This document shows, piece by piece, positions 1 through 64,000 of a stretch of 64,000 nt of DNA. The translations under genes were made by a program, and so were the position numbers. The notes under the pieces are model-generated. The model ran no database searches, was not told the DNA's origin, and saw only the letters and a list, made by a program, of their open reading frames with translations. Source of the stretch: Brachyspira hampsonii 30446 (lineage in GTDB: Bacteria; Spirochaetota; Brachyspiria; Brachyspirales; Brachyspiraceae); NCBI RefSeq assembly GCF_000316195.1, contig NZ_JH994110.1, positions 760,537 through 824,536 of the forward strand. Direction: 5' to 3'. Position 1 is the stretch's first letter, and the number at the start of each line of letters is the position of its first letter.

Positions 1-371
1 GATGATGGAATCATGGATAGTTTATGCTTTAGAGATTACGGCGAAGCTTATACAACAGATAATAGACTTGTTTCAAAAGTAATTTTATTTATAATTTGTG
101 GGGACTAGCCCCCACACCCCCACTTCTTTTGGTGCCCCAAAGAAGCAAAAGGACTGCATTTTCTAGCTTAAACATACAATTTATACAACATGTAAAACAT
201 TTTATTAAATTATAATTAATATTATTTAATTAAGCATAAAACAATAAACTTATAAAATTATTTGTCAAGTAGTTTTGAAACAAGTCTAATATTGATGAAG
301 ATTTATATAGTTTATATTTAATAGCTGCTGAAGGGGTATTAAAAAAAATAAAAAATATATTAAGATATTAA
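1..371 (+). pseudogene. 3' end of unknown gene, split by a small mobile element
   Basis: An open frame enters from the left edge and runs through 63 (ending YGEAYTTDN). It then meets the inserted element at 64-287 and would stop at 103-105 inside it. If the element and one copy of the 3-bp AAT duplication are removed, the frame continues without a break at 291 (IDEDLYSLYLIAAEG) and ends at TAA 369-371. The clean rejoining shows that the gene was intact before insertion and that only its C-terminus is affected. I do not recognise the family; too little of the protein is in the window. It is followed by a hairpin terminator at 378-416. Confidence 0.7.
64..287 (-). mobile_element. MITE-like element, copy 1 (224 bp)
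   Basis: The element starts AGACTTGTTTCAAAA and ends with the reverse complement TTTTGAAACAAGTCT. It is flanked by AAT at 61-63 and 288-290, a 3-bp target duplication. It has no coding capacity. Inside is a GC-rich hairpin (GTGGGG/CCCCAC, 98-115) next to a C-rich block and a CTTCTTTTGG/CCAAAGAAG palindrome. The TTGTCAAGTAG block lies at the right end here, so this copy is inverted relative to the copies at 8959-9163 and 52890-53151. Its ends and hairpin suggest a non-autonomous element mobilised by a transposase encoded elsewhere; no such gene is in the window. Confidence 0.8.
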
Positions 372-377
372 AAAAAT

Positions 378-416
378 AAAAAGGGCTTTGAAAATCATAT
401 ATTCAAAGCCCTTTTC
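378..416. terminator. Bidirectional terminator
   Basis: The stem AAAAGGGCTTTGAA (379-392) pairs perfectly with TTCAAAGCCCTTTT (402-415) around a short loop. The A/T-rich flanks give a U-run in either direction. It lies between the convergent split gene (+) and the 834-residue gene (-), and probably serves both. Confidence 0.85.
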
Positions 417-431
417 TTTATAGTATGACTT

Positions 432-2936
432 TTACATAATTTTGTAGAAATCTATGTTATGCTGCAATTCATCTGGAAGAGGATTTCCTGATTTTGTGAA
501 TTTGAAGTATCTGTTTTCTAATTCAGTGGCTTTTTTATTTCTTATGTTTTTAAATCTATTTGCTATTTCTGTGTACATAGGCTGTTTTTCAAGTTCTGTT
601 CTTATGCTTTTAGCAAAAGGTACTTGTCTGTATAATATTCCTCTTGCAACCCTGTTAAGTCTCATAATACCTTTACTCTCATATTTTATCCACAAATTAT
701 AATCGGTTACGAATACTTCTCTAAGATTGTTTCTGCATTTTTTAATTTGTACTTTTAATTTTTCTTTAGCTTCATCTGAAAGACCTCTGTTTTTCTTGTA
801 GAACTGAACATAATCACTGTACTCAGAAGTAATAGACATTTGAGTAATATCATTCCAAGCAGGTCCAAGCATAGTTTTACATAATTCCCATCTGAAAGCT
901 CCGATAGTAGGTATTAATAAAGAATCTATATCTTCAGAAGTGAATATTGGAAATAAAAATCTTCCTGTACTATTTTTTTGTCTGCTTGAAAGTTCTTCCC
1001 ACATTATAGCCCTAGAACCAAATGTAGGCATAAGTATTATATTAGGCAAAACTTCCTGCATAACTAATTCTTTTTCTATATTTAGTTCTTTATTCTTATA
1101 CAATACCTCCCTATAGAATGCTGAAAAATCTACATCAGTTATATCTTTTATAGACTTTTCCATAACATCTCTTCTGATTAATGCTCTTTCGAAATCTTTT
1201 GTTATCATATCTTTATGCAGTATAGGGAAGTACACGCTTACTTGTCCGTAACATAATCTATGAGTAGTTTCGATCATATTATCAACTTCATATTCAAGTC
1301 TTTTAGAAGAACTTTCCCAATGATCTTCTAATTCTTTATCATTTATAGTACCTCGTTTTTTTAATTCTCTTAAAGCCTCTCTATAATCCTGACCGAATCC
1401 ATTAACAGAAGGCGGCTCTTCTTTATCATAAATTTTTTGAAGCCATTCGTCTATATAAAATACATTTATTCTTTTAGTTTTACTTTTATCTTTTATTTCA
1501 TAAAGATCCATTATTTGATTAGGAGTAAGCAGCTGATCATCCATGTATCCGAAGTTTAAAAACATTTTTACAAGTTTGCTGTTTTCTCCGTTTATTATTG
1601 CTCTTTTAGAAATTTCTTTATATATTTCAAAGAATACACTTGAAACCCCTCTTCTTATTTTTCTTACATCATCATCTGTACTGAATTTATCTCTTAATTT
1701 TCTAAATGCCTGCAAAGATTTCATGAAGTTTTTAGCTTTAGTTTCATCAATTCCAGACATTTCTATTAATTTCTTAGTAGGATTTTTTACTTCAGCCGGT
1801 AATTCTTCAAAACCAACAGTAACTTTAATACTGTCAATTTCATTACCCATAGATGCATTTTCACCAGGCTGCATTATAGAATTTGCTGATATTCTTCTTA
1901 TTATCGAATCTATCTCATCAATATCTATATTAAGATCATAATCATATTCAGTTTTAATTTTATTATAAATGTCTTTTATAATATTAGACATAAATATTAT
2001 ATATTTAACCCATACTTCATTATCTTTTCCTTGTTTGTCTAAATCAAGAGCAGTTTTAGTATACTCTCCAAATAAAGACTCTTCTTCATTAGAAGATAAA
2101 AAAAGTATGTTCTCTATAGCTTCAACTATTTCTGTTTTTAGCAGAGATGATATTCTTTTTAAATTTTCATATAGCATATGAGAAGCATCTAAACTCATAT
2201 TTTCATCATAAGAAAAAAACTGATTTTTAATTTCTTTAGGCATAGTTAAAAATCTTCTTGCATAATCAATTTCAAATTCTAATTTTTCCGTATTTTCTAT
2301 TAATTGATTTTTATTATGCATATATATTTCAGAATGATCTGCTCTTATGAAATCTATATCAAAAGAAACAGGAAAATTAAAACCAGAGTTTATAGAATCA
2401 TCATAAATTTCTTTATAACTTTTAAAAATTTCTGATTTAATGTTTTTTGATTTATTTTGCTGCAAATTAAAATATATAACAGCAAGATTTGATGATATCA
2501 TTTTTATATCAGAATTTATTTTTTTCATTTTAACATATTCTTCATAGGATTTTAATATCAGATATGCTATAGAATGATACATACTTGTAAGATATGCTTT
2601 ATTAACTTTAAAAAAACTTTTAACATATTCTTGATTTGGAGTTTTTACAGCATATATTTCCGTATCATTTTTTGCTTTAAAAGAAAACATATATTTAGAA
2701 TTTGATTTGTAGCTTCCTATACCAAGCATAATATTTTTGGGTATAGAAAATAATTTGCAGCTGTATCTCATAACTTCATTTTCATCTTCTATACCTAGAA
2801 TCTCTTTTGAAGAAATATAAACATCTATTTCTCCTTTTGTTACTATTGATATGTTTTTTACATTTTCTCCTTCATAAAAAACAATACTTCCAGGGCTTAA
2901 TTTTAAATTTCCATTTTCTTCAATGTTTACACTCAT
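432..2936 (-). CDS. Large protein with N-terminal cyclic-nucleotide-binding-type domain
   Basis: Protein of 834 residues. Residues of about 10-130 have the CRP-type beta-barrel pattern, including GSIVFYEGENVKNISIV followed by KGEIDVYI. The family normally binds cAMP or cGMP, but I cannot see enough of the phosphate-binding cassette to say that it binds nucleotide. The remaining roughly 690 residues are rich in charged helices, with no motif I recognise, no signal peptide and no membrane segments, so it is probably cytoplasmic. It is a single-gene unit ending at the 378-416 terminator and is divergent from the rRNA genes. Family placement is moderate; function is unknown. Confidence 0.8.
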   Translation of the reverse strand: MSVNIEENGNLKLSPGSIVFYEGENVKNISIVTKGEIDVYISSKEILGIEDENEVMRYSCKLFSIPKNIMLGIGSYKSNSKYMFSFKAKNDTEIYAVKTPNQEYVKSFFKVNKAYLTSMYHSIAYLILKSYEEYVKMKKINSDIKMISSNLAVIYFNLQQNKSKNIKSEIFKSYKEIYDDSINSGFNFPVSFDIDFIRADHSEIYMHNKNQLIENTEKLEFEIDYARRFLTMPKEIKNQFFSYDENMSLDASHMLYENLKRISSLLKTEIVEAIENILFLSSNEEESLFGEYTKTALDLDKQGKDNEVWVKYIIFMSNIIKDIYNKIKTEYDYDLNIDIDEIDSIIRRISANSIMQPGENASMGNEIDSIKVTVGFEELPAEVKNPTKKLIEMSGIDETKAKNFMKSLQAFRKLRDKFSTDDDVRKIRRGVSSVFFEIYKEISKRAIINGENSKLVKMFLNFGYMDDQLLTPNQIMDLYEIKDKSKTKRINVFYIDEWLQKIYDKEEPPSVNGFGQDYREALRELKKRGTINDKELEDHWESSSKRLEYEVDNMIETTHRLCYGQVSVYFPILHKDMITKDFERALIRRDVMEKSIKDITDVDFSAFYREVLYKNKELNIEKELVMQEVLPNIILMPTFGSRAIMWEELSSRQKNSTGRFLFPIFTSEDIDSLLIPTIGAFRWELCKTMLGPAWNDITQMSITSEYSDYVQFYKKNRGLSDEAKEKLKVQIKKCRNNLREVFVTDYNLWIKYESKGIMRLNRVARGILYRQVPFAKSIRTELEKQPMYTEIANRFKNIRNKKATELENRYFKFTKSGNPLPDELQHNIDFYKIM

Positions 2937-3214
2937 AATAATAACTCTCTTTTCAAATGTTTATTATACTTATTCGAAAAATTATATATTATTTTTTTAA
3001 AATATGCTAGTTTTTTATATTTTTAATATTAAAATTCCAAATTTCATTGAAAAATTCAAAGAAATTTATGAATTTAGCTAAAAATTAGGGTATCAAAAAT
3101 CGTTTTTCTAAGTTTTAATTTTCCACATTCTTAATTTTTGTATAAAATGTATTATATTTAATATTTATTTTAGTTTATATATCGATTTTAGGTCAAAACA
3201 GGCTTTTCAGGCTA

Positions 3215-3242
3215 TTGCGTTTTTTTAATCGTATGCTATAAT
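3215..3242 (+). promoter_or_regulatory. rRNA promoter
   Basis: TTGCGT (3215-3220) and TATAAT (3237-3242) are separated by 16 bp, and the upstream DNA is very AT-rich, as expected for an UP element. Transcription should start near 3249, about 320 nt before mature 23S. The rest of the 2937-3214 intergenic stretch shows no gene. Confidence 0.7.
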
Positions 3243-3315
3243 AATAAAACAGTTGATGAGAAACAAAAAACAAAACGAAAGAAACGAAACATCAACTGAA
3301 AAATGAAAAACTTAA

Positions 3316-3346
3316 AGTTCTTTGACAGATATATGAGAGCGTAGAT
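3316..3346 (+). other. 5' arm of 23S precursor processing stem
   Basis: This 31-nt stretch is complementary, with few mismatches, to 6617-6649 beyond the 3' end of 23S. The core GAGCGTAGAT pairs with ATCTACGCTC and AGATATAT with ATATATCT. Such stems are the usual RNase III sites that release pre-23S RNA. Confidence 0.75.
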
Positions 3347-3570
3347 TTTTAGAAAGTTTTTTCCAACATAAACGGAAAATCAGCTATTATAAAAATCTTC
3401 ACTAGATAAAGAAAACACAATTAGATTGTGTGTCTTAGAGTAGAAACAATTAAGCGGAGCGTTACTAAAGAATTAGATAAGAAACAGCTTTAATTAGCTA
3501 AAAGTCTCATTCAATTTGATATATTAGCTTTACTTTTATATTAGAAATAATAGAGAAGAAAAGGGTAATA

Positions 3571-6560
<2,990 letters not shown>

Positions 6561-6616
6561 TATTATCGTTTTCTTCTTATAACTAGGGAAATCATAATAA
6601 AAGAGTAGAATGAGAC

Positions 6617-6649
6617 ATCTACGCTCTTATATATCTGACAAAGATACTT
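6617..6649 (+). other. 3' arm of 23S precursor processing stem
   Basis: Complement of 3316-3346; together they enclose the whole 23S gene. See the 5' arm. Confidence 0.75.
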
Positions 6650-6681
6650 AAAACTTTGTTCTTTTAATTTGCTAATATTAT

Positions 6682-6798
6682 TTCGGTGACCATAGAGAAA
6701 GTGATACACCCGTTCCCATTCCGAACACGGCAGTTAAGCCTTTCATCGTCAATGGTACTGTAAGGGTAGCTTTACGGGAGAGTAGAACGTTGCCGGGT
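6682..6798 (+). rRNA. 5S ribosomal RNA
   Basis: About 117 nt with the 5S hallmarks CACCCGTTCCCATTCCGAAC and GGAGAGTAGAACGTTGCC. The terminal helix pairs TTCGGTGAC with GTTGCCGGG. It lies 120 nt after 23S and is followed directly by a strong terminator, so 23S and 5S form one transcript. Confidence 0.95.
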
Positions 6799-6814
6799 AT
6801 ATATTATATATTTT

Positions 6815-6848
6815 ATCCCAATAGATTTTTTCTGTTGGGATTTTTTTA
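6815..6848 (+). terminator. rRNA operon terminator
   Basis: ATCCCAATAG (6815-6824) pairs with CTGTTGGGAT (6832-6841), with one G-U pair, followed by a run of T residues. Confidence 0.9.
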
Positions 6849-6878
6849 TTTAATTTATTAATAAATAATGAGTAAATT

Positions 6879-7109
6879 ATGAATAATAAACAAAGAATTA
6901 TAAAAACTATTAAAATTGTAGCTTATTTATTTTCTTATATGATGGTTACTGTAGTTGCTTTTAATTATGGTTATATGTATTATGCTGTTAAATTTGATGG
7001 GGCTTCTGCTCCTCCTAATGTTTCTTTTATTTTTGCTATTCCTTTCATTGCTGCTATATTGGTATGTATTATTATAATTAGAATAATTAAAAAGGGAATG
7101 AAAGATTAG
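6879..7109 (+). CDS. Small membrane protein
   Basis: Protein of 76 residues with two hydrophobic segments (about 10-30 and 47-68) and a positively charged C-terminus (RIIKKGMKD), which predicts a hairpin inner-membrane protein. No family recognised. It is the first gene after the rRNA terminator and heads a short run of membrane-protein genes. Codon use matches the neighbours, which supports a real gene, but the ribosome-binding site is weak. Confidence 0.6.
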   Translation: MNNKQRIIKTIKIVAYLFSYMMVTVVAFNYGYMYYAVKFDGASAPPNVSFIFAIPFIAAILVCIIIIRIIKKGMKD

Positions 7110-7119
7110 TATTATATGA

Positions 7120-7157
7120 TATAATAAATTACTAAATAAAAATAATTTTGGAGATTT
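7120..7157 (+). repeat. Duplicated promoter/leader segment, copy 1
   Basis: A 38-bp segment starting TATAATAAATTACTAAAT and ending in the GGAG ribosome-binding site of the 92-residue gene. It matches 7563-7600 at all but three positions. TATAAT is a plausible -10 hexamer. Confidence 0.65.
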
Positions 7158-7164
7158 GTGAATA

Positions 7165-7443
7165 ATGGAGAAAGAAAATAAAAAGAAAAAGATTATGCTT
7201 ATTTCTGGTTCTATATTTAGTATTATAATTGTTATACCGCTTACTTTAGCTATTTATAATCTTAAATTAGAAAATGCTTCTTATCTTCCAAATACTTTTT
7301 CAAAATATGCTGTATCTTTTTTAATAGCGTTTATAATCATTCACCTAATATCAGTAATTTTTAATAAGATTATATTACTTGTTTTAACTTTAATTGCTGC
7401 AATTCTTATAAAGAAAATAATAAAATATGAGGAAGATGAATAA
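7165..7443 (+). CDS. Small membrane protein
   Basis: Protein of 92 residues: a lysine-rich N-terminus, a membrane segment at about 10-30 and two closely spaced hydrophobic stretches at about 48-85, ending in an acidic tail. No family recognised. The ribosome-binding site TTTTGGAG lies in a leader almost identical to that of the Bax-inhibitor-like gene at 7607, which suggests shared expression signals. It resembles the preceding 76-residue gene only in general character. Confidence 0.6.
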   Translation: MEKENKKKKIMLISGSIFSIIIVIPLTLAIYNLKLENASYLPNTFSKYAVSFLIAFIIIHLISVIFNKIILLVLTLIAAILIKKIIKYEEDE

Positions 7444-7562
7444 ATTTAATTTTTCTTATAAGAATTATTTATATATTATATTTTTATCATAAATATTAAA
7501 AAATATTACTTTATTTAAATTAATCAGTTATACTTTACACTAGTATTTTATTAAACTTATTG

Positions 7563-7600
7563 TATAATAAATTACTAAATGAAAAGAATTTTGGAGGTTT
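7563..7600 (+). repeat. Duplicated promoter/leader segment, copy 2
   Basis: Second copy of the 38-bp leader (see 7120-7157), here ending in TTTTGGAGG just upstream of the ATG at 7607. It carries TATAAT at 7563-7568. Confidence 0.65.
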
Positions 7601-7606
7601 TTAATT

Positions 7607-8341
7607 ATGGCAAATCCAGTATTATCAGATAAGGCATTTAATTATGCATCAAGTTATGAAAATGAAAATACAATGACACTTAATGGGGCAATTAACAAAT
7701 CAATAATACTTACATTGATATTAATGCTTTCAGCTATGGTAAGTGTATTCTTTGTTTTGGCAAGCAGACCAGATATGATTTATCCTGCTGCTTTGGGTTC
7801 TTCTATAGCTGCTTTTGTTCTAGCTTTGATAATGACTTTCAAAAAAGAATTATCTAAAGTTTTTTCTATACTTTATGCTATACTTGAAGGTGTTGCTATC
7901 GGGGCTGTTTCTTATGTATTTAATGCTGCTTATGATGGTATAGTTGTTCAGGCAGTATTTCTTACATTCTTAGATTTATTTATAATGTTAGTTTTATACA
8001 GATTTAGAATAATAAGAGTAACAGAAAAATTGAGAAGCGTAATTATGGTATCTACTTTGTGTATAGGTATTGTATATTTAGCTAATTTTATAATGTCATT
8101 TTTTGGTGCTAGAATACCTTTCTTATATGGTTCAAGTCCTTTAAGTATTGGAATAAGTATTGTAATAGTTCTTATTGCTTCTTTCAATCTTCTTTTGGAT
8201 TTTGATTTTATGGAGAAAGGAGAGCAGTATAATATGCCTAAATATTTTGAATGGTATGCTGCTTTCGGACTTCTTGTTACTTTGGTGTGGCTTTATTTAG
8301 AGATATTAAAACTTTTAGCTAAAACTAGAAGCAGAGATTAA
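7607..8341 (+). CDS. Bax inhibitor-1/YccA-like membrane protein
   Basis: Protein of 244 residues with seven hydrophobic segments. The pattern is typical of the bacterial BI-1/YccA-like family: a short soluble N-terminus, TM helices from about residue 30, the YAILEGVAIGAVSYVF segment, and a C-terminal pair containing NLLLDFDFMEKG and WYAAFGLLVTLVWLYLEIL. Members are inner-membrane proteins linked to membrane protein turnover or calcium leak; the exact role is not known. A good ribosome-binding site (GGAGG, 10 nt) supports the start. A strong terminator follows at 8366. Confidence 0.88.
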   Translation: MANPVLSDKAFNYASSYENENTMTLNGAINKSIILTLILMLSAMVSVFFVLASRPDMIYPAALGSSIAAFVLALIMTFKKELSKVFSILYAILEGVAIGAVSYVFNAAYDGIVVQAVFLTFLDLFIMLVLYRFRIIRVTEKLRSVIMVSTLCIGIVYLANFIMSFFGARIPFLYGSSPLSIGISIVIVLIASFNLLLDFDFMEKGEQYNMPKYFEWYAAFGLLVTLVWLYLEILKLLAKTRSRD

Positions 8342-8365
8342 AGATTATATAATTTGAATTAAAGA

Positions 8366-8397
8366 GCATGCATATTAATTTATGCATGCATTTTTAT
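8366..8397 (+). terminator. Terminator
   Basis: GCATGCATA (8366-8374) pairs perfectly with TATGCATGC (8381-8389), followed by ATTTTTATTT. It ends the Bax-inhibitor-like transcript. Confidence 0.85.
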
Positions 8398-8958
8398 TTG
8401 CATTAGAGTTTTAATTTATGAATTATATTTTTTATATATTTTAAATGTGTATATAATAAAATAATTTTTTATTAGGTTATAATTTTTTCAAACGCTTCAA
8501 AGACTTGTTATTGGAATGGATATTTTTCCTAAAATAGTATGAAACGACACTAATATTCAAAAATTTTAATTGCTTATTTTTTATAAAAAATATTAATAAA
8601 AATAAATGTATAAATGCTTGGCAAAGTTTTTTATTTAATGAATATTTTATCAACTTTTCCCATGGCAAAAGTTGCAAAAGCACGCACTATTTTTATATTA
8701 AAGTTTAATCTTATTATAAATAAACAAATAATTGTTTTATGCGGCATTATCTTTAACTTATTCATTTTAGTTTTAGAGATTGATTTTCAAAACGCTTTAA
8801 ATCATTGTTATTGTAGAGATGAATATTAAATAATATTGAAGTTATAAATCTAGCTAATGAACTTTTTTTAATGAATATTTTATCAGTTTTTATTTATCTG
8901 TTTTTTGTGAGTTTACTTAAAGATTCAAAAAGATTTGGGAGTATATAAATATTTTATT
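8398..8958. other. Non-coding stretch with degenerate direct repeats
   Basis: No credible gene. Two decayed repeat units are visible: TTTCAAACGCTTCAAAGAC with TTGTTATTG (about 8487-8515) recurs as TTTCAAAACGCTTTAAATC with TTGTTATTG (about 8784-8813), and AATGAATATTTTATCA occurs at 8638 and 8873. An 8-bp hairpin, CAACTTTT/AAAAGTTG, sits at 8651-8674. The open frames here have no ribosome-binding site and no protein-like composition. Confidence 0.45.
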
Positions 8959-9163
8959 AGACTTGTTTCAAAACTACTTGACAAGATCGTATATGAAAAT
9001 TTCATCATTTTATAATTTACAAAATAATGTTTCACATATTTTATAAATTGTTATTTTAGTATATAAATATGCAGTCCTTTTGCTTCTTTGGGTCACCAAA
9101 AGAAGTGGGGGTGTGGGGGCTAGTCCCCACAAAATTATAAAAAATTAGTTTTGAAACAAGTCT
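8959..9163 (+). mobile_element. MITE-like element, copy 2 (205 bp)
   Basis: It begins AGACTTGTTTCAAAACTA and ends TAGTTTTGAAACAAGTCT, an 18-bp perfect terminal inverted repeat. ATT is duplicated at 8956-8958 and 9164-9166. The interior carries CTTCTTTGGGT/ACCAAAAGAAG and GTGGGG...CCCCAC motifs, opposite in orientation to copy 1. It is non-coding and inserted in a gene-free stretch. Confidence 0.85.
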
Positions 9164-9166
9164 ATT

Positions 9167-9511
9167 ATATATAACGCACGGTTAATTAAATCTTATAAAT
9201 GATTAAAATTATTATTGAAAATTAGTTTATATTATTAATTTTATTCTGCGTGCGGTAATATGTATAATAAATTAAAAAAATCTAGGGTGGGAGCTGTAAC
9301 AACAGTTTAAGCTTAAAAATAAAAGCAATACAAAAATGATATATAAGATAAAAAATATAAAGGGTGGGAAAATGTAATTGAATTTTAAAATCTTTATTAC
9401 ATACAAGCCATTTAAATGGTGGTACAATTTCTAGTTTTATATTAACAAAAATCAAAATTCATATTTAATCTATAAGTAAAAATTTGGGAATATGTTATTA
9501 AAACCTATAAT
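9167..9511. other. Intergenic stretch, no gene seen
   Basis: AT-rich. It contains a loose inverted pair (ACGCACGG near 9173 and CTGCGTGCGG near 9247) and two AGGGTGGGA motifs (near 9284 and 9360). These may be remnants of a lost gene; nothing can be assigned. Confidence 0.3.
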
Positions 9512-9553
9512 AAAAAAGACAGCTTCTTAAAACTTTAAGAAACCGTCTTTTTT
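9512..9553 (-). terminator. Terminator
   Basis: AAAAAAGAC...TTCTTAAA pairs with TTTAAGAA...GTCTTTTTT. It is placed just downstream of the symporter gene on the minus strand. Confidence 0.75.
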
Positions 9554-9592
9554 ATATTATCTCATTCTAATTTAATAAATAATTAAATAAAA

Positions 9593-10786
9593 TCAAGCTG
9601 CATCTTTTTTTATTCTAGTTTGATAGAACCAATCAACAAATACTGCTATAGCATTATCACCAGATACATTAGCAGCAGTACCGAATGAGTCTTGAGTTAA
9701 ATATAATGCTATCATTAAACCCTGTAATTCTTCTCCTGTTATTCCAATCATATAGAAGAAAGGCAAAGCACTCATAACAGCACCTCCAGGAGCACCAGGG
9801 GCAGCAACCATAGCTATACCTAACATAAGTATAAAAGGAAGTATTGAACCATAAGTAGGATTTTGTCCTAAAATTAATATAACAGCAGTAGAACAGCAAG
9901 TTAATGTAATCATAGAACCTGCCAAGTGTATAGTAGCACAAAGAGGTATTACAAATTTTCTTATTTGTTCGGATACTCCGTTTCTCTCTGCGGCTATTAA
10001 GCTTACAGGTATAGTTGCTGCACTGCTTTGAGTACCTATAGCTGTAAAGTAAGGAGGTATTTGATTTTTAATAAGCATTATAGGTGATTTCTTTCCTATA
10101 GCACCAGAAATTATAAACAAAGCTGTTATATAAAGTATATGAAGAATAATAACAACAACAAATACTTTAGCAAATATTACTATAATATGCTGTATGCTTC
10201 CTGCATAAGCCAAATTAGCAAATGTACCCAAAATATGAAGAGGAAGTATAGGAATAATGATATTTTTTAATATAGTTTGTATAACCTCTTCAGAATCTTT
10301 TACTATAGAAAATAATTCTGCTCCCTGTCCTTTAGGTCTTAATAAAGTAATTCCTATACCTAATATAAAAGCAAATATTACAGCTGATGTAACATCAAAT
10401 AGAGGCTTCAAAGGTATTGTAAAATAGCTTTCCAAACCAGATTCTAACTTTATATTGCTTAAAGTGGCTGAGCCTAAAAGTGTAGGGAAAAGATTAGAAG
10501 CTACAAAGAATGCTATACTTCCTGCCACCAATGTAGAAGCATAAGATATAATAACTGTAATGCCTATTAATTTAGGTGCTCCTTCTGTTAAATTAGCAAT
10601 ACCATAGCCTATAAATGTTACTACCATCAAAGGTATAATAAAATTTAAAAATAAACTGAATATTGCACTTATAGTTACAAATATTCTAACTATAGGTGCC
10701 GGAAGAAACATACCTACTAATATACCTAAAATTATACCTATTATAATTCTAGGTAATAGACCTATTTTTTTCATTTTTTTCTCCAT
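9593..10786 (-). CDS. DAACS-family (dicarboxylate/amino acid:cation) symporter
   Basis: Protein of 397 residues with the multi-pass pattern of sodium:dicarboxylate symporters. The serine-rich re-entrant loop is TQSSAATIPVSL. The transport core shows ATIHLAGSMITL, the glycine/proline loop APGAPGGAVMSALPF, and QDSFGTAANVSGDNAIAVF. The family moves Glu, Asp, dicarboxylates, Ser or Thr with Na+ or H+. The glutamate-transporter NMDGT motif is replaced by HLAGS, so substrate and cation coupling may differ from glutamate carriers. It is a single-gene unit with its own terminator, divergent from ispF. The TTTTTCTCC region before the ATG serves as ribosome-binding site on the minus strand. Confidence 0.92.
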   Translation of the reverse strand: MEKKMKKIGLLPRIIIGIILGILVGMFLPAPIVRIFVTISAIFSLFLNFIIPLMVVTFIGYGIANLTEGAPKLIGITVIISYASTLVAGSIAFFVASNLFPTLLGSATLSNIKLESGLESYFTIPLKPLFDVTSAVIFAFILGIGITLLRPKGQGAELFSIVKDSEEVIQTILKNIIIPILPLHILGTFANLAYAGSIQHIIVIFAKVFVVVIILHILYITALFIISGAIGKKSPIMLIKNQIPPYFTAIGTQSSAATIPVSLIAAERNGVSEQIRKFVIPLCATIHLAGSMITLTCCSTAVILILGQNPTYGSILPFILMLGIAMVAAPGAPGGAVMSALPFFYMIGITGEELQGLMIALYLTQDSFGTAANVSGDNAIAVFVDWFYQTRIKKDAA

Positions 10787-10951
10787 TTTGTTTTATATAA
10801 TTTTTATTATTATATATAGTATTATATAAATTTTTTTTATGCATTCAACTAGTATATGTAAATTTTAGTTTTTTTTATTTTTAGTATAAAGTTAGTATCT
10901 ATTTTATTATACAAATAATACTTTGTTATTTATTTTAGAATATAAAATAAT

Positions 10952-10979
10952 TTGACAAATTAATCTATTTTAGTATAAT
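10952..10979 (+). promoter_or_regulatory. Promoter for ispF operon
   Basis: Consensus hexamers TTGACA (10952-10957) and TATAAT (10974-10979), 16 bp apart. Predicted start near 10986, about 24 nt before the ispF ATG. Confidence 0.85.
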
Positions 10980-11009
10980 TTAAGCACTTATAATCAAGGA
11001 TATTAGTAA

Positions 11010-11486
11010 ATGAGAATAGGCTATGGATACGATTCACATGTATTTGCTGATAATCGTAAATTGATATTATCTGGAATAGAGATTCCCTATGAGTTAGGAT
11101 TAAAAGGTCATTCAGATGCTGATGCGGTTATTCATGCTTTAATAGACTCCATATTAGGGGCTTTGGCGTTGGGGGATATAGGAAGTCATTTTCCTGATAA
11201 TGATGAACAATATAAAGATATTTCTTCTATAGTTCTATTAGAAAAAACAGTTTTAATCATGCAGGAAAAAAACTATGAAATATCAAATACTGATATCACG
11301 ATTATATTAGAAAAACCAAAATTAAGAAAATATATAGACACTATGAGAGAAAATCTATCCAAAATTCTTAAAACTGATATAGAAAATATTTCAATAAAAG
11401 CTAAAACTAATGAAAAAATGGATTCTATAGGCAGAGGAGAAGGCATAGCAGTTCATTGTGTATCTTTACTTAAAAAAACAAAATAA
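11010..11486 (+). CDS. ispF: 2-C-methyl-D-erythritol 2,4-cyclodiphosphate synthase
   Basis: Protein of 158 residues, normal for IspF. It cyclises CDP-ME-2-phosphate in the MEP isoprenoid pathway. The zinc ligands are visible as D8 and H10 (GYDSH) and H42 (VIHALID); LGALALGDIGSHFPD follows. The C-terminus has the conserved KAKTNEKMDSIGRGEGIA block. AAGGA lies at 10997 and a consensus promoter just upstream. It is followed after 17 nt by a squalene-synthase-like gene, which also consumes isoprenoid precursors. Confidence 0.97.
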   Translation: MRIGYGYDSHVFADNRKLILSGIEIPYELGLKGHSDADAVIHALIDSILGALALGDIGSHFPDNDEQYKDISSIVLLEKTVLIMQEKNYEISNTDITIILEKPKLRKYIDTMRENLSKILKTDIENISIKAKTNEKMDSIGRGEGIAVHCVSLLKKTK

Positions 11487-11503
11487 AAATTTAGGAAATC
11501 TAT

Positions 11504-12508
11504 ATGGCAACAAAAATTAACACGAAATATTTACTAGATTTAGTTTCAAGAAGTTTTGCTTTAACTATACCGCTATTGGATAAGAATAAAAAAAATAAGG
11601 TTGAAGTTCAATATTTACTTGCTAGAATAATAGATACTATAGAGGATTCAAGCCATACAATACAGGATAAAGAAACATTAATAACAGGATTTATAAATAT
11701 ATTAAAATCAGAAAATACTGATAATTTAGAAAATTTAAAAAATGTAGTAATAGAACAAACTATCAATGAAAATGATAAAGTTTTAATAGAAAATATAGAT
11801 GTAGTTCTTAAGTCATTTTTTGCTTTTAAGCAGGAAATAAAAAATATCTCTATTTCATACTTAAGAGAAATGGGATATGGTATGATTTATTATCAGGATC
11901 ATACTATATCAACATTTGAAGATTTAGATGATTATTGTTATTATGTTGCTGGTACTGTAGGACTTTATCTTACTGAGCTTACAAAGATATTGGATAATTT
12001 AGAATTGGACAGAGAGAAGGCTAAGAGCTTGGGAAGATTTTTACAGAAAGTTAATATTATTAAAGATGCCAAATTAGATTATGGAGAGAAAAGAGTTTTT
12101 TGGCCTTTAAGTTTATTTGAAAATGAGAATCCGGCTCCTTATTTTGAAGATGGGGCTTATATGGATAAATCTATGGAAATTTTAGTAAAAATGATAGAAT
12201 CTGCTATGAATGAGTTTCGAAATTCTATAGAATATATTATGACAATAGATAAAAAAGCATTAGGCTACAGGCATTTTTGTTTGGTTGCAGTTCTTATGGG
12301 ATATGAAACTATAAAACTTATGAAAAGCAATTATAATATATTTATGGGTGAAACTGTAAAGATACCTAGAAAAAATGCATTGGAAATAGTTGCAAAAGTT
12401 AAGGCTGATTTTTATACCAATAAGAGATTGGAAGATTTATTAGAAAAAGCATTCACAAAAGAATTAGTACAAAGCGAATCTGAAAGTACAGCAAATAATA
12501 ATGAATAA
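11504..12508 (+). CDS. Squalene/phytoene synthase family protein (squalene-synthase-like)
   Basis: Protein of 334 residues. The N-terminal SRSFALTIPLL and the first aspartate motif (ARIIDTIEDSS) match head-to-head prenyl synthases. The block LGRFLQKVNIIKDAKLD followed by RVFWP is strikingly like eukaryotic-type squalene synthase, which has LQKTNIIRDYLED and FWP; the second metal-binding motif is kept as DAKLD. Such enzymes join two prenyl diphosphates head to head. It forms an operon with ispF. No downstream hopanoid or carotenoid genes are in the window, so the product (squalene, phytoene-type, or other) is unknown. Confidence 0.85.
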   Translation: MATKINTKYLLDLVSRSFALTIPLLDKNKKNKVEVQYLLARIIDTIEDSSHTIQDKETLITGFINILKSENTDNLENLKNVVIEQTINENDKVLIENIDVVLKSFFAFKQEIKNISISYLREMGYGMIYYQDHTISTFEDLDDYCYYVAGTVGLYLTELTKILDNLELDREKAKSLGRFLQKVNIIKDAKLDYGEKRVFWPLSLFENENPAPYFEDGAYMDKSMEILVKMIESAMNEFRNSIEYIMTIDKKALGYRHFCLVAVLMGYETIKLMKSNYNIFMGETVKIPRKNALEIVAKVKADFYTNKRLEDLLEKAFTKELVQSESESTANNNE

Positions 12509-12587
12509 ATAAAGTATTATATTTCAAATTTAAATCTTGTTTTTTGTATTGATATATATTAAAATTATTCACGGAGTTGTAATTATT

Positions 12588-14525
12588 ATGTTTATTAGAA
12601 AATTCTGTATTATATTATCTATTTTTATATTTAGTGCATTTCATTTATTTTCTCAGTCAAATAAAGAAGATGGAAATGTTTTTAAAGATTCTAAATATAT
12701 AAAAAGTGAAGAGGAAGCGAAAGCGGCATATACTTTAGCTTTGTATTATAAAGAGCGTGCATTAGCTAGAAAAACGGCAGATGAGCAAACTATAAAGGAT
12801 TTGGAAAGTGCTAAAGTAATACTTCAGGAAGTTGTTAAATATGTACAAAATAAAGAGATATATATAACATTGGCTGAAACCCATGAGGCTTTGGGGGAAT
12901 ATTATGAGAGTTCAAAAATTTATGACGGATTAGTTTTTGATTCTCCTGAGGATATTGATATATTGTTTAAAGCGGCAGAAAGAAATATATTTATTATGAA
13001 TAATATTGATAAGGCAAGATATTATTTGGAAACAGCTTATGAGATAGATAATACGAATAATGATGTTTTAATATTATTAGGATATACTTGCTATCAAAAA
13101 AGAGAGCTAGATAAAGCAGTATATTATTTTTCAAAAGTAGATGAAACTAAAAAATCAGGCAATATTAACAATTATTTAAACTATTATAATTTTTATTATG
13201 GTATGAGTGAGTTTTATTTAAGCAGATTTTCTAGTGCTATAAATAGATTCAAAAAATTAGAAAATGTTCAATTAGCTCCGGCAGATAAATACACTGCTTC
13301 TTATGGTATAGTGAAAAGTTATCAGGCTTTAGAAAAATACGATGAGGCTTATTCTAATAGTATTAGTATAGAAGATGGTTTATTTTTGAGTGCATATTTA
13401 AGTTTTATGTCTGACAAATATGATGAAAAATTATTTAATGAAATAGATATTTCAAGCCATAATACTCCTAAAATATTGTCTATCATTGCTGAAGCTAAGA
13501 CTTATGGATACAGTAATGCTCTTAATATAATAGAAGCTGATTTAGATAGAAGAGAAATTGATTTAGACATTATACAAGCATATTATAAAATGATTTATGA
13601 AATAGGAAGCAAAGAAAATAAAATGAATTCTGAGATGGATATAATATCATTTTATTTGATGATTAAAAATATAGATGCCTTGCCTAAACATATAGATAAT
13701 TTAATAAGCTATGATAATAGTGGAAAGTTTAATAACTTATATTTACAGGCGGCTTTAGAGTTTAAAAATCAAAATGATTTCAATTCATCAAAAGAGATGC
13801 TAAATAAATATTTATCGTTGAATAATAATAATATAAAAGAAAATGAATTAGTATCATTGGTATTGACAGCAAGCGATATAGGAGAAAGCGGACTTGCTAT
13901 AAGTGCAGTTGAAAAGTATGAAAAAGAAAAATATTCTTACAGCTATTTGAAGGCTTATGCTTCATTGATAAATAATGATGAAGTTAATGCTAATAAATAT
14001 TTAAATGAAGATTTTGAATATTTCAGTAATAATAAATCAAATACTAATGATTATAGAATAAATATTCCTTATGTAACATCATTGGCATTAGATAATACGA
14101 ATTCAGCATTACTATATGCCAATTATAAATACTCTCAGGATACAAATTCAGCAGAAAATATGAACAGTTTATCTTGGGCATTGGTTTCATTGGGCAGTGA
14201 TTTGGATAAAGCTATACTTCTTTCTAAAGATGCTGTTAAATTAGAGCCTGATTCTCCTCACTATATAGATACTTTAGGTTTTGCATATTATAAAAAAGGT
14301 GATTATGATAATGCTTTAAAAACATTATTAAAAGCTGCTTTATATGCAGATGATGATTCCAAATCTGAAATATATGCCCATATTGCTGATGCTTACTATG
14401 CCAAAAATGATTATAAAAATGCACTTAAATATTATAGAAAATCAATATCTTCCTATAAAAAAGAATTCGATTATGATGAAAACAGAATAAAAGATAGGAT
14501 CGAAAGTTTAACAGAGAAACAATAA
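12588..14525 (+). CDS. Exported tetratricopeptide-repeat protein
   Basis: Protein of 645 residues. A signal peptide (MFIRKFCIILSIFIFSAFHLFSQ) is followed by many TPR units, clearest at about 85-230 and in the last 150 residues (SPHYIDTLGFAYYKKGDYDNA, then SEIYAHIADAYYAKNDYKNA). I use the ATG at 12588 because GGAG lies 11 nt upstream and the signal peptide starts there; an upstream TTG at 12537 is in frame but unsupported. TPR proteins of this kind act as periplasmic or outer-membrane-associated scaffolds. It is followed by a second exported protein 44 nt downstream. Confidence 0.88.
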   Translation: MFIRKFCIILSIFIFSAFHLFSQSNKEDGNVFKDSKYIKSEEEAKAAYTLALYYKERALARKTADEQTIKDLESAKVILQEVVKYVQNKEIYITLAETHEALGEYYESSKIYDGLVFDSPEDIDILFKAAERNIFIMNNIDKARYYLETAYEIDNTNNDVLILLGYTCYQKRELDKAVYYFSKVDETKKSGNINNYLNYYNFYYGMSEFYLSRFSSAINRFKKLENVQLAPADKYTASYGIVKSYQALEKYDEAYSNSISIEDGLFLSAYLSFMSDKYDEKLFNEIDISSHNTPKILSIIAEAKTYGYSNALNIIEADLDRREIDLDIIQAYYKMIYEIGSKENKMNSEMDIISFYLMIKNIDALPKHIDNLISYDNSGKFNNLYLQAALEFKNQNDFNSSKEMLNKYLSLNNNNIKENELVSLVLTASDIGESGLAISAVEKYEKEKYSYSYLKAYASLINNDEVNANKYLNEDFEYFSNNKSNTNDYRINIPYVTSLALDNTNSALLYANYKYSQDTNSAENMNSLSWALVSLGSDLDKAILLSKDAVKLEPDSPHYIDTLGFAYYKKGDYDNALKTLLKAALYADDDSKSEIYAHIADAYYAKNDYKNALKYYRKSISSYKKEFDYDENRIKDRIESLTEKQ

Positions 14526-14569
14526 ATAGGTTTTATATTCTATATTGATTTTTAAGAGGTTTATAAATA

Positions 14570-15289
14570 ATGATAAAGAATAATACTATAATATTTATTA
14601 TATTTTTATTAATTTCTAGTTTGGCATACAGCCAAAATGAGAATGAGGTTATGAAAGAGGCTTTTAATAGGTTTTCAAAATCTCCTTTTATAAGCATATA
14701 TTTATCAGGCGGGGCTTTTTACAGCGGAGATGACTTAGATCAAATGCCTATGCTTGTTAATTATTATAAGAGCAGCAATAATAAATATATGAATGTTGTT
14801 GACGGACTTTTAGGCAGTCTTATATTTGATGCTAAAGTTAATAATAATAGTCTTACTTTAGATTTAGCTGAAGCAGAGGCTCCTTTAAAGAGAAATTTTG
14901 ATGAGTTTGCATTGGAAGCACCTATTATGCGTTTTCCTAAAGTTTATGCTGACATACTTGATTATAAATTTATAGATATGTCTAAAAAAATAATAAGCAG
15001 TAATATAACTTTGGGAAAGAATTGGCATACATTGCAAATAGGCTATAATGATAGGGTAGATACTATAGTGTTCTCTGCTTCTACTTATAGGGTGAGAAGT
15101 TTTTCTACTGCTTTTATGGATAATGTTGTCAGCGTAGAGTTGGGTTCTTATACAACTGTTAATAATATACCTTATCCTAAAGAGTTTATAATGAAAAGCA
15201 AAGTTGATAAAAGAGAACTCCGCTATAATGTTACAAATGTATCTGCAGGCGATAAGGCAAAACAAGATGCCAAAAAATTGGGCTGGTAA
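14570..15289 (+). CDS. Exported protein, possibly LolA-like
   Basis: Protein of 239 residues with a signal peptide (cleavage near AYSQ, residue 22). The mature part has alternating beta-strand patterns such as ILDYKFIDMSKKIISSN, TLGKNWHTLQIGY, and a late PYPKEFIMKSK segment. Together with the upstream TPR gene, this recalls lipoprotein-carrier-like beta proteins of the LolA fold, but that is a weak inference from pattern only. It is 7 nt upstream of rsmG, probably in the same transcript. Confidence 0.75.
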   Translation: MIKNNTIIFIIFLLISSLAYSQNENEVMKEAFNRFSKSPFISIYLSGGAFYSGDDLDQMPMLVNYYKSSNNKYMNVVDGLLGSLIFDAKVNNNSLTLDLAEAEAPLKRNFDEFALEAPIMRFPKVYADILDYKFIDMSKKIISSNITLGKNWHTLQIGYNDRVDTIVFSASTYRVRSFSTAFMDNVVSVELGSYTTVNNIPYPKEFIMKSKVDKRELRYNVTNVSAGDKAKQDAKKLGW

Positions 15290-15295
15290 TAATTT

Positions 15296-15916
15296 ATGCA
15301 TTATGATTTTGTATTAGACAATATCAGCAATAATATAAAAATTGATGAAAATAAAAAAGAAAAACTTATAGAGTATGCTTCTTTAGTTATAGATTATAAT
15401 AGAAATGTCAATATCACAGGGGCAAAAACTGAAGAAGATTTTTTTAATGATCATATTGCTGATTGTCTTCTTGCTTTAGATATATTTTCTCATTACAATA
15501 ATATAATAGATATAGGCTCAGGGGCTGGACTTCCGTCTATACCGCTTGCTATTGTATTTGATGATAAAAAAATTACATTATGCGAATCTAAAAATAAAAA
15601 GGCTGAGTTTTTAAGATTAGCCAAAGATAAATTAAAATTAAATAATATAGAAGTGAAATGTATAAATGCTTATGAGATAAAAGAAAAATATGATACTATC
15701 ACATCAAGAGCTTTTTCTGATATAGAGACACTTTTAAAAATATTTAATAAATTAAAAACAAAAAATTCAAAATTAATTTTATATAAAGGCAAAATAGAAA
15801 AAATAGAAGAAGAATTAAAAAAAGCAAATATTTCAAAAAGTAAATATACTGTAGAAATAAAAAAGCTAGAAAATAAAGATAAAGAGAGGCATATAGTTAT
15901 AATATCTAATATATAA
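15296..15916 (+). CDS. rsmG: 16S rRNA (guanine527-N7)-methyltransferase RsmG
   Basis: Protein of 206 residues. RsmG methylates G527 of 16S rRNA using S-adenosylmethionine. Visible features are NRNVNITGAKTEEDFFNDHIADCL at the N-terminus, the SAM-binding loop DIGSGAGLPSIPLAI, LCESKNKKAEFL and the TSRAFSDI segment. All are family hallmarks, and the length is normal. It closes a co-directional run from 12588 and meets the flippase gene (-) tail to tail with 2 nt between the stops, with no terminator between them. Confidence 0.95.
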   Translation: MHYDFVLDNISNNIKIDENKKEKLIEYASLVIDYNRNVNITGAKTEEDFFNDHIADCLLALDIFSHYNNIIDIGSGAGLPSIPLAIVFDDKKITLCESKNKKAEFLRLAKDKLKLNNIEVKCINAYEIKEKYDTITSRAFSDIETLLKIFNKLKTKNSKLILYKGKIEKIEEELKKANISKSKYTVEIKKLENKDKERHIVIISNI

Positions 15917-15918
15917 TA

Positions 15919-16944
15919 TTATGCCTTATTATCTTTGTTTTCTTCTTCATTATCAGCTTTAGTAGCAGTTTTTAAATCTACTCCCATAATAAATAAGAAT
16001 ATAAATCCTATTATCACTATAGGCACAATTCCCATTATATGATATACAAGAGCATAAGGAGCTGCTATATTTTTTTCTACACCTATAAGAGAAAGTCCGA
16101 ATATTATAGCCCATTCAAAAGGTCCTATTCCTGAAGGGGCAGAAGGTACGGCAAAACCGAATCCTCCTATAGCAAAAGTAAATAATGCTATTATCGGACT
16201 AGTTTTTATATTAAAAGCCATCATCAGAAATCCTATAGTAAGCATTTGACCTATAAGATAGAGAAAAGTATAGAAAAATATTAAAAATATATGTTTGGCA
16301 TCATTTTTAAATCCTATTCCGTCTATAAAATTGCATGAAAACTCAATTAATTTATCTCCGATATTTTTAGGAAGTATGCCAAAAATTTTATGAAAAACTT
16401 TATGGGCAAATTCTCTCTGCCATACTAGAAACATTAATACCAAAAAGCCAATTATTGATAAAACAAATAAAGCTATTGCAGCATAAGTAACTGTCTGAGG
16501 CAAGTTAGGAATAAATATTACAGATACAGTTAATATAATACCGCCTGTTATAACATCAAAAAGTCTTTCAGTAACTACAGAAGCAATTAATGCCGATTTG
16601 CTTACATTTTCTTTAATACCCAAAATATAAGCACGTGCCACCTCGCCAAGTTTAGCAGGAAGTATGTTGTTTCCCATATAACCAATATAAGTTGCCATAA
16701 CTACAGTTCTTTTTTTAATAGGCTTTTTTAAAGGAATAAAACATTCCCATCTTAAGCCTCTTAATACTATAATAACTATACTTAATATTAATGAAATAAT
16801 AAAATATACTACATTAATGTTTTTTACTATTTCTATAGATTCTTTTATATTAATGCCTCTAAAAGCAAAATATAAACATATTATGCTTATAGCAATTCCT
16901 ATAACTACCTGTATAATAGTTTTATGTTTTTTATTCATCAGCAA
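15919..16944 (-). CDS. Flippase-like (LPG synthase TM/UPF0104) membrane protein
   Basis: Protein of 341 residues with about eight membrane segments. It has the family signatures RGLRWECFIPLKKP near residue 60, GYMGNNILPAKLGEVARAY near 90, a VTERLFDVI segment, and the late PSAPSGIGPFEWAIIFGL loop. Members include the lipid-flipping half of MprF and mannosyltransferase-linked YbhN-like proteins. The specific lipid is unknown. It lies 16 nt downstream of the 505-residue gene, in the same minus-strand operon. Confidence 0.85.
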   Translation of the reverse strand: MLMNKKHKTIIQVVIGIAISIICLYFAFRGINIKESIEIVKNINVVYFIISLILSIVIIVLRGLRWECFIPLKKPIKKRTVVMATYIGYMGNNILPAKLGEVARAYILGIKENVSKSALIASVVTERLFDVITGGIILTVSVIFIPNLPQTVTYAAIALFVLSIIGFLVLMFLVWQREFAHKVFHKIFGILPKNIGDKLIEFSCNFIDGIGFKNDAKHIFLIFFYTFLYLIGQMLTIGFLMMAFNIKTSPIIALFTFAIGGFGFAVPSAPSGIGPFEWAIIFGLSLIGVEKNIAAPYALVYHIMGIVPIVIIGFIFLFIMGVDLKTATKADNEEENKDNKA

Positions 16945-16960
16945 TTTTCCATTTTGTATA

Positions 16961-18478
16961 TTATCTTATAAAGTTTTTCATAAGTGTTATAAAATTGTCA
17001 AAATCATCAAGCATGTTTTGAGCTATATCAAGATTAAATTTAGGTAAGTACTGAACCTTATTTGCATTACTAATTTCCTGCTTAGTATTATTTTTACAGT
17101 CATCATAGATATTTTTTACTATAGTAGTTAAATCTATTACAGAGTTATAAACGCTTAAAATTATTTTATTTCCTTCAGTATCAATTTTATTTACCATAGT
17201 TTCTATTAAATCTTTATTAGCATTTGCCTTATTTTTTGATATTATCCAAGTTTTTAAACGCTTGAAGTTTTCAGATTCAGGACTAAGCATAGTATCAAAC
17301 TTTTGTATAGCTTCTCTAACATCATTTAATATATAGAAAGCATCAAGTCCCTGAGAGTTCCTATCTTTGCTTACAAATTCAGCCCCTAAAAACATATCAT
17401 TAAGCGGATCTTTATAATTGATATCAAATATTTCTATAATAAATGTCTTTATATACTGAAGCGGCTCTACACATGTAAATATAGGGCAGTCAAATTTTTC
17501 AAGCTGTTCATTTTTTTCTTCATTGACATTAGACATTTTTAATATTTCTATACCATTAAATAGCTTATTACGCATTCCGGCAATTTTACTGCTCTTAATT
17601 TCAGCAACTATACTATCCATATCTTTCTTTAAGTTATTTGTCAAATCTGTTATATAATTTACAAATATATTAACATTAGAAGGATTAATACTGCATTTAT
17701 AAGTAAAATCTTTAAGCAAATAAACTATAATATCATGCATTATGTCAGGAGTTTGAAGATATTTAACTCTCGCTAAAAATGATTTAATATTTTTTTCAGG
17801 TATAGCAGGCATTCCTAAATATTGCTGAAAAATATTTAAAGCAGATAATAATTCTTTTCTTATTACTATTGAGTTTACAGCATAATCCAATTTTACTAAA
17901 TCATCAACTACCTGCATATTTGAACTAGGCTTGAATTGAGGATTAGAATTGTAGGCACCATCTACAAAAGACGGACAAAAAGCTCTCAAAAAGAGAAAGA
18001 AATCAAAATTTGATAATTGAGCAAAATCTTTAAGCAAGTTGAAAGTTAAATTCATTTCCTTTCCGCTTTCTCCGCTTATAAATTTTTTGAATTTTACAAA
18101 ATTGTTTTTTACTTCACTAAATACATTATTAGGATTTTTACCTTCTCCTATCTTGGACATCATATAATCTCTATTTAATGTGGAATATAATTCTTTCATC
18201 TCATCACTAAAAGATACTTCTATTAAATAATATGAAAATTGTTTACCATCTTTTACTATAAATTCCTCTTTTAAAGGATTAAGTAAAGGACCTATTACTT
18301 TATACATTTCGAACATAAATTTAGCACAAGTAACAGTTAATGATTTAGTTTTTAAATCCACAAAATTATATTTTTGTTTTGATATTCTGTCAGAATACTC
18401 CTCCATACGCATTTTTTCTACTAATTCAGGAGTTCTTATATTGAATAAATTGTATCTTATATAATCAAAAAAATTCAC
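16961..18478 (-). CDS. Conserved spirochaete-type protein of unknown function
   Basis: Protein of 505 residues, no signal peptide or membrane segments, largely helical and acidic/lysine-rich. The opening (MNFFDYIRYNLFNIRTPELVEK) and overall pattern resemble uncharacterised spirochaete proteins of the DUF5312 kind, but I cannot confirm this. It is followed closely by the flippase-like gene and preceded by a TPR gene; a link with envelope assembly would be speculation. Confidence 0.8.
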   Translation of the reverse strand: MNFFDYIRYNLFNIRTPELVEKMRMEEYSDRISKQKYNFVDLKTKSLTVTCAKFMFEMYKVIGPLLNPLKEEFIVKDGKQFSYYLIEVSFSDEMKELYSTLNRDYMMSKIGEGKNPNNVFSEVKNNFVKFKKFISGESGKEMNLTFNLLKDFAQLSNFDFFLFLRAFCPSFVDGAYNSNPQFKPSSNMQVVDDLVKLDYAVNSIVIRKELLSALNIFQQYLGMPAIPEKNIKSFLARVKYLQTPDIMHDIIVYLLKDFTYKCSINPSNVNIFVNYITDLTNNLKKDMDSIVAEIKSSKIAGMRNKLFNGIEILKMSNVNEEKNEQLEKFDCPIFTCVEPLQYIKTFIIEIFDINYKDPLNDMFLGAEFVSKDRNSQGLDAFYILNDVREAIQKFDTMLSPESENFKRLKTWIISKNKANANKDLIETMVNKIDTEGNKIILSVYNSVIDLTTIVKNIYDDCKNNTKQEISNANKVQYLPKFNLDIAQNMLDDFDNFITLMKNFIR

Positions 18479-18577
18479 AGTTGCAATACCCCATTAATTT
18501 ACTATATTTTAGTTATTTATAATATACTAAATTGACTAATATTAAAAGTTTTTTTTATTTATTTTTACTATAAAATA

Positions 18578-19411
18578 TTACTCTTTAATAGCCTCCAAAG
18601 CCTTTTTTGCTTCTTCATAATTTTCATTAATTTTTAAAGCCTGTTCAAAATTTTGAATAGCTAATTTTTTATTTCCTGTTGAAGCATATATAGAGCCTAT
18701 AGTATAGTATATTACTTTATCATTATTATTTACTTCCAATGCTTTTTCTAAATATCTTATAGCCATTTTATTACTATTTTTTTTATTATAGCATGAAGAT
18801 ATATTACATAATACATAAGGATTCTTACTCTCATAATTCGCATTAACTTCATGAAAAAGAGAAAGAGCTTTATCATAATCTCCATTATGATGATAAATAC
18901 AGCCTAATAGATTGATTATATCATTTGTAGGCTTGGCATCATAAGCTAAAGAGGCATATTCTAAAGATATATCATATTCTTTCCAAGCATAAGACTGAAA
19001 AGCAATATATGAGCATCTTTTATAGTCTTTAGATTTTATTTTAATATTTTTTGATAATTCCAATGCTTTTTCTAAATATTCCTTTCTATTTTTTTTATCC
19101 ATTATAGATAAGTATTCATATATAAAAGCATTTTTTTTACCTGTTTTCAATAGCTGATTAAAATAATTTACAGAAGTATTATATTTATTTTTTTTCATAT
19201 TGATGAATCCCATCATATATAGTGCTTCTGGATATTTAGGTGTTTTAAGCAGAATGGTGCTGTAATAGTTTTCAGCATCATCTATTCTATTTTCTTTAAA
19301 AGCTATTCTAGCCAACATAGCCATAGCATAAGGATCATTTGGTTTTTTTGATAAAATGTTATTATATTTATCTAATTGCTTGTCATATTTACCTGCCATA
19401 AATAAACTCAC
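18578..19411 (-). CDS. Tetratricopeptide-repeat protein
   Basis: Protein of 277 residues built of about seven 34-residue TPR units from residue 10 to the end. Examples are PNDPYAMAMLARIAFKENRI, PKYPEALYMMGFINMKKNKY and NDKVIYYTIGSIYASTGNKK. No signal peptide, so it is cytoplasmic. It is a protein-interaction scaffold; the partner is unknown. It sits between tgt and the 505-residue gene on the minus strand. Confidence 0.88.
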   Translation of the reverse strand: MSLFMAGKYDKQLDKYNNILSKKPNDPYAMAMLARIAFKENRIDDAENYYSTILLKTPKYPEALYMMGFINMKKNKYNTSVNYFNQLLKTGKKNAFIYEYLSIMDKKNRKEYLEKALELSKNIKIKSKDYKRCSYIAFQSYAWKEYDISLEYASLAYDAKPTNDIINLLGCIYHHNGDYDKALSLFHEVNANYESKNPYVLCNISSCYNKKNSNKMAIRYLEKALEVNNNDKVIYYTIGSIYASTGNKKLAIQNFEQALKINENYEEAKKALEAIKE

Positions 19412-19458
19412 TTAATTATTTGTTTGTATATAATACAACTTTTTAAAAAATATGTAAA

Positions 19459-20610
<1,152 letters not shown>

Positions 20611-20743
20611 TTATACGAAAATAAATAAATATCAAATGCTATATGCAAAAATAATATATAAAATCATATAAATATATAGCAGATTTTTTCCAAATTTTTC
20701 TGATGTATTAATTTTATTTTTATAATATTTTGCTGAAATATAT

Positions 20744-20787
20744 AAAATTATCCTATGCCATAAAAATAAGCAGCATAGGATAATTTT
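20744..20787 (-). terminator. Terminator
   Basis: AAAATTATCCTATGC (20744-20758) pairs perfectly with GCATAGGATAATTTT (20773-20787). It lies directly downstream of the chemotaxis receptor gene on the minus strand. Confidence 0.85.
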
Positions 20788-20802
20788 ATATTATGATTTT
20801 AT

Positions 20803-22650
20803 TTATCTAGTTCCATCAGGGAGTTTAAATAAATGTATAGCATCCATTAATTCTTTAGACTGAGCGAATAACAATTCAGCAGATGCTGTAGCTTCTTCTA
20901 CTAAAGCAGCATTTTTCTGTGTTGTTTGATCCATATCTGCTATAGCTATTTTTACTTGATCTATACCATTTTGCTGTTCCATAGCACTATTGCTTATGCC
21001 TTCCATAATTTTTGAAGCTTCATCTATTTTATTTTGTATCTCTATAAATATCTCTTGAGATTCACGGGCTGTTCCTGTAGCTTTATCTATTTTTTCATAT
21101 ACATTTTCTATTAAATCTGTAATGCTTTTTACAGAAGTTTGTGTAGTCTGAGCCAAGTTTCTTACCTCAGAAGCAACAACAGCAAATCCTTTTCCTTGTT
21201 CTCCTGCTCTTGCTGCCTCTACGGAAGCATTAAGTGCTAATATATTAGTTTGGAATGCTATATCTTCAATGATTTTAGTAATATCTTTAATTTTACTGCT
21301 TGCATCATGTACTTCTTCTATGTTTGAAGTAGTTTCAGCTATGATATTTCCTGCATTTTCAACAGAAGTTTTGGAATCTAGTATCATTTTACTTCCGCTG
21401 ACAGAATGATCTGCTGAGTCTCTTATAGTAGAAGATATTTCTGTCATAGAAGCTGAAGTTTCTTCTATGCTTGCAGCCTGACTTTCTGTTCTATGTGCCA
21501 AATCAGTATTTTGTTCGGATAATTCTTTGGCAGCCATAGTGATATTGTTTGCTGAATCTTCCACAACTCTTAAAGCATCTACAAGTTTTTTTCTCATAGC
21601 TACAAATGCATCCGATAATTCTCCAAGCTCATCTTTTCTTTTAATTTTTTGTTTTGTAGTTCTTAAATCTCCTTCTGCTATTTCTTTAGCAACACCTACT
21701 AATAAGTGAAGAGGTTTGGTTATAGACATTATGAACATTGATATAAATACAGATATAATAACTATAGCAATCACAGATATAATTATCATAGTAAGCATTA
21801 GTTCTCTATTAGCTTGATATATTTCTGCTTCTGTTACAGATACTCCCAATACCCAAGGCTGAGATTTTAATGTTATTACAGAAGATACTCTTTTCTCATT
21901 GTTAAATACATAACTTAATACACCTTTTCCTAAATTAAAAGCGCCCTTAAATTGTTCAGGAGCTGTTTGATTAATATTTTCAGTTTTACTATGTATTTTT
22001 ATTATTAAATTTTTATCAACAGCATACATATTTACGGTTTTGCCTATAACAAGAGGTTCTATATGATTTTTATTGAGAGTAGACCAATCAAGAATTACAT
22101 AAAGATAACCTATATTTTGATTGCTGGCATTTGCAACTTTTTCTAATAAAATTAAAGACCAGCCGCCTGTTGTTAGCGAATGTGTAATGTTTTCTCCAAA
22201 TATTCCTTTTGAACTTCCATTTATTTTTGTTTTTAAGTCTGGATGTATGGTAAACATATTTTGACCTATCAGATCAGTATTATCAGAATCTATTAGAATA
22301 TTACCATTTAGATCAGATAATCCTATGTTAATTGCATATTCATTTAATGATTTAAATTTTTTAAGATTATTTAATGCTGTATTTCTAAGATCTTCAGTTC
22401 TCAATTCTAAATATCTTATTAACTCTTCAGAAGTACCATATATACTTGCTATTGCTAATTGATCATCAAACCAAGTATCAATTAGGGAAGCATACCCCAT
22501 AACTGTATTGTTATATCCTTGGTATGTGGCATTTTTTATACTGTTAGATACTTTTATTTCTATTATCGTAATTAAAGCAATTATAAATATAATTACCATC
22601 GATATGATAATAAGCGGCATTTTCACTCTTAAGCTTTGAAGTTTTTTCAT
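20803..22650 (-). CDS. Methyl-accepting chemotaxis protein
   Basis: Protein of 615 residues. A first membrane helix at about 12-34 is followed by a periplasmic Cache-type sensor domain to about 283, a second helix at about 285-308, a HAMP domain ([21 protein letters not shown]) and a long cytoplasmic signalling helix. The tip [20 protein letters not shown] is the CheA/CheW-binding hairpin. Glu/Gln-rich flanks offer methylation sites. The ligand is unknown. It shares its plan with the receptor at 23354, including the GYNNT-TWFDDQ region, so the two are paralogues. It has its own terminator. Confidence 0.96.
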
Positions 22651-22748
22651 AACTTATATTCTCCAGATTTAAAATATTTTTAACTATACATATAATTATA
22701 CCTAATTTTAGAAAAAAGTGTTATATTTTTTTTACATATATTTTCAAT

Positions 22749-23153
22749 CTAATTTACATTAGAGTATAAATTTTTTATATATTCATAAGGCAACATTATA
22801 TTTTTATCGGTATAATAAAAATTTCCTATAGAAGCAGTTTCAGATGAATATATAATCAGATTATTAATTATGTTTTTATTAGTTGAATATATATTTACCA
22901 TATACCCTATTTTTGATTTATTTATTTTTAATATTGATTTGTTTAAAGATATACTATTTAAACTTTTTATAATAAAATTTATATCATTGGTATTTGTTAT
23001 AATCATAGTTTTTCCATTATAGTTTATATCTATTTTTGATACGCTTTCAGGATAGCATTTTATTCCGTCAATAGGAGATTTATACCACAATATAATAATT
23101 ATGATTAGAAATATAGGAATAAAACTTAGTAATTTTTTTAATTTTTTTTCCAT
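22749..23153 (-). CDS. Membrane-anchored small protein
   Basis: Protein of 134 residues with one N-terminal hydrophobic helix (about 9-24) after a lysine-rich start, then a small extracytoplasmic beta-rich domain rich in Asn and Ile. It is probably held in the membrane by an uncleaved signal anchor. No family recognised. It stands alone between two chemotaxis receptor genes. Confidence 0.65.
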   Translation of the reverse strand: MEKKLKKLLSFIPIFLIIIIILWYKSPIDGIKCYPESVSKIDINYNGKTMIITNTNDINFIIKSLNSISLNKSILKINKSKIGYMVNIYSTNKNIINNLIIYSSETASIGNFYYTDKNIMLPYEYIKNLYSNVN

Positions 23154-23353
23154 AGCAATATAATAATATACTATTTATTAATTGCAAATGATTTATTTAA
23201 TAATCATAAAAATAAAAAACATAAATCTTAATAAAAAAAAATAAATTGTTATATTAATTGAATTTTTTGTATAAAAAAACGATAAATGTAATTAGTGAAT
23301 TTAATTAAGTATTAAATTTTTTATAAATATTAAATTTCAGAGGATCTGAAGTT

Positions 23354-25195
23354 ATGAAAAAGACTAGTTCTATAAGATTTAAGATGCCATTAACTATAAG
23401 TATTATAACAACAATACTTTTATTAATAACAATAATAATATTATCATATAAATCTCATTCAGGTATAACAAAATCTACATACAGCGGATATAATAACACT
23501 ATAGAGGGCTATAAATCTATGTTGGATACATGGTTTGAAGAAAATAATACTTTGATAAAAACATATTCTATTACGCCTTCTATCATCAATTATTTATCCG
23601 GTAATAATACTCCTGAAGCTGCTGCTGTTTTGATAGATGCATTGAAGCAGTTTGAAGGTATTAATAAATATTCTTTGGATATTGGAGTAACTGATGAAAA
23701 TGGCGTAACTTTGCAAAATACCAAAAATGTAAATTTAGGAATTAATTTAAAGGATTTAAGACCAGGTATTTGGGATAATTTTGTAAAAAACAATTATGAT
23801 GTTGCTTATGATACAAAGGTGTTAAAGTCTACTCTAAGTGATAATATGACTTTAGCAATTATCGCAGGAGTTAAAACCAATAATGTATTAATTGGTACTG
23901 TGTATATGATTCTTAATTGGGATGTTTTGGTATCAAAATTAGGAGAGTTGCAGCTTCCGGAAACAGGAAGATTATTTGCTATTGATTATGAAAGAAATAT
24001 TGCACTTGATACTAGAAATCAAATAAATACTTTAGCAAATGAAAGCTATAATGAGGTAATAAGAGAGAATAAAGCTGATGGTATATTACATTATATATCT
24101 GATACAAATGGAGAAAAAAGAACAGCTGTTTATGTAAAAATGAATACTATGCCTTGGATATTATCTATGGCTGCTGATGATAGGATTATATATGCTGAAA
24201 ATATAAGTATGATTAGGATAGCTATTATAGTTTGTATATTATCTATAATATTTGTAAATTTATTTTCTGTTTCATATATTACAAAAACTATGAGCCCTTT
24301 AAGTGTTTTGATGAAAAAGGCAAACAAAATATCTGAAGGCGATATAGAGATTAAATCTGTTTCTCAGTATAGAAAAGATGAATTTGGCGAATTAGAGAAA
24401 GCATTTAATATTATGAGCGAGAAATTGGCAGAGGTTGTAAGCAATGTTAATGAGGCGTCAAATGAAATAGTATTAGCTTCTAAGAGAATGATGGAAAGCA
24501 GTGTTGAACTTTCAAGCAGAACTGATTCTCAGGCATCTAGTTTGGAGGAAACTGCTTCAAGTTTGGAAGAAATAGTTTCTACGATAAAAGCATCAGCTGA
24601 TAATTCTGTATCAGGTAAAAATATGATGTCTGAATCTATGGAGCATATTGAAGGAGCTGCAAGTATAATAGCACAAACAGTTTCTAATATAGAAGAAGTA
24701 CATCAGGCAAGCGATAAAATCAAAGATATTACTAAAATCATTGAAGATATAGCATTCCAAACTAATATACTAGCCCTTAATGCTTCTGTAGAGGCGGCAC
24801 GTGCGGGAACTCAGGGAAAAGGTTTTGCGGTTGTAGCAAGCGAGGTTAGGAATTTAGCACAAACTACTCAGTCATCTGTTAAAGATATTACTTCTCTTGT
24901 GGACAATACTGCTGAAAAAATAGATACTGCCACAAATACAGCGAGAGAATCTCAGGAAATATTTGTTCAATTGCAGGAGAAGGTATCAGGCACTTCTGAT
25001 TTAATGCAGAATATAAGTTCAACAGCATTAGAACAAGAGACAGGTGTTTCACAGATAAGTATTGCCATAAATAGTATAGAGAGTTCTACTACTCAGAATG
25101 CTGCTTTAGCTGAGGAATCAAGCGAATTATCTAAGAAACTATTTGATAAAGCTAAGTTTTTAGAAGAAAGCATAAAATTCTTTCGTATTTCATAA
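23354..25195 (+). CDS. Methyl-accepting chemotaxis protein
   Basis: Protein of 613 residues: TM helix at about 12-30, periplasmic Cache-type sensor ([13 protein letters not shown] and the late [18 protein letters not shown]), second TM at about 283-303, HAMP region ([20 protein letters not shown]), then the signalling hairpin with [20 protein letters not shown]. It is a paralogue of the receptor at 20803, with a diverged sensor, so a different ligand is likely. AGAGGA sits 10 nt before the ATG. The 25196-25573 stretch after it shows no gene; only a TATAAT at 25534 stands out. Confidence 0.96.
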
Positions 25196-25573
25196 TGACT
25201 TATATTTTATATAAAAAATTATTTTTTTTTAATATTCGGCAGATATAATAAATAATTTTCTTAATAGTTTTGGAAATTCTTATTATTAATAATATATTTT
25301 TAGTTAGAAATTAAATTAAAAAACTTAATAAAAGATTATTATAAATATCATTCTAAAGATTAAATAATTATATAAATTATATTATTCGAAAATTTTTTTA
25401 ATATATTATAATCAAGTTTATTTAGATTGAATTTTAATAGAGTATATGCATAAAGATAATTTATAATATATATAAACAGTGATGATAAATAGAATATTTT
25501 TTATATAAAATACAGCTTGAAAAAATAATTCGTTATAATATCATCATTATATTAATTATTTTGGGGTACTTAT

Positions 25574-26416
25574 ATGAAAAAATTTATATTTGCAGTCATT
25601 ATATTATTATCACTATTTTCATGCAGCAGCAAAGGCGGTTCTGAACAAAATGTTAATTTTTTATCAGCAACATCATCAATATCAGTACCTCAGGCTAGAA
25701 TGGAAAAAAGTACGGTATCGGATTATACATCAGATTCTTCTGAGAAAATTGCAGAAAGAAAATTAATAGTTTCAGTTGATATAAGAGTAAATTCAAAAGA
25801 TGTAGAAAAAAGCTATAAAGCCATAGAAGAAAAATTAAAAGAATATAATGGATATTTTGATAATGTTGAATCTTCTAAAAATAGATATTATCTTACTATA
25901 AGAATACCTAAAGAAAATCTTTATGCTTTTATAGATTTTATAGAAAAAAATGAAAAAGTTGAAAATAAAAATATAAATACTCAAGATGTTACAGAAACTT
26001 ATTATGATACAGAAAATAGGATAAAAAATAGGGAAGTGCTTTTAGAAAAATTGAGAAACTATTTAAGAGAAGCTAAAAACATTGATGAAATACTAAAAGT
26101 AGAAGATAGAATCAATACTTTAACTTATGAAATAGAAACTATGAAAGGAAATTTAAAGAATCTGCAGTCATCTATTGATTATTCAAGAGTAACTTTAAAT
26201 ATATCAAATCCTGAAGCAATAAAAAGCAGCACAAATATATATAATAAATATTTGAATTTAATATCATTTTTGAAAGCATTTTTCTCAGGTATATTATTCT
26301 TTTTGATAGGTTTTACAGCTGCTGCTATTCCTATAGTGTTAATATTAGCATTATTCTACTATATATGTTTTGGAAAAATAGGATTAATAAAGAAATTATA
26401 TAATAAAATCAAATAA
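25574..26416 (+). CDS. DUF4349-family lipoprotein
   Basis: Protein of 280 residues. The lipoprotein signal ends LLSLFSCSS, with the lipidated Cys at about 17. The middle matches the DUF4349 pattern: RKLIVSVDIRVNSKDVEKSY, a repeated RIPKENLYAFIDFIE unit, the DVTETYYDTENRIKNRE segment and a coiled-coil stretch (about 150-205). One TM helix at about 235-262 follows near the C-terminus. It is anchored in the envelope at both ends. The family's function is unknown. Single gene. Confidence 0.88.
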   Translation: MKKFIFAVIILLSLFSCSSKGGSEQNVNFLSATSSISVPQARMEKSTVSDYTSDSSEKIAERKLIVSVDIRVNSKDVEKSYKAIEEKLKEYNGYFDNVESSKNRYYLTIRIPKENLYAFIDFIEKNEKVENKNINTQDVTETYYDTENRIKNREVLLEKLRNYLREAKNIDEILKVEDRINTLTYEIETMKGNLKNLQSSIDYSRVTLNISNPEAIKSSTNIYNKYLNLISFLKAFFSGILFFLIGFTAAAIPIVLILALFYYICFGKIGLIKKLYNKIK

Positions 26417-26480
26417 ATTATATATACATGCTATTGGTATATAAAAAAATTGTTTTTTTTAGTAAATTTATATTTTTTTG

Positions 26481-26508
26481 GGAACTTTTTAATTTTGTCA
26501 TCGTCTAA
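26481..26508 (+). promoter_or_regulatory. Sigma-E/ECF-type promoter of Spy-like gene
   Basis: GGAACTT (26481-26487) and GTCTAA (26503-26508) with a 15-bp spacer reproduce the E. coli sigma-E consensus in full. In DNA this AT-rich, a chance match of both boxes at the right spacing is unlikely. It points towards the Spy-like gene at 26760, leaving a leader of about 245 nt. Confidence 0.75.
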
Positions 26509-26636
26509 TAAAGCATAAGAAAACAAAACAATAAAAAATAAAAAACAGGAGAAAAGGTATTATCATTTTATTTAAGCATTAATAATGATTTTGCTTCGGT
26601 ATCTTTATTTGGTCAATAATAAGAGAAAGGAGGTTT

Positions 26637-26681
26637 ATGAAAATAGATAAGACTATTAAGGTACAGCGGCAGTTACAATGA
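26637..26681 (+). CDS. Possible 14-codon leader ORF
   Basis: AAAGGAGG (26626-26633), the best ribosome-binding site in this region, is followed after 3 nt by ATG and a 14-codon frame (MKIDKTIKVQRQLQ) ending at TGA 26679-26681. It lies within the leader between the ECF promoter and the Spy-like gene. It may be a leader peptide or the start of a gene removed by deletion, such as an anti-sigma gene. The preceding frame (LSINNDFASVSLFGQ, ending at 26619) may be another remnant. Confidence 0.35.
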   Translation: MKIDKTIKVQRQLQ

Positions 26682-26759
26682 ATATTATTATTACATAGCT
26701 TATGATAATCAATAAAAAATAATTTAAGAAAATATATAAATTAAAAGGAGAAAACAATT

Positions 26760-27257
26760 ATGAAAAACAAAATAAGTAAAAAAGCAGTAATATTAATCTC
26801 AATCGCAATTATGGTTTTAGGTTCAATGTCATTATTCGCTCAATACGGCAGAGGATATGGAAGAGGTGATGGAAGAGGATATGGCAGAGGTTATGGTGCA
26901 GGCTATGGAAGAGGATGCGTATATGGTCAAGGAGGTTATGGAAGAGGCGGATGCGGTTATGGTGCAGGTTACGGAAGAGGATACGGCAGAGGTTACGGAT
27001 ATTATGGTGCTGCACTTACTCAAGAGCAAATTGATCAAGTAAGAAGCATACAGGATAAATATTTTCCTCAAATGGACAGTTTAAGAGTGGAAATATATAC
27101 TCAGACTCAAAATATAAATGCTGAAATGAGAAAAGAAACTCCAGATCAAAATGCTATCAATGCAGCAATAGATGCAAGAAGTAAAGCTTCAGCAGACTTA
27201 CAAAAATTAAGAACTCAGTGCTTTTTAGAAATAGACAAAGTATACCAAAATAAATAA
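26760..27257 (+). CDS. Spy/CpxP/ZraP-like exported protein with Gly-Tyr-Arg repeats
   Basis: Protein of 165 residues. A signal peptide (to about 27, SLFAQ) is followed by about 55 residues of GYGRG/GRGYG repeats. The C-terminal domain (LTQEQIDQVRSIQDKYFPQM, then MRKETPDQNAINAAIDARSK) has the helical pattern of the Spy/CpxP/ZraP family. These are periplasmic, stress-induced chaperones or metal-binding proteins. AAGGAG lies 9 nt before the ATG. Control by an ECF sigma factor is indicated by the promoter at 26481. Antisense ORFs across the repeats are artefacts. Confidence 0.85.
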   Translation: MKNKISKKAVILISIAIMVLGSMSLFAQYGRGYGRGDGRGYGRGYGAGYGRGCVYGQGGYGRGGCGYGAGYGRGYGRGYGYYGAALTQEQIDQVRSIQDKYFPQMDSLRVEIYTQTQNINAEMRKETPDQNAINAAIDARSKASADLQKLRTQCFLEIDKVYQNK

Positions 27258-27280
27258 TTTTTTTAATCGCTCAACTTTAT

Positions 27281-27320
27281 ACCCCGTGTAATATATTGTT
27301 ATGCGGGGACTATTTTTTTT
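27281..27320 (+). terminator. Terminator
   Basis: CCCCG (27282-27286) pairs with CGGGG (27304-27308), with partial extension of the stem, followed by a run of eight T. It separates the two Spy-like genes. Confidence 0.7.
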
Positions 27321-27323
27321 ATA

Positions 27324-27351
27324 TTGCTTTATTGCAGAATGGTTATATAAT
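27324..27351 (+). promoter_or_regulatory. Promoter for second Spy-like gene
   Basis: TTGCTT (27324-27329) and TATAAT (27346-27351), 16 bp apart, about 30 nt before the gene. This is a sigma-70-type site, unlike the ECF-type one upstream of 26760. Confidence 0.55.
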
Positions 27352-27380
27352 AGTAATATAAAACAATTAGGAGGGTATAT

Positions 27381-27848
27381 ATGAAAATATTTTTAATATT
27401 TTTGACTATTGCAAGTTTAGCCTTTTCTCAATATCATTATTCTCCGGCTAATAGAGTAGGGAATGTCAGACCTTTTGTACCATCTACAGCAAAAAATGCT
27501 ATACCTCTATATCCATATAAGAATGATCTTTCTAAACCAAGATTTGCAAATCCCGGATACACTAAAAGCTATTACAGAAACGGAAGATTTCATTACTTTG
27601 GAAGCGGCTATATGAGTTATTGGGATAGACAGAAATTAAGAGATATAGACGGCAGATATTCTCCTAGATACAGAATGCTTGAAAATCAGATGAGAATAAA
27701 TAATTCTACCATCAAATCTCAAATACATCAGAGAAACCCTAATAATAATGTTGTAAATAGTGCTGTAAATGATAATTTTAGAATAGAAATGGAAATGCAG
27801 ATGATTAGAACTTTGAGAGAACTTGATATAAACAGGCATTTTAAATAA
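27381..27848 (+). CDS. Exported protein, probable Spy-like paralogue
   Basis: Protein of 155 residues with a signal peptide (cleavage near AFSQ, residue 17). A Tyr/Arg/Pro/Asn-rich middle is followed by a helical C-terminus. The C-terminal block (QIHQRNPNNNVVNSAVND, then IRTLRELDINRH) lines up by pattern with the Spy-like domain of the preceding gene (MRKETPDQNAINAAIDAR...). It is therefore a likely diverged paralogue; this rests on eye alignment. AGGAGG lies 6 nt before ATG, giving a strong start. Confidence 0.75.
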   Translation: MKIFLIFLTIASLAFSQYHYSPANRVGNVRPFVPSTAKNAIPLYPYKNDLSKPRFANPGYTKSYYRNGRFHYFGSGYMSYWDRQKLRDIDGRYSPRYRMLENQMRINNSTIKSQIHQRNPNNNVVNSAVNDNFRIEMEMQMIRTLRELDINRHFK

Positions 27849-27874
27849 AATCAATTTACTAAAGAATAAATTTA

Positions 27875-28468
27875 TTAATAGTAATCTCTGTAGTATTTTT
27901 TATAATCTTCTTCTTTGCTGGTATTTTTATTGTCATCAAAGTCATCGTAATTATCATAATTATCATAGAAGAAGTCAAACATACTATTAATAAATTTATT
28001 GCTTATATCTAAGTCGCCTAGATGTATATACAGAGGATTTTCTGATATTACCCTGCCTTTAAACTTTCTAAAATAATAGCTTTGGGGATCTTTCAAGTAA
28101 ATAAAAAGATAGCTTCCTATAATATCCAAATCCTTTATTTCCTTCCAAAGAACATAAATATAACTTTTTACTAGTAAGTTATTATAATATATTCCTTTAT
28201 CATCTAATATGAAACTAGCCTTTTTAAAAATAACGCTTCTTATCAATATTATAGATAGTATAATAACTCCAAACATAAAGAAAGATACTACAAATATAAT
28301 GGCAGCTTTCATATCATCATCAGGATTTTTCGTAAATAGTACATCTATTAAAATTACAGCAATAATCAATCCTATCATCATTACAGCAAAGAATCTTATA
28401 TTATTAATATAAACCTTAACAGAAAATTTACTGTTTGAAAATAATTTATTAATATCTTTCATAATCAA
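27875..28468 (-). CDS. Membrane protein with PH-like domain
   Basis: Protein of 197 residues: two membrane helices at about 28-47 and 54-78, then a soluble domain beginning KASFILDDKGIYYNNLL, followed by WKEIKDLDIIGSYLFIYLKD, the layout of the small bacterial PH-like (STM3941/YdbT-type) membrane proteins. The Asp/Tyr-rich tail (DNYDNYDDFDDNK) is unusual. Its start overlaps the stop of the upstream paralogue by 4 nt (ATGA), so the two are translationally coupled. Confidence 0.75.
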   Translation of the reverse strand: MIMKDINKLFSNSKFSVKVYINNIRFFAVMMIGLIIAVILIDVLFTKNPDDDMKAAIIFVVSFFMFGVIILSIILIRSVIFKKASFILDDKGIYYNNLLVKSYIYVLWKEIKDLDIIGSYLFIYLKDPQSYYFRKFKGRVISENPLYIHLGDLDISNKFINSMFDFFYDNYDNYDDFDDNKNTSKEEDYKKYYRDYY

Positions 28469-28953
28469 ACAACCCCAGTGCTTTTTTCAAAATAATATGT
28501 TATCATAGCTAGAATAGTAACAGGATCTTTTAATCCCAACATATAAAAAACAATAGGTTCATTAGGATTTTTTCTATTTATAGATAAACTGATTTCTTCT
28601 TTTAAGTATAAATATATAAATGTTTTTGAAAAAGATATTTCTCTAATATCAGTCCATTTTACAAATATATTTTTATTTTTTAATAGCATATTATACATTA
28701 TACCATTTTCATCTAAAACAATTATAGGCTTTCCTAATTTTAGTAACTTAACTATCAAAATCAAAAAGTGTATTAAAAAAAATGACAAACTAATAACAAA
28801 TAATATTTTTTTATAAGAATTTGAATGCATAAAAGATAATATTGAAATTACAATAAAAACAGAAGAAAATAATAATAATAAAACTAATTTTCTTTTGCTG
28901 TTATATATTTCAATTTTGGGTAAATCATTATCTAATAATAATTCTTCATACAT
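28465..28953 (-). CDS. Membrane protein with PH-like domain (paralogue)
   Basis: Protein of 162 residues. Two helices (about 27-43 and 50-68) are followed by PIIVLDENGIMYNMLL and WTDIREISFSKTFIYLYLKE, closely parallel to the gene at 27875, so this is a tandem duplication. I start at the ATG ending at 28953 because GGAG sits 11 nt upstream; a longer frame to 28983 has no ribosome-binding site. Function unknown. Confidence 0.75.
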   Translation of the reverse strand: MYEELLLDNDLPKIEIYNSKRKLVLLLLFSSVFIVISILSFMHSNSYKKILFVISLSFFLIHFLILIVKLLKLGKPIIVLDENGIMYNMLLKNKNIFVKWTDIREISFSKTFIYLYLKEEISLSINRKNPNEPIVFYMLGLKDPVTILAMITYYFEKSTGVV

Positions 28954-29058
28954 AAAAATTATAGCTCCGAATTTATATCTCAATACTAATTTTATATATT
29001 AAATAAAAAAATAATTCAATAGAGTAATAATTGATTTTTTGTTTGGGAAGTTTTAATT

Positions 29059-29229
29059 TTATTTTACAAGCTCATCAATATTTCTAGTTCTTGAACTTTT
29101 GCAGTACGGACATTTCTGAGGATTAAGTTTTATTATCAATAAATTTATTGTATATTTTTTTCTTCTTACAGTAAATCTTCTCTTACATTTTTTGCATTGA
29201 TAAAAATAAGGCGGTTCATCTAAACGCAT
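29059..29229 (-). CDS. Small zinc-ribbon protein
   Basis: Protein of 56 residues, below the usual ORF length cut-off. It begins MRLDEPPYFYQCKKCKRRF and contains a second pair, PQKCPYCKSS, giving two CxxC knuckles about 27 residues apart, a zinc-ribbon layout. AGGA lies about 11 nt upstream of the ATG. Lysine and arginine richness fits nucleic-acid binding, but the role is unknown. It is on the same strand as its neighbours and fills the gap between 28953 and 29293. Confidence 0.75.
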   Translation of the reverse strand: MRLDEPPYFYQCKKCKRRFTVRRKKYTINLLIIKLNPQKCPYCKSSRTRNIDELVK

Positions 29230-29292
29230 GTAAATATATCCTATTATCGTTATATTGTATTTAATTTTATTATCGTAAAACTTTAAATTTTA

Positions 29293-30363
29293 TTAAGGGT
29301 TAATATTATGATATAACACTAAAAGTTTAACAACTCTTGAATAACTTTTTATTCCGTCATCTTGGCTGTTTGCTTTAAGATATGTATCATTTACCTTTTG
29401 GCTTACTTTAGAAAGATTTCCCATATACTGCTGCCAAAACTCATAATATTTTTTTATTTCTTCTTTAGTGCCGCTATTTAAATTTGACATCAAATGTGCA
29501 TAGTTTTCATCTCTTTTTAATTCTCCAAGTACATAAAGAAGTGCCTCAAAATTAGCAGAATACCTGACAAAAGGATCTGTATGTTTTGAACAGGCTATAT
29601 ATGATATAAAATTAGCCTCATCCTCATAAGCTATACCTATTTGATGGGCCATCTCATGTGCTATTGTAAAAGGTATTGATATGCTTGGAATGAGTATATT
29701 TACATTTGCTTCAGATGTAAAAGGAGAATATATTCCTGTTATTTGAAGATGCAAAAATAACTTTGATATCATTATAGGCTTTGTTTTTGAATAATGCATA
29801 TTTAAAAACTCAAATTCTTCAAAAACTTTATTATATTCTGATTCTATCATTCTATTTAAAGCCTGATAATTAGTATTAATTTCTTTATATTTCATTTCAT
29901 TTTTAAGCTCATTTATATTTCTTACAAGTGTATCAGCTAGTAAATATATATCATCATTATTGATTTCTTTCGGCGGATAATTATCTATTAAAGGAACTCT
30001 GTGATAATTTAAGCCCCATACTAAAAGAAATACTATATATATAACAATCATAAAACAGGCTAGTATATATAAATAATTTAATACCGTTTTTGATTTATCT
30101 GCTAATGATTTGATATTCCCATTGAAAAATGATTTTTTGAAAGCTATTATAATAAAAATAATAACTGCTATTATAATTAAAAAAAGCAGAAGCTCTCCTA
30201 ATGAAAAAGTAAAATTTGAAGATATACGATTTAAAGTTCCGGCTATTTTTTTGTATATTAATCTTGAATAATAATTTTCTACAAAGTTCTTAGAAAATGT
30301 TACTATTTTTAATATAATAACAATAAATATAAGTGATAGTATCAAAGTAATTTTTATTTTCAT
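29293..30363 (-). CDS. DUF3810-family membrane protein with zinc-peptidase motif
   Basis: Protein of 356 residues from the ATG at 30363. Three N-terminal membrane segments (about 5-25, 50-75 and 95-120, the last ending in WGLNYHRVPL) precede a large domain with the metalloprotease motif HEMAHQIG and a following ANFISY segment with E and N side chains. This is the DUF3810 layout. A possible upstream TTG start at 30390 would add nine residues. TATAAT lies only about 9 nt before the ATG, so it may not be the real -10. Probably a membrane-bound, zinc-dependent hydrolase; substrate unknown. Confidence 0.82.
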   Translation of the reverse strand: MKIKITLILSLIFIVIILKIVTFSKNFVENYYSRLIYKKIAGTLNRISSNFTFSLGELLLFLIIIAVIIFIIIAFKKSFFNGNIKSLADKSKTVLNYLYILACFMIVIYIVFLLVWGLNYHRVPLIDNYPPKEINNDDIYLLADTLVRNINELKNEMKYKEINTNYQALNRMIESEYNKVFEEFEFLNMHYSKTKPIMISKLFLHLQITGIYSPFTSEANVNILIPSISIPFTIAHEMAHQIGIAYEDEANFISYIACSKHTDPFVRYSANFEALLYVLGELKRDENYAHLMSNLNSGTKEEIKKYYEFWQQYMGNLSKVSQKVNDTYLKANSQDDGIKSYSRVVKLLVLYHNINP

Positions 30364-30411
30364 AGGTATTATTATTATACTAAAAAGCAAAAAATTGTAA
30401 AGATATGTATA

Positions 30412-31215
30412 TTATTTCATTTTTTTAATATCAGCATCCATTTTCTTTTTCCAAAGATCATACATTTTCTTTTTCTCTTCGGATTCTTCATTTTCATTTA
30501 AATATACATGTATTCTTCTTAGGGAGGCTATGATATTTAAAGCCATTTTCATATCATCTAATCTTTTATCCTGAAGTTCATATTTAGTTCTGTATTGTTC
30601 AGCTGCGGAAGCCAATAATTTTTTTACTAGCTCCATCATTTTTACTCTGAATTTATATCCTTCCAATTCAGGACTTAACTCTTTAATATAGTTTTTAAAA
30701 TCTATCATATTTTTGCATATAGTAGCAAATCTAGCTTCAATTTCTATAAAATTCTGAAGCCATTTAGAGTTTTCTCCATAGCAGTATTTGAAATAGTCTA
30801 TAATATATCCGAATGAGCAGACAAATTTGTATCTCCATTCATCAGATAATTTATCTTTAAAATATTCATGTATTTCTTCGTTTAAAGAAAGAGAATCATC
30901 AGTATGATTTCCGAATACTTCTTCTAAAAGCATAATAGCTTTGTTTATATATCTTCTTCCATCATTGAGCTGATTATCAGAACGAACATCTATAAATTCT
31001 ATAGCTATGTAGCAAATAGTTGCAATATAGGAAGATGCCTGAATATATAATACGGCCGCCTCTATTTTTTTAGAAGCTATTTCAAAATTATCTTCTATAG
31101 TAAGTAAATCTTTTTCTGCTTTTGTTAATTTTGCTTCTATTCCTGCAAGCAAATTTTTATATTTATTTTGCATTCTGGAACAATCAGCTTTTGCAGCTTC
31201 GCTTATTTTAGCCAT
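30412..31215 (-). CDS. Conserved helical protein, unknown function
   Basis: Protein of 267 residues, cytoplasmic, almost entirely helical, with a coiled-coil-prone N-terminus (YKNLLAGIEAKLTKAEKDLL). No family recognised. It lies 36 nt downstream of the GAF histidine kinase on the same strand and may be its operon partner. The upstream TGGGGGATAAA gives a good ribosome-binding site at the start. Confidence 0.72.
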   Translation of the reverse strand: MAKISEAAKADCSRMQNKYKNLLAGIEAKLTKAEKDLLTIEDNFEIASKKIEAAVLYIQASSYIATICYIAIEFIDVRSDNQLNDGRRYINKAIMLLEEVFGNHTDDSLSLNEEIHEYFKDKLSDEWRYKFVCSFGYIIDYFKYCYGENSKWLQNFIEIEARFATICKNMIDFKNYIKELSPELEGYKFRVKMMELVKKLLASAAEQYRTKYELQDKRLDDMKMALNIIASLRRIHVYLNENEESEEKKKMYDLWKKKMDADIKKMK

Positions 31216-31251
31216 ATTTTATCCCCCACAATTATTATCGGAAAATGATTA

Positions 31252-33648
31252 TTAATTATTTAAACTAACAGGTATAGAAACAAAAAAAGTTGTTATTTTA
31301 AATTTTTCATTAACACTTTTTATCACCATACTTCCGCCATGAGCTTCTACTATTCTTTTGGAAATGGCAAGTCCTATACCGACTCCATGACTTTTTGTTG
31401 TAAAGAATGGAGTAAATACTTTTTCAGCTAATTCCGGTTCTATATATGAATTAGTATTTTCAACTATTATATCTATCATAGATTCTCTGTAAGCATTATC
31501 ATCAAATATTACACTGATAATCGAATCTTCATCGCCGTTATTTATGGCATCTATAGCATTAATTATCAGGTTAGATATAACTTCATTCATTCTGTCATAA
31601 TCCCATTTTACAACATCTTCTTTTGTGATTTTGACAGCATAGAATTTAATATTTTTTCCGCTTTTTTTAATATATTCTTTTGCTAAAATAGTAAGGTACT
31701 TAATCATATCTTCTATTTTTATATTCTCAACTTCCAGATTAATACTTTTAGCAAATGATAAATTCCTTCTCAAATAATTTTCTAAATTTTCTACCTCATT
31801 AGCTATTATCTGAGCATAGTTTTTAATATTTTCTTCTTTACTAACCTTCACAAGCCTATTAGCAAATCCAGCAATAGGTACTATGAAATTCCTAAGATTA
31901 TGAGCCATAGAAGAACTCATCTCTCCTATTATAGCCAAACTCTTTAAATCTAATAATGTTTTTTCAGCAGCTTTTAAAGCATTGTTATTTTTTTCTATTT
32001 CATTATAAAGATATGAATACTCTAAAGCTACCGCTGCCTGCCTTCCAAACATTTTTAAATAATCTAAATCATCTTCCGGTATCGGCTTTCCATTATAAGA
32101 ATTATCAACTACTACCATACCTATACAGTTTGTGGCATTCATTATAGGTATTATGGCGAAAGGACAGTATCCGAATATATCTGTGTATTTTTTTATTTGT
32201 TCTACTTCCTGATTATCTGTATTTGTTATATTGATGCTGTTTTTATTGTTGAATACATCAAAGAATAATTTGCAGTTTTCATTATTTGGTATAACAGTAT
32301 TTAAGAATTTCTGATTTAAATCCCAAGAATCTTCCATGCTTCTTCTATCAAAAGAAAGCATTAATTTTTCTCTAAGGGCATATTTATCCAGCTTTTGCAT
32401 ATTACTCCATATCATACCGGCTTCTTGAGCATTTGTAGGAGCAACACACATTCTTCCTCTAAATACATTAAATTCTTTATCATAAAGAAAAGCAAATGCT
32501 CTGTTAAAAGCAAATACATCTCCTATTGTTGCTATTGTCAGAAGTAAAAATAATATATCTTCTGTTTTTGAACGCTCTAAGAGAATATTGCTTATATCAT
32601 ATAATGTATTCAAACGAGACATGTGTTTCATGTTTTTTTCATTTGCTTTGCTTAATTCTACAATGTTATAATGTTCAGAAATTCTGCTTGCTATATTGGC
32701 TAAAAGCGGATTAAATAAATTAAGATCATTTATATCAAAATCTCCAAGCGGATTAACTGCATCCGGTATTTTATCTATAACAACTACATAACCTATGCAG
32801 TTATTTTTTACAGATATTCTATTGAATAGTACGGATCTATTTATGAGTCCTCTAAACTTTTCATAATATTTATTGTTTGCAGCATTATTTATATAGAATA
32901 TCCCTTTATCCCAAAATTCTACTACATAAACATTGTCATCAAACATTGAATAATCAAAATTATCAGGAAAGCCATAACTAGATCTTGTGTATAATTCATC
33001 ATTTTCATTTCTAAGTCTTATAAATGCTCTATTAGCCGTAAAAATATTTGCAATATCATTTGCTAATTGATTTAAATTATTTTCAAAATCATCAACTTCG
33101 CTTAATTTCAAATATAATTCTCTAAGCAGTTTTAATTGCTTATCTCTTTCTTTATATGTTACGCTTTGAAGTACATTATTAGCATATACAGCAAAGTGTC
33201 CTATAACATTTTTTATTTCGTTAACTATAGAGTTATAGAATTCTATTTTTTTTTCTTTATTTCTAAAAACTACAACTCCTATAGGATGTGCATAGAAAAA
33301 TATAGGAAGTACAAACATAGATGAATAATTTGAAAATACTTCCATATTTGTATGATTAATATTTTCTCCTATAAAAACTTTCTGATCATATAATACATCT
33401 TTACAATGATTGTCCGATATTGGAAAATCAACTTTACAGACATAGTATCTGTCTATTCCATATACGCCTCTAAGTATAAGATAATCGCCTTTAGGAAAAT
33501 ACACTTCTCCGCAATCAAAATTATAGTACTGGCAAGTTTTTTCTAAGAATAAATCAACAACTCTGTCTATTTCATTAGTATTCTCAGCAAAAAGCAGTCC
33601 CATAGATAAATCAGAAAAAAAAGTGTCTATAGATTTTCTCTCTTCCAT
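31252..33648 (-). CDS. GAF-domain sensor histidine kinase
   Basis: Protein of 798 residues, soluble. Three GAF-like sensor domains occupy about 10-160, 180-320 and 345-545, followed by a short coiled coil and a kinase core. The dimerisation box holds the phospho-acceptor His (SSSMAHNLRNFIVPIAGF). The ATPase shows the N box NLIINAIDAINNG and the G boxes KSHGVGIGLAISKRIVEAHGG. No response regulator adjoins it; the receiver proteins at 35445 and 40420 are on the other strand. GAF domains in such kinases often bind small molecules or haem, but no specific ligand is evident. Confidence 0.93.
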   Translation of the reverse strand: MEERKSIDTFFSDLSMGLLFAENTNEIDRVVDLFLEKTCQYYNFDCGEVYFPKGDYLILRGVYGIDRYYVCKVDFPISDNHCKDVLYDQKVFIGENINHTNMEVFSNYSSMFVLPIFFYAHPIGVVVFRNKEKKIEFYNSIVNEIKNVIGHFAVYANNVLQSVTYKERDKQLKLLRELYLKLSEVDDFENNLNQLANDIANIFTANRAFIRLRNENDELYTRSSYGFPDNFDYSMFDDNVYVVEFWDKGIFYINNAANNKYYEKFRGLINRSVLFNRISVKNNCIGYVVVIDKIPDAVNPLGDFDINDLNLFNPLLANIASRISEHYNIVELSKANEKNMKHMSRLNTLYDISNILLERSKTEDILFLLLTIATIGDVFAFNRAFAFLYDKEFNVFRGRMCVAPTNAQEAGMIWSNMQKLDKYALREKLMLSFDRRSMEDSWDLNQKFLNTVIPNNENCKLFFDVFNNKNSINITNTDNQEVEQIKKYTDIFGYCPFAIIPIMNATNCIGMVVVDNSYNGKPIPEDDLDYLKMFGRQAAVALEYSYLYNEIEKNNNALKAAEKTLLDLKSLAIIGEMSSSMAHNLRNFIVPIAGFANRLVKVSKEENIKNYAQIIANEVENLENYLRRNLSFAKSINLEVENIKIEDMIKYLTILAKEYIKKSGKNIKFYAVKITKEDVVKWDYDRMNEVISNLIINAIDAINNGDEDSIISVIFDDNAYRESMIDIIVENTNSYIEPELAEKVFTPFFTTKSHGVGIGLAISKRIVEAHGGSMVIKSVNEKFKITTFFVSIPVSLNN

Positions 33649-33684
33649 AAAATCAACTTCCTATTTTTTATCAAATACTTTTAC

Positions 33685-35103
33685 CTATAAAGTAAATATT
33701 TTTAATTCATACGGCAATATATCTATAGTTTCTGTAATGTTTTCTATTTTGTTTTCAAATGATATATCTTCTTTTATGCCGTATTCTTTCGTATCTAATT
33801 TTCTAGTTTTAGAAGTTATATTAACTATAATTAAGAGTTTATCGCTTTCATCTAAATTAAATTTATAAAACTTTCTAAAAGGATCTTTTTCTTTTTTTTC
33901 TTTATAATTTTTTTCTTGTTCATAATATCCATAATGAGTATCGGTTTCTTTTTTCAATTTGTCTAGTTTCTTTTTTTCTTCTATGTCAATGGAAACTATT
34001 TTACCGCAGTCTGCAAGTATAGTGTTATTTTTTATATAATTAGTAATATCTTTTATATATTCGCTTAAATCATAGCTTATATTTTCATAATCTTTTTCAT
34101 TACCGCCTACAACATTGCATCTTTTTAAGAATCCGTATTCATCACCCAAGGTTATCATCCACATATCGCATACTATTGCTGTAAATAAGAAAGTCTGTTT
34201 TACTCTCCATATATTTCCGTCATATTCTGAAATAAGCCTTTTTGTATCATGATTGCTAGGAAATGCTACTTGCATGCATTTTTCTCTTGCCATGTCATAC
34301 TGTTCTATAAACCATTCGCCTTCATAATCCCACCATTTAGCACTGCTTGCCACATAATCAAAACCGGCATCAATTAAGTTCTCAGTATCCTCCATAGAGC
34401 AGCCTAAACTTTCAGCAAAGAATACAGATTCATTATTAATTTGTTTAGCATTATATATTAAATATTTCCATAATTTTTTAGGGACTTTATATGCCGCATC
34501 ACATCTGAATCCGCTGAATCCTAAATTGAGATTATGTTTTATTAAATCATTCCAATAAAACCATATAGGATTTAATATTTCATTAATATTCTGATTATTT
34601 TTTTCTTCATTGCCGTTTTGATTATCTTTATTATCATTGTTATCAGTATTTTCTCCTTCGTCTTTTTCATTTGGATCTATTTTGTTATTGAACATAGCTA
34701 AATCGCCCCATTCAATCCATTTTCCATTATCCCAAGCTCCTGGAGACTGCAGAACTCCGTCTTTGGTTTTATACCATTCAAAATGTTCATTAACAAGATT
34801 GCAATCTTTTGATGAATGATTAATAACCAAATCTATCATTACTTTTATTTTTTGATTATTACAATATGCAATGAAATCTTTTAACTCTTTTTCTGCTATT
34901 TCTTGTTCAGAACTAGTGAAAAAAGCAGGGTTATATTTATAATAATATTTTGTAGCGTATAAACTTCCGCTAAATCCGGGATATGTTATAGGATTAATGT
35001 ATACCCATTCAAATCCCATATTCTTAATCCTATCAATATGGCTGTACCAATTTTTTATATGCCCTAAAAGAGGCGGAAATAAATTATATCCAGATGTTTT
35101 CAT
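33685..35103 (-). CDS. GH13 alpha-amylase-family glycosidase
   Basis: Protein of 472 residues without a signal peptide, so it acts in the cytoplasm. The GH13 signatures are KVMIDLVINHSS, the nucleophile motif GFSGFRCDAAYKV, the acid/base Glu in VFFAESLG and the third acidic residue in PSNHDTKRL. The family hydrolyses or transfers alpha-glucans. A very acidic, Asn-rich insertion (about 145-180) sits between the second and third motifs; codon composition there matches the gene, so it looks like expansion rather than error. The C-terminal beta domain is short. A tandem-repeat array lies upstream at 35222-35343. Confidence 0.9.
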   Translation of the reverse strand: MKTSGYNLFPPLLGHIKNWYSHIDRIKNMGFEWVYINPITYPGFSGSLYATKYYYKYNPAFFTSSEQEIAEKELKDFIAYCNNQKIKVMIDLVINHSSKDCNLVNEHFEWYKTKDGVLQSPGAWDNGKWIEWGDLAMFNNKIDPNEKDEGENTDNNDNKDNQNGNEEKNNQNINEILNPIWFYWNDLIKHNLNLGFSGFRCDAAYKVPKKLWKYLIYNAKQINNESVFFAESLGCSMEDTENLIDAGFDYVASSAKWWDYEGEWFIEQYDMAREKCMQVAFPSNHDTKRLISEYDGNIWRVKQTFLFTAIVCDMWMITLGDEYGFLKRCNVVGGNEKDYENISYDLSEYIKDITNYIKNNTILADCGKIVSIDIEEKKKLDKLKKETDTHYGYYEQEKNYKEKKEKDPFRKFYKFNLDESDKLLIIVNITSKTRKLDTKEYGIKEDISFENKIENITETIDILPYELKIFTL

Positions 35104-35221
35104 GTCTTTATTATATATAATTAAAGAAAAAAAACAACTTTTTATATATTTTTGTTAATAAAAAACTTTATAGTAGTTTTTTATTAAATGTATAATATAC
35201 CGCATTATATGTTAATAAGTT

Positions 35222-35343
35222 ATTATAGAAATTATATAGATTATAGAAATTATATAGATTATAGAAATTATATAGATTATAGAAATTATATAGATTATAG
35301 AAATTATATAGATTATAGAAATTATATAGATTATAGAAATTAT
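35222..35343. repeat. 18-bp tandem repeat, 6.8 copies
   Basis: The unit ATTATAGAAATTATATAG repeats six times without a mismatch (35222-35329) and then for a further 14 nt. It lies between the divergent glycosidase (-) and receiver (+) genes. On the minus strand each unit contains TATAAT twice, so the array holds many -10-like hexamers facing the glycosidase. Perfect copies suggest recent slippage. The rest of 35104-35444 shows no gene. Confidence 0.95.
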
Positions 35344-35444
35344 TTGCTTTATCATTTGTGATGAAGTTTATATATATTATTGATTTTAATTTTTTCTATT
35401 ATATAATGTAATAACAATATAATTAATTTTTCAGGTATAAAATT

Positions 35445-36152
35445 ATGAGAGTATTAATTTATGATTCATCTTTACAGATAAGAGATAGTCTTATCAGTAT
35501 TCTTATTACAGCAGGATATGAAGTTGTTGCTGTTAAGGATAAAAATAATATTTTGAGTATGTTTGGTAAACTTCCTTTTTCTATTGCTATTATAGAAATT
35601 GGGGAAAATGATACTGAAATGGAGAGTATACTTGAAAAAATATATTTAGACGACAGATATCATGGAGTGCATGTTATAGTTCATGTTGCAGATCCCAGCA
35701 GAGAATTTTTTACTAAGATGATGAGAATAGGTGTTTCAGGTTTTTTATTAAAGCCTTTTAATGAAAAAGATTTTTTAAATAGATTTAATGTTTTGATAGA
35801 AAAAGCTGGAGTTAAGCCTAAAAAACTAAAACATATAGTAATAAACAATTTAGATAATTTTAAATTGGTATTTAGACATGACGGGGTAAGACAGATTCTT
35901 CATGGTATGATAATAGAAATGTCTCCGGTAGGATTAAAATTTATTATGCCGCCTGAAGAAGCTAGTATAGAGGTGGGGCATATTATAAAGAATGCTTCTA
36001 TGTCTATTAGTTCTTATAAAATAAGTTTTTCTATTAATATACTAGAAAAAATAGGCAATGAATATATAGGCGAGTTTAGTGATTTATCAGCATTTAATGC
36101 TAAATTGATATGTAAATTTATATATGATAAATATATAGAAAAATTAAAATGA
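35445..36152 (+). CDS. Degenerate receiver plus PilZ-like domain protein
   Basis: Protein of 235 residues. The first 115 fold as a receiver by pattern, with D7 in VLIYDSS and the conserved Lys at 103 (FLLKPF). The phospho-acceptor position carries Glu (E51 in IAIIEIGEND) in place of Asp, so it is probably not phosphorylated normally. Residues from about 130 resemble PilZ: FRHDGVRQ recalls the Arg motif and EMSPVGLKF the [D/N]xSxxG motif. PilZ domains bind cyclic di-GMP; here the second motif starts with Glu, so binding is uncertain. It is followed 28 nt later by thiD. Confidence 0.78.
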   Translation: MRVLIYDSSLQIRDSLISILITAGYEVVAVKDKNNILSMFGKLPFSIAIIEIGENDTEMESILEKIYLDDRYHGVHVIVHVADPSREFFTKMMRIGVSGFLLKPFNEKDFLNRFNVLIEKAGVKPKKLKHIVINNLDNFKLVFRHDGVRQILHGMIIEMSPVGLKFIMPPEEASIEVGHIIKNASMSISSYKISFSINILEKIGNEYIGEFSDLSAFNAKLICKFIYDKYIEKLK

Positions 36153-36180
36153 TATTATTCATTATTACAGGAGTTTTACA

Positions 36181-36990
36181 ATGTTAAAGGCTTTAACAAT
36201 AGCAGGATTTGACGGTTCCGGAGGTGCAGGCATACAGGCAGATTTGAAAACTTTTTCTGCTTTGGGCTGTTATGGAATGTGCGTACTTACTGCATTACCT
36301 GTTCAAAATACGCAGGGTGTGAGAAACTGCTATGAAATAGAATTAAAGGCTATAAAAGAACAATTAGAATGCATATTTGATGATATTATACCTGATGCCA
36401 TAAAGATAGGAATGCTTTTTAATAGTGATATAATAAAGCTGGTTGCTGATTTTTTAAAAAATAATGCTAAGAATATACCTATAGTAGTTGATCCTGTAAT
36501 GGTTGCTAAAAGCGGGGACAGACTTCTTTTAGAGGAGGCAGTGGATAGTTTGAAAAAATATATACTTCCTATTTCTACTATTGTAACACCTAATATACCA
36601 GAGGCTGAAGATTTAACTTCAAAAAAAATAAAAACAGATGATGATATGATAGAAGCTGCTAATGATATACTTAATATGGGGGCAAAAAATGTTATGCTTA
36701 AAGGCGGACATTTGGAAGGGGAGCTTTCAAGAGATTTATTTATGAGTAAAGAAAGCAAAGAGTTTTTAGATGCTTTAAGAATAGATACAAAAAATACTCA
36801 TGGTACAGGATGCACTCTTTCTGCAGCAATATGCAGTTATATGGCTCATGGAAAAACTCCTCTTGAGGCTTCAAAATTAGGAAAAGAGTATTTATTCAAT
36901 GCATTAAAGGCTGGCAAAACTGACAGTGTAGGAAAAGGGCATGGCCCTGTTCATCATTTTTATGAGGCTTGGACGCATTTAAGTATATAA
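36181..36990 (+). CDS. thiD: Hydroxymethylpyrimidine/phosphomethylpyrimidine kinase
   Basis: Protein of 269 residues, normal for ThiD, which phosphorylates the pyrimidine half of thiamine twice. Family motifs are AGFDGSGGAGIQADLKTF, the VVDPVMVAKSGDRLL segment, TPNIPEAE, LKGGHLEG and the catalytic anion hole GTGCTLSAAICSY. AGGAG lies upstream of the ATG. It is the only thiamine gene in the window, so it may serve salvage. A bidirectional terminator follows at 37127. Confidence 0.96.
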   Translation: MLKALTIAGFDGSGGAGIQADLKTFSALGCYGMCVLTALPVQNTQGVRNCYEIELKAIKEQLECIFDDIIPDAIKIGMLFNSDIIKLVADFLKNNAKNIPIVVDPVMVAKSGDRLLLEEAVDSLKKYILPISTIVTPNIPEAEDLTSKKIKTDDDMIEAANDILNMGAKNVMLKGGHLEGELSRDLFMSKESKEFLDALRIDTKNTHGTGCTLSAAICSYMAHGKTPLEASKLGKEYLFNALKAGKTDSVGKGHGPVHHFYEAWTHLSI

Positions 36991-37126
36991 TTTATTTTTA
37001 GTATTTATATATAGGAATGCATTTTTTATAAAAATTGTTAGCATCTGTTAATTTTATTTTGATATATTATAAGCTAATAAAATTTATTTGATAAATAAAA
37101 TAATTTTTAATATTTTTTAATTAAAT

Positions 37127-37164
37127 AAAAAAAGGACTTTATATTTCTATAAAGCCCTTTTTTG
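37127..37164. terminator. Bidirectional terminator
   Basis: AAAAAAGG.CTTTATA pairs with TATAAAG.CCTTTTTT around a short loop, between convergent thiD (+) and the lipoprotein gene (-). Confidence 0.8.
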
Positions 37165-37176
37165 TTTGATAATTTT

Positions 37177-37920
37177 TTATTTAACTTCTTTTAATGTACC
37201 TTTCAAAGTTAAAGTGTCATTTTCAAAAGTACCCTTCAAATCACCCTGCCAATAAGGTATGCCGTCTTTAGCTTTATCAGTAACCATCTGAATATCAGTA
37301 AAATTCATATCATTAGAAATTTGAGAAGTGCTGATTTTATTATTATCTAAACCATATCCTATTTTGAATATTCCGTTAGTATCAGACTTTAATTCATATA
37401 CCCAAGGATAAACTGTAGGACCTCCAGCATGAGCGTATCTTATAGTAATTACTCCTGTTTCATCTTTTGTAACTCCTGTTCCTGTAATCATAGGACCATT
37501 AGTTCCGTCTAAAGTTTTTTGTGATATTCCTGTTCCTGTCATACCGTCAAAATTATAGGTTTTAGCAGGTGACACTCCGTAAAGTACAAAGAATCCAAAT
37601 CCTCTTTCTATTTTATTATTTGCATATTGTTTATTTTCGTATCTGTATGAGTCCCAAGATTTAGTAGCTCCTTTTGGGGTTGAAGCTCCTGTTTCAGCAT
37701 CAACTTTAGCGTCTATAGTACCATAAGTTCCTGAAACTTTTAAATATGAGTTTTGCATTAAATTATTATCATCATTAGCTTTTTCGCCAAATACAGCCTG
37801 AAAGTCTATATCCATAGTTCCTGCTTCAGATGTTCCTTGCTGATTTGATGTTGTATCTGTTTTAGAACATGAAAATACAAAAACAGATATAATAAGCATA
37901 ATTAATATAATTTTTTTCAT
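37177..37920 (-). CDS. Lipoprotein, unknown function
   Basis: Protein of 247 residues. The signal ends ISVFVFSCSK, with the lipidated Cys at about 18. The mature protein is Gly/Thr/Asp-rich with repeated beta-strand patterns (GTGISQKTLDGTNGPMITGTG and later TLTLKGTLKEVK), which suggests a surface or periplasmic beta domain. No family recognised. It has a good upstream AGGAGC site and is a single-gene unit with terminators on both sides. Confidence 0.8.
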   Translation of the reverse strand: MKKIILIMLIISVFVFSCSKTDTTSNQQGTSEAGTMDIDFQAVFGEKANDDNNLMQNSYLKVSGTYGTIDAKVDAETGASTPKGATKSWDSYRYENKQYANNKIERGFGFFVLYGVSPAKTYNFDGMTGTGISQKTLDGTNGPMITGTGVTKDETGVITIRYAHAGGPTVYPWVYELKSDTNGIFKIGYGLDNNKISTSQISNDMNFTDIQMVTDKAKDGIPYWQGDLKGTFENDTLTLKGTLKEVK

Positions 37921-38023
37921 TTTCGCTCCTTTTTTTGTATTGATTATATAATAAAATATATAGAAAATATTACAATAAGAAAATGTAAATTTTTTTTATA
38001 TTTGATAAATTATATAGTTAATA

Positions 38024-38066
38024 AAAAAAGCACCTCCATTTTATAATAAATGAAAGTGCCTTTTAT
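38024..38066 (-). terminator. Terminator of glyS
   Basis: AAAAGGCACTTTCATTTAT (minus strand) pairs with ATAAAATGGAGGTGCTTTT apart from a few mismatches, followed by T residues. Confidence 0.7.
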
Positions 38067-38087
38067 AATGATTTATTTAATTATTTT

Positions 38088-40180
38088 TTATTTTACCAAA
38101 CTAGAGAAATCAAGCATATTTTTAAAAATTTTATCTACTGAAGAAAGCAAAGCTATACGATTATTTTTTATTTTTTCATCGTCTACATTTACCATAATAT
38201 CTTTGAAAAATTTGTCTAATGGTTCATAAAGACTTGCTAATAAAGCAAATGTTTTTTCATATTCTCTATTTTCCATAAGTTTGTTTACTTCATTTAATTT
38301 TTCTTTATATGTATTATATAATGATTTTTCTGCTTCTTCTTTTAATAATGATTCATCTAAGTTAGTATCTTTAGCAGATTTAATCATATTTTTAATTCTT
38401 TTAAATACTATTAAAAGATTAGAGAATAAAGCCTCATTTTTCTTTCTAAACTCATCAATGGCTTCTATTTTTAAGTAAGCGTCATACATATCGTCTATTC
38501 CTGTAGAAAGAACGCCTGCAACTGAATCTTTAGAAAAATCAATGTCATTTTCAAAACGGGATTTAAAGAACTCGAATATATCTTTTATTAAATCTTCGCT
38601 TTTATTATTTCTTGCATCTTTAGGCATAGAATTAATTGACTGTTCTATTAATTTTTTAAGATTAACATGCTTTTTAGATTTTATAAGTATATTAATGATA
38701 CCTAAAGCCTGTCTTCTTAAAGCATTAGGATCTTGAGAACCTGTTGGTATATCTCCTACATAGAATCCAGCTGCTATATTATCCATTTTATCAAGTATAG
38801 CTATAGCCTTACCTGTATCATTAGAAGGTATTTCATCGGAAGCAAATAAAGGTCTGTACTGTTCATTGATAGCTAAAGCAATATCATCATTAAGGTTCAT
38901 AGCTTTTGCAAAATATCCTCCCATTATACCCTGAAGCTCTGGGAAATTATAAACCATATTGCTTACTAAATCTGATTTCATATATTTAATAGCTTTAAGT
39001 ATATTTTCTTTATCTTTTTCATATCCTAAAAGTGTTATTAAAAGCTCAGAGTTTTTCTCAAGTCTTTTTACTTTATCAGCAACACTTCCAAGCTCTTTTC
39101 TAAACATAAGCATTTCAAGTCTTTCATTCATCTCGTCCATACCTTTTCTTATATCTTCTTGGTATAGGAATCTTCCGTCTGAAAGTCTTGCTGTTAAAAC
39201 CCTTATATTTCCAGCTATTATCTGAGGAGTTTTGGGCTGATTAGCTGTTATTACAAATACATTAGTTAAAGAACCGTCTTTTTTACATAATGGGAAGTAT
39301 TTCTGATGTTCTATCATTTCGCTTGTCAATACTTCTTTAGGCACTTCCAAAAATTTAGAGTCAAATTCTGCAGTTAGTAAGTAAGGCTCCTCTGTCAAAT
39401 CTACAACTATTTCAGATACTTTTTTCTTAGAAACAGCTTCAAAACCTAATTCTTTTTCTATATTTTCTAATTGATTTATAATATTTTCTAACCTTTTTTC
39501 TCTTGATACTATAACATGCTTTTCTAATAATATTTTTTCATAGTCTTTAGGATTATTAATTTCTTTAAATTCAGGAGAAAGAAGTCTATGTCCTGTTACT
39601 TTGTTATTAGTTTCTATTCCAGCAACTGAAGTTTTAATAATTTCATTTCCGAATAATGCTATTACATTTCTTATTGGGCGGACAAAAGCAAAATCTTTAT
39701 TTCCCCATCTCATTTTCTTTTTAAAATCTATACTTGAAACAATACTTTCTAGTTTTTCTTCAAATAGTTTTTTAGTTTCTATACCTTTTTTTCTTTTTTT
39801 ACAAATATATATTTTTTTCCATTTACTTCTTTTATATATGGTTTATCAAATGATTCATTTTCATCAATATTTTTTACTGAATTAGCATTGATATTATGAG
39901 ATTTCAAAAAACCTTCTCCTGCTTTTGTAGGATTACCATCTTTAAAAGCACTTTCAAATAAAGGTCCTCTAAATTCTATTACTTCATCTTTTGATTTTTC
40001 TTCTATGTTTTCTGCTAAAATTGCTAATCTTCTTGGGGTAGTGTATGAGCTAACAGAACTGAAATTAATACCATTATTTTTTAATGTATTTTCTATTATT
40101 TTTTTAAAACTCATACTTGCAGGATATGCAAAATCTGCCGGTATCTCTTCAACCAATATTTCAATGAGTAAATCTTTCAC
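38088..40180 (-). pseudogene. glyS: Glycyl-tRNA synthetase beta subunit, frame broken at A AAA AAG
   Basis: Two frames together give a complete GlyS of about 697 residues. The N-terminal part (39779-40180) holds LLIEILVEEIPADFAYPA and YTTPRRLA. The C-terminal part (from about 39790 to 38088) holds MRWGNKDFAFVRPIRNVIALFG, HQKYFPL, ANQPKTP and GRFLYQEDI. The break lies in A7-G-A7 at 39786-39800, where the zero frame reads GAA AAA AAG GTA TAG. A single extra A, or a -1 slip, restores KKGIETKKLF, as expected for the family. GlyS is normally essential, so it may be expressed by frameshifting or transcript slippage, or the base may be a sequencing error. glyQ is not adjacent. Confidence 0.9.
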
Positions 40181-40419
40181 TTTAATTTTCCTTAAAATAA
40201 TAATTATTAATGTCCTATATTGTATATTTATAGTATAAAAAAAACAATATTTTTTGAATGTTAATTTGCAATTTTGTTAACTATTTGTTTATTTGTAAGG
40301 TTATATTAATAAAGAATAAGAATATTTAAAGAAAATAATTATTATTTTACGATAATATATAATAAGATATTGATTTTATATCATTAATATACTATATTTA
40401 TAAATTGGAAGATTTGAAT

Positions 40420-41712
40420 ATGCAGACAGTAACAACTAAACAAAATATATTAATAATAGATGATGAAGAGGATATACTGACTACTTGTCAGAATATTTTA
40501 GAAGATGAAGGCTATGGAGTAGATATAGCCAAAAATTATAAAGAAGCAGAGTACATATTTAATAGTAAGAAGATAAATTTAGTATTTTTAGATGTATGGC
40601 TTCCCGATGTAGATGGGCTAGACATACTTTCTAACATAAAGGAAAAATATCCTAATACTACTGTAATAATGATGAGCGGACATGCTGGTGTTGAAACCGC
40701 TGTAAGAGCTACTAAAATGGGGGCTTATGACTTTTTAGAAAAACCTATTAGCATATCCAAGCTTCTTTCAAGCTGTGAAGATGTATTCAAAGAGAGTATA
40801 GATAAAGCGGAAGTATCAGTAAATGAGGAAAATTGCTCCAATAAACATTGCGGTAATGTAGGATATAAGATTAAACAGAGAACTATAGCTAAAAGCATTG
40901 TTGTAAGCGGTTTTGCCTTAATGGAGGGAAGAAAAACTGCATTAACATTAGTTCCTGCTGATGTTAATACAGGTATAGTTTTTATTGATATTAATACAAA
41001 TACTCATATAAAATTATCACATAATAATATACTTTCTAAAGATAAATCCGGAGCGGTTAATTCTACTGCTTTGGTATGCGGAAATAGATATATAAAGACT
41101 ACAGAGCATTTCTTGGCGGCACTTCATATGATGGGTATTACTAATTTAATAGTAAAATGTGATGGAGAAGTACCAAATGTTGATGGTTCTGCTTTAGTAT
41201 TTTGCAATGCTTTAAAAGAGGCTGGTTTTGTAGAGCAGGACGGTTATATAGAGCCTATAGTGATAGATACTACTTTAACTTATGGTAATGTTAATGATAA
41301 TGAAACTTATATAATACTTTCGCCTTATGATGGGCTTGAAGTAAGTCTTCGTATAGATTTTGCTGGTTCTATAGGAGTACAGGAATATACATATAAATTT
41401 GAAAATTTCGATCAGTTTACCGATGAGATTGGAAGAGCAAGATCATTTAATACAATAGACAATATTGATTATGCACAAAAAATGGGAATGGCTGGAAGCG
41501 GTATGATAGGAAGTCATATAATTCTTTGCGATGGAAAAGTAATTAATACCAAACTTCATTTCGATAATGAGTTTGTAAGACATAAAATTTTGGATATAAT
41601 TGGAGATTTATATATTTTAGGCAGACCTATAAGGGGCAAAGTTGTTGCTAATAAGTCATCTCATTCTTTCAATCATTCCGTTGTACATGATCTTGCAAAT
41701 AGATATTTATGA
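40420..41712 (+). CDS. lpxC: Response-regulator receiver fused to LpxC deacetylase
   Basis: Protein of 430 residues. Residues 1-120 form a complete receiver: acidic pocket IIDDEEDI, phospho-acceptor D58 (LVFLDVWLP), MMSGHAG and K108 (FLEKPI). From about 150 to the end is UDP-3-O-acyl-N-acetylglucosamine deacetylase, the committing step of lipid A synthesis. Its zinc/catalytic motifs are KTTEHFLAALHMMG, FVRHKILDIIGDLYILG and KSSHSFNHSVV. I start at the ATG at 40420, which has GGAAG 8 nt upstream, rather than the TTG at 40405. The fusion suggests direct phospho-control of lipid A synthesis. A sigma factor gene follows. Confidence 0.93.
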   Translation: MQTVTTKQNILIIDDEEDILTTCQNILEDEGYGVDIAKNYKEAEYIFNSKKINLVFLDVWLPDVDGLDILSNIKEKYPNTTVIMMSGHAGVETAVRATKMGAYDFLEKPISISKLLSSCEDVFKESIDKAEVSVNEENCSNKHCGNVGYKIKQRTIAKSIVVSGFALMEGRKTALTLVPADVNTGIVFIDINTNTHIKLSHNNILSKDKSGAVNSTALVCGNRYIKTTEHFLAALHMMGITNLIVKCDGEVPNVDGSALVFCNALKEAGFVEQDGYIEPIVIDTTLTYGNVNDNETYIILSPYDGLEVSLRIDFAGSIGVQEYTYKFENFDQFTDEIGRARSFNTIDNIDYAQKMGMAGSGMIGSHIILCDGKVINTKLHFDNEFVRHKILDIIGDLYILGRPIRGKVVANKSSHSFNHSVVHDLANRYL

Positions 41713-41769
41713 ATTTGATTTAATGGTTAAAAATGATATAATTAATAACTAATTTAAGAGTATAAAAAT

Positions 41770-42624
41770 ATGTCAGAAAGCAGGTTAAGAACTAATACGG
41801 AAGAACAGAATAATATATCATTATATTTTGCAGATGCTAAAAAAGAAAAACTTTTAACTAGAGAAGAAGAAATAGAACTTACGAAAAGACTCAAAGAAGG
41901 CGATGCAGAGGCAAGGTCTAAACTTATTAGAAGTAATTTAAGGTTTGTTATTACTATTGCAAAACAGTATAAAAACAGCGGACTTCTGCTTGAAGATTTG
42001 ATAAGCGAAGGAAATATGGGGCTTATAATAGCAGCTGACAGATTTGATCCGGATAAAGGATATCATTTTATATCTTATGCAGTTTATTGGATAAGGCAAA
42101 GTATTTTAAGGGCTATTAATGAGAAATCAAGACTCATAAGGCTTCCTTTAAACAAAGCTATGGATTTAGTGGATTTGGAACGCACTGTGCATCAATACTA
42201 TTATAAAAGCGGATATGCTCCTGATGTTAATGAGCTTGCTGCCATATTAAATAAAGATCCTAATGATATACTTCATATTATGTCTATGAGTACAGAACAT
42301 ATTTCACTTGAGGGCGAATATAATTATGATGGTATGAAAGATAGGCTTATTGATACTATAGAGGATAAAACTTCTACAAATGTTGAAGAAACTGCTATAA
42401 ACAAAGAGCTTATGGAGGAATTAAAAGTTGCTATTGAAAGTTTATCAGATATAGAAAAACAGATTATTAATGCCAGATATGGAATAGATCAGGAGAGAAA
42501 AACTCTTAAAGAGGTTGGGGAGATGTTTTCCTTTACTAAAGAGCGTATAAGACAAATAGAAAAAAAAGCATTGATAAAAATGCATTCTCAAAAATACAGT
42601 TCATTAAAAGATTTCTTAAAATAA
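41770..42624 (+). CDS. RpoD/SigA-family sigma-70 factor without region 1.1
   Basis: Protein of 284 residues. Regions are visible in order: 1.2 (SLYFADAKKEKLLTREEEIEL), 2.1-2.3 (RSNLRFVITIAKQY, then LLEDLISEGNMGLIIAADRF), 2.4 (SYAVYWIRQSILRAI), region 3, and the helix-turn-helix of 4.2 (TLKEVGEMFSFTKERIRQIEKKAL). The short N-terminus and length fit an RpoS-like or alternative group sigma factor rather than a full-length primary sigma, but a compact primary sigma cannot be excluded. It lies between the lpxC fusion and hemW, 5 nt before hemW, so it is co-transcribed with it. Confidence 0.92.
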   Translation: MSESRLRTNTEEQNNISLYFADAKKEKLLTREEEIELTKRLKEGDAEARSKLIRSNLRFVITIAKQYKNSGLLLEDLISEGNMGLIIAADRFDPDKGYHFISYAVYWIRQSILRAINEKSRLIRLPLNKAMDLVDLERTVHQYYYKSGYAPDVNELAAILNKDPNDILHIMSMSTEHISLEGEYNYDGMKDRLIDTIEDKTSTNVEETAINKELMEELKVAIESLSDIEKQIINARYGIDQERKTLKEVGEMFSFTKERIRQIEKKALIKMHSQKYSSLKDFLK

Positions 42625-42628
42625 TAAA

Positions 42629-43777
42629 ATGTCAGGGCTTTATATACATATCCCTTTTTGTACATATAAATGCAGCTACTGCAATTTTTATTCTATTGTT
42701 AATATGAATGACAGAGAAATATACAGAAGATACTCAGAAGCATTAATATCAGAACTAAAATTAAGAATACAAAATTATAAATCATATATAGAAACAATAT
42801 ATTTCGGAGGAGGCACTCCTTCTGTATTTGGTTCTGATTTATTAAAATATTTGTTAGATAATATATTAGATATTGTATATAATCATAATAGAGATTATAT
42901 AGGTTCAAAAAATACAGATTTAATCAAAGAAATAACTATTGAATCAAATATAAATGATATAAACTTAGAATATATAAAATTTTTAGAGAAAATACAAAAT
43001 ATAAGGCTTTCTCTTGGTATTCAAACATTTAATGAAAAAAGTTTAGCTGTTATAAATAGGCATACAGATAAAAATGATATTATAAATGTACTTAAATTAA
43101 TAAATAAATCTTCTTTAGAAAATATATCTCTTGATTTTATATGCGGTCTCCCTTTAAACTCAGAAATGCAAATAAAAGATGATATATTATTTTCTTATGA
43201 TTTGCTTCCTAAAGTCAAGCATTTTTCACTTTACTATTTAGAGCTTACAGAGTCATTGCATAAAAAATGGAAAGATTTACTTCCTAATGATGAAGAATCT
43301 GTCATTTATTATAAAAAAGCATCTGATACTTTGGAAGGACTTGGATTTAAAAGGTATGAGGTTTCAAATTATTCGCTTCCTGATTATAATTCTATTCATA
43401 ATAGTAATTATTGGCTTTTAAAAGATTATATAGGTATAGGAGTATCTGCTGCAGGATGTTATAATAATAATAGATACTGCAATGTAAAAATGCTTAGAGA
43501 TTATTTTAATTTCATTGACAATAGTAATCTCCCTATAAAAGAAAATGAATACTTAGATATAGATACTAGAAAAAAAGAGTTTATATTCCTTTCACTAAGG
43601 ACAGTAAAAGGAATAAATATTGATAAGTATAATAATTACTTTAATGAAAAATTTTATGATAAGTATTACAACATTATAAATAATAATACTCAATATTTTA
43701 ATGTATATAAAAATTATTTATCTATAAAGAAGCACTATTTTGATTATGTTGATGAGATTAGTATATTGTTACTTTGA
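42629..43777 (+). CDS. hemW: HemW-like radical SAM protein
   Basis: Protein of 382 residues. It starts LYIHIPFCTYKCSYCNFYS, with the CxxxCxxC cluster ligands and the extra Cys-x-Phe typical of HemW. IYFGGGTPS, the LSLGIQTFNEKSL segment and ISLDFICGLPL are also family motifs. HemW proteins were once called coproporphyrinogen oxidases but are mainly haem chaperones. Its 3' end overlaps the convergent trpR-like gene by 9 nt. Confidence 0.93.
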   Translation: MSGLYIHIPFCTYKCSYCNFYSIVNMNDREIYRRYSEALISELKLRIQNYKSYIETIYFGGGTPSVFGSDLLKYLLDNILDIVYNHNRDYIGSKNTDLIKEITIESNINDINLEYIKFLEKIQNIRLSLGIQTFNEKSLAVINRHTDKNDIINVLKLINKSSLENISLDFICGLPLNSEMQIKDDILFSYDLLPKVKHFSLYYLELTESLHKKWKDLLPNDEESVIYYKKASDTLEGLGFKRYEVSNYSLPDYNSIHNSNYWLLKDYIGIGVSAAGCYNNNRYCNVKMLRDYFNFIDNSNLPIKENEYLDIDTRKKEFIFLSLRTVKGINIDKYNNYFNEKFYDKYYNIINNNTQYFNVYKNYLSIKKHYFDYVDEISILLL

Positions 43778-44068
43778 TTTGTTTAATGATTCTTGAAAGT
43801 TTTTGTCGTTTATAAGATATTTATCTACTATTATTGCTAAAGCACTGTCATCTTTTTTTAATTCCTTTGCACCTCTTGTTATCGAACAAAGACTTGCATT
43901 CAGATGTTTGGCAATTTCATATTGCGGCATTTTCTTTCTTAATAATGTTACTATCCTCAGTCTTTGCTGTATCATATCTTGTTCATCTTTTGTGAAGAGT
44001 TCTGTTAGAAGTTTCTTAATAAATTCTTCATTATTTTCAGTTGCTAGAATATGTGCTAAAAGTTCCAT
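43769..44068 (-). CDS. trpR: Trp repressor (TrpR) family protein
   Basis: Protein of 99 residues from the ATG at 44068, which has AAGGAG 7 nt upstream; a longer frame to 44146 is not needed. It shows the TrpR core FTKDEQDMIQQRLRIVTLL, then the helix-turn-helix with the SITRGAKEL motif of the family. TrpR binds operators when loaded with tryptophan; the Arg in RLRIV and in ITRG match the ligand pocket. It could also be the related YerC/YecD group. No trp genes are in the window. Confidence 0.85.
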   Translation of the reverse strand: MELLAHILATENNEEFIKKLLTELFTKDEQDMIQQRLRIVTLLRKKMPQYEIAKHLNASLCSITRGAKELKKDDSALAIIVDKYLINDKNFQESLNKSK

Positions 44069-44222
44069 TTTATATCTCCTTAAATTCATTACTATTAATA
44101 ATACTACTATATTAAGTATAGAATAAATATTAATTTTTTCAAGCAAATTTCTTATTATTATATATAATAATGTTACAAGTATATATAAATTACTGTTTAT
44201 TAATAATAATCAAGGCAAATTT

Positions 44223-44780
44223 ATGAAAAAAGCTAATAAAAATACGAAAAAGATTTCTACCAAAGAAAACAATAAAAATAATATATTTATTATTTTTTTT
44301 ATTATATTTATCTTACTTACTGTATTTATATACAATTTTTATAATAAAAAAATTAATTCCATTTCAAATATAAATGAAGTAGATTCATCAGGACTTACAA
44401 TAGTTATGAAGGCATTACTTAATGAAAATAATCAATTAAGCATCAACGATATAAAAAAACTTATAAGAGATAATAGAAAAAATATAGATTATAAAATCAG
44501 AGATAGCGAAAGTAAGACTTTATTAATGTATGCAGTATATAATGGAGATACTGAAATAATAAAGGATATAGCTGAATACGGCAATCAATTAAATGAAATA
44601 GACAATAATGGAAGAACTGCATTGCATTGGGCGGTTTATTATAATAAATATGATGCTGTTGTTGCTTTAATAGAACTTGGTGCTAAAGATTTCATAAAGG
44701 ACAATTATTCTCTTACTCCTATAGATATAGCACAGTATGAGGGGTATGAGGATATATATAAATATTTATCAAATTTATAA
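44223..44780 (+). CDS. Membrane-anchored ankyrin-repeat protein
   Basis: Protein of 185 residues. A lysine-rich N-terminus, one membrane helix (about 22-42), then ankyrin repeats from about 55: the units DSESKTLLMYAVYNGDTEII and DNNGRTALHWAVYYNKYDAVVALIELGA are clear. It is a protein-protein interaction module facing one side of the membrane. Ankyrin proteins are abundant in Brachyspira. It precedes dnaN by about 110 nt; co-transcription is possible. Confidence 0.85.
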   Translation: MKKANKNTKKISTKENNKNNIFIIFFIIFILLTVFIYNFYNKKINSISNINEVDSSGLTIVMKALLNENNQLSINDIKKLIRDNRKNIDYKIRDSESKTLLMYAVYNGDTEIIKDIAEYGNQLNEIDNNGRTALHWAVYYNKYDAVVALIELGAKDFIKDNYSLTPIDIAQYEGYEDIYKYLSNL

Positions 44781-44889
44781 TAATTAAAATATATTGTAAA
44801 AAATATTTTTTAATGTTAGAATTAGTAATCAATATTATAGTTTTTAGAAATTAATAGAATATAAATAAATAATAAAAAAAGAGGAAGCA

Positions 44890-46017
44890 ATGAGATTTAG
44901 ATGTTTAAAAAAAGATATAGTAAAATCTATTGGAGTTACTGAAAATGTTGTTGAGGGCAAAGTAATTTATAATATAGAAAGCAATGTACTTTTTCATCTT
45001 TCAGGAAATATGCTTACATTGACTGCTACTGACGGCTCTGTTTGGGCTAGAAGCAGAATCATACTTGATGACTGTGAGGGTGAAGGTGCAGTTGCTGTAT
45101 ATGCTAAAAAAATAAGTTCAATATTAAAAGAGATGCCTGACGGACTTATTACTATTAATGTAGAAGAAAATGAAAAAATCAATATAGAATCTGAAAACGG
45201 AAAAACTAAGCACTTAATCATCGGAATGAAAACAGATGATTTCCCTGCTTATCCTGAAAGCAATGGTGATATTAGTTATATAATGCTTCCTACTAAAGAA
45301 CTAGTTACTATGATTAATAAGACAATATCATCAATAGCTAAAGAACCATTTAAGCCTGCTTTAAGGGGTATATGCTTTGAGAAAACCGATTCTAAATTTC
45401 TTGCTGTTGCTACTGACGGCAGAAGAATGGCTGTTATAGAGAGAGAGTTTGAAGGTGTAGAAAACGGCTCTTTTTCAATAATTATAGAGCCTAAAGTATT
45501 AAATGAAATACTTGTTACTGCAAATTATGATGATGTAGAACAAGTAAAAATGGGAGTAGACGGACAGCAGGTTTATTTCCAAGTAGGCAAATATGACTTT
45601 GTATCTAGCCTTATAGAAGGAAAATATCCTAATTTCAGACAGGTTATACCAAAAGAGTTTGCTTATAGTTTTAGGGTTAATAAAAATGATTTATTAGATG
45701 CTATAAGAAGAATTGTACCTATGATTAATGATGTTCGTTCAAAGAGAATGATATTAACTGTTTCTGAGGAATCTCTTAAAGTAAAAGGTATTAACCAAGA
45801 GATGGGAGAATCTTTAGAGGAAATTGATATAAAATATTCAGGAGAAGAGCATTCTGTGGCTTATAATTACACTTATATACAAGATGTTATAAAACAAATT
45901 GATTCTGAAATTGTTACTTTTATGGTTAATAAAGATTCTAGTCCTACTATGGTAAAAGAAATAGAAAGAGAGGATTATTATTATATTATAATGCCTATGA
46001 GTATAGGTGAGGAGTAA
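44890..46017 (+). CDS. dnaN: DNA polymerase III sliding clamp, beta subunit
   Basis: Protein of 375 residues, normal for the clamp. The first domain begins MRFRCLKKDIVKSIGVTENVV; the middle has LRGICFEKTDSKFLAVATDGRRMAVIE; the last domain ends YYYIIMPMSIGEE, near the usual MPMR end. It rings DNA and tethers polymerase. AGAGGAAG precedes the ATG. dnaA, recF and gyrB are not adjacent, so this is not an obvious replication origin. Confidence 0.96.
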   Translation: MRFRCLKKDIVKSIGVTENVVEGKVIYNIESNVLFHLSGNMLTLTATDGSVWARSRIILDDCEGEGAVAVYAKKISSILKEMPDGLITINVEENEKINIESENGKTKHLIIGMKTDDFPAYPESNGDISYIMLPTKELVTMINKTISSIAKEPFKPALRGICFEKTDSKFLAVATDGRRMAVIEREFEGVENGSFSIIIEPKVLNEILVTANYDDVEQVKMGVDGQQVYFQVGKYDFVSSLIEGKYPNFRQVIPKEFAYSFRVNKNDLLDAIRRIVPMINDVRSKRMILTVSEESLKVKGINQEMGESLEEIDIKYSGEEHSVAYNYTYIQDVIKQIDSEIVTFMVNKDSSPTMVKEIEREDYYYIIMPMSIGEE

Positions 46018-46119
46018 TTCATTTTAATAGGAAATTATTATTGAAATTTTGGATTTATCTGTATTTGATAATGAATCAAAAAACAGATAATAGATTTTTA
46101 TTATTTATTGCTCAATAAA

Positions 46120-46214
46120 CAAAAAAGTATGCTAAAAATGATTTGAATAAATTTAGCGGAAGTTTAAAAATATTAGAAAAATATCCGCTAGAATTCCAAA
46201 AAAATAAGAAATGA
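46120..46214 (+). pseudogene. Decayed antitoxin (VapB/RelB-like) remnant
   Basis: The frame KYAKNDLNKFSGSLKIL followed by EKYPLEFQ and ending at TGA 46212-46214 resembles the C-terminus of VapB-type antitoxins (KFAGSLK...DPLEFQ). Upstream the frame stops at TAA and no start or DNA-binding part remains. The end overlaps the toxin start by ATGA, the usual vapBC arrangement. Confidence 0.5.
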
Positions 46215-46579
46215 ATGGGAATAATATATTACTTGATACAAATGCAATTATATATTTTCTAAGCGGTAAGTTTTTATTCGATAGTGAATATAATATATTT
46301 ACATCAATAATATCGGAAATAGAATTACTATGCTATCCAAAAATAACATTGGAAGAATAAAATATAATAAAAGATTTTATTAATAGTATTAATATTATAA
46401 ATTTAGATAGTTATATTAAAAATGAAACTATTTTAATAAAAAGAGAAATTTCTATAAAACTTCCAGATGAAATTATATTGGCTGCTGCAAAAATAAATAA
46501 TTTAATTTTATTGACTCAAGATGAAGGTATATTGAAATATAATGTATATAAAAATATACAGATGAAAAAATGTTTCTAA
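46211..46579 (+). pseudogene. VapC-like PIN-domain toxin with one nonsense codon
   Basis: A 122-codon frame with a single in-frame TAA at 46358-46360. The PIN-domain acidic residues are still present: D in ILLDTNAIIYFL, E in ISEIELLCY, D in LPDEIILAAAKIN and D in LLTQDEGIL. VapC proteins are RNases held off by a partner antitoxin. As written it yields only a 49-residue fragment. The remaining frame is uncorrupted, so the nonsense change looks recent compared with the badly damaged antitoxin. Confidence 0.75.
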
Positions 46580-46728
46580 GTATAATCGTTTTTTATAAAT
46601 TATTTTTGTAAAAAAATAGTAAAATTATTGTAAAAAATACTTGCTTAAAATACTTATATAATATATTATCATTTTTCAAATAATTGATGATTTTTTGAGT
46701 TTCTTATTTAAGAGGTTAATTGAAATAT

Positions 46729-47583
46729 ATGAAAATTTTAGGTAATTATATTTATACTATAATAAAAGGTTTTATAATAGGAGCTTCAATGCTTGTACCA
46801 GGTTTCAGCGGCGGCACTATGGCTATGATACTTGGAATATATGATAAATTAATTGCTTCTTTAAGCGGTATTTTAACTTTCTCAAAAAATGAAAACTACT
46901 TTCTTAAAAACAAACTTAACTTTTTGTTTTTAATATTTTTCTCTGCGGGCTCTCTTTTAGGTATGGTTATAATTTCAAAGCCATTATCAAATTTAATAGA
47001 GAAATATTATACAGTTTCTTCTTTCTTTTTTATGGGATCTGCACTTGGCGGATTCAATACTGTATATAATAAAACTAAATCCTATAAATTTGATTTTTTG
47101 AGCATTATATATATTCTTTTAGGAGCAGCAATAGTATATTTAATATCTATAATACCAGAAGGATTTTTCAGCAGTTCCGGAGATAGAAGTGAGATGTTTA
47201 TGTACTTTATACTTATAGTAGCTGGTTTAATAGTTGCTATTGCTATGATACTTCCGGGTATAAGTGTGTCATATATGTTTTTGCTTTTAGGTATTTATCA
47301 GGAAACTATTGATGCTGTTCATGATTTGTATATTCCATATTTAGCACCTTTGGCTATAGGGGCAATTTTAGGAGTTGTTCTCACTACTAAAATTTTAGAA
47401 TATTGGATGGAGCATTATGTAAAGTCTTCTTATTTGATAATATCTGGTTTTGTATTAGGTTCTATTATACAGGTTTTTCCCGGACTTCCAAAAGGCATTG
47501 AATGGGCTTTATGTCCTATAGTGTTTTTAGCAGCGTATTTTCTCATAAGACTTTTGCAGAGATTCGATCCTGATAATAGATAA
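46729..47583 (+). CDS. DUF368 membrane protein (undecaprenyl-phosphate translocase-like)
   Basis: Protein of 284 residues with about eight membrane segments. The DUF368 hallmark GASMLVPGFSGGTMAMILGIYDKLI is at the N-terminus, and its internal repeat MILPGISVSYMFLLLGIYQETI lies near 175. This family (PopT) has been implicated in returning undecaprenyl phosphate across the membrane for wall and envelope synthesis. The start at ATG 46729 is chosen over an in-frame TTG at 46720; AGAGG lies upstream at an awkward distance from both. Confidence 0.88.
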   Translation: MKILGNYIYTIIKGFIIGASMLVPGFSGGTMAMILGIYDKLIASLSGILTFSKNENYFLKNKLNFLFLIFFSAGSLLGMVIISKPLSNLIEKYYTVSSFFFMGSALGGFNTVYNKTKSYKFDFLSIIYILLGAAIVYLISIIPEGFFSSSGDRSEMFMYFILIVAGLIVAIAMILPGISVSYMFLLLGIYQETIDAVHDLYIPYLAPLAIGAILGVVLTTKILEYWMEHYVKSSYLIISGFVLGSIIQVFPGLPKGIEWALCPIVFLAAYFLIRLLQRFDPDNR

Positions 47584-47595
47584 TATTTTACAATA

Positions 47596-48213
47596 TTAGT
47601 TGTATATTATCTTTATATTATAAATATTAAAATAATACGGATATCTGCTGAAAAGCTCTATATTAAAAGTTTTATAATTATTTGTTTCTTTAAAATTTTT
47701 TATTTCTTTACTGCCATTTAAAAAGAAATCAATTTGCAGAAATGAGTTTATATTTCTTTCATTAATACTGTCATAAATATTTTTTGGTATTTGTATTATG
47801 AACAATTTATTTTCTTTTACAGATTTATAATTATTGTATCCATCTGTGATTTCTATATTAAATAGGGCAGGGTATACATTAATTTTATATGTATTTAGTA
47901 CACGTCCTAATTTCATTATATTTATTTCTAAAATTTTTATATTGTATTTTATATTTTGATTTGCAGTTATATTTAACTTGATATCTGCATCTTTGTCGAA
48001 TGTTTGAATATATAAATTATTAGTGTCGAAATTATCATCTTCTAAAAATAAATTATAATTATATTCATCTTTATGAAATCCTATTATATCAGATTTTTCT
48101 CTTTGTATATCATAGCCTTTATATTTTAAATCGCTTAATTTGTAAATATCATCAGCCATAACTGAAAAAACATTTATATAAATAGTAAAAAATAAAAAAA
48201 GAAACTTTATCAT
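47596..48213 (-). CDS. Exported protein, unknown function
   Basis: Protein of 205 residues with a signal peptide (about 1-20, ending SVMADD). The rest is Asn/Ile/Lys-rich with repeated beta-strand pattern. No family recognised. It lies 6 nt downstream of the YfbM-like gene, in an operon with it, and is convergent with the DUF368 gene. Confidence 0.7.
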   Translation of the reverse strand: MIKFLFLFFTIYINVFSVMADDIYKLSDLKYKGYDIQREKSDIIGFHKDEYNYNLFLEDDNFDTNNLYIQTFDKDADIKLNITANQNIKYNIKILEINIMKLGRVLNTYKINVYPALFNIEITDGYNNYKSVKENKLFIIQIPKNIYDSINERNINSFLQIDFFLNGSKEIKNFKETNNYKTFNIELFSRYPYYFNIYNIKIIYN

Positions 48214-48219
48214 ATAAAA

Positions 48220-48735
48220 TTACTGGTCAGTCGTAAATATTACAGCCCTATTAGCTTCTGAAGCATTTTTCCAAAACTCTATGCTTCTGTAAAAATAATC
48301 CCAAGTATATTCAAAGTCTTCATCGCTTAAAGTATACTCATAATCTTTTTCATCTATTTTTAGATATTTTTCTTTGAGATTTTCTTTTGTGATAGTTTCT
48401 ATTTTTGAGGCAATGTCTTTAACAATGTTTGCTTTTTTTAATGTGATAATATAATCTTCTTCATCATCTCCGTTTCCGTATAAAACATCTCCTCCCATTA
48501 TAACAGAGCCTAAAGGATAATTATCATCACCGAATACTAAAAGCCTATCATTAGAAAGGCATCTATGCATAGCGTCCCAAGATTTATCAAGCTCATAAAT
48601 ATATTTTTTATGTTTTTCAAAGTATATTTCTTCTAAATATTCAGAAACAAAATCAGGTCTTTCAAGTCTTGAAGTTTTTAATAATTTATTTAAATCCTTA
48701 TCGCTTAAAGCAAATAATACTCCCAAACAGCCCAT
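48220..48735 (-). CDS. YfbM-like (DUF1877) protein
   Basis: Protein of 171 residues. It begins MGCLGVLFALSDKDLNKLL and has ELDKSWDAMHRCLS, PLGSVIMGGDVLYG and a late WDYFYRSIEFWKNAS, matching the DUF1877/YfbM layout (ELDKSWDALH, GG..L). Soluble, function unknown. It has a good GGAG site upstream of the ATG. Confidence 0.85.
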   Translation of the reverse strand: MGCLGVLFALSDKDLNKLLKTSRLERPDFVSEYLEEIYFEKHKKYIYELDKSWDAMHRCLSNDRLLVFGDDNYPLGSVIMGGDVLYGNGDDEEDYIITLKKANIVKDIASKIETITKENLKEKYLKIDEKDYEYTLSDEDFEYTWDYFYRSIEFWKNASEANRAVIFTTDQ

Positions 48736-48849
48736 AATTATAACTCCGTAGTAATTATTAATTTTTTATTAAAAACTTTTCAATAATGATTTTGTAAAAC
48801 TAAAGGGTTTTTATTTAATATAAAAACTTTTTAATTAATAATTCATACA

Positions 48850-48968
48850 ATTCTTATTAATAGCGGACACCCACAAGTTTTTTATTTTTATTATCTATAA
48901 AAAAACTTGTTCATAAATATCCCTGCCATTCTTACGAATAGCAGGCACTCACAAGTTTTTTATTTCTT
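48850..48968. repeat. Direct repeat of Rpn gene tail
   Basis: ATTCTTATTAATAGCGGACA followed by CCCACAAGTTTTTTATTT (about 48851-48887) recurs at about 48929-48966 with a few differences. The second copy is the 3' end of the Rpn pseudogene, so the first is probably a leftover tail of another copy of that gene family. Confidence 0.6.
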
Positions 48969-49872
48969 TTATACTTAAACCTGTAATTCTGCTTATATCT
49001 TCATTACTCATATTCATTTTTTTTTAAATTTAATGCTATGTCTTTTGCTTTATTTATTTCTCCTTGCTCTATTCCTTCTTTAATTCCTTCTCTTATTCCT
49101 TCTTCTTTACCTAGTCTTCTTTCCTCATCAAGCATTATTTGATTGCCGTATAAATAAGCCTCTTTTTTTCGTATTTCATCATCATTAATCTGCTTTTTAC
49201 AAAATTATTATATTTTTTCTGTACTTCTTCCATTATAGGTTTTTCTTTTACTATTTCAGACATAGACGCCTCCAAATTTTTACTTGTAAATATTTTGATC
49301 CAATAATTTAAATCTTTAGATAATACATTTTTCTTAAATTTTTTTAATTCTATTATATGTATTTGCAAATGATCAGTGAGAAGTTTTTTATTATTCATCT
49401 CATAAAGCATATAGCATGAATGTATATTTTTAGTTTTATCTAAATTAAAATTTAATAGATTTATACTTATTACAGGGGTAAGCTCATCATATCTTTCACC
49501 ATGTTTTAATAATTTACTATAATTAGCAGCCCAATAATAAAGTATGCGTTCTGGAAATCTTGAATTACCTTGTAATTGTATCTCTATTATAACAACAGAA
49601 CCATTTTGGGTAATACACTTGACATCAAGGCGTCTGCCCACCTTCGGTGCTATAGTCTATTTTAAATTCTTATTCTTTTTTAAATTAAAAGGAGTTAATA
49701 TTTCCACAGAACGAAATGTTTTCATATTAGCATTAAGCATTATAGAATTGATAAAGTCCAAAAGTATAGATTCGCTGCTGCCTTTATCAGTAAAGAGATA
49801 TCTTATAAAATAATCATTCAAAGGATTGAAATATTTTATTTTTGTGGTATTTAATTTTTTAATCATATACAT
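48949..49872 (-). pseudogene. Rpn-family recombination-promoting nuclease, decayed
   Basis: The frame can be followed from MYMIKKLNTTKIKYFNPLND (49872) through an in-frame TAG at 49657-49659, DVKCITQNGSVVIIEIQLQG with the PD-(D/E)xK acidic residues, YYWAANYSKLL and IHIIELKKF. A deleted A in the A-run at 49194-49198 moves it to DDEIRKKEAYLYGNQIMLDE, then the Gly/Glu-rich EEGIREGIKEGIEQG. An extra A in the run at 49017-49025 shifts it again before NMSNEDISRITGLS and the stop at 48949. This is the Rpn (PD-(D/E)xK nuclease/putative transposase) family, common in Brachyspira. Three lesions make it inactive as sequenced. Confidence 0.85.
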
Positions 49873-49934
49873 ATTATACTAATAAAGAATGTATTTGTCA
49901 AAATTTACAGTTATAGTTATTAAGTATGAAATTT

Positions 49935-50201
49935 TTATAAAAAATAATTAGCTGCAAATATTATTAAAGCCAGAATAATACTGTATATTAAAGACATTTT
50001 TATTTTGATAGATTTAAGAAAATATATAACTAAAAATAAAGCAAAAATTAATGCAGCAATAAAATAATATCTTTTAATACCTTCATTTACTATTATTAAA
50101 CTTATAGAAGCTACAAGATTGCTAATCATAATTATTCTTACCAATATAAGCTGAATTGTTATAGCAAGTATATCATCATTATCCGGTTCTTGATTATTCA
50201 T
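49935..50201 (-). CDS. Small membrane protein
   Basis: Protein of 88 residues with three hydrophobic stretches (about 10-40, 47-62 and 68-86) after an acidic N-terminus (MNNQEPDNDD). No family recognised. It lies 27 nt downstream of ftsA, where ftsZ would be expected in many bacteria. Confidence 0.65.
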   Translation of the reverse strand: MNNQEPDNDDILAITIQLILVRIIMISNLVASISLIIVNEGIKRYYFIAALIFALFLVIYFLKSIKIKMSLIYSIILALIIFAANYFL

Positions 50202-50228
50202 ACTTTACTGCCTGCTATAATGAATATT

Positions 50229-51476
50229 TTATTTAAAAAATTCAGAAAAAGGATTTTTAAAGTTGAATTTAAATTTACCTTTTTCAGAAGTTTTTTTATG
50301 AGGTATATTTACCTGAGTAGCCTCATCTAAACTCATCATAAGTATTCCAATAACAGCTGAATATGCAGGGTTATTTGCTATATCTCTTATTCCTTCAATT
50401 TTATCAGGCACACCTATTCTGGCACTAATAGGGGCAGCACCTTTAACGGCAGTTTGATAGGCCTTAGCAAGTTCTACCAATCCCGGAAGCAATGCCCCTC
50501 CTCCTGTAAATACCATTCCTGCAGAAAGAGAATCAATATACTTCATTTTATTTAATTCTTTTCCGCATAAACTGAAAATTTCTTCTACTCTAGGCTGTAT
50601 AATTTCAGTTAAAACTCTTTTAGGTATAGTACGCATTTGTCCGCTTGCAGTAGGCACTTCAATAATTTCCTTTTCTCCAACCATATCTATAAATGCAAAA
50701 CCATGATCTCTTTTTAATCTTTCAGCAGAAGGTATTGTGATTCTTAGACCTTCGGCTATATCATTAGTTATATGCTGACTTCCTACAGGTATAACAGCAG
50801 TATGCCAAACAGAACCTTCCAAATATACCATAATAGAAGTAGTAGAATGTCCTATATCAAATACCACTACGCCAAGCTCTTTTTCATCTTCAGTAAGACA
50901 TGCTTCAGAACTTCCTCTTATATTAACTATAAAGTCCTTTCCTGAAAAACGCATTTTATTTAAAGTTTTTCTTAAATGTTCGCTTACATGTTTAAGCCCT
51001 GTTATGATATGCACTTTAGTTTCAAGTCTTGTTCCGGACATACCTACAGGATTTTTTATTTCATCTTGTCCGTCCAAGGAATATTCCTGTTCTATAGCTT
51101 CTATTATTTCTCTGTCAGCAGGTATTAGTATATTTTTGGCACTTTCTAAAACTCTTTCTATTTCGGCAGGGGTAACTTCTTTGTCTTTAGTATTAACACC
51201 TATTACACCTTTACTGTTTAATCCTTTTATATGATCTCCGCCTATTGCGGCAATTATATCAGGAGCTTGTAATCCGGCCATATGTTCAGCTTCATTTATA
51301 GATTTTTCTATAGCATTGGCAGCTGCATCTATATTGATAATAACTCCTTTTTTGATGCCTTCGCTTTCGCTTTCGCCTATACCTATAACATCTAATTTAT
51401 CATTATTAACACGGGCAATGACAGTTTTTATTGATGCACTTCCTGCATCTAATCCTGCTAAGATTGGCTCTTTCAA
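50229..51476 (-). CDS. ftsA: Cell division protein FtsA
   Basis: Protein of 415 residues. It has the actin-fold nucleotide motifs LDAGSASIKTVIARV, VVVFDIGHSTTSIMVY and FTGGGALLPGLVELA, plus the SHS2 (1C) domain at about 80-165. The C-terminal amphipathic helix (KFKFNFKNPFSEFFK) would anchor the Z-ring to the membrane. Length is normal. No ftsZ is adjacent; the neighbours are a small membrane protein and a lipoprotein. Confidence 0.96.
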   Translation of the reverse strand: MKEPILAGLDAGSASIKTVIARVNNDKLDVIGIGESESEGIKKGVIINIDAAANAIEKSINEAEHMAGLQAPDIIAAIGGDHIKGLNSKGVIGVNTKDKEVTPAEIERVLESAKNILIPADREIIEAIEQEYSLDGQDEIKNPVGMSGTRLETKVHIITGLKHVSEHLRKTLNKMRFSGKDFIVNIRGSSEACLTEDEKELGVVVFDIGHSTTSIMVYLEGSVWHTAVIPVGSQHITNDIAEGLRITIPSAERLKRDHGFAFIDMVGEKEIIEVPTASGQMRTIPKRVLTEIIQPRVEEIFSLCGKELNKMKYIDSLSAGMVFTGGGALLPGLVELAKAYQTAVKGAAPISARIGVPDKIEGIRDIANNPAYSAVIGILMMSLDEATQVNIPHKKTSEKGKFKFNFKNPFSEFFK

Positions 51477-51595
51477 GTTTAAACTCCTAAATAATAATAT
51501 TATGTTAATATTCTCGGTAAAAATAAAAGTATGATTAATGATTATTTTTTATGATTTTATTATGGTTTAATTAAATTAATATATAACTTATTAAA

Positions 51596-52093
51596 TTATA
51601 AAATAACCCATTTATTGTTTTCATAAGACATTACGAATGTTTGTCTTGCTTTTGAAGTAGTATCTTCTACTCTGTCATAAACAGATGAATCGGCATCTAT
51701 ATAAGCCTTTTTTCCTTCTAATTTTATATCATAAACTTTTTCTATTTTAGTTTCAAATTCAAAATCTAATGAAGGATCGCTTTGTACATACTCATCAGCA
51801 TTTTTTATATTTCTGCTTTTTCTTAATACTTCTTTGTAATTTGTAGAATAGAATTTTTCATAAGCTATCCTCACGCTATCTTGATTATAAGGCAATGAGT
51901 AAAACTCTTTCAAAGATGATAAAGCTAGATTTTTTAATTTATCTTCATCATATTTTTTTACTTCTACATTTTCTTTAAAATCTTCATCTTTTAGAATTAT
52001 TTCAACTCTTTTAATATTTTCTTTATTATTACTGCTGCTGCATGATATTGAGGATAATATAGCAAATGATATTAATAATATATATTTAAACAT
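51596..52093 (-). CDS. Lipoprotein, unknown function
   Basis: Protein of 165 residues. The lipoprotein signal ends LSSISCSSS, with the Cys at about 19. The mature part ends in ARQTFVMSYENNKWVIL, which resembles the C-terminal strands of NTF2-like/DUF4878 secreted domains. It lies 3 nt downstream of the exported protein at 52097, in an operon with it. Confidence 0.75.
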   Translation of the reverse strand: MFKYILLISFAILSSISCSSSNNKENIKRVEIILKDEDFKENVEVKKYDEDKLKNLALSSLKEFYSLPYNQDSVRIAYEKFYSTNYKEVLRKSRNIKNADEYVQSDPSLDFEFETKIEKVYDIKLEGKKAYIDADSSVYDRVEDTTSKARQTFVMSYENNKWVIL

Positions 52094-52096
52094 TTA

Positions 52097-52768
52097 TTAA
52101 AGTCCTTCCAATATAGATTTTCTTGTATTTTGAGGCGGCATAGCTTCTTTTTCTTTTATTCTTGTATCTGATGTTGTTGTAACATTATTCATATCTATAT
52201 ATTTTACAACACTTGGTCTTTCTAATATTATTCTTATATCTCCATTCTGCCAAGCTACTGTATTGGCATTTAGGAAAGCTCCTTTAGAGTATTTGGCATT
52301 TAAAGCAGATAATAATTCAAGAAAATCAACCTGATTAGGCTGAAAATTTATGGTTATAGAATATAAAGCATCATTTTTAAATATAAAATATCCGCTTTTA
52401 TAAAATTTATTTTCTTCTAAAGCAAGGAATGTAGCACTTTCTTCAGAATTCAAATCTACAGTACCTGTCATATATTGTTTAGGTAAAGTCATAGTATTAT
52501 CGCTTAATATAGCATTTATTGTGTCTTGTCTTGTTGCTCCTAAAGTAATGTTTTTAAATCCTGTTATAGGAGTATCTATTACAGCAGGTTTTCTGCCCAT
52601 TATAGCATCATTAGTTATATATTCATCATTATTCTGATTATTTTCTTCTGTTGTTTGTGTATTATTTTGTGTGTTATTTTGAGGCGGAATATAAGCATCA
52701 TTTGTTGCATATTGAGAAAATAAACTGTATCCAAATACAAATATCAAAATAAATATATATTTTTTCAT
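52097..52768 (-). CDS. Exported protein, unknown function
   Basis: Protein of 223 residues with a signal peptide (about 1-19, GYSLFSQ). An Asn/Gln/Thr-rich linker (about 30-50) precedes a compact domain with ITLGATRQDTINAILSD and YFIFKNDALYSITINFQPNQ. No family recognised. First gene of a two-gene unit with the lipoprotein at 51596. Confidence 0.72.
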   Translation of the reverse strand: MKKYIFILIFVFGYSLFSQYATNDAYIPPQNNTQNNTQTTEENNQNNDEYITNDAIMGRKPAVIDTPITGFKNITLGATRQDTINAILSDNTMTLPKQYMTGTVDLNSEESATFLALEENKFYKSGYFIFKNDALYSITINFQPNQVDFLELLSALNAKYSKGAFLNANTVAWQNGDIRIILERPSVVKYIDMNNVTTTSDTRIKEKEAMPPQNTRKSILEGL

Positions 52769-52889
52769 TTTTTATCCCAAATTTTTTATTTTATTCTTTT
52801 AATAAAACCTTATAAATACAATGTTGTTATATAGTATCGGTTATATTTTATTTCAAAATAGTAAATTTATTTTGCTGTTTTTTTATATT

Positions 52890-53151
52890 AGACCTGTTTC
52901 AAAACTACTTGACAAACAATTTTATGAGTTTATTATTTTATGCTAAATTAAATAATATTAATAACAATTTAATTAAATATTTTATATGTTGTATAAATTG
53001 TATGTTTAAGCTAGAAAATGCAGTTCTTTTGGTTATTTTATACCAATAAAAGAACTGGGGTTTGGCACGACTGTGTGCTTCGCAGCAAAGCCCCAACTAT
53101 AATTTAAAAATATTAAATAAATATTAATAAATTTAGTTTTGAAACAAGTCT
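52890..53151 (+). mobile_element. MITE-like element, copy 3 (262 bp)
   Basis: Its ends are AGACCTGTTTCAAAACTA and TAGTTTTGAAACAAGTCT (one mismatch), with ATT duplicated at 52887-52889 and 53152-53154. The first half matches copy 1 (reverse strand) around GTATGTTTAAGCTAGAAAATG. The GC-rich core differs: TGGGGTTTGG pairs roughly with CAAAGCCCCA. Non-coding. It is inserted in the 52769-53275 intergenic stretch, which otherwise shows nothing. Confidence 0.85.
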
Positions 53152-53275
53152 ATTATTCTTTAAAATTATGCAATTAAGGCTTATTAATTTAATTAAAAAA
53201 ATTTGAAAAAATTATGAAATATATTATATTATTATTTATAAAATGGTTTTTAGGAAATTAATCGGGAAATTAATT

Positions 53276-53959
53276 ATGAATAAATACAATAGAGTTACAA
53301 TAGTTTGCGGTCATTATGGTGTTGGGAAAACTACTTTTTCTATTAACTATAGTATGTATATTAGAAATTTTACATCTAAAGATATTTATATTGCTGATTT
53401 AGATGTTGTGAACCCTTATTTCAGATCCAGAGAACATTCTTCGTATTTAGAAGAAAAAAATATAAAAGTTATAGGAAGCTACCTTCCGCGGTCAGGTTCT
53501 GATTTACCTGCGGTTTCTGCTGAAGTTTATTCTATTTTCGATAGAAAAGATATTATAGGGATAATTGATATGGGTGGCAATTCAGCAGGCAGTTTATCAT
53601 TTGCTTCTTTTCGTGATAATGTTGATATTAATGAAACGGATGTTTTTTTTCTTTTTAACGCTAACAGAAAAGAAAATTCTGATTTTGAATCGGCATTAGG
53701 GCATTTATTAAGTATAGAGGCAACACTTGGATTAAATGTAACTGCTATAGTAAATAATACTCATTTAATGGATGAAACTTCTTTTGATGATATAGAAAGA
53801 GGAGAAAATATAGCGTATAATTTATCTAAAGAGAAAAATATTCCGATAAAATTTACTTGTATTAACAGCAAATTTTATCGTAACAATTCTAAAATATCGA
53901 CTAAATATGATTTATTTGTAATTGATTATGATATAAAAAAGATAGGAAATATTATATAG
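53276..53959 (+). CDS. ParA/MinD-like P-loop ATPase
   Basis: Protein of 227 residues from the ATG at 53276. Walker A is GHYGVGKTTFSINYS; DLDVVNPYFRSRE follows, and the Walker B-like strand is IIGIIDMGGNSAGSLS. The deviant Lys typical of ParA/MinD is absent, so it may belong to a CobQ-like subgroup. Cytoplasmic. It is 7 nt upstream of an unrecognised gene, with which it is likely co-transcribed. An in-frame ATG at 53243 lacks a ribosome-binding site. Confidence 0.82.
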   Translation: MNKYNRVTIVCGHYGVGKTTFSINYSMYIRNFTSKDIYIADLDVVNPYFRSREHSSYLEEKNIKVIGSYLPRSGSDLPAVSAEVYSIFDRKDIIGIIDMGGNSAGSLSFASFRDNVDINETDVFFLFNANRKENSDFESALGHLLSIEATLGLNVTAIVNNTHLMDETSFDDIERGENIAYNLSKEKNIPIKFTCINSKFYRNNSKISTKYDLFVIDYDIKKIGNII

Positions 53960-53966
53960 TTGATTT

Positions 53967-54728
53967 ATGGATTATGGTAATGTCAGATTATATGAGATAG
54001 CCTCTATGTTATCACCTAGCGTATATGAAACTATATTCTATAGTCAGTATCAAGGGCGTTCGGATAAGGATGCCTTGATTTTAGATGATGAAACATTTGA
54101 GAGATGTCATGTATCTGATAATGTTTATAAGAATTTTCTATTTTCTAATGCTGCAAGGCTTGGAAAAAGTATTGATTATGTAGGTCTTAATCAGATGCAT
54201 AGTGCGGTAATAGAAGATATGAAAATAACTGAAAATGACATATCTGTAAAATTAAATGATATTATTTTAACTAATTTGGCTAATACTTTAATAGATATAA
54301 AATCTATGGATGTAAGATTGGAGCCTTTTTATATTACTTTGTTATTTAAAGGTATAAATTATTATTCTAATAACTATATAGATGAGAATGAAAAATTAAT
54401 ACCTATTGATGAAAGCCCTGTAAATTCTATATATCGTCAGGATCAATTATCTTTTATTAATGACAAGCATATAGATATAGTAATTTCAACGCAGTATATA
54501 GATAATAAATTAAAATATATTATAATAAATTGCAGCAATATTGAAGTTGTTGAGTCTGCTAAAGATACTTGGAAAAATATTTTTAAAAATGACTTTTCTA
54601 TGCTTTATGAATATTTTCAAAATATTAGAAAGTCTAGTAATTTGATAATAGAAGGAACTGTTTATAAAACTATAATATCAGGATATGAAAAATTTATGGA
54701 TGATTTCATAGATTTAGATGATTTTTAA
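53967..54728 (+). CDS. Conserved protein of unknown function
   Basis: Protein of 253 residues, soluble, with no motif I recognise. It opens MDYGNVRLYEIASMLSPSVYET and ends in an acidic DDFIDLDDF tail. It sits between a ParA-like ATPase and a heptosyltransferase with tight spacing (7 and 24 nt), so it is probably part of one transcript. A partner role with the ATPase is possible but not shown. Confidence 0.72.
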   Translation: MDYGNVRLYEIASMLSPSVYETIFYSQYQGRSDKDALILDDETFERCHVSDNVYKNFLFSNAARLGKSIDYVGLNQMHSAVIEDMKITENDISVKLNDIILTNLANTLIDIKSMDVRLEPFYITLLFKGINYYSNNYIDENEKLIPIDESPVNSIYRQDQLSFINDKHIDIVISTQYIDNKLKYIIINCSNIEVVESAKDTWKNIFKNDFSMLYEYFQNIRKSSNLIIEGTVYKTIISGYEKFMDDFIDLDDF

Positions 54729-54752
54729 TTATATTTTATAATTTGATTTTTT

Positions 54753-55733
54753 ATGGAAAATATTAAAAACTTACTTATACATTCTCCTAATTGGCTTGGA
54801 GATATAATTATGTCTATGCCTGCTATTCATTTAATAAAAGAAAAATATGAAGGCATAAAAATTACTGTAATGGCAAAAAAATCTATGTTTGGAGTTTTTG
54901 AGGCTTCTGATTTAGTTGATGAATGTTTGGAAGTAAAAAGATTTCCTCATTTGAGAAAATATCATTTTGATGCTGCTTTGATTCTTCCTAATTCATTTGA
55001 AAGTGCTTTTAGAGTATTCGGGCATGGTATAAAAAGGCGTATAGGTTATAAGGCTGATTATAGAAATTTTATGCTTACAGATGCAGTTGATAGAAAAGAA
55101 GTTAGGTGGATACATACATCTGATTATTATGTTAATTTGCTTAAAGCTATTGGAATAAATGAACAAAGACCTAGTATTAAATTAAAAATAAAAGAAGATA
55201 TATTAAATAAAGCAAAAGATTATCTAAAAACTGTGAATCCTAATAATAAAAAAATATTTGCTTACGGCATAGGAGCAACTAACAGTGTAGGTAAGATTTG
55301 GAAAGAGGAGTATTTTGCAGAAGCTGCTAATTATTTGTCTAATAAATACGATGCTCTTACTTTATTTATTACTACCCCTAATGAAAAAGAGATATCTGAT
55401 AAAATATCAGCAATGCTTTTAAAAGAGCCTATAATACCTTATATGTCATTAGATATGATAGCTGGTATTTTAAGTTTATGCGATGGTTTTATAGGCAATG
55501 ATTCAGGGGCTATGCATGTAGCTTCTATAGTTGGGATACCGACTTTAGCATTATATTTTGCAACACCGGCATATCAAAATTTTCCTATTGGAATTAATAG
55601 CCAAATAATAGAAAAAAAGCCGGATAATCCTGCATGTATATGCGGCGGTAAAAAATGCAAATTAGAAACATTTGAATGCCGTGAGGTTATAAAGCCCAAT
55701 GAGGTTATAAGCAAATTTGAAGCAATGATATAA
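54753..55733 (+). CDS. LPS heptosyltransferase-like glycosyltransferase (GT9)
   Basis: Protein of 326 residues. The GT9/WaaF hallmarks are NWLGDIIMSMPAI at the N-terminus, the donor-site segment GIGATNSVGKIWKEEYF near 180, and GNDSGAMHVASIVGIPTLALY near 255. A Cys-rich stretch (ACICGGKKCKLETFEC) near the C-terminus may bind a metal or be structural. It adds heptose or a related sugar to lipooligosaccharide, which fits a genome with an lpxC. It is convergent with the protease-like gene, 6 nt apart. Confidence 0.9.
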   Translation: MENIKNLLIHSPNWLGDIIMSMPAIHLIKEKYEGIKITVMAKKSMFGVFEASDLVDECLEVKRFPHLRKYHFDAALILPNSFESAFRVFGHGIKRRIGYKADYRNFMLTDAVDRKEVRWIHTSDYYVNLLKAIGINEQRPSIKLKIKEDILNKAKDYLKTVNPNNKKIFAYGIGATNSVGKIWKEEYFAEAANYLSNKYDALTLFITTPNEKEISDKISAMLLKEPIIPYMSLDMIAGILSLCDGFIGNDSGAMHVASIVGIPTLALYFATPAYQNFPIGINSQIIEKKPDNPACICGGKKCKLETFECREVIKPNEVISKFEAMI

Positions 55734-55739
55734 TTTATG

Positions 55740-56750
55740 TTATCGAATATGAAATTTACTTCTGTTTTGTTTGCCGTTTATTAAAGTATTTTTTATCCAA
55801 GAACTATTATCATTCATAGGAATCCATCTTCTCTCTTCAGCTCTATAATGCCAATCTTTATCTTCCTGATAATATATTTGTATTGTGCTGCCCTCATGTA
55901 TATTTAGTATTTCATTATCATGATAGTTAAATTCATCATAATCTGTACATGATTTCTGTCCCATTTCTGAATAATATTCATTTAGCGACATTAATAATTC
56001 ATTTAGTTTATCATCCATTTCTTTAACATTAAGTCCTAATTTTTTAGCCTCTCTTATAGTAATAGGGTAGTTATGAGAAGGATAAGCAGAATTAAGCGAA
56101 TTTGATATATTATCTATTAATTTTTGATCTTTCATGTGATATGATAAAATATCTTTACATAACTTTATTGAAAGGCTTGAAGCTCTATCTACAGCCCCCA
56201 AAACTAAAGGGTGTATATATTTGTATATATGTTCATAAGGATTATTATCATTATTATTTGACTGCTCTTTCCATAACTTTATAACCCTAGCCAATTCGTC
56301 CTGACTGACATATACAAGACTATTATCTTTATTTACAGGGGATAATTCATGCTGAAGAGAAGTATCTACAGCAGTTATAAATGCTAAAGGACCCATTTGT
56401 ATCTCATCAGCCCCCAAACAAAGCATTGTAGCAGCACTTGCAGCTTCTAAAGGCAGCAAAGCCACAACTTTTTTGGCAGACTCTCTAAGAAGATGTACTA
56501 TTCTTAAAGAGGCCTGTCCACTTCCGCCGGAACTTTTTATGAAGAAGTATATTTTATCGCATTTTCCTATATGTTTAAGTATATCAGAGAGTACAATTAC
56601 ATCATTTTGGCATACACTTCCTCCATTAGAGTTCCAATATGAAAGTAATGGGGCATCAAGCTGTTTTGTAATTTTATTAATAATCTCTTGAGTTTTAGAA
56701 AATAATATAGGCGGTTTAATAGTTTTTGCCTGGGATTTCTTATCAGCCAT
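55740..56750 (-). CDS. ClpP-fold serine proteinase of SDH/SppA type
   Basis: Protein of 336 residues without a signal peptide. The core reads IYFFIKSSGGSGQASLRIV, then PLEAASAATMLCLGADEIQMGPLAFITAVD, the pattern of SDH-type Clp-fold proteinases with the likely nucleophile Ser in AASAAT and the GP-D segment. A predicted catalytic Lys is not obvious to me. The C-terminal 90 residues are an extension of unknown fold ending in a basic segment (INGKQNRSKFHIR). Confidence 0.8.
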   Translation of the reverse strand: MADKKSQAKTIKPPILFSKTQEIINKITKQLDAPLLSYWNSNGGSVCQNDVIVLSDILKHIGKCDKIYFFIKSSGGSGQASLRIVHLLRESAKKVVALLPLEAASAATMLCLGADEIQMGPLAFITAVDTSLQHELSPVNKDNSLVYVSQDELARVIKLWKEQSNNNDNNPYEHIYKYIHPLVLGAVDRASSLSIKLCKDILSYHMKDQKLIDNISNSLNSAYPSHNYPITIREAKKLGLNVKEMDDKLNELLMSLNEYYSEMGQKSCTDYDEFNYHDNEILNIHEGSTIQIYYQEDKDWHYRAEERRWIPMNDNSSWIKNTLINGKQNRSKFHIR

Positions 56751-56854
56751 AGTGCAAACCTCATTTTTAATTTACATAATTACATTTTTGCGTAATATTC
56801 TATATTAATAATAGATAATGTCAAATATTGATTTATTTTTTTGATTAAATTTGC

Positions 56855-56883
56855 TTGACAAATTAAGAAATTTAGTGTATAAA
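56855..56883 (+). promoter_or_regulatory. Strong sigma-70 promoter of flaA
   Basis: TTGACA (56855-56860) and TATAAA (56878-56883) with 17 bp between. AAGGAG at 56914-56919 is the ribosome-binding site. No sigma-28-type box is seen. Confidence 0.85.
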
Positions 56884-56930
56884 AGTTATATTATTATGCT
56901 TATTAATTAGTACAAGGAGTGCAATAAATT

Positions 56931-57896
56931 ATGAAAAAGTTATTCGTAGTATTAACTTCAATTTTTATCGCTGCATCTGCTTACGGTTTAACAAACTCAA
57001 CTTTGATTGATTTTGCTTTAACAGGTAACGCTGATAACTTACAAGCTGGAGAAGGTGATACAAATGAATTAGTTCCAGTTGCAGAAAATCTTTATAATGA
57101 TAACTGGGTAGTATGGTTGAATGAATCTGCTAGATTAACAGAAAATCGCAGAAATTCTTATGTTACTAACGTAGATAGTAAAGGTAACAATGGTGCTTGG
57201 GAAGCTGGTAAAGTTCTTGGTATAAGAGTACATTTCCCATTAGCAGGTTGGAACAGCTATGCTTTAGTAAAACCAGTATATGAACTTGAAATGTATGGCG
57301 GTACTGACGGTACTAAATATACAGAAGGTAAAGGTGTTATACATAATGTCGGCGAAATTAAATCTATAAGCTCTTGGATTTACGGACGCAATTTCTTAGT
57401 TAGCTATTTTGTAAACTTACAAAATGAATACGGTCAATTAAAATCTTATCCTATGGGTACTGTTTACTTCAATGGTTGGAGACAAGTAAGATGGGAAAAC
57501 AGAGAATATTTACCTAATGTTCGCGACAGAGTATTAGTAAGAGAACCTCTTTACCCTAGAATGATCCCTTCTATCAAATTAGATTCTTTAGGTTTCTACA
57601 GAACTAAAGATACAGTTGGAGGAGATTTCATCACTTATGTTAAAGATGTAACAGTTGAGTACGATGTAGTAGTTGTTGATGCTGAAGAAGATATCGATGA
57701 TGAAGGTACTTGGCAGATCTTAAAAACTGAAAATGACAGAAAACAAGCTATAGAAGCTGCTAGAATACGCGAGCAAGCTGAATTAAGAGCTCTTGAACAA
57801 AGACGTATAGGTGACGGTACTGAACAAGAACAAGGTGCTGCTGCTGATAACGGTGCTGCTGCTGATCAAGGTGCTGCTGAAGAACAAGCTCAATAA
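56931..57896 (+). CDS. flaA: Flagellar filament outer layer (sheath) protein FlaA
   Basis: Protein of 321 residues. A signal peptide (cleavage near SAYG, residue 19) is followed by the FlaA domain with [60 protein letters not shown] and [21 protein letters not shown]. FlaA covers the core of spirochaete periplasmic flagella. The C-terminus is an Ala/Gly/Glu/Gln-rich tail with GAAAD repeats. C-ending codons such as AAC and TAC are more frequent than in the neighbours, as expected for high expression. Single gene with a consensus promoter and terminator. Confidence 0.97.
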
Positions 57897-57934
57897 TTAA
57901 ATTAGTTTGGAAATAAAAGGCTAATTAATAGATT

Positions 57935-57966
57935 AAGGGGAAACTTGATAGTTTCCCCTTTTTTTA
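57935..57966 (+). terminator. Terminator of flaA
   Basis: AAGGGGAAAC (57935-57944) pairs perfectly with GTTTCCCCTT (57951-57960), then TTTTT. Confidence 0.92.
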
Positions 57967-58025
57967 TTGTATTTTTTTATATTTTAGAATATAATTTTAT
58001 TAAAATTATATTTAAGGAGTTATTT

Positions 58026-58589
58026 ATGAGATTAATGAAAGAACCTCTAATAAATAAAGATGATACCCTATATATTTGTATTGATGAACAGGCTAAATTA
58101 ATTCCTGCTGTATATGATGCTGATACTGTTATAAAAAATACTAATATGCTTTTTAGAACTGCTGATATGCATAATATTCCTGTTTTAGTTACAGAACAGT
58201 ATCCTAAAGGTCTTGGCGGTACTGATGAGAAAGTTAAGTTTCCAAAAAATTATAAGCTTTTTGCTAAGGAATATTTTAGTATATTTGGTACTGAAGATTT
58301 TGTAAATGAGTTTAATTCTATCAATAAAAATAATATTGTAGTTTTTGGTATAGAAACTCATGTTTGTGTTTATTACAGTGTTGTTCATTTACTAGAGAAT
58401 GGATATAATGTATATGTTGTTGCTGATGCCTGCTCTTCTAGAACTAAAGAAAGTAAAGATATAGCTTTAAAACAAATGGCTAATCTTGGTGCTAATATAG
58501 TAACTACAGAGATGATAATGTTTGGTCATATAGAAAATTGTAAGGTTTCTTGTTTTAAAGATGTTAGTAAATTATTAAAAGATAATTAA
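58026..58589 (+). CDS. Isochorismatase-family cysteine hydrolase
   Basis: Protein of 187 residues from the ATG at 58026, with AAGGAG 6 nt upstream; an earlier in-frame start at 57945 lies inside the flaA terminator and is rejected. The catalytic triad is D20 (ICIDEQAKL), the Lys in VTEQYPKGLG and Cys in FGIETHVCVYYSV. Family members hydrolyse nicotinamide, isochorismate or other amides; the substrate is not evident. It is followed 22 nt later by tpiA. Confidence 0.88.
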   Translation: MRLMKEPLINKDDTLYICIDEQAKLIPAVYDADTVIKNTNMLFRTADMHNIPVLVTEQYPKGLGGTDEKVKFPKNYKLFAKEYFSIFGTEDFVNEFNSINKNNIVVFGIETHVCVYYSVVHLLENGYNVYVVADACSSRTKESKDIALKQMANLGANIVTTEMIMFGHIENCKVSCFKDVSKLLKDN

Positions 58590-58611
58590 TATATAATTTA
58601 GGAGAAATAAA

Positions 58612-59373
58612 ATGGCTAGAAAAAAACTTATTGCCGGCAACTGGAAAATGAATAATTCCAATAAAGAAGCTTTAGAGTTAGTTAATAGCTTGAAAGGTTT
58701 AGTTAAAGATGTTAAAGATAGAGATATTATGATAGCTCCTACATTTACTTGTCTAAGCGATGTTCATAATGCTATTAAAGGAACTAATATAAAATTAGGT
58801 GCTCAGAATTTATATTTTGAGGAAAAAGGTGCTTTTACAGGACAGATTTCTGCTGACATGCTTTTAGCTGTAGGATGTGAGTATGTTATCATAGGACACT
58901 CTGAATGCCGTGATATATTCGGTGAAAAAGATGAACTTATAAACAAGAAAGTAAAAAGAGCTTTAGATAAGAATCTTATACCTGTTTTATGTGTAGGAGA
59001 GCATTTAGAAGAAAGAGAAAAAGGAATTACTTCTGATATAGTAAGCAATCAAACTAAAGAAGCTTTCAAAGGTTTAAGTGAGGTAGAAGCTAAAAAAGTT
59101 GTTATAGCTTATGAACCTGTTTGGGCTATTGGTACAGGTAAAACTGCTACTCCTCAGGACGCTGATGATGTTCATAAAACTATTAGAGAAACTTTGAAAT
59201 CTCTTTATAATGATTCTGTTGCTGAAGGTATGATTATACTTTACGGCGGAAGTGTTAATGAAAAAAATGCTGATGATTTGCTTAATATGCCTAATATAGA
59301 TGGTGCTTTAGTAGGCGGTGCTTCTTTGGTTGCTGATAAATTTGCTAGGATAGTTAATTATATAGCTAAGTAA
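58612..59373 (+). CDS. tpiA: Triosephosphate isomerase
   Basis: Protein of 253 residues. The active-site residues are in AGNWKMNN (Asn, Lys), IIGHSECRDIFGE (His) and AYEPVWAIGTG (Glu), with the phosphate-binding GGSVNEKNADD and VGGASL loops. It interconverts dihydroxyacetone phosphate and glyceraldehyde-3-phosphate in glycolysis. AGGAG lies upstream. Probably co-transcribed with the upstream hydrolase; a terminator follows. Confidence 0.98.
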   Translation: MARKKLIAGNWKMNNSNKEALELVNSLKGLVKDVKDRDIMIAPTFTCLSDVHNAIKGTNIKLGAQNLYFEEKGAFTGQISADMLLAVGCEYVIIGHSECRDIFGEKDELINKKVKRALDKNLIPVLCVGEHLEEREKGITSDIVSNQTKEAFKGLSEVEAKKVVIAYEPVWAIGTGKTATPQDADDVHKTIRETLKSLYNDSVAEGMIILYGGSVNEKNADDLLNMPNIDGALVGGASLVADKFARIVNYIAK

Positions 59374-59395
59374 ATTTAATTATTATATTGTATTT

Positions 59396-59431
59396 AAGGG
59401 TAATGCTTTTTTAGTATTACCCTTGTTTTAT
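59396..59431 (+). terminator. Terminator of tpiA
   Basis: AAGGGTAATGCT (59396-59407) pairs with AGTATTACCCTT (59413-59424), with one mismatch, followed by a T-rich tract. Confidence 0.85.
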
Positions 59432-59486
59432 TTTGCAAAAAATATATAATATATCATTATTAAATAATTTAAAAGAGCATAATAAT

Positions 59487-60542
59487 TTGAAGATATTTAA
59501 ATTGTTTTATATATTATTATTTGTTTTCTATTCAAATATTATTTTATTTTCTCAGCAGCCGGAAATTTCGCTTGTGAAGTTTTATATGTGCGATGGAAAA
59601 ATTGGTAATTCTAAAATATCTATGTATTTAAATATAATTGATGGAACTAATGTTTGGGGACAATATTATTATAAAAATATAAATCAATTTATAAATATAG
59701 AAGGACATATTAATGATAATAAGTTATATATTGAAGAGAAAGTCAATAATCGTGTAACGGGATATTTTAATGGAATAGTTTCTAATGATTTATTTTTTTC
59801 AGGGGAATGGACATCTCAAGATGGAGAGAATAAATATGATTTTTCATTTTATATGAATAAATCTTATCCTATAAATACTCTTGATATTATCAATTTAGAT
59901 TTGGAAGTTACTTTAGATGACGGCAGAAAATTTGAATCGAGTAAAGATGCTGTAATAATAAAAAATGAAAAAAATCTTAATAATTTAGATAGAATTTCTT
60001 TAGATGTTGATGGAGTAAAATCTTTAAATACGAATAGAATAGCATTTATACTTAATAATTCTATTATTGATGAATATAATATTTGGAAAAAATCTGAAGA
60101 AAATAATGAGGATTTTCAATTAATAAAAGAAATAAATGTTTCTTATTTAGATGAGAATATAATATCATTTAACATATATAATTATTCTTATACGGGAGGA
60201 ATTCATGGAATATATAATGCGGTGCCTGCTATATATTTAATTTCAACGGGTGAAAGAATAGGTTTAAATTTATCAGAGCTAATAGAAAATAAAAATGATA
60301 GGGAATTAGTTAATTTGATGAGAAGTAAATTGCTAAGGAATTTTACAGAAAAAGATTTTTTTGATTTTTATTCTATTGAACTTAGTGATATTTATGATGT
60401 AACTCCATCTGGTATAAGATTTATATGGCCTTTATATAAGATTGCCGATTATGCTCATGGTATTATAGAAATTGAGTTTACATATTTAGAGCTTAAGCCT
60501 TTTATAAAAAAAGATTCTAAATTTTGGTATTTGTTTAGATAA
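59487..60542 (+). CDS. Exported DUF3298-like protein
   Basis: Protein of 351 residues if started at TTG 59487, which has AAGAG upstream and begins the signal peptide (about 1-22, ending FSQQP). An in-frame TTG at 59433 would add 18 residues before the signal and is less likely. The C-terminal half contains YTGGIHGIYNAVPAIYLISTGERIGLNLSELI, the pattern of the DUF3298/RsiV domain. The N-terminal half has beta repeats around the GYFNGIVSNDLFFSGEW segment. Periplasmic; function unknown. Confidence 0.78.
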   Translation: MKIFKLFYILLFVFYSNIILFSQQPEISLVKFYMCDGKIGNSKISMYLNIIDGTNVWGQYYYKNINQFINIEGHINDNKLYIEEKVNNRVTGYFNGIVSNDLFFSGEWTSQDGENKYDFSFYMNKSYPINTLDIINLDLEVTLDDGRKFESSKDAVIIKNEKNLNNLDRISLDVDGVKSLNTNRIAFILNNSIIDEYNIWKKSEENNEDFQLIKEINVSYLDENIISFNIYNYSYTGGIHGIYNAVPAIYLISTGERIGLNLSELIENKNDRELVNLMRSKLLRNFTEKDFFDFYSIELSDIYDVTPSGIRFIWPLYKIADYAHGIIEIEFTYLELKPFIKKDSKFWYLFR

Positions 60543-60579
60543 ATATTTATTGTTTTATATTCTATAAAGGACATATTTT

Positions 60580-61281
60580 ATGAATGATAATGATATTCAC
60601 CCAATAATGAAAGAGCTTACAAAAGTTACTAAAGAAATGCCTATGCCTGTTGTGACTGAAATAAAAATAATAACAAACAGAGATGCATATAAAATTTTAA
60701 TATCTACAATGCTTTCACTTAGGACAAAAGATCCTACAACTAGAGATGCTTCTATGAGATTATTTGAAAAAGCAGGCAATCCTAAAGACATGCTTAAACT
60801 TACAGAAGAAGAAATAGAAAAACTTATATATCCTGTTGGTTTTTATAAAGTAAAGGCTAAAAATATATTGGAAGTATCTAAAATGATAATAGATGATTAT
60901 AATGGACAGGTGCCTGATGAAATAGATGAACTTTTGAAGCTTAAAGGGGTGGGGAGAAAAGTTGCCAATTTGGTAGTAACTGAAGCATTTGATAAAGACG
61001 GTATATGCGTAGATACTCATGTTCATAGGATATCAAACAGATTCGGATATGTTCATACAAAAACTCCTGAAGAGACAGAGTTTGCTTTAAGAGATAAACT
61101 TCCTAAAGAGTATTGGAGGATTTATAATGACACTTTGGTTGTTTATGGACAGAATTTATGCAAGCCTATTTCTCCATTATGCCAAAAATGCACAGTATCT
61201 CAGTATTGCGATTATTTTAAAAATGAATATAAAGAGCATAAAGAGAAAAATAAAGAAAAAAAATCTAATAAGAAAAAATAA
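60580..61281 (+). CDS. nth: Endonuclease III
   Basis: Protein of 233 residues. The helix-hairpin-helix with the catalytic Lys is [15 protein letters not shown]; the catalytic Asp is in [16 protein letters not shown]. The 4Fe-4S ligands are in [19 protein letters not shown], with the usual C-x6-C-x2-C-x5-C spacing. It removes oxidised pyrimidines from DNA and nicks the abasic site. The lysine-rich tail ([13 protein letters not shown]) is an addition. AAAGGA precedes the ATG. Confidence 0.96.
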
Positions 61282-61286
61282 ATATA

Positions 61287-62216
61287 TTATTGATTGTTTA
61301 TTATCTTTTTCGTATTTATTTTATTCATTTTTTTGAATGAAATATTTGCCTGCGATATTATAACGCCTAATAATATAAAAACTATTCCTATTACAGCAAA
61401 TACAGTTATATTTTCATCTAAAATTATTTTTGAAGCTATTAAAGTTATTATTGGTATAAAGTATATATATGTATTAGTTTTTACAGCACCTAATATTTTT
61501 ATGGAATAAGCCCAAGTTATAAAACATAAAGTGCATGCTATAAAAGATAAAAATAAAAAATTTATTAAGTTTATAGGTTTTAAATAATCATTTATATTTA
61601 CATCAAAACCCATAAATAACATTGCAGGCATCATAAATATTATTCCATACATAAAAGTTTTTTTAGTTATTAAAACAGAATTATATCCCAAATCTGAAAT
61701 TTTTTTCACTAATACAGAATATATTCCCCACATAACAGCAGCTAATACGGCAAACATATCGCCTATGGGATTTATTTTTAATATAAACTTTCCATTGAAT
61801 GCTATTACAAATATACCGATTATAGCAAATATGAATCCTATAAAGAAATTAATTTTTAATTTTTCTTTCAAAAATACTGATGCGAATATTCCTGTAAATA
61901 ATGGTCCTATAGCAACCAAAATACCGACATTTGATGCCAAAGAATAGTTTAATGCTATATTTTCAAATAAATAATAAAGTGTTATTCCGCTTAATCCTGT
62001 AGCTGCAAATAATATTTCTTCTTTTTTGGTGTGTATTTTATTATTTTTGCGGTATATTATTAAGAGTAAAGCAAATCCTAATAAAAACCTGCTGAAAAGT
62101 ATCTCTATAGGAGAGAAATCTCTTAATAATATTTTTGTAGAAATAAAAGTAATACCCCACATTAATACACTGAAAAATGTGCATAAGTATGCTTTAATAT
62201 TTTGATTGATAAACAT
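61287..62216 (-). CDS. EamA/DMT-family transporter
   Basis: Protein of 309 residues with ten membrane segments in two EamA repeats. The first has FLCTFFSVLMWGITFISTKILL-like spacing, FSRFLLGFALLL, and YYLFENIALNYSLASNVGILVAIGP; the second begins NPIGDMFAVLAAVMWGIYSVLVKKI. Members export or exchange metabolites; substrate unknown. Convergent with nth, 5 nt apart, with no terminator in between. Confidence 0.92.
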   Translation of the reverse strand: MFINQNIKAYLCTFFSVLMWGITFISTKILLRDFSPIEILFSRFLLGFALLLIIYRKNNKIHTKKEEILFAATGLSGITLYYLFENIALNYSLASNVGILVAIGPLFTGIFASVFLKEKLKINFFIGFIFAIIGIFVIAFNGKFILKINPIGDMFAVLAAVMWGIYSVLVKKISDLGYNSVLITKKTFMYGIIFMMPAMLFMGFDVNINDYLKPINLINFLFLSFIACTLCFITWAYSIKILGAVKTNTYIYFIPIITLIASKIILDENITVFAVIGIVFILLGVIISQANISFKKMNKINTKKIINNQ

Positions 62217-62230
62217 TATGTTTTTTCCAG

Positions 62231-62377
62231 CTATTTAGAAGAGTCTCTTATAATATTTTTTATATATTCATCATCTTCTATGACTTTTATAGAGTTCTTA
62301 TTATCTGTTTCTTTTTTATCAGAACAAGACAATAATAATAACATCATTAAAATTAATAAACAATATATCTTTTTCAT
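62231..62377 (-). CDS. Small lipoprotein
   Basis: Protein of 48 residues starting at ATG 62377 (another ATG directly before it at 62380). It begins MKKIYCLLILMMLLLLSCSDK, a classic lipoprotein signal with the lipidated Cys at 18, then a short charged tail (about 30 residues). The longer frame to 62521 has no ribosome-binding site. TATAAT lies immediately upstream, so the true transcript start is unclear. Function unknown. Confidence 0.6.
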   Translation of the reverse strand: MKKIYCLLILMMLLLLSCSDKKETDNKNSIKVIEDDEYIKNIIRDSSK

Positions 62378-62554
62378 CATTATTATACTATCCGCAAATA
62401 AATTATTATATAAACAGCATATTATATAAACAGTATAGTCATTAAAAATATAAAAAATAATTACTTTATCAATAAAATAGTTTGACAAAATGTTTAAATA
62501 TAATATTATTGTTATTAACATAATATCGGAATAATTTTAAAGGAACTATTGAAT

Positions 62555-62947
62555 ATGAAAAAAATTTCATTATATTTTATTATTTCAGTATCATTATTAT
62601 TTGTATTTTCATGCTCTAAAAAACCTTATGATAATATCAATTTAAAAAAAGCATTAGATTTGATGACTAAATCAACTAATTTAGTTTTATTGGATGTTAG
62701 AACAGCAGAAGAATATATGGGAGGAAGTGCTCCTAATTCTATTAATATTGATGTTCTCAATACAGATTTCAAAAGTAAAATAGATCTTTTAGATAAAAAT
62801 AAAGAATATATAGTATACTGCAGAAGCGGAAACAGATCTTCTATAGCTTCAAGTATAATGGCTACCAATGGCTTTTTACATGTTTATAATTTGCAAAATG
62901 TAAGTTATGCAGATTTTGTAAATGCCATATTAACAAACCAAAATTAA
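62555..62947 (+). CDS. Rhodanese-like lipoprotein
   Basis: Protein of 130 residues from the ATG at 62555 (AAAGGA 10 nt upstream). A lipoprotein signal (SLLFVFSCSKK) is followed by a single rhodanese domain: LVLLDVRTAEEYMGGSAPNS and the active loop YCRSGNRSS with the catalytic Cys. It would act in the periplasm on sulfur species or thiols, anchored by its lipid. Confidence 0.9.
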   Translation: MKKISLYFIISVSLLFVFSCSKKPYDNINLKKALDLMTKSTNLVLLDVRTAEEYMGGSAPNSINIDVLNTDFKSKIDLLDKNKEYIVYCRSGNRSSIASSIMATNGFLHVYNLQNVSYADFVNAILTNQN

Positions 62948-62973
62948 TTTATAAATAAGCAAGAATAATTATT

Positions 62974-63010
62974 AATAAGCATGGAAATTAAACTCCATGC
63001 TTATTTTTAT
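62974..63010. terminator. Bidirectional terminator
   Basis: AATAAGCATGGA (62974-62985) pairs perfectly with TCCATGCTTATT (62994-63005), then a T-run; it lies between the convergent rhodanese (+) and STAS (-) genes. Confidence 0.85.
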
Positions 63011-63023
63011 TGTATTATGTGCA

Positions 63024-63395
63024 TTATGACGCTTTTATTTCTTTTATAGCTTTTTGTATATCATCGTATATTTTTACTTTTTTATGTGCCTCCAATGATT
63101 TTAAAGACCATTTTGAATATTCATTTAACCCTGTTAATATTAAATTTCCTCCTCTAAATTCCAATACTTTTTGAGCTTCAATCATTAAATATATAGCATT
63201 GGATATTATGTATTTAGTGTTATGTACGAAATGTATAATTATATTTTTTGTGTAATTTTCTAAAAGCCTATTTAGTATACTATAAAGTTCATTGTATATG
63301 CTTAAATTAATATCTTTTTCTATTATTAGTATTATATTTTTATCATTATTTATATAGTATTCTTTTATACTGTTTTTTCTAATATTTTTTTCCAT
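63024..63395 (-). CDS. STAS-domain protein
   Basis: Protein of 123 residues. The pattern ISNAIYLMIEAQKVLEFRGG, then LILTGLNEYSKWSL and VKIYDDIQKAIKEI matches STAS (anti-sigma-antagonist-type) domains, with a Ser (in IISNA) near the usual regulatory serine. It lacks the standard DSSG motif, so phospho-control is uncertain. It follows a 78-residue gene on the same strand, 26 nt apart. Confidence 0.7.
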   Translation of the reverse strand: MEKNIRKNSIKEYYINNDKNIILIIEKDINLSIYNELYSILNRLLENYTKNIIIHFVHNTKYIISNAIYLMIEAQKVLEFRGGNLILTGLNEYSKWSLKSLEAHKKVKIYDDIQKAIKEIKAS

Positions 63396-63421
63396 AAATT
63401 TACTCCTTTTGATAATTGATT

Positions 63422-63658
63422 TTATATTAGATTTCCCCCTTCTCTAAATTTATCAACTTTTTCTTTTAATGTATCATATAGCCTCAGAAAGCTAGGCAGA
63501 GATAAATATACAGCAGTTTCAACATCTACAGTATTTTCTTTTCCAATTTCATTTCCAAGCAGAAGTACTATTTCTTCATCATTTTGTATTATAGCACTTC
63601 TATTACTGTATATGCTTCTTGATTTTTTCATATTATATTTTGTATTATTTATTTTCAT
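63422..63658 (-). CDS. Small conserved protein, unknown function
   Basis: Protein of 78 residues, basic at the N-terminus (MKINNTKYNMKKSRSIYSN) and with a central acidic region (NDEEIVLLLGNEIGKENTVDVE). No family recognised. Upstream gene of a two-gene unit with the STAS protein; AAGGAGG lies upstream of the ATG, giving a strong start. Confidence 0.65.
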   Translation of the reverse strand: MKINNTKYNMKKSRSIYSNRSAIIQNDEEIVLLLGNEIGKENTVDVETAVYLSLPSFLRLYDTLKEKVDKFREGGNLI

Positions 63659-63828
63659 ATTGCCTCCTTTTATGATTTATCTATATCATCATAATGTTTC
63701 TGTTAATCTTATATTTATATATTTAAAATATACTTTATATTTTAAATAAGTCATTAATATGATGTAATATATAGTTCCTATAAATATTAAAAAGTATATA
63801 TATAAAAAAAAAACGAAATTTATACGCA

Positions 63829-63874
63829 TTTTTTATAAAAAACGAGTATGAATTTATTCGTTTTTTATAAAAAA
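63829..63874. repeat. Perfect 17-bp inverted repeat
   Basis: TTTTTTATAAAAAACGA (63829-63845) and TCGTTTTTTATAAAAAA (63858-63874) are exact reverse complements around a 12-nt loop. It lies in the 63659-63978 intergenic stretch, upstream of the gene that starts at 63979. No gene is seen in this stretch. Confidence 0.85.
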
Positions 63875-63978
63875 ATAAAAAAATAAAATACTTGTTTTTT
63901 ATGTATTTTTATTATATCATATAATATTAGTAAAAAAGTAAGTTTAAGTTTAATATTTAAGGAAAGAAAAAATAATTT

Positions 63979-64000
63979 ATGAAAAAAATTGTATTTTTTA
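63979..64000 (+). CDS. 5' end of a gene running off the window
   Basis: ATG at 63979 is preceded by AAGGAAAG. The visible codons read MKKIVFF, consistent with the start of a signal peptide. Nothing more can be said. Confidence 0.5.

What the first reader, a model, noticed from the sequence alone, without database searches (positions are those of the whole stretch)
26481..26508. Textbook sigma-E-type promoter in a spirochaete, driving a Spy-like envelope protein
GGAACTT-N15-GTCTAA equals the E. coli sigma-E consensus, and the gene behind it encodes a Spy/CpxP/ZraP-like protein, a class of envelope-stress effectors. This predicts an ECF sigma factor with sigma-E-like specificity. None is encoded in the window. 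The motif gives a handle for finding the whole regulon.
Basis: partly seen in the sequence, partly recalled or inferred. Interest (0 to 1): 0.65.

Follow-up and report, generated by a model that had tools for sequence, protein, structure and literature searches.

The report
Sigma-E-like stress promoter in Brachyspira
The motif is almost certainly a real promoter, read by a stress sigma factor that we found elsewhere in the same Brachyspira genome together with its own anti-sigma factor and about ten other likely target genes, so a spirochaete gut bacterium appears to have an envelope-stress response that works like E. coli sigma-E but is built from different regulatory parts.

Summary
Confirmed. 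About 163 kb away, an operon carrying the same motif upstream encodes an exported Spy/CpxP-like protein, an ECF sigma factor (181 aa) and a zf-HC2 anti-sigma factor. The sigma factor's -35-reading helix (TVRTRIFRARKK) is nearly that of E. coli sigma-E (TVRSRIFRAREA). In this genome 11 of 12 sites matching a relaxed pattern precede envelope genes: Spy-like proteins, TolC-MFP-RND, other RND pumps, a lipoprotein, a rhodanese. All 26 Brachyspira genomes have the sigma gene and the motif (222 motif hits versus 9 for the reversed control). All 24 orthologues of the window gene keep both boxes while the spacer drifts. The promoter-Spy-sigma-anti-sigma cassette recurs in other spirochaetes and apparently in Fibrobacterota and Raymondbacteria.

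It works like sigma-E but is not RpoE-RseA-RseB: the anti-sigma is zinc-finger type, RseB is absent from the operon, and a Spy-family protein sits inside it. The window gene's 251-nt leader is a decayed short gene still intact in relatives. Not shown: transcript start, sigma dependence, inducing signal. No published regulon was found in the open-access papers searched.

The parts
26481..26487 (+). -35 element GGAACTT of the ECF (sigma-E-like) promoter
   Evidence: exact match; invariant in all 24 orthologous promoters found in the genus
26488..26501 (+). 14-nt spacer between GGAACTT and CGTCTAA
   Evidence: only 67% mean identity to the modal base across orthologues against 100% for both boxes; N14 in all distinct orthologous promoters; N14 or N15 elsewhere in the regulon
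26502..26508 (+). -10 element CGTCTAA (followed by T)
   Evidence: invariant in all 24 orthologous promoters; all 12 own-genome hits of GRAACN{16,17}CGTCNNA read CGTCTAA although two bases were left free
26509..26759 (+). 251-nt leader: predicted transcript start about 26514-26517 (inferred from the usual -10 to +1 distance), then the decayed remnant of a short GRG-rich exported-protein gene that is intact at this place in many relatives
   Evidence: alignment shows the ribosome-binding site and start codon lost, the middle deleted, and stops in all frames; intact 58-96-aa copies in relatives
26760..27257 (+). target gene: exported Spy/ZraP-like protein, 165 aa
   Evidence: PF13801 Metal_resist 1.1e-11, above cut-off; ZraP 3lay 5.6e-7; predicted helical hairpin 88-123/130-163 matching ZraP and CnrX; orthologues in 24 of 26 Brachyspira genomes
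27282..27318 (+). likely intrinsic terminator (12-pair stem 27282-27308, then T-rich tail)
   Evidence: only terminator-like site in 26300-27500; 0.2 expected in shuffles

Best explanation
The site is a promoter recognised by a Brachyspira ECF sigma factor whose promoter preference is close to that of E. coli sigma-E. Shown by sequence: the sigma factor lies in an operon (motif, exported Spy/CpxP-like protein, ECF sigma, zf-HC2 anti-sigma) preceded by the same motif; the same motif precedes about ten other envelope genes in the genome; and both boxes are conserved across the genus. Inferred: in unstressed cells the anti-sigma, which has one hydrophobic membrane-spanning stretch, holds the sigma factor at the inner membrane; envelope stress frees it, perhaps sensed through the Spy-like protein encoded in the same operon. 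The sigma factor then binds GGAACTT with region 4.2 and CGTCTAA with region 2, transcribes its own operon (positive feedback), and switches on Spy-like periplasmic proteins, TolC/MFP/RND efflux pumps, a lipoprotein and a rhodanese. In the window, transcription would start near 26515, cross a 251-nt leader that is the remnant of a dead short gene, express the Spy-like protein and stop near 27318.
For: Exact motif, not expected by chance. The ECF sigma operon carries two motif copies. The motif is upstream of sigma in that operon in 25 of 26 Brachyspira genomes, and the most divergent genome has the one-base variant GAAACTT. The sigma gene is present in 26 of 26 genomes (broken reading frame in G004). 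The -35-reading helix DLPVNTVRTRIFRARKK aligns with E. coli DCPVGTVRSRIFRAREA and is conserved, while the other ECF of the genome has SDSAKSNYSYALKK there. Own-genome regulon: 11 of 12 sites precede envelope genes. 222 versus 9 control hits in the genus. The motif is nearly absent from other spirochaetes, yet sits upstream of the same cassette in four outgroup genomes. Among 80 ECF loci fetched by sigma sequence alone, all 20 closest relatives and six more distant ones have the motif upstream. Boxes 100% versus spacer 67% conserved over orthologues.
Against: No transcript start, reporter or mutant data. The most relaxed own-genome pattern (GRAACN{16,17}CGTCNNA) is not enriched in raw count over its reversed control (12 versus 22); the argument rests on the free bases and on what lies downstream. 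One of the 12 sites is inside a coding gene (C4:531769) and is a chance match. The 251-nt leader is long for this regulon (most sites lie about 28-125 nt from the start codon), so translation of the window gene from this promoter alone is not certain. Genome G004 keeps the motifs although its sigma gene reads as frameshifted.
Confidence: 0.88

Rival explanations
1. The motif is read by a sigma factor other than the operon-linked ECF, for example the second ECF (L035:5943-6530, beside clpX/hslU-like and clpC-like genes) or the group-2 sigma factor encoded in the window at 41770-42624.
For: Both exist. -35 and -10 elements with AAC and CGT cores are shared by many ECF factors (general knowledge).
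Against: The second ECF has an unrelated -35-reading helix and no motif hit lies beside it. The linked ECF carries the motif upstream in its own operon in nearly all genomes, the usual sign of autoregulation by ECF factors (PMC12153292).
Confidence: 0.06
2. The window gene is expressed mainly from a housekeeping promoter nearer its start; the motif once served the now dead short gene and is a relic in this species.
For: The short gene directly behind the motif is decayed in this genome and its two closest relatives. The 251-nt leader is long.
Against: The motif and its downstream flank are intact in those three genomes. No sigma-70-like site on the plus strand was found between 26300 and 26760. 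In two relatives (L106, L113) the motif sits directly before the same gene, 52 and 48 nt from its start.
Confidence: 0.05
3. Chance match in an AT-rich genome.
For: One of the 12 own-genome matches is plainly a chance match inside a coding gene.
Against: 0.00-0.06 expected in the window; orthologous conservation; 222 versus 9 in the genus.
Confidence: 0.01

Closest known systems
E. coli sigma-E (RpoE-RseA-RseB) envelope stress response
   Same: ECF sigma factor with a near-identical -35-reading helix; -35 element GGAACTT(TT); GTC-type -10; autoregulated operon with a membrane anti-sigma; envelope targets
   Different: Sigma factor far below the RpoE family cut-off; anti-sigma is zf-HC2 type, not RseA; no RseB in the operon but a Spy/CpxP-like protein; -10 is always CGTCTAA; targets are dominated by Spy-like proteins and RND pumps
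CnrYXH / NccYXH metal-responsive ECF systems of Cupriavidus
   Same: ECF sigma, membrane anti-sigma and an exported helical-hairpin protein of the same broad superfamily in one operon; an RND pump among the targets
   Different: Anti-sigma is zf-HC2 (class I type) rather than CnrY (class II); the operon protein is closer to CpxP/Spy than to CnrX; no obvious metal-binding His cluster in the window protein; promoter is sigma-E-like
Cpx and Zra two-component systems with Spy, CpxP and ZraP as effectors
   Same: Spy/CpxP/ZraP-family periplasmic proteins as stress targets; a family member acting as regulator (CpxP)
   Different: Control here is by a sigma factor, not a response regulator
Leptospira ECF-dependent clpB promoter (PMC6941012)
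   Same: Sigma-E-type promoter in a spirochaete, supported by an E. coli two-plasmid assay
   Different: Different target (cytoplasmic chaperone) and genus; no genome-wide motif or Spy-containing operon reported in the passages read

Membership tests
ECF (group IV) sigma factors | Sigma-70 regions 2 and 4 only, small size | tested here: met
   PF04542 54.6 and PF08281 55.9 bits over their cut-offs, 181 aa; TIGR02937 83.2 vs 42.9
ECF (group IV) sigma factors | Linked membrane anti-sigma and sign of autoregulation | tested here: met
   zf-HC2 gene overlaps the sigma stop codon (ATGA), one hydrophobic stretch, motif upstream in the operon
RpoE-RseA-RseB sigma-E system | GGAACTT / GTC-type promoter | tested here: met
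RpoE-RseA-RseB sigma-E system | Sigma factor is an RpoE equivalog | tested here: not met
   TIGR02939 99.7 bits against a cut-off of 236
RpoE-RseA-RseB sigma-E system | Anti-sigma of the RseA family | tested here: not met
   only zf-HC2 matched in Pfam
RpoE-RseA-RseB sigma-E system | RseB in the operon | tested here: not met
   operon is one or two small exported proteins, sigma, anti-sigma only
RpoE-RseA-RseB sigma-E system | Release by DegS/RseP proteolysis | not tested
   proteases of this genome were not examined
Spy/CpxP/ZraP/CnrX superfamily (window gene) | LTxxQ/Metal_resist profile | tested here: met
   PF13801 45.4 vs 29.2; ZraP 3lay 5.6e-7
Spy/CpxP/ZraP/CnrX superfamily (window gene) | Helical-hairpin fold | tested here: met
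   predicted hairpin; best matches ZraP and CnrX, Foldseek probability 1.00 but E only 4e-3, which is weak for a short hairpin
Spy/CpxP/ZraP/CnrX superfamily (window gene) | Chaperone activity or metal binding | not testable with these tools
   window protein has no histidine (sequence), so a CnrX/ZraP-type His site is absent; chaperone activity needs an assay
CnrYXH | Anti-sigma of the CnrY (class II) type | tested here: not met
   zf-HC2 profile, HxxxCxxC motif in the anti-sigma

The most novel reading that the evidence does not exclude
A Spy-family periplasmic protein encoded inside the sigma operon is the stress sensor itself: client binding titrates it away from the anti-sigma factor, so a chaperone-titration switch replaces RseB. 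This promoter-Spy-sigma-anti-sigma cassette would be an ancient, self-contained envelope-stress module shared by Spirochaetota, Fibrobacterota and Raymondbacteria.
Probability: 0.35. Interest if true: 0.75.

Novelty: new variant of a known kind. Interest (0 to 1): 0.58.

Why it matters
Brachyspira includes agents of swine dysentery and human intestinal spirochaetosis. The open-access B. hyodysenteriae genome paper I could search only counts three alternative sigma factors and describes no regulon in the passages found (PMC2650404). Here a whole envelope-stress regulon, with its sigma factor, anti-sigma factor, candidate sensor and target list (including several RND efflux pumps), follows from one motif and can be tested directly. 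It also shows that an almost identical promoter code to E. coli sigma-E is used far outside Proteobacteria with a different anti-sigma and a Spy-family protein built into the operon, which makes the sensing role of Spy-like proteins testable.

Tried and rejected
Metal-sensor reading (CnrX-like): considered because PF13801 is named Metal_resist, but the window protein has no histidine and the operon protein is closer to CpxP/Spy, so metal sensing is not favoured, though not excluded. Targets of two sRNA-like units in G001 and G003: I searched their shared antisense sequence GAGTCTNATATGAAAAA in both genomes and found only the units themselves and one near-match, so no mRNA target is claimed. 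Rfam found only rRNA in the window. The window protein has no relative on plasmids. Literature searches for a Brachyspira ECF, rpoE or envelope-stress study found none in the open-access library. Lane and Darst 2006 is not held, so the statement that this helix contacts the -35 element rests on my own knowledge. The counts of 222 motif hits versus 9 control hits are my own addition of the per-genome rows.

Full report
Observation. GGAACTTTTTAATTTTGTCATCGTCTAA is present at 26481-26508 on the plus strand. It is the only match in the window to the full motif (0.00 expected) and to GGAACN{15,18}GTCTAA (0.06 expected). Papers give the sigma-E elements of enteric bacteria as GGAACTTTT and GTCAAA (PMC1804206) or ~GGAACTT and ~TCAAA (PMC12153292). 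The -35 element is therefore exact; the -10 differs at one position from those but keeps GTC.

Where it is. The window lies in a 3.04-Mb genome (G000:C3:760537-824536). It is a Brachyspira: the closest named relatives of its sigma factor are Brachyspira records. The species was not determined.

The sigma factor. Six Sigma70_r2 proteins are encoded. Judged from their region-2 fragments, four are non-ECF types: two RpoD-like, one RpoD/RpoS-like at window 41770-42624, and one FliA/WhiG-like. Two are ECF factors. One of these (G000:C3:623689-624231, minus) lies in an operon-like run: motif, 132-aa exported protein, second motif, 150-aa exported protein, sigma (181 aa), anti-sigma (171 aa). The 150-aa protein matches LTXXQ (PF07813, over cut-off) and, as a profile, CpxP and Spy structures (3itf 4e-5, 3o39 5.7e-5). 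The 132-aa protein has no Pfam match. The anti-sigma matches zf-HC2, with an HxxxCxxC motif and one hydrophobic stretch. Sigma and anti-sigma genes overlap by ATGA.

Specificity. The sigma factor aligns with E. coli sigma-E, SigW and a Pseudomonas-type SigH. Its region 4.2 reads DLPVNTVRTRIFRARKK against DCPVGTVRSRIFRAREA in E. coli, a helix known to read the -35 element (own knowledge). It is invariant or nearly so in relatives, whereas the second ECF has SDSAKSNYSYALKK there.

Regulon in this genome. GRAACN{16,17}CGTCNNA gives 12 sites, all reading CGTCTAA. The raw count is below that of the reversed control (22), so the count alone proves nothing; the unforced bases and the context do. Eleven sites precede envelope genes: a small exported protein of 121 aa, Spy-like by eye (C3:205488-); a DUF4405-type membrane protein whose frame looks broken (C3:268639+); tolC-MFP-RND (C3:499979+); two in the sigma operon; RND (C3:626448+); the window gene; an 87-aa lipoprotein with an RND gene behind it (C3:918134+); RND (C4:342461+); rhodanese (C4:696000+); and a 177-aa protein with a weak LTXXQ match (C4:1433571-). 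Of the five small exported proteins called Spy-like, two pass a Pfam cut-off (the window gene and the 150-aa operon protein), one matches weakly, and two are judged by eye. The twelfth site is inside a sugar-binding protein gene and is chance.

Conservation in the genus. The motif GGAACN{16,17}CGTCTAA occurs 222 times in 26 of 26 genomes against 9 reversed-control hits. The sigma gene is in 26 of 26. The motif precedes sigma in the operon in 25 of 26; the most divergent genome has GAAACTTTTTTATTATTTTAAACGTCTAA. Sampled hits in other species repeat the same gene classes, adding PepSY-like and DUF305 proteins. Orthologues of the window gene were found in 24 of 26 genomes, and all 24 have GGAACTT-N14-CGTCTAA upstream. 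Over 23 distinct promoters the boxes are 100% and the spacer 67% identical to the modal base; no locus was dropped for lacking the motif.

Outside the genus. Of 367 other spirochaete genomes, 9 have an exact motif. In four of them (two in one sister genus, one in another, one in a distant family) it lies upstream of the best sigma homologue, in the order Spy-like, sigma, anti-sigma; two further hits precede Spy-like genes and one a TolC gene. A scan of genome contigs with a sigma alignment gave 80 ECF loci. The 20 closest, all spirochaetes, have a motif upstream (19 with CGTCTAA, one weaker), and all have a protein with the HxxxCxxC motif. Six more distant loci, from Fibrobacterota/Chitinispirillaceae and Candidatus Raymondbacteria, also have one, with Spy-like genes or fragments before sigma. 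In the other 54, three scattered GC-rich matches occur.

The window gene. It is a 165-aa exported protein with a GRG-rich low-complexity stretch and a C-terminal helical hairpin. It matches Metal_resist and ZraP, and the predicted hairpin resembles ZraP and CnrX, although Foldseek E-values are weak. It is homologous to the sigma-operon protein (hhalign probability 98.8). It has no histidine, which argues against a CnrX-type metal site.

The leader. In most relatives a short GRG-rich exported-protein gene (58-96 aa) lies between motif and Spy-like gene. In this genome and its two nearest relatives that gene is a wreck: ribosome-binding site and start lost, middle deleted, stops in all frames. 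This explains why the promoter sits 251 nt from the start codon, when most sites in the regulon lie about 28-125 nt away. The likely transcript ends at a terminator at 27282-27318.

Mechanism. Shown by sequence: sigma, anti-sigma and motif belong together, and the motif marks a conserved set of envelope genes. Inferred: anti-sigma sequestration at the membrane, release on envelope stress, autoregulation, and a sensing or feedback role for the Spy-like protein encoded in the operon. The inducing signal is unknown; the RND pumps and Spy-like proteins suggest misfolded envelope proteins, amphipathic compounds or metals.

Relation to known systems. It works like sigma-E. It is not a member of the RpoE-RseA-RseB family: RpoE equivalog score 99.7 against a cut-off of 236, no RseA match, no RseB in the operon. 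It shares with CnrYXH the idea of an ECF sigma with a Spy-superfamily protein but has a different anti-sigma class. A sigma-E-type promoter in Leptospira (clpB) is a precedent in spirochaetes (PMC6941012). I found no Brachyspira study of this system in the open-access library, which does not exclude subscription papers.

Noticed in passing
L162:2080-2380 (minus strand; G001:C1:1631397-1631679) and G003:C14:342-615: Two tandem copies of the ECF motif, each followed within about 90 nt by a strong stem-loop and T-run and no ORF (fold z-scores -4.0 and -4.2): possible sigma-dependent small RNAs, as MicA/RybB are for E. coli sigma-E. Found as a full unit in these two genomes only; no mRNA target found.
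   Followed up: partly
window 26509-26759: Remnant of a short GRG-rich exported-protein gene (ending in NGCYYY in many relatives); decayed in this genome and in G004 and G005, intact in many others, duplicated in some.
   Followed up: yes
L090/L091 (G004:C1:2136395-2136936): The ECF sigma gene of this genome is split by a frameshift while its motifs and anti-sigma remain: assembly error or natural loss.
   Followed up: no
L035:5943-6856 (G000:C3:829942-830855): Second ECF sigma gene with a small overlapping downstream gene (109 aa, one hydrophobic stretch, no Pfam match), between clpX/hslU-like and clpC-like genes, about 5 kb beyond the window's right end; its -35-reading helix differs.
   Followed up: partly
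window 41770-42624: RpoD/RpoS-like (group 2 type) sigma factor gene directly after a gene fusing a response-regulator receiver to an LpxC-like domain (40405-41712, judged by eye).
   Followed up: no
L219:1501-2500 (G000:C3:268639 onward): Motif variant GAAACTT before a DUF4405-like membrane protein whose reading frame appears broken in this genome (62 aa, then a second frame), longer and unbroken at the start in G002 and G009.
   Followed up: partly
window 27381-27848: Small exported protein (155 aa) with no Pfam match behind the Spy-like gene and its terminator.
   Followed up: no

What the first reader, a model, noticed from the sequence alone, without database searches (positions are those of the whole stretch)
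39780..39810. glyS frame broken exactly at a dnaX-type slippery heptamer
Reading the minus strand, the zero frame is GTA AAA AAA GAA AAA AAG GTA TAG. The A AAA AAG heptamer is in the register used by E. coli dnaX. A -1 shift there gives AAA AAA GGT ATA GAA, which restores the expected GlyS sequence and bypasses a stop two codons on. GlyS is normally essential, so the full protein is probably made. Programmed -1 frameshifting, RNA polymerase slippage on the A-run, phase-variable tract length or a one-base sequencing error are all possible. I see no clear upstream stimulatory Shine-Dalgarno.
Basis: partly seen in the sequence, partly recalled or inferred. Interest (0 to 1): 0.75.

Follow-up and report, generated by a model that had tools for sequence, protein, structure and literature searches.

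The report
One missing A breaks glyS frame
The gene for one half of an essential enzyme (glycyl-tRNA synthetase) in this gut spirochaete appears cut in two because one A is missing from a run of eight; the related species examined have the gene intact, so this is most likely a sequencing slip or a very recent mutation rather than a designed genetic switch.

Summary
In this Brachyspira genome the glyS frame runs from window 40180 into GTA AAA AAA GAA AAA AAG GTA TAG and stops at 39779. The rest of GlyS (565 codons, no stop) continues in the -1 frame. Programmed frameshifting is not supported. All 25 other Brachyspira genomes searched read through the site in one frame. In 19 the run is A8 where the window has A7; in 6 a synonymous G interrupts it. 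The window lacks one A, and the heptamer is a by-product: modelled loss of one base leaves in-frame A_AAA_AAG in 14 of 84 coding A8 runs and some A-heptamer in 47 of 84. No stimulatory hairpin (z -0.09) or Shine-Dalgarno-like stimulator was found. Private one-base A-run breaks occur in the same region of other assemblies (3 in G008, 1 in G004). GlyS is single-copy and strongly constrained on both sides of the break. Best reading: a one-base homopolymer error (about 0.62). Next: a real, recent deletion tolerated by unprogrammed slippage (about 0.25). Raw reads would settle it; none were available.

The parts
39779..40180 (-). glyS 5' part, 133 aa ORF from GTG to TAG (GlyRS beta subunit, N-terminal part)
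   Evidence: PF02092 E 2.4e-27
38088..39785 (-). glyS 3' part in the -1 frame, 565 codons plus stop, no internal stop; mechanical ORF from ATG is 38088-39713 (541 aa)
   Evidence: PF02092 positions 100-531, E 1.9e-138
39785..39791 (-). in-frame A_AAA_AAG heptamer; one sense codon (GTA) lies between it and the zero-frame TAG
39786..39792 (-). A7 run that is A8 in 19 of 25 related genomes and interrupted by a synonymous G in the other 6
39794..39800 (-). upstream A7 run, separated from the second run by one G
39690..39785 (-). stretch downstream of the heptamer tested for a stimulatory RNA structure: no more stable than shuffles
   Evidence: MFE -7.7 kcal/mol, z -0.09

Best explanation
The deposited sequence lacks one A in an eight-A coding run of glyS. 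The likeliest cause is a homopolymer length error in the sequencing or assembly of this genome; the living strain would then carry an ordinary uninterrupted glyS. The dnaX-like heptamer is an automatic by-product of losing one A from GAA AAA AAA GGT, and a nearby stop is common after such a loss. Shown here: the missing A relative to the 25 relatives examined, single copy, constraint, and similar breaks in sister assemblies. Inferred: that the base is missing only in the data.
For: 25 of 25 other Brachyspira genomes have an uninterrupted frame here. GlyS is probably needed: glyQ (alpha) is intact, the two pieces of this gene are the only beta-subunit matches, and no single-chain GlyRS exceeds the family cut-off. 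The region after the break is as constrained as in relatives (dN/dS 0.040 against G005; G005-G004 comparator 0.038) with one private replacement. Among pure, flank-matched coding A8 runs, 1 of 33 is one base shorter in G000 than in G004 (glyS), and 1 of 33 the other way; A7 runs 0 of 116 and 0 of 113; A6 runs 1 of 282 and 0 of 284. [quoted passage not shown] A B. hyodysenteriae study notes that long homopolymers in these genomes complicate sequencing (PMC8845278, passages).
Against: No reads, platform or strain name were available for this genome, so error is not shown directly. The assembly is otherwise good (completeness 99.99), and only one clean private break passed the filter in the window. 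A degraded PDDEXK_2 gene in the same window has an A-run break together with a stop and an insertion, which looks like true mutational decay. Replication slippage prefers the same long runs as sequencing error does.
Confidence: 0.62

Rival explanations
1. A real, recent one-base deletion in this strain, tolerated because ribosomes (or RNA polymerase) slip unprogrammed on the A-run and make enough full-length GlyS.
For: The heptamer is in the right register and the -1 frame is fully open and constrained. Only tRNA-Lys(UUU) was found among the tRNA loci read (30 loci from 33 matches), the situation in which A_AAA_AAG is discussed as shift-prone in E. coli (PMC5009743, passages). E. coli with a frameshift in essential rpoB is viable with 5% suppression (PMC7022156, abstract and outline). 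Frameshifting indels within 3-8 base repeats were often bypassed in a laboratory drift experiment (PMC3812077, passages).
Against: Without stimulators, the shift-prone heptamers gave 2.1 to 10 times a 0.055% background in E. coli (PMC4066793, section read). E. coli RNA polymerase showed no detectable slippage on fewer than eight As (PMC6260861, section read). An essential enzyme at such levels would be costly (inference).
Confidence: 0.25
2. Tract-length polymorphism: the run varies within the population (contingency-type), and the assembly took the A7 allele.
For: A8 runs change length between G000 and G004 (1 of 33 in each direction), more often than A7 or A6 runs.
Against: All 25 relatives have an in-frame length, and 6 have the run interrupted by a synonymous G. 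Switching off an essential gene has no evident benefit. No conspecific strain was available.
Confidence: 0.07
3. Split gene: the 133-aa and 541-aa products are made separately (re-initiation) and assemble into a working beta subunit.
For: An ATG (39713) lies 65 bases after the stop and opens 541 codons.
Against: No relative of the 25 is split. The two ORFs leave 24 residues of the conserved protein uncovered (read). No terminator-like site was found between the parts, and promoter-like matches were below the shuffle mean (13 against 17.3).
Confidence: 0.03
4. Programmed -1 ribosomal frameshifting of the dnaX type.
For: In-register A_AAA_AAG with a zero-frame stop after one further codon.
Against: 0 of 25 relatives share the two-frame layout. 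No hairpin (z -0.09) and at best a 3-base Shine-Dalgarno match upstream. In-frame A_AAA_AAG is common: 53 sites in 48 of 330 ORFs. In this genome's own dnaX (open 532-codon frame) the only in-frame A-heptamer of the three types scanned is at codon 41, far from where E. coli uses one (E. coli position from PMC5009743, passages).
Confidence: 0.03

Closest known systems
E. coli dnaX -1 programmed frameshift
   Same: A_AAA_AAG in the same register; apparently one tRNA-Lys(UUU) for AAA and AAG
   Different: No conserved two-frame layout, no upstream Shine-Dalgarno stimulator, no stimulatory hairpin; here the shifted product would be the only useful one
Poly(A) transcriptional slippage rescue in insect endosymbionts (Buchnera, Blochmannia)
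   Same: AT-rich genome, one-base change in an A-run of a needed gene
   Different: Those tracts are described as long poly(A) runs (PMC5009743, passages); here the run is A7, in a 3-Mb genome
Suppressed frameshift in essential rpoB of E. coli (PMC7022156, abstract and outline)
   Same: Frame break in an essential gene, possible rescue at a shift-prone heptamer
   Different: There the mutation was isolated and proven; here neither the mutation nor the rescue is shown
Homopolymer frameshift errors in genome assemblies
   Same: Single-base loss in a long A-run, absent from the relatives examined, in a single-copy constrained gene
   Different: Platform and reads of this genome are unknown

Membership tests
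dnaX-type programmed -1 frameshifting | Slippery heptamer in register before a zero-frame stop | tested here: met
dnaX-type programmed -1 frameshifting | Upstream Shine-Dalgarno-like stimulator | tested here: not met
   Longest match to AAGGAGGT within 22 bases upstream is 3
dnaX-type programmed -1 frameshifting | Stable downstream RNA structure | tested here: not met
   MFE -7.7, shuffles -7.5 +/- 2.19, z -0.09; pseudoknots not tested
dnaX-type programmed -1 frameshifting | Two-frame layout conserved in relatives | tested here: not met
   0 of 25 other Brachyspira genomes
dnaX-type programmed -1 frameshifting | Measured frameshifting and both products | not testable with these tools
   Needs a reporter, ribosome profiling or mass spectrometry
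Transcriptional slippage rescue at poly(A) | Run long enough for RNA polymerase slippage (8 As or more for E. coli RNAP, PMC6260861) | tested here: not met
   Two A7 runs separated by G; threshold read and measured for another species
Transcriptional slippage rescue at poly(A) | mRNAs of mixed length | not testable with these tools
   No RNA data
Phase-variable homopolymer tract | Length varies among close strains in and out of frame | tested here: inconclusive
   Between species 25 of 25 are in frame; no conspecific strain was available
Homopolymer sequencing or assembly error | Base missing in a long homopolymer, absent from relatives, in a needed single-copy gene | tested here: met
Homopolymer sequencing or assembly error | Raw reads disagree with the consensus | not testable with these tools
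   No reads held

The most novel reading that the evidence does not exclude
The deletion is real and fixed in this strain. A Brachyspira cell would then live with an essential tRNA synthetase subunit made only by unprogrammed slippage on a short A-run, which would show that AT-rich spirochaetes with one tRNA-Lys tolerate such breaks.
Probability: 0.22. Interest if true: 0.6.

Novelty: not a real feature. Interest (0 to 1): 0.15.

Why it matters
It shows how a homopolymer base loss in an AT-rich genome creates a convincing dnaX-like slippery site by arithmetic alone, so such sites need orthologue checks before they are called recoding. If the deletion were real, it would be a natural case of an essential gene kept alive by unprogrammed frameshifting.

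Tried and rejected
Programmed frameshifting: rejected on relatives, RNA fold and Shine-Dalgarno scan. A second GlyRS making glyS dispensable: not found. An old pseudogene: rejected, since constraint is little changed on both sides and there is no further stop. A generally error-ridden assembly: not supported, since one clean private break was found in the window and 1 of 33 A8, 0 of 116 A7 and 1 of 282 A6 pure coding runs are shortened relative to G004. Naming the species: the first 20,000 of 25,552 bases of contig C2 gave no match in the plasmid collection; the B. hyodysenteriae B-78 announcement (PMC4991709, whole text) gives sizes that do not fit this assembly. Literature: the search for Brachyspira, frameshift and homopolymer returned 4 papers, and the one for GlyRS, beta subunit, frameshift and slippage listed 20 of 40; no listed title or abstract start describes this case.

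Filters: the ORF counts per target are redundant across query genomes (for example 251 for the window), G005 and G009 are only partly covered, and only breaks with exactly one non-triplet gap, more than 60 bases into the ORF, with at least three in-frame relatives were counted. The PDDEXK_2 break and looser hits were therefore dropped, and part of the output was cut from view. The G025 break is a two-base gap and not in an A-run. In one search, runs with substitutions or differing flanks, and runs within 60 bases of an alignment end, were left out.

Full report
What is there. The window is part of a Brachyspira genome (G000, contig C3:760537-824536; 3,037,350 bases in 4 contigs; completeness 99.99). 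The species was not identified. On the minus strand glyS starts at 40180 (GTG) and reads 133 codons to a TAG at 39781-39779. The remaining 565 codons of GlyS follow in the -1 frame, from 39785 to 38088, without a stop. Both parts match PF02092.

Relatives. A search of 26 genomes of the genus, the window's own included, found the locus in all 26. In the 25 others the frame starting at the same GTG or ATG stays open past the site to the end of the fetched locus, 691-694 codons. Seven of them with wider DNA fetched show a complete 697-codon gene. In the alignment, 19 of 25 have G-A8-GG where the window has G-A7-GG; the other 6 have a synonymous GAG, two of them also AAG, that interrupts the run (L007, L009, L012, L018, L019, L020). 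So the window lacks one base, and the run is not kept as a slippery element.

Why the heptamer is no coincidence. Taking one A from GAA AAA AAA GGT leaves GAA AAA AAG GT, an A_AAA_AAG in exactly the register that restores the frame. As a count: removing one A from each of 84 coding A8 runs in 400 kb of G004 left in-frame A_AAA_AAG in 14, A_AAA_AAA in 31 and A_AAA_AAC in 2, and 35% of all 392 modelled losses (A7 to A9) met a new stop within five codons. In-frame A_AAA_AAG occurs 53 times in 48 of 330 ORFs of 400 kb of G000, glyS included.

Stimulators. The 96 bases from the end of the heptamer onward fold no better than shuffles (-7.7 against -7.5 +/- 2.19 kcal/mol). The best Shine-Dalgarno-like match in the 22 bases upstream is three bases. 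For E. coli without stimulators, the shift-prone heptamers gave 2.1 to 10 times a background of 0.055% (PMC4066793, section read). E. coli RNA polymerase gave no detectable slippage on fewer than eight As (PMC6260861, section read). In favour of some leakage, the only tRNA-Lys found reads UUU (30 loci from 33 tRNA matches; the three rows printed are one gene). A single lysine tRNA is the condition under which A_AAA_AAG is discussed as shift-prone in E. coli (PMC5009743, passages).

Is the gene needed? glyQ is intact in this genome, PF02092 finds only the two pieces of this gene, and the single-chain GlyRS model finds three matches, none over its cut-off. Constraint is strong on both sides: window against G005, dN/dS is 0.050 before and 0.040 after the break (comparator G005 against G004: 0.030 and 0.038). 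Against G004, G008 and G006 the window gives 0.066-0.080 before and 0.044-0.052 after the break. One private replacement falls after the break, against 2, 1, 3 and 1 in G005, G004, G008 and G006 (all). The break is therefore very recent, rescued, or not real.

Base rate of such breaks. In the same region of eight Brachyspira genomes a strict filter found private interior frame breaks as follows: window 1 (glyS), G004 1 (A-run), G008 3 (A-runs), G025 1 (two bases, not an A-run), G006 0, G022 0, and G005 and G009 0 with partial coverage. Among pure, flank-matched coding runs of conserved genes, 1 of 33 A8 runs was one base shorter in G000 than in G004 and 1 of 33 the other way; for A7 the counts were 0 of 116 and 0 of 113, for A6 1 of 282 and 0 of 284. 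G008 has the contig length that I recall for B. intermedia PWS/A, which was sequenced by 454 (PMC3163572, passages). A platform comparison that included B. [quoted passage not shown] B. suanatina, matched by scaffold length to G025, used Ion Torrent plus MiSeq (PMC4603578, passages). The window's own platform is unknown. Its 400 kb hold six N-runs of 206 to 1,224 bases, which may be assembly gaps or stretches withheld by the operators, so they say little about the platform.

Verdict. A one-base homopolymer error is the most economical reading (0.62). A true recent deletion kept alive by unprogrammed slippage is possible (0.25). It has precedent in an E. coli rpoB frameshift suppressed at 5% (PMC7022156, abstract and outline) and in bypass of indels in 3-8 base repeats (PMC3812077, passages). 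Programmed frameshifting is close to excluded at the genus level. Raw reads would decide; none could be reached here.

Noticed in passing
window 49022-49866, minus strand: A degraded PDDEXK_2 (PD-(D/E)XK nuclease family transposase) gene with an in-frame stop, a small insertion and an A-run frame break beside an in-frame A_AAA_AAG; its C-terminal Gly-Ile-Lys-Glu repeat differs in number between the window and G004.
   Followed up: partly
window 40405-41712, plus strand: A response-regulator receiver domain fused to LpxC in one 435-aa protein (PF00072 and PF03331), divergent from glyS; ORFs of 1,305-1,323 bases aligned to it or to each other appear in the output for G004, G005, G008, G009 and G022. 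One literature search (10 of 27 papers listed) showed no title about it.
   Followed up: partly
G008:C2:622001-702000 (loci L121-L124): Three private one-base frame breaks at A-runs in this 80-kb stretch, in an assembly that is probably B. intermedia PWS/A; its annotation may hold false pseudogenes.
   Followed up: partly
G000:C4:766170-766242: Only one tRNA-Lys gene (UUU) was found among the tRNA loci read (30 loci from 33 matches), so AAA and AAG are apparently decoded by one tRNA.
   Followed up: yes
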